Shown piece after piece: positions 1 to 12,342 of a DNA stretch of 12,342 bases. The stretch covers positions 1 through 12,342 of the forward strand of contig DYJV01000065.1 of assembly GCA_020722945.1 (NCBI GenBank). Direction: 5' to 3'. Every line of letters starts with the position of its first letter. Within the stretch, counting starts at the first letter, position 1. Under the pieces are notes generated by a model. It did not search any database, was not told the DNA's origin, and saw only the letters and a list, made by a program, of their open reading frames with translations. Origin of the DNA: Candidatus Methylomirabilis sp. Its GTDB lineage: Bacteria > DYJV01. A program made the position numbers and the translations under genes.

Positions 1-55
1 ACAAATTTCTTGCGGCATTTAGTGCCATTAGGTTGTGATTAATTACGAGAGACAT
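1..55 (-). CDS. Flagellin, N-terminal fragment (runs off the left edge)
   Basis: Only the first 18 codons are inside the window, reading MSLVINHNLMALNAARNL on the minus strand. This matches the highly conserved flagellin N-terminus (M-x-L-x-I-N-x-N-x-x-[SA]-L-N-A-x-R-N-L), which forms part of the D0 coiled-coil core of the filament and contributes to export by the flagellar type III system. The start is well fixed: an AAGGAGGT Shine-Dalgarno lies at 61-68, five bases before the ATG. The rest of the gene is outside the window, so length, variable domain and paralogue number cannot be judged. The upstream 180 bases hold no other minus-strand gene, so this is probably the first gene of its transcript. 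Confidence 0.88.
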   Translation of the reverse strand, partial: MSLVINHNLMALNAARNL

Positions 56-106
56 TTTTAACCTCCTTGTTTTTTGTGTGAAAAAAATTCTTTTGAATAT
101 TTTAAA

Positions 107-121
107 TCAAATAGTATGCCA
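107..121 (-). promoter_or_regulatory. Possible sigma-54 (-24/-12) promoter for flagellin
   Basis: Read on the minus strand the sequence is TGGCATACTATTTGA. It resembles the RpoN consensus TGGCAC-N5-TTGCW, with GG in the -24 box and the correct ten-base interval, but GA instead of GC in the -12 box. It would start transcription near position 95, giving a leader of about 40 bases. I saw no sigma-28 site (TAAA-N15-GCCGATAA type) in the same interval. The imperfect -12 element keeps this tentative. Confidence 0.3.
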
Positions 122-241
122 AAATCTATTTTATTCAAATTTTTTCAATTAAAAGGAGTTATTTCTTATTGGGAGTAGTGGAATACAAATGAGGGATAAC
201 TATTATAACATATTGAAATATAATATTTTTTGTAATAAAAC

Positions 242-283
242 AAAAAAGATCAGGAAAGTTGAATATTACTTCTCTGATCTTTT
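242..283 (-). terminator. Rho-independent terminator of the minus-strand lipoprotein gene
   Basis: AAAAGATCAG at 244-253 pairs perfectly with CTGATCTTTT at 274-283. The inner bases (GAAAGT against ACTTCT) extend the stem with one G-U pair and one mismatch, leaving a loop of about eight bases. On the minus strand the stem is followed by a T-rich run (TTTTTTGTTTT), as expected for an intrinsic terminator. It lies 55 bases beyond the stop of the lipoprotein gene and separates it from the flagellin transcript. The A/T flanks are nearly symmetric, but there is no plus-strand gene for it to end. Confidence 0.8.
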
Positions 284-338
284 AATTGAGGGGTAATTAA
301 TTTTTATAAATAAAATAGAGGGGAAAAATTTACTGACT

Positions 339-791
339 TTATTTCACTATCTCCCATGTGCCGTCATAATTTCGACAAGCAGTGGTTTTAACTTGTTTAT
401 ACTCGCCGCCTATTACAGCTTCAACATATGCATCTCTGCAATCCCTATTATTAGAGCCTCTGTATGCTGGTTCAGGTGTAACATTATACCTATTGCCATT
501 ATCAGGATTTACCCATTCAACTCTCTTATGGGAAGGCTGAGTTTCAAAGGTATTAGTAAGTTGCTGCCTATCATTCTTATCCATTTCATTACCTACGATA
601 TAACCAATTACTGTCCCTGCTAATGCTCCTATTGCTGCATTCCTTAATCTATCATGTTTACTTCCTACCTGCCCTCCAATTGCAGCACCACCTAAACCAC
701 CAATTGTGCTTCCGAGCTGACCTTGGGTGCATGAGAAAAGAAATAGGGAAGATAGAGCCATAATAGATAGTAAAAGCAAATATTTTTTCAT
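339..791 (-). CDS. Glycine-zipper outer-membrane lipoprotein, 17-kDa surface antigen-like
   Basis: A 150-residue predicted lipoprotein. Residues 1-20 form a signal peptide (KK followed by a Leu-rich core) ending at Cys21 in LFLFSC, a slightly atypical lipobox. Residues about 26-68 are a glycine-zipper pair (GGLGGAAIGG and GALAGTVIGYIVG), as in the Rickettsia 17-kDa antigen/2TM glycine-zipper family, whose members sit in the outer membrane or periplasm. The C-terminal part (about 93-150) looks like the small beta-rich domain that often follows (NPDNGNRYNV, then two Cys at 118 and 139 that could form a disulfide, ending GTWEIVK). The start is supported by GGAGG at 796-800. It is monocistronic on the minus strand, with its own terminator downstream. 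The family has a structural or envelope-integrity role, and no specific partner is visible here. Confidence 0.82.
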   Translation of the reverse strand: MKKYLLLLSIMALSSLFLFSCTQGQLGSTIGGLGGAAIGGQVGSKHDRLRNAAIGALAGTVIGYIVGNEMDKNDRQQLTNTFETQPSHKRVEWVNPDNGNRYNVTPEPAYRGSNNRDCRDAYVEAVIGGEYKQVKTTACRNYDGTWEIVK

Positions 792-1296
792 GTTTCCTCC
801 ATAATTTTATAATGGAACAATAATTAATCCAATATAATTATTACTTCAAGTTAAAAAATTTTAAGTATCAGAAAGGGTTGTGCTTTTACCAAAATCTAAA
901 AGATATCTTTAATTCTATCTATCTTTATAATTCCTATTATATGATTTTAAATTCTAAATATTCCAGATTTAAACTCATTATATATTTACAATCTTGAAAG
1001 TTAAATTGGCATAGAACTACTTTTTCTGACTTGACTTTCCAGGGTAACAAAAATGAAGTTTCTTCCCTTTTTTCTCTCTTTCTCTTTACTACATCCTTCA
1101 CTCTTAAAGTCTTAAATCTTTCTTTCTTTCTTTTTTATCCTCATTATCCTTATCGAAATTCAAAAAGTATAAAATCTGAAGATTAAAATTGTATTAACTA
1201 TATCCATCACTTATACCTAATCTATATAGCAATCGAAATAGTTGATTAAATCTTCACTTTCTTAACAGATATTTTTCTACACCACTAAATAATTTC
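792..1296. other. Intergenic region between divergent genes, no gene seen
   Basis: About 500 very AT-rich bases lie between the minus-strand lipoprotein gene and the promoter of the SRP RNA. Frames on both strands are broken by frequent stops, and I see no tRNA-like fold. The part next to the lipoprotein should hold its promoter. A TTGAAG box followed 17 bases later by TAATTA on the minus strand (about 830-860) is possible but weak. The only clear structure is the pyrimidine tract annotated separately. Confidence 0.6.
1058..1140 (+). repeat. Polypyrimidine tract with a (CTTT)4 microsatellite
   Basis: For about 80 bases the plus strand is almost entirely C and T, with short interruptions. It includes four consecutive CTTT units at 1118-1133 running into a T tract. 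This strand asymmetry is much stronger than in the surrounding AT-rich spacer, where A and T alternate freely. Such tracts can form unusual DNA structures or be slippage-prone, but no gene start lies close enough to suggest phase variation. Confidence 0.55.
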
Positions 1297-1325
1297 TTGA
1301 CAATAGTAGATTAAAATTTTATATT
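1297..1325 (+). promoter_or_regulatory. Near-consensus sigma-70 promoter of the SRP RNA gene
   Basis: TTGACA at 1297-1302 (perfect -35) is followed after exactly 17 bases by TATATT at 1320-1325 (one change from TATAAT). The predicted start, seven or eight bases downstream at about 1332-1333, coincides with the first base of the SRP RNA closing stem. The two predictions support each other. It could also supply read-through into dnaX. Confidence 0.82.
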
Positions 1326-1332
1326 TATTTTC

Positions 1333-1430
1333 AAGTCAGGTCCTGCGCAACATACAAACTATCAACCCCGTCAGGTCTGGAAGGAAGCAGCGGCAGTAGT
1401 CTTGAATGTGTGCCGCAGGGAACCTGACCT
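1333..1430 (+). ncRNA. ffs: Signal recognition particle RNA, small bacterial (4.5S) type
   Basis: This is the RNA scaffold of the SRP, which binds the Ffh protein and helps target nascent membrane proteins. The diagnostic domain IV is present: GTCAGGTCTGGAAGGAAGCA begins at 1370, with the GGAA tetraloop at 1379-1382 and the asymmetric AGCAGC internal loop on its 3' side. The ends pair as a long rod: GTCAGGT at 1335-1341 with ACCTGAC at 1422-1428, then CCTGCG at 1342-1347 with CGCAGG at 1414-1419. The length of about 98 bases fits the short form without an Alu domain. The terminal stem is followed by a short T run (1430-1433), which may serve as the terminator. The exact 3' end is uncertain by a few bases. 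Confidence 0.95.
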
Positions 1431-1457
1431 TTTAATTTTGTAATTCTCAAAATATCT

Positions 1458-1463
1458 TATAAT
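1458..1463 (+). promoter_or_regulatory. Possible -10 element of a dnaX promoter
   Basis: A perfect TATAAT lies 28 bases before the dnaX ATG, with no convincing -35 hexamer at 16-18 bases upstream. The nearest TTG (TTGTAA at 1438) is only 14 bases away. If used, it would start near 1470 and give a leader of about 20 bases. AT-rich genomes produce such hexamers often, so dnaX may instead depend on read-through from ffs. Confidence 0.3.
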
Positions 1464-1491
1464 AAAATAAAATATTCATCGAAACCTTTAA

Positions 1492-3042
1492 ATGACCCAC
1501 AAAGTATTAGCATTAAAATTCAGACCTCAAGTATTCCTTGACCTATTAGGGCAGGAGCATATTGTCCTTGCTTTATCAAATGCACTCAACAATAATCGTT
1601 TTGGTCACGCTTACCTCTTTTCAGGTCCAAGGGGAGTCGGGAAGACTACTACTGCAAGGATACTTGCAAAAGCTCTCAATTGTGAAAATGGTGTATCAGG
1701 TAACCCTTGCAATGTATGTAAAAGCTGTATTGATATCACAAATTCAGCATCTATAGATGTTGAAGAGATTGATGGAGCATCCAACCGTGGTATAGACGAA
1801 ATCAGGGAGTTAAAAGAGAAAACTCGTTACTACCCACTTAATTCAAGGTATAAGATATTTATTATTGATGAAGTGCATATGCTTACCGATCAAGCTTTTA
1901 ATGCCCTTCTCAAAATATTGGAAGAGCCTCCCGATTATGTAATATTTATTTTCGCAACAACAGAGTTAAACAAAATTCCACTTACTATACTTTCACGGTG
2001 TCAGAGGTTTGACTTTAAAAGGATATCTATTTCCAAGACAGTCGAGAACTTTAAGTCAATCTTAAAGCAAGAGGGCATAGATGTTCCTGAAAATATTTTA
2101 TACAAAGTAGCCAAAAAGAGTGAAGGTTCAATGAGGGATGGACTAAGTATACTTGAACAAGTTACTAATCTACTCGCAGATAAAGAATCCCTCAAATATT
2201 TAGATGAATTACTCGGTTTTACTGACGTAACCTTTTTTAACACTCTCCTTAATGAAATTACCAATAAAAATTTCAAAACTATTACTCTTATGCTCAATAA
2301 GCTCTTCTATGATGGAATTGATTTTAAAGATTTTACCAGAGACCTTATAGAGTATCTACAGAAGCTGCTTATGTTGTTATATATCCCTGACAATCTTGAG
2401 ATAATAGATGAAACAGAGGAAAATATTTCTGATATGTTAATGACTGCCCAAAAAGCAGGAAAATTTTTCATACAAACTTTTCTTGATCTCTCAATAAAAA
2501 ATTATCCTATGATCAAAACTTCAGAATTCCCAGATATTATCGTCAAAAACCTTATAATGAAAGTTATGGAGCTGACCGAATTAAAGAGTATAGATGAAAT
2601 CGTATCTACCTTAAAAAGTGGAGAGTTATTAAGCACTCCTCCTGACCCACATAGAAATATCACTATACGGAGTGTTTCTTCCCAATACACTCTCCCCGAA
2701 TCTCCATCACCTGAAAAGAGGAGTGACTTTAAATGGGAAGATTTCCTTAAATATATATCTCATGAAAAACCTCTTTTCTACGGATTACTTGCTGATTCTA
2801 CAATCGATAGAAGTGGGAACTCTATCTCAATAAATAATATTAAAAGCAATTTACCTAATCAGGAGAAATTTAAATCTGAAATTTCCAATTATATCGAAAA
2901 TTTTTCAGGTCACAAATTCAATATAGTTTTAAAATCATCACTTTCTGACATGAGTTTTAAACATAAAGTATTGCAAAATGATTCTATTAATGATATCCTA
3001 AAACTTTTTGGTGGTAAAATTCAAGATATAAAAGAGAACTAA
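1492..3042 (+). CDS. dnaX: DNA polymerase III subunit tau/gamma (clamp loader ATPase)
   Basis: This AAA+ ATPase of the replicative clamp loader opens the beta ring and, as tau, bridges polymerase cores to the helicase. In this 516-residue product: the N-terminal K-F-R-P-Q-x-F...G-Q-E-H motif (9-23), Walker A GPRGVGKTT (45-53), a zinc-binding set Cys64, Cys73, Cys76, Cys79, Walker B with D126-E127 (FIIDEVHML), sensor 1 and the SRC arginine-finger motif (168-170), and sensor 2 in GSMRDGLSILEQ. The C-terminal third is divergent, as usual. It is shorter than E. coli tau (about 640) but normal for many bacteria. The ATG is preceded directly by an in-frame TAA, so no longer start exists; no Shine-Dalgarno is visible. 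It follows ffs and precedes ybaB, a common bacterial arrangement. Confidence 0.96.
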   Translation: MTHKVLALKFRPQVFLDLLGQEHIVLALSNALNNNRFGHAYLFSGPRGVGKTTTARILAKALNCENGVSGNPCNVCKSCIDITNSASIDVEEIDGASNRGIDEIRELKEKTRYYPLNSRYKIFIIDEVHMLTDQAFNALLKILEEPPDYVIFIFATTELNKIPLTILSRCQRFDFKRISISKTVENFKSILKQEGIDVPENILYKVAKKSEGSMRDGLSILEQVTNLLADKESLKYLDELLGFTDVTFFNTLLNEITNKNFKTITLMLNKLFYDGIDFKDFTRDLIEYLQKLLMLLYIPDNLEIIDETEENISDMLMTAQKAGKFFIQTFLDLSIKNYPMIKTSEFPDIIVKNLIMKVMELTELKSIDEIVSTLKSGELLSTPPDPHRNITIRSVSSQYTLPESPSPEKRSDFKWEDFLKYISHEKPLFYGLLADSTIDRSGNSISINNIKSNLPNQEKFKSEISNYIENFSGHKFNIVLKSSLSDMSFKHKVLQNDSINDILKLFGGKIQDIKEN

Positions 3043-3062
3043 AACAAATCTTAGGAGGATAT

Positions 3063-3380
3063 ATGAAAGGTTTTGGCAATATGATGAAGCAGTTCAAGAA
3101 AGCTCAGGAGAAGATAAATCAGGTTCAGGAAGAGCTTGGCAAAAGGACAGTTGAAGCGAGTGCCGGAGGCTCTATGGTGACTGCTATCGTAAATGGGAAA
3201 CAGGAGTTACTCTCTTTAACCATAGATAAAGAGGTTGTTAATCCAGAAGAGGTAGAGATGCTTCAAGATCTTGTGGTTGCAGCAGTTAATCAGGCTATTA
3301 AAAAATCTCAAGAGATGGTCAATGAAGAGATGTCAAAACTTACAGGTGGTTTGGGGTTAAATATTCCGGGACTATTTTAG
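3063..3380 (+). CDS. ybaB: YbaB/EbfC family nucleoid-associated protein
   Basis: A 105-residue protein with the typical YbaB layout: an N-terminal helix rich in K, Q and E (MMKQFKKAQEKINQVQEEL), a glycine-rich turn (EASAGGSMVTAIVNGKQEL) leading into the central beta-sheet, and a C-terminal helix (VVAAVNQAIKKSQEMVNEEM) with a GGLGLNIPGLF tail. Family members are dimers that bind DNA as tweezers and are associated with the nucleoid; the cellular role is still poorly defined. A strong AGGAGG lies at 3053-3058, and the gene begins 20 bases after dnaX. In many bacteria recR comes next, but here a membrane protein gene follows. Confidence 0.95.
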   Translation: MKGFGNMMKQFKKAQEKINQVQEELGKRTVEASAGGSMVTAIVNGKQELLSLTIDKEVVNPEEVEMLQDLVVAAVNQAIKKSQEMVNEEMSKLTGGLGLNIPGLF

Positions 3381-3391
3381 AAAAATTCTAA

Positions 3392-3640
3392 ATGTATATA
3401 GCTTTATTTATTTTCCTCCTAAATATCCCTTTCGGTTTTTGGAGAAGTAGAGAGGAGAAATTTTCATTTAGATGGTTCCTTTTTATTCATCTTCCTGTCC
3501 CTATTATATTGGCAGTAAGGAGTATTTTGGGAGTTAAGCTTATTTTCCCCTTATTTGTTCTATTTATTTTTTCATATTTTTTAGGGCAATATGTTGGAGC
3601 AGTAATAAACAGAAAATTTATTGAGAAGGGTAAAAAGTAA
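3392..3640 (+). CDS. Small integral membrane protein, function unknown
   Basis: An 82-residue, very hydrophobic protein. Three membrane segments can be read: residues about 2-14, 28-46 and 49-71. A charged loop (RSREEKFSFR, 18-27) lies between the first two, and a basic C-terminus (NRKFIEKGKK) would be expected on the cytoplasmic side. I do not recognise a family. It starts 11 bases after ybaB, and its stop codon lies one base before the yicC start, so it is almost certainly co-transcribed and possibly translationally coupled to yicC. There is no clear Shine-Dalgarno before the ATG, so the start is less certain, although the frame has no other good candidate. Position alone does not tell its role. 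Confidence 0.7.
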   Translation: MYIALFIFLLNIPFGFWRSREEKFSFRWFLFIHLPVPIILAVRSILGVKLIFPLFVLFIFSYFLGQYVGAVINRKFIEKGKK

Positions 3641-3641
3641 A

Positions 3642-4523
3642 ATGGTAAGAAGTATGACAGGAGCGAGTTTTGTTACTGCCTCCTACAATGAAGCTACTTT
3701 GTCGGTTGATATTAGGAGTGTAAATAGCCGATATCTCGATATTAATGTTAGATATCCCCGATTTTTATCTATATGGGATAACGATTTTAAAGATATTATA
3801 AGAAAAAATCTTTCAAGGGGGAAGGTGGATCTCTCCCTTAATTTTGACAATAGTAGTAAAATTATATCAAGCATAGATGTAGATGTAGATTTAGCCAAAA
3901 TATATTACAATGCAATAAAAAATTTAAGTAGTGAATTAAATCTATCATTTGATATATCTGTAAGAGATATTTACAAAATGAGGGGGGTTCTTGATCTAAA
4001 AGAGAGGGAGCCTGACGAGAATCTCAAATCTTTCATCCTCTCTACCATAAATACCGCAGTCGTAAAACTAATAGATATGCGAGAAGATGAGGGTCTACAT
4101 CTTCACGATGATATGCTCAATAGACTTTCAATACTAAAGAGTAATCTTGACAAAATTGAGAGCTTCAAATATGAAGGTCTTTCAAAATATAGAGAAAATC
4201 TTGAAAAAAATATAAAGAGAATTTTCGGAGAGAGTAAAGAGTTACTTGATCAGAAAAGAGTTGAATTTGAGATAGTTACACTTGCTGATAAAGTTGATAT
4301 TACTGAAGAGTTAGTCAGATTCCGAAGCCACATTGACAAATTTAGTAACACTCTCAAAGACTCTTCACCTATTGGGAAAAAGCTTGATTTTATACTTCAA
4401 GAGATGAATAGAGAGATAAATACTATAGGTTCCAAAAACAATGTATTGTCTATATCAGACATTGTGATTGATTCAAAAACTCAAATTGAGAAGATACGGG
4501 AGCAGATACAAAATATTGAGTAA
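3642..4523 (+). CDS. yicC: YicC/YloC family endoribonuclease
   Basis: A 293-residue protein of the YicC family, shown in other bacteria to include endoribonucleases that act on RNA such as small regulatory RNAs. The N-terminus MVRSMTGASF matches the family opening M-x-R-S-M-T-G-[FY], followed by the SVNSRYLDINVRYPR motif. The C-terminus carries the family signature (SPIGKKLDFILQEMNREIN, about 245-263, and the final EKIREQIQNIE). A TTG 21 bases upstream would also keep the frame open, but the ATG at 3642 is chosen because it aligns with the family start and has AGAAGGG at 3624-3630. yicC followed by gmk and rpoZ is a widespread gene order. Confidence 0.93.
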   Translation: MVRSMTGASFVTASYNEATLSVDIRSVNSRYLDINVRYPRFLSIWDNDFKDIIRKNLSRGKVDLSLNFDNSSKIISSIDVDVDLAKIYYNAIKNLSSELNLSFDISVRDIYKMRGVLDLKEREPDENLKSFILSTINTAVVKLIDMREDEGLHLHDDMLNRLSILKSNLDKIESFKYEGLSKYRENLEKNIKRIFGESKELLDQKRVEFEIVTLADKVDITEELVRFRSHIDKFSNTLKDSSPIGKKLDFILQEMNREINTIGSKNNVLSISDIVIDSKTQIEKIREQIQNIE

Positions 4524-4535
4524 GGTTTGCAAAGG

Positions 4536-5195
4536 ATGAAAGGGACACTATTTATTGTATCAGGTCCTTCAGGGGCAGGTAAATCGACTTTTATTAACAA
4601 AATTTTATCAGAAAAAAGCAACTATCTATTTTCTATTTCCCATACTACAAGAGCTCCACGTGGAAATGAAAGAGATGGCGTTGAATATTTTTTTGTTAAT
4701 AAAGAGACTTTTCTATCAATGGTTGATAAAAACCAATTTCTCGAATATGCAAATGTTCACGATTGTTATTATGGGACAAGTAGTAAATTTATCATCCAAA
4801 ATCTTGAAAAAGGGTGTAATGTTATTATTGATATAGATTTTCAGGGTGCAAAAATTATTAAAGATAAATTGAAAGATTCAGATTACAAAATTATATCTAT
4901 CTTTGTTATGCCTTCAGATTACTCATCTTTGAAGAGTAGATTAATAAATAGAGATACTGACTCATATGATGTAATTAAAAAAAGATTGAATAATGCAATT
5001 ATTGAGATTGAAAATTTTACATTTTACGATTATACTATTATTAATAAAGATATAACCACTGCTTACTCAGATTTTGAATCAATTTTCAGAGCAAATCAGC
5101 TTACTACACCAAATATGGAGCAGCAAGCTCTCAACATAATAAAAAACTATAAAGATAAATTAGAAGGAGAGAAAAATGGCAAGAGTCACAATTGA
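4536..5195 (+). CDS. gmk: Guanylate kinase
   Basis: This enzyme phosphorylates GMP to GDP with ATP in the cytoplasm, an essential purine salvage and GTP-supply step. The P-loop SGPSGAGKST is at residues 9-18. The GMP-binding elements follow in order: ISHTTRAPR (34-42), DGVEYFFV, FLEYANVHDCYYGT (68-81), and DIDFQGA (99-105) of the core. The length, 219 residues, is slightly above the usual 205 or so. The ATG at 4536 is preferred to an in-frame TTG at 4527 because it places MKGTLFIVSGPSG at the normal distance; the ribosome site is modest (TAAGG at 4521-4525). The last 20 bases overlap rpoZ in another frame, giving an unusual GEKNGKSHN tail. Confidence 0.95.
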   Translation: MKGTLFIVSGPSGAGKSTFINKILSEKSNYLFSISHTTRAPRGNERDGVEYFFVNKETFLSMVDKNQFLEYANVHDCYYGTSSKFIIQNLEKGCNVIIDIDFQGAKIIKDKLKDSDYKIISIFVMPSDYSSLKSRLINRDTDSYDVIKKRLNNAIIEIENFTFYDYTIINKDITTAYSDFESIFRANQLTTPNMEQQALNIIKNYKDKLEGEKNGKSHN

Positions 5196-5385
5196 AGATT
5201 GTCTAAAAGTAATTCCAAACAGATACAAGTTAAATATTGTTGCGTTTAAAAGAGTTAAGCAGCTTTTTAAAGGAGCAAAACCCCTTGTTGATGAGGAGGA
5301 TAGCAAGATTACTGTTACCGCACTTCGTGAAATTGCTGCCAACAAAATAAAATATAAAGAAACAGATAGCGAAGAGTATTATTAA
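5176..5385 (+). CDS. rpoZ: RNA polymerase omega subunit
   Basis: A 69-residue omega subunit, which helps assemble and stabilise the beta' subunit of RNA polymerase. It shows the family N-terminus MARVTIEDCLK, the conserved N-R-Y/F-x-L and A-x-x-R-x-x-Q/K core (NRYKLNIVAFKRVKQLFKGA), and the TVTALREIAANKI helix. It is followed by a short acidic tail. AGGAGAG lies at 5163-5169 inside the gmk coding region. The start lies within gmk, so translation of the two is likely coupled. gmk-rpoZ adjacency is common and strengthens the call. Confidence 0.94.
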   Translation: MARVTIEDCLKVIPNRYKLNIVAFKRVKQLFKGAKPLVDEEDSKITVTALREIAANKIKYKETDSEEYY

Positions 5386-5402
5386 AATATCAGAGGTGTA
5401 AA

Positions 5403-6521
5403 ATGAGAAAGATACTATATTCCTCAATAATCATTATATTTTTTTTAGCTTGTAATTTATTATATGCTGAGATCATTATTCCAGTGGTTTCCCCTTTTAC
5501 AGGTCAACTTGCAACTTTTGGTGAAGGTGTAAAAAATGGTGCTATATTGGCTGAGGAAGATATAAATAAAAGTATTGGAGCAAATGGAGAGAAGGTTAAA
5601 ATTATCCTTGAAGATGATATGTGTGAACCTAAAGAAGCTGCTAATGTTGCAACCAAGATAGTCAATATGAAAGATATCCAAATAGTAGTTGGACATCTCT
5701 GCTCCTCTGCAACACTTGCTGCTCTCCCTATCTACAAAAATGTAAAGTTGCCAGCAATATCACCTGCATCCACAAATATCAATATTGGTAAATTAAGTGA
5801 ATACTACTTTAGAAATGTTTATAAAGATGATTTTCAAGGTAGTTTTCTTGCAAGATATATTGATGAAGCATTGAAAATGAAAAATATACTTATCTTTTAT
5901 GAAAATAACGATTATTCAATAGGATTAAAAAATGCTTTCGAGAGTGAAGCTAAAAATAGGGGATTAAAAATAATTGGCAAAGAATCTTATACAACTGATG
6001 ACCAAGATTTCAAACCACTACTTTCCAAATATAGAGCAAAAAAACCGGAGGTTATATTTATACCAGCCTATGCACCTCATGCTTCATTGATAATTTCACA
6101 GTCAAAAGAGCTTGGTATTAAAGCAGTTTTTCTCGGTGCAGATGGCCTTGATGACAAGATACTCCTTCAAAACCCTGATGCAGATGGTTTGATGATAACT
6201 ACCCCATTTATCCCTGACAAAGCGGGTGAATTAGCTTCAAAATTCATATCTGATTATAGAGCAAAATTTAAAATTGAACCAAACTGGTTTGCTGCAAATA
6301 CTTACGATGCAGTTATGATAGCTTTTCAAGCAATCAAAACAGTAGGTAAAGATAGAGAGAAGATAAGGGCTTACCTTGCAGGGATAGATTCTCCAGAGAA
6401 AGCGTTCAAAGGTGTTACAGGCATTACATATTTTGATAAAAATGGGGATTGCCTCAAATCTGCTTTCATCAAAAAAATAAAATCTGGGAAATGGGTAGGT
6501 GCTGATATACAGTTAAAGTAA
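5403..6521 (+). CDS. livK: Branched-chain amino acid ABC transporter, periplasmic binding protein
   Basis: A 372-residue, LivJ/LivK-type (type I periplasmic binding fold) receptor. The signal peptide spans about residues 1-22 with a likely signal peptidase I site after LYA22. A Cys17 in FLAC could alternatively be a poor lipobox, leaving the mature protein lipid-anchored. The fold is recognisable from PVVSPFTGQLATFGEGVKNG (27-46), VVGHLCSSATLA, PAISPASTN and the C-terminal NTYDAVMIAFQAI. The SSATLA and SPAST segments normally contact the ligand carboxyl and amino groups. The ligand is inferred from family only; many such receptors bind other amino acids or aromatic acids. AGAGGTG at 5392-5398 precedes the ATG, 17 bases after rpoZ. 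Confidence 0.9.
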   Translation: MRKILYSSIIIIFFLACNLLYAEIIIPVVSPFTGQLATFGEGVKNGAILAEEDINKSIGANGEKVKIILEDDMCEPKEAANVATKIVNMKDIQIVVGHLCSSATLAALPIYKNVKLPAISPASTNINIGKLSEYYFRNVYKDDFQGSFLARYIDEALKMKNILIFYENNDYSIGLKNAFESEAKNRGLKIIGKESYTTDDQDFKPLLSKYRAKKPEVIFIPAYAPHASLIISQSKELGIKAVFLGADGLDDKILLQNPDADGLMITTPFIPDKAGELASKFISDYRAKFKIEPNWFAANTYDAVMIAFQAIKTVGKDREKIRAYLAGIDSPEKAFKGVTGITYFDKNGDCLKSAFIKKIKSGKWVGADIQLK

Positions 6522-6539
6522 TTTATTGCAAAGGTTAAA

Positions 6540-7454
6540 ATGCTTTTACAGCAGATAGTCAATGGGCTCATTCTTGGTTCGATATACTCACTTGTGGCAG
6601 TAGGTTATACACTTGTATATGGAGTTATAGAAATTATTAACTTTGCACATGGCGAGATATATATGCTTGGTGCATTCTTTTTTTACTCCTTTTTAAATAT
6701 GGGGTTTCCGATTATCTTTGCACTTATTTTATCGATATTCTCATGTATAGCTGTTGGAGTTTTGCTCGATATTGTTGCATACAGACCACTCAGAAATGCT
6801 GATAGATTATCTGCTCTGATTACCGCAATAGGGATGTCTATATTTTTTCAGAATATTGCAATGCTTATCTGGGGAGCAGATGTTAAAAGATTTTCAAGTG
6901 AGCTCTTACCAGCTTTTTTTAAGAAAAATTTTATAAATTTGCCTAACGAATCGTTACCTTTTTTTAATGATGCTTTTTTATCTGTATCTTATCTTCAGGT
7001 AATAATACTGTTTATATCTCTGCTCTTTATGCTGGGACTTCACATTATTGTAAACAAAACCAAAATAGGCACAGCAATGAGAGCAATAGCACAAGATAAG
7101 CAAGCTGCTGCACTTATGGGGATAAATGTTAATAGTGTAATATCCTGGGCATTTGGACTTGGTTCTGCTCTTGCAGCAGTAGCAGGAGCATTGATAGGGA
7201 TATATTACAACGCCATATATCCAACAATGGGTTATATAGCAGGAGTAAAGGCATTTTCTGCTGCTGTGCTTGGTGGTATAGGTTCTATATCAGGTGCTAT
7301 GTTTGGTGGTATTCTTCTTGGAATTGCAGAGACATTTGGTGCAGCATATATATCAAGTGAATATAGACATGGCATTGCGTATGGAGCAATGATCTTTGTT
7401 ATCTTATTTAATCCCTCTGGGCTCTTAGGCAAAAAGAGAGTAGAGCGAGTATAA
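6540..7454 (+). CDS. livH: Branched-chain amino acid ABC transporter permease LivH
   Basis: A 304-residue inner-membrane permease with about eight hydrophobic segments. LivH hallmarks are the opening LLQQIVNGLILGSIYSLVAV, the INFAHGEIYMLGAF motif (33-46), and the cytoplasmic coupling loop MRAIAQDKQAAALMGIN (180-196), which docks on the ATPase subunits. The C-terminal GGIGSISGAMFGGILLGIAE is also family-typical. Together with LivM it would form the translocation pore for the livK ligand. A weak AAAGGT lies at 6530-6535, 18 bases after livK. Confidence 0.94.
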   Translation: MLLQQIVNGLILGSIYSLVAVGYTLVYGVIEIINFAHGEIYMLGAFFFYSFLNMGFPIIFALILSIFSCIAVGVLLDIVAYRPLRNADRLSALITAIGMSIFFQNIAMLIWGADVKRFSSELLPAFFKKNFINLPNESLPFFNDAFLSVSYLQVIILFISLLFMLGLHIIVNKTKIGTAMRAIAQDKQAAALMGINVNSVISWAFGLGSALAAVAGALIGIYYNAIYPTMGYIAGVKAFSAAVLGGIGSISGAMFGGILLGIAETFGAAYISSEYRHGIAYGAMIFVILFNPSGLLGKKRVERV

Positions 7455-7473
7455 AAATAAAAAAGGAGCATTT

Positions 7474-7695
7474 ATGGACAGAAGAAAAATTTCTGAGTTA
7501 ACAGTTGATGAGTTTACAGAGCTTCTCCAGACCAAAGTAGCTGAAGTTATTGAAGATGTTATCGAGGATGTTATCGAAAATTTAAAAGAGCAAGGTTTTT
7601 TTGATTCTGATGAAGATTTTGATGATGAAGAGTATTACGAAGATGAAGATGAAGAGGAAGATGATTATCCCAAAAAGAGGAAAAAGAGAAAGTAG
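7474..7695 (+). CDS. Small, highly charged protein with acidic stretch and basic tail, unknown function
   Basis: A 73-residue protein inserted between the two permease genes. Residues 1-40 (ISELTVDEFTELLQTKVAEV then a repeated E-D-V-I) should form an amphipathic helix; the TVDEFxxLL pattern faintly recalls short antitoxin-like or helical-hairpin proteins. Residues 44-64 are mostly Asp and Glu (F and Y are the main interruptions). The last seven residues are KKRKKRK. A strong AAGGAG at 7463-7468, spaced well from the ATG, shows that this is a real gene. There is no signal peptide or membrane segment, so it is expected in the cytoplasm. Its place between livH and livM suggests, without proving, a role tied to the transporter. 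I do not recognise a family. Confidence 0.8.
   Translation: MDRRKISELTVDEFTELLQTKVAEVIEDVIEDVIENLKEQGFFDSDEDFDDEEYYEDEDEEEDDYPKKRKKRK
7555..7578 (+). repeat. Two 12-base tandem units inside the acidic-protein gene
   Basis: GATGTTATCGAG at 7555-7566 is followed by GATGTTATCGAA at 7567-7578, differing in one base. A more diverged GAAGTTATTGAA precedes them. In frame they encode a repeated D-V-I-E unit that lengthens the predicted helix by whole codons. Confidence 0.7.
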
Positions 7696-7723
7696 AGAAT
7701 AAATTATATCTTTATCCAAAGAT

Positions 7724-8653
7724 ATGAACAGTAAACTAATTTTATCTATTATATTTTTGGGTATTCTCCTACCGCTTTTACCTTTAGAGAATTCCGAATA
7801 TATTACAAGAGTTGCAACCCTCACAATACTCTACATTATATTGGCAATGGGGCTAAATATAATTGTAGGTTTTACAGGCTTGCTTGACCTTGGATATGTT
7901 GGTTTTTATGGGATAGGTGCGTATATTTCTGCGATAGTATCGGTCAAATTAGGACTTCCAATATTTTTACTGTTATCATTATGTTTAATAGGTGGAGCTT
8001 TATCTGGAGTGATACTTGGTTTGCCCACATTAAAATTAAAGGGTGACTACTTTGCAATTGTAACTTTCGGTTTTGCAGAGTTGGTAGTCTTAATTATGAG
8101 AAATGAAATATGGCTTACAAAGGGACCAATGGGGATAACTTCTATTCCACCTGTCTCAATATTCAACTATACATTCCAAAAAATTTATCACTACTACTAT
8201 CTGATATTTATTATCTTTCTGATTATTTTCCTCGTAATCAGAAGAGTTGAGAACTCCAAAATAGGCAGGGCATGGTTTGCAATCAGAGAGGATGAAATAG
8301 CTGCAAGGTGTTGTGGTATAAATGTCTTACTCTACAAGGTCATAGCATTCGCTTTTTCTGCTGGAATTGCAGGTATTGGAGGAGCTTTTTTTGCAAGGTG
8401 GTTTTCATTTGTCCATCCTGATATGTTTAAATTTTGGGAGTCTATACTGATTCTTTCCATAGTTGTATTCGGCGGGATGGGTAATATTTACGGCGTTATA
8501 TTAGGGACAATCTTACTTGTTCCACTGACTGAAGTTTTAAGAGTTATCCTTCCGCAGGATTTTGTCCATGCAAGATACCTGATCTTTGGATTACTCCTTG
8601 TTATTATGATGAGATTCAGACCCAACGGATTAATCCCATTTAATAGAAGGTAG
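7724..8653 (+). CDS. livM: Branched-chain amino acid ABC transporter permease LivM
   Basis: A 309-residue permease partner of LivH with about eight or nine hydrophobic segments. LivM features are LNIIVGFTGLLDLGYVGFYG (44-63) with GAYISA following, the GDYFAIVTFGFAEL segment (107-120), the cytoplasmic loop WFAIREDEIAARCCGIN (184-200), and the C-terminal MMRFRPNGLIP. It lacks the long N-terminal extension (DUF3382 type) found in some enterobacterial LivM. The ribosome-binding site is weak (AAAG at 7718-7721), so expression may depend on read-through translation from the acidic gene 28 bases upstream. Its 3' end contains the Shine-Dalgarno of livG. Confidence 0.94.
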   Translation: MNSKLILSIIFLGILLPLLPLENSEYITRVATLTILYIILAMGLNIIVGFTGLLDLGYVGFYGIGAYISAIVSVKLGLPIFLLLSLCLIGGALSGVILGLPTLKLKGDYFAIVTFGFAELVVLIMRNEIWLTKGPMGITSIPPVSIFNYTFQKIYHYYYLIFIIFLIIFLVIRRVENSKIGRAWFAIREDEIAARCCGINVLLYKVIAFAFSAGIAGIGGAFFARWFSFVHPDMFKFWESILILSIVVFGGMGNIYGVILGTILLVPLTEVLRVILPQDFVHARYLIFGLLLVIMMRFRPNGLIPFNRR

Positions 8654-8657
8654 AGAT

Positions 8658-9782
8658 ATGCTTGATGTTCTCAATTTATCAAAAAGTTTTGGTGGTATAG
8701 ATGCTCTTTCAGATATATCTTTCAGTATAAAAAATGGTGAGATAGTAAGCATAATAGGTCCCAATGGAGCAGGGAAGACAACTTTATTTAATATAATCAC
8801 AGGTCTTATACAACCATCAAAGGGTGCAATTTTTTTTAATGGTTGTGAAATAATCCCAGACAACTCTATAAAAGAACTAAATAGAGTTAAAATAGCTTCT
8901 TATCTGATTTTGCTATACTCTATTTTTATAACTTTATTTTTCTACTTTTCTTATATAAATTACACTGATTATCATTTAGAATTTACACTTTTCTTAGCTA
9001 TATCAATGATTTTTAGAATTTTTGCAGTATATAGATTTTACCAAAAAGTGCTATGGGCAAAAGCTTTCCTCTCTCTGATTCTCTTTTTTGATGCAGCTTT
9101 TCTTATTTACATTGCTGTTAAAAAAAATTTTATAATGCCTGTGATTCTAATTACTATTTTCCAAATGCTATTTTACATTTATCTTCATAGAAAACCTGTA
9201 AAAAATATCTTTGGAGAATTTCTTGAAGCAGAAAAAATTTCAATTATGGGGATTGCAAGGACATTTCAGAATATAAGGTTGTTTGGAAATTTGAAAGTTA
9301 TCGAAAATATTATGATAGGGTTTCATAATTCATTTAAAGGAAGTATTTTAGATATTTTATTTAACACCGATTTTCACAATAAAGAGGAGAAAGCTTTCAG
9401 AGATAAAGCATTTAATCTTTTGGAATATACTGGGATAAAGGATCAGGCTCACAATCTTGCATCTAACCTCTCTTACGGTGAGCAGAGGAAACTTGAAATA
9501 GCAAGAGCTCTATCTTTGAACCCCAAATTAATACTACTTGATGAACCAGCAGCAGGTATGAATAACATGGAAACTCTTCAATTAATTGACCTAATAAAAA
9601 AAATACGTGAAAGTGGGACAACAGTCCTGCTCATTGAACACGATATGAATTTTGTAATGAATATATCTGATAGAGTTATAGTTCTCAATTATGGTAAAAA
9701 AATAGCAGAGGGGACACCAATTGATATCAGGCAAAATCAGGAAGTAATAAAAGCTTATCTTGGAGATAAAAAGGGGGATTGA
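8658..9782 (+). CDS. livG: Branched-chain amino acid ABC transporter ATPase LivG with a four-helix membrane insertion
   Basis: The 374-residue product is a LivG-type ATPase about 120 residues longer than the family norm (about 255). All motor motifs are intact: Walker A GPNGAGKTT (34-42), Q-loop Gln204 in RTFQNIRLF, signature LSYGEQRKLEIARAL (271-285), Walker B LILLDEPAAG (291-300, Glu296), and H-loop His328. The LivG C-terminal EVIKAYLG is present. The extra length lies between Walker A and the Q-loop: Lys40 to Gln204 is 164 residues against 43 in E. coli LivG. That segment reads as four membrane helices. The reading frame is unbroken through it. AGAAGG at 8645-8650 fixes the start, four bases after livM. 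No livF follows, so the partner ATPase is elsewhere or LivG acts as a homodimer. Confidence 0.92.
   Translation: MLDVLNLSKSFGGIDALSDISFSIKNGEIVSIIGPNGAGKTTLFNIITGLIQPSKGAIFFNGCEIIPDNSIKELNRVKIASYLILLYSIFITLFFYFSYINYTDYHLEFTLFLAISMIFRIFAVYRFYQKVLWAKAFLSLILFFDAAFLIYIAVKKNFIMPVILITIFQMLFYIYLHRKPVKNIFGEFLEAEKISIMGIARTFQNIRLFGNLKVIENIMIGFHNSFKGSILDILFNTDFHNKEEKAFRDKAFNLLEYTGIKDQAHNLASNLSYGEQRKLEIARALSLNPKLILLDEPAAGMNNMETLQLIDLIKKIRESGTTVLLIEHDMNFVMNISDRVIVLNYGKKIAEGTPIDIRQNQEVIKAYLGDKKGD
8868..9227 (+). other. Coding segment for the transmembrane insertion within LivG
   Basis: This covers about residues 71-190 of LivG. Four hydrophobic segments are seen at about 79-100, 107-125, 132-153 and 157-176. 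Charges follow the positive-inside rule fairly well: K72, R76 and K78 before helix 1; no Lys or Arg between helices 1 and 2; R120, R126, K130 and K135 around the loop between helices 2 and 3; R178, K179 and K182 after helix 4. The exception is K155 and K156 in the short loop between helices 3 and 4. An even number of helices returns the chain to the cytoplasm, so both halves of the ATPase domain can fold together. I do not recognise the insert as a known domain. Confidence 0.8.
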
Positions 9783-9783
9783 T

Positions 9784-10890
9784 ATGAGTAGGGCAAAAGT
9801 TTTTTTTACAAAAATAACCGGATCTTACAAAGAGAATGTTTTTAAGAGGATTATAAAATTATGCAATGAGGCAGGTTTGAAAGATAGAGTAAAGGAGAGA
9901 GATTTTGTTGCTATCAAACTTCATTTTGGAGAGATGGGGAATGCTGCATTTATCAGGCCTATATTTGTAAGAGAGGTCGTAAATGAGATAAAAACTCTCA
10001 AAGCATTGCCATTTATCACAGATGCCAACACTCTTTATGTTGGCAGCAGGAGTAACTCTGTAGATCACCTTGAAACAGCCATCAAAAATGGGTTCTCTTA
10101 TGCAACTGTTGGAGCTCCTCTGATAATTGCCGATGGATTAAAAGGTAAAGATGAGACAGAAATTGATGTAAACCTTAACCATTTTTCAAAAATTTATGTT
10201 GGCTCTCAGATTATGGACGCAGATGCAATAGTCAGCATGGCACATTTCAAACTACATGAGTTGAGCGGTTTTGGTGGAGCTATAAAAAATATAGGGATGG
10301 GAGCTGCTTCAAGGAGGGGGAAACTTGCACAGCACTCCAACATTGCCCCAAAAATAAATAAGAAACGTTGTATCAGTTGTGGTAACTGTGTAAAAAATTG
10401 TCCAGCAACTGCAATATCTTTTGATACAGATAAAAAGGCTATCATCGATAAAGAGAGATGTATAGGTTGTGGTGAGTGTATTTTACTCTGTCCTGTTCAG
10501 GCAGTTCAGATACAGTGGAATGAGGCTACCCCTATTTTTATGAAAAAGATGGTTGAGTATGCCTATGGAATAGTCAACGAGAAGAGAGATAAATCTATAT
10601 TTATTAATTTTCTTACAAATATAAGCCCTGCCTGTGATTGTTATCCATTTAATGAAATGCCTATAACACCTGATATTGGAGTTGTAGTATCCACAGATAT
10701 TGTAGCAATTGACAAAGCAAGTGTTGATCTTCTCAATCTTGCCTCACCCAATAAAGGCAGCAAAGTTGATTCGTGTGGAGTCTCAGACAAGGTAAAGTGT
10801 GTTTATCCAGAGATTGACTGGGAGATACAGCTAAAATATGCAGAAGAGATTGGACTCGGTTCACAAGATTATGAGTTAATTGAGATTTAA
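9784..10890 (+). CDS. DUF362 domain protein with two 4Fe-4S ferredoxin motifs
   Basis: A 368-residue predicted iron-sulfur protein. The N-terminal and C-terminal parts form a split DUF362 domain (AIKLHFGEMGN near 43, FKLHELSGFGGAIKNIGMG near 155-173, and the late PDIGVVVSTDIVAIDKAS). Between them lies a bacterial-type two-cluster ferredoxin insert with Cys196, 199, 202, 206 and Cys226, 229, 232, 236, each CxxCxxCxxxCP. No signal peptide is seen, so it is cytoplasmic. Biochemistry of the family is largely unknown; an electron-transfer role is inferred from the clusters. The ATG at 9784 is preferred over an in-frame TTG at 9760 because AAGGGGGA lies at 9771-9778 and the upstream codons overlap livG. 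It begins one base after the livG stop. Confidence 0.9.
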   Translation: MSRAKVFFTKITGSYKENVFKRIIKLCNEAGLKDRVKERDFVAIKLHFGEMGNAAFIRPIFVREVVNEIKTLKALPFITDANTLYVGSRSNSVDHLETAIKNGFSYATVGAPLIIADGLKGKDETEIDVNLNHFSKIYVGSQIMDADAIVSMAHFKLHELSGFGGAIKNIGMGAASRRGKLAQHSNIAPKINKKRCISCGNCVKNCPATAISFDTDKKAIIDKERCIGCGECILLCPVQAVQIQWNEATPIFMKKMVEYAYGIVNEKRDKSIFINFLTNISPACDCYPFNEMPITPDIGVVVSTDIVAIDKASVDLLNLASPNKGSKVDSCGVSDKVKCVYPEIDWEIQLKYAEEIGLGSQDYELIEI

Positions 10891-10920
10891 TATCAGAAGT
10901 TATGTAAAAAAGGAGAGTAT

Positions 10921-11505
10921 ATGAATATCGATATAGTTCCATTTCAGGCAAAGCTTGAGCGTATTGCATTTTCAAATAATATTGATGTGGTTGCTTTTGC
11001 TGATTTAGAGGGTTTGGAATCTGACTATAAAAAAGGTTTTGAAAATTACTCAAAAGCTATTATTCTTGGTCAATCTTTCAGTAACAATTTATTTAGCAGA
11101 TATAAAGAGGATATATTTGATTTTCATATATCCAAGATATCCTCACACCTTTCAGAGTCAGCGTATAAAATATTCCATCTTATATCGATAGAGGGTTACG
11201 ATTCACTTATACTTCCACCACTTTTTTTAGATAGCAAAGATAAGTATGTATCTTTAAACAAGAGAATTGGAGAGCTTGCAGGTATCGGGAAAGTTGGGAA
11301 AAAAGGGTTTTTTGTTTCACCATCTTTTGGTGTGAAGATTGTGCTTACTTCAGTATTGACTGATGCACCATTTGAGACAGACAAGAGATTCTTTACAGAG
11401 CTTTGCAATGTATGCAATATTTGTGATACCTATGATTTTGAATATTCAGTTAGAAACTGCCCATACGGCAGGGATAAAATAAAAATCAGACATGATAAGT
11501 TGTAA
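10921..11505 (+). CDS. Short epoxyqueuosine reductase-like (QueG-related) iron-sulfur protein
   Basis: A 194-residue protein. The segment GELAGIGKVGKKGFFVSPSFG (117-137) followed by VLTSVLTDAPF matches the A-G-x-G-x-x-G-K-x-x-x-x-x-P...L-T-D-x-P core of QueG and its shorter, uncharacterised relatives. Cys162, 165, 168 and 180 (CNVCNIC then NCPYG) look like one 4Fe-4S site with an enlarged gap before the last Cys. It lacks the second ferredoxin cluster and the C-terminal HEAT part of true QueG (about 370 residues). The VD-x-x-P stretch carrying the QueG catalytic Asp is not seen, so a tRNA-modifying role is unlikely. AAAGGAG at 10909-10915 is a good start signal. It may exchange electrons with the DUF362 ferredoxin next door, which is only a guess from position. 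Confidence 0.72.
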   Translation: MNIDIVPFQAKLERIAFSNNIDVVAFADLEGLESDYKKGFENYSKAIILGQSFSNNLFSRYKEDIFDFHISKISSHLSESAYKIFHLISIEGYDSLILPPLFLDSKDKYVSLNKRIGELAGIGKVGKKGFFVSPSFGVKIVLTSVLTDAPFETDKRFFTELCNVCNICDTYDFEYSVRNCPYGRDKIKIRHDKL

Positions 11506-12202
11506 AAATATCTCCAAAACATATATCAAAAAAGGTTTTATCTCTACCGAAAAGTTTGAAGCATTACAAAATGTTTCGATCGATATTAGGGATAAAGAGG
11601 TTTTCTCTATAATAGGGTTAAATGGTGCAGGGAAAAGCACTCTTATTTCAGTAGTTATCGGCATTATTAAGCCTACTTCAGGGAGTGTTGAGTTTGGCAT
11701 ACAAAATTATAGAGAAGAAATAGGATATATGCCTGAAATTGTTAATTTTCCACTCAATCTAACCCCCAAAAGCATTTTAAATTCAATGAAATTTATCTAT
11801 CCACAGATGAATGATAAAAATATAAATTACTGGCTTGATAAGGTTAATCTTCAAAATGTAACTAAAAAACCTCTCAAGACATTTTCAAAAGGTATGCTGC
11901 AAAGGTTTAATCTTGTTCAATGCCTCGCACACGATCCTCAAATAGTTGTCCTTGATGAGCCATTTAGCGGGCTTGACCCTATTGGAAGGAAAGTATTTTT
12001 TGACACTTTTATCGACCTCAAAAATTCAGGGAAAACAATACTCTTTTCATCACACATATTAAATGATGTTGAAAAGATCTCTGATAAAATAGCTATTATA
12101 CACAAGGGTAAGCTAATTAAAGTTTTAAATAAAGGTGAGACAGGTGAAAGTGGGTTGACAGAGTTATTTATAAAAAGTATAGGCTACGGAAGCTCTGTTT
12201 GA
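11492..12202 (+). CDS. ABC-2-type exporter ATP-binding protein
   Basis: A 236-residue ATPase with Walker A GLNGAGKST (42-50), EIGYMPE (76-82) in the Q-loop region, signature FSKGMLQRFNLVQCL (131-145), Walker B IVVLDEP (151-157, Glu156) followed by FSGLDPIGR, and switch His188 in FSSHIL. The IGYMPE and K-G-M-x-Q-R features point to the CcmA/DrrA/NosF-like exporter class, which works with a separate ABC-2 permease, and not to LivF (whose signature is LSGGEQQ). Its start lies 14 bases inside the preceding gene with no strong Shine-Dalgarno, suggesting translational coupling. It lacks the C-terminal extension of about 60 residues found in many relatives. No permease gene is visible in the remaining 140 bases, so its substrate is unknown. 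Confidence 0.9.
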   Translation: MISCKNISKTYIKKGFISTEKFEALQNVSIDIRDKEVFSIIGLNGAGKSTLISVVIGIIKPTSGSVEFGIQNYREEIGYMPEIVNFPLNLTPKSILNSMKFIYPQMNDKNINYWLDKVNLQNVTKKPLKTFSKGMLQRFNLVQCLAHDPQIVVLDEPFSGLDPIGRKVFFDTFIDLKNSGKTILFSSHILNDVEKISDKIAIIHKGKLIKVLNKGETGESGLTELFIKSIGYGSSV

Positions 12203-12342
12203 AAGAGTAGGGTGATGTTGAAGGGAAAATAAAAAAATAAAAACAAGAAGAGAAAAACGAAAGAAACGACTCCCTCACCGATATTATAGTTTTTTTTAAA
12301 ATTCACATCAAAAGAGAGGAATGAAAGAAAGACCACCCCGTC
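12203..12342. other. Purine-rich non-coding end of window
   Basis: No gene is supported in the last 140 bases. The plus strand is strongly purine-rich (about 12218-12270). A T8 run near 12291 has no convincing hairpin before it, so no terminator can be called. The window ends in ACCACCCCGTC, which may be the beginning of a dispersed repeat of the CCCGTCATTGCGAG type known from several bacterial genomes, but the informative part would be beyond the edge. Confidence 0.4.

Follow-up and report, generated by a model that had tools for sequence, protein, structure and literature searches.

The ATPases of ABC importers are textbook soluble subunits. The locus described here raises the question of whether such an ATPase, a LivG of a branched-chain amino acid importer, can carry a membrane domain inside its ATPase domain and still work, and what the membrane domain would be for. 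The window, by which we mean the whole stretch of 12,342 nucleotides that was analysed, contains a livG-like gene in which four predicted membrane helices lie between Walker A and the Q-loop. They had been noticed in an earlier reading of the sequence only.

A LivG with an interrupted ATPase domain in a Liv locus

The gene encodes 374 residues in one unbroken frame and retains all five ABC motifs (Walker A, Q-loop, signature, Walker B and H-loop; Table 1), so that the sequence-only reading was right in calling the frame continuous and the catalytic motifs intact. Pfam ABC_tran matched the product in two pieces (3.3e-30), and BCA_ABC_TP_C, which is the C-terminal domain of branched-chain amino acid ATPases, matched residues 347-370 with 39.4 bits against a cut-off of 25.5. 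The top-scoring NCBIfam model was LivG (NF008449). Its match was split by the insert and reached 267.3 bits, below the curated cut-off of 362, and insert-bearing LivG scored 264-276 bits on this model. In the tree the protein fell with LivG and not with LivF (100* split), and its gene shares the locus with those of LivK, LivH and LivM. We class it as a variant LivG, from a subfamily that the papers searched do not describe; the transporter itself is of no new kind. With four predicted membrane helices, it does not look like a soluble peripheral LivG.

Wherever the contig permits, the operons with the insert have the order LivK-LivH-LivM-LivG-LivF, the exception being the displaced LivF of the window. 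A DUF362-like ferredoxin protein (9760-10890) stands after LivG here. A LivF (64% identical) was found on another contig of the same genome (C56:2584-3282), where it adjoins a gene for an RsuA/RluB-type pseudouridine synthase that follows LivF in a relative. The open reading frame that closes the end of the window (11492-12202) was considered as the missing LivF and rejected, since it encodes a separate ABC ATPase resembling those of ABC-2 type export.

Table 1. Features of the Liv locus (positions in the window; residues are those of each product)
Feature	Position	Strand	Basis
livK-type periplasmic binding protein	5403..6521	+	PF13458
livH permease	6540..7454	+	PF02653
livM permease, short N-terminus, no membrane extension before core	7724..8653	+	PF02653 from residue 27; 41 residues before core motif
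livG-like gene, 374 aa, ABC ATPase with predicted internal four-helix membrane domain	8658..9782	+	unbroken ORF, Pfam, NCBIfam
Walker A GPNGAGKTT, residues 34-42	8757..8783	+	sequence
Inserted, predicted membrane domain, residues ~66-196, ~121 residues beyond ordinary LivG loop	8853..9245	+	spacing comparison; conserved in 24 LivG
Predicted TM helix 1, residues 71-99, including amphipathic lead-in	8868..8954	+	AlphaFold2 and hydropathy
Predicted TM helix 2, residues 106-128, with invariant E108 (8979-8981) and R120 (9015-9017)	8973..9041	+	AlphaFold2, alignment of 24
Predicted TM helix 3, residues 132-156, with invariant W133 (9054-9056) and D145 (9090-9092)	9051..9125	+	AlphaFold2, alignment of 24
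Predicted TM helix 4, residues 159-178	9132..9191	+	AlphaFold2 and hydropathy
Positively charged exit segment, conserved FG (185-186), runs into Q-loop strand	9192..9245	+	alignment of 24
Q-loop RTFQ, residues 201-204	9258..9269	+	sequence
ABC signature LSYGEQR, residues 271-277	9468..9488	+	sequence
Walker B LILLDEP, residues 291-297	9528..9548	+	sequence
H-loop histidine H328, within IEHDM	9639..9641	+	sequence

Extent, topology and predicted structure of the insert

Walker A and RTFQ are 155 residues apart in the window LivG, compared with 33-40 in nearly all ordinary LivG sampled; the exception was that of G014, with 67. Hydrophobic segments were found by hydropathy at residues 79-97, 107-125, 136-154 and 158-176. 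Spacing, hydropathy and AlphaFold2 thus agree with the earlier description of about 120 residues with four helices between Walker A and the Q-loop. The location given then, 8868-9227, also stands, while the extent is slightly wider in our analysis, about 8853-9245. An in-out-in-out-in topology had been proposed from the loop charges, and the charge bias is consistent with it: every one of the 24 insert-bearing sequences carries more lysine and arginine inside, the totals being 195 in the cytoplasmic segments (flanks and loop 2) against 23 in the periplasmic loops 1 and 3. In G014 the LivG (L027, minus strand) is longer at this very site by about 33 K/E-rich, strongly charged residues, which shows that insertions are tolerated there. 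Sister LivG without the insert (L089-L093, L015) have an insertion-site loop that is 5-6 residues longer.

The full window LivG was modelled by AlphaFold2 on an alignment of three sequences. The best model had a mean pLDDT of 78 and a pTM of 0.65, with the exit segment 181-195 poorly defined; the remaining four were poorer (52-66). The predicted ABC core aligned with LptB (Z 29.1, 232 residues, 1.9 Å) and with the LivG MJ1267 (1gaj; Z 27.9), in both cases across the insert, and the prediction therefore shows no block to assembly of the ABC domain by the four predicted helices. Predicted alone, the insert formed four membrane-length helices and an exit helix. Searches with the insert alone returned chance-level matches only in Pfam and NCBIfam (DUF2070 0.14, DUF6768 0.071) and no meaningful fold in the PDB, where the best Foldseek E was 3.6 and the best Z of a VIA search was 12, within the chance range for helical bundles. 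The sequence-only reading knew of no LivG with such an architecture; our literature search, limited to papers readable outside subscription, likewise found none that describes a membrane domain inside a LivG or another importer ATPase.

Conservation of the insert

The sample covered two genomes of the window's phylum, 12 of a second phylum and 395 of a third, the large phylum of G024. A profile made from the two LivG of the window's phylum, which share 54% identity overall and 41% within the insert, detected insert-bearing LivG in the second phylum, and a six-sequence profile was then used on wider genome sets. It matched in 19 of the 395 genomes of the third phylum, one match being a TRAP transporter, which left 18 LivG. 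Altogether 24 LivG of the three phyla (2/2, 4/12 and 18/395 genomes) carry the insert at the identical position, and as it is conserved in 23 LivG besides that of the window, it is not a product of chance. The same profile did not find it in the other-phylum part of a 385-genome sample, in 111 genomes of the phylum of G020 or in two smaller phyla; in all, about 380 genomes from other phyla lacked it, and it was not found in viral contigs either. No convincing stand-alone homologue outside LivG appeared in 1,368 genome scans, in which some genomes were scanned twice. The sole non-LivG match below 1e-4, a TRAP transporter in G603, was excluded, and weaker ones were taken as chance as a class, not one by one.

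Five residues, E108, R120, W133, D145 and G186, are invariant in all 24 sequences. Two of them, R120 and D145, are placed within predicted membrane helices, and a third, E108, where a helix starts. Between G108 and G386, the insert had a dN/dS of 0.153 and the core one of 0.060. The insert is thus under purifying selection, though less constrained than the ATPase. Two insert-bearing LivG of genus g578, at L138:1-1143 (+) and L145:4352-5557 (-), have a degenerate signature (GADDRRR and SHANRRR, respectively, vs YGEQR) and altered neighbours of the Q-loop, and L138 also has EQEM instead of EHDM at the H-loop. Judging from these motifs, they may be catalytically impaired nucleotide-binding domains.

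The LivM partner and the origin of the insert

A single clade, with an SH-aLRT of 100 and a long stem (0.94), unites the LivM of 16 insert operons. In the wider starred clade of 25 LivM rows that contains it, each of the nine rows without the insert has a longer N-terminal part with additional hydrophobic segments. The core motif of LivM is preceded by 41-56 residues in the 16 insert rows and by 99-126 in eight no-insert rows; three further operons were left out of this measurement because the motif used was absent from them. All insert-linked LivM thus lack the N-terminal membrane extension of about 60-70 residues that is seen in every nearest LivM without the insert. One bacterial family has both states, four genomes with the insert and five without, and LivM is short in the two insert genomes read and long in all five of the others. 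In the LivM paired with the sister LivG L089-L093 and L015 the extension is conserved and is covered by no Pfam model. The insert and the extension gave an hhalign probability of 0.1 with shallow profiles, and they differ in the number of helices, four vs about two. Many LivM elsewhere also lack the extension although the paired LivG has no insert. Besides, 26 positions of LivM and 18 of LivH are fixed in the insert operons and absent from their no-insert relatives, and the substrate of these systems may differ from branched-chain amino acids.

A tree of the LivG core was built with the insert columns removed. Unconstrained, it placed 19 insert-bearing rows in one clade and the window pair apart; with all insert-bearing LivG held together it was not rejected (AU p 0.64), and its log-likelihood was 6.5 higher. 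Because of this likelihood and of the single LivM clade, the simplest account of these sequences would be one origin of the insert, followed by vertical or horizontal spread.

What the membrane domain may do

Conservation, topology and the predicted core support the proposal, already made in the sequence-only reading, that a Liv system has a nucleotide-binding subunit which would be embedded in the membrane and keep an intact ATPase core. That reading also raised altered docking to LivH/LivM, sensing and anchoring as possible roles. Our best explanation, to which we give a probability of roughly 0.55, is that the protein is the working ATPase of a LivKHMGF system and represents a membrane-anchored LivG subfamily, with the four-helix module beside LivM in the role of the N-terminal helices that LivM lost. 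We infer that the LivG chain would fold the first part of the ABC domain, span the membrane four times and, back in the cytoplasm, form the rest of that domain, starting with the Q-loop. In ABC structures in general, it is the stretch ahead of the Q-loop that faces the permease. The module would pack next to LivM and probably help the ATPase to assemble with the permease and stay coupled to it, as the extra N-terminal helices of LivM would in sister systems, and transport would continue. The exchange of insert and extension is one correlated event on the tree and may therefore be a coincidence. Further points against this explanation are the lack of sequence similarity between insert and extension in the hhalign comparison, their unequal helix numbers, the LivM elsewhere that are short beside a LivG with no insert, the separate place of the window pair in the unconstrained LivG trees, and the location of the window's LivF on another contig. 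We hold it possible, but rather less than probable, that the module both took over from the lost LivM helices and relays a signal from the membrane or a ligand through the invariant buried E, R and D to the Q-loop. The ATPase would then supply part of the membrane domain, which would make a new class of ABC importer.

The main rival to our best explanation gives the four helices a role in regulation or sensing: the buried charges would respond to the state of the membrane, to an ion or to a ligand, and the neighbouring Q-loop would receive this signal and gate ATP hydrolysis. The invariant charged residues would suit such a role, as would the insert running straight into the Q-loop strand and evolving faster than the core while being clearly constrained. 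However, charged pairs are often conserved where helices pack for structural reasons only, and the insert showed no likeness to known sensor domains in the Pfam, NCBIfam and PDB fold searches; on balance we consider sensing unlikely. It is less likely still that the helices are a simple anchor, which would concentrate the ATPase locally without touching LivM in any specific way, the difference in LivM being coincidental. In favour of an anchor, the site accepts other additions, such as the charged residues of G014 and the 5-6 extra residues of several LivG, but four residues invariant in three phyla and a single LivM clade exceed what an anchor needs.

The fixed positions in LivM and LivH, together with the long LivM stem, could also mean that a specialised Liv subfamily has changed its substrate or its path of transport along with gaining the insert, for example through helices added around LivM or LivH. 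The positions lie scattered, however, and many of them could be due to lineage divergence alone, so that we think this quite improbable. An assembly error, a frameshift fusion or a dead gene was a natural concern, because the window comes from a draft genome in 184 contigs, of which contamination is put at 5.8%. Absence of the insert from relatives would have pointed to such an artefact; it is instead carried by independent genomes, including two that are apparently single contigs (G244, G522), and the intact motifs and a dN/dS well below 1 do not fit a dead gene. Conservation in three phyla refutes this reading, and we give it practically no weight.

Comparison with known systems

The soluble-subunit rule for importer ATPases appears to be broken here by a conserved subfamily from uncultured bacteria of at least three phyla, with a predicted integral membrane domain next to the Q-loop. 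It may be a natural case of membrane helices moving from the permease to the motor, and comparing both architectures offers an approach to the role of the extra N-terminal helices of some LivM.

The insert-bearing proteins share with ordinary LivG (NF008449; solved relative MJ1267, 1g6h/1gaj) the ABC core and its motifs, BCA_ABC_TP_C, the livK/H/M/F operon and the fold, and differ from them by about 121-146 extra residues with four predicted membrane helices between Walker A and the Q-loop. LptB, the closest structural match to the predicted ABC core, is soluble and has no insert. In exporters and ABCG proteins, transmembrane and ATPase domains also occur in one chain, fused end to end. The nucleotide-binding domain of a fused exporter is uninterrupted, whereas in the window LivG the insert lies inside it. 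The LivM with an N-terminal membrane extension, as in E. coli and in the no-insert sister operons, is alike in bringing accessory membrane helices to the Liv complex; its extension sits in the permease, while the insert sits in the ATPase, and no sequence similarity was found between the two with the shallow profiles compared.
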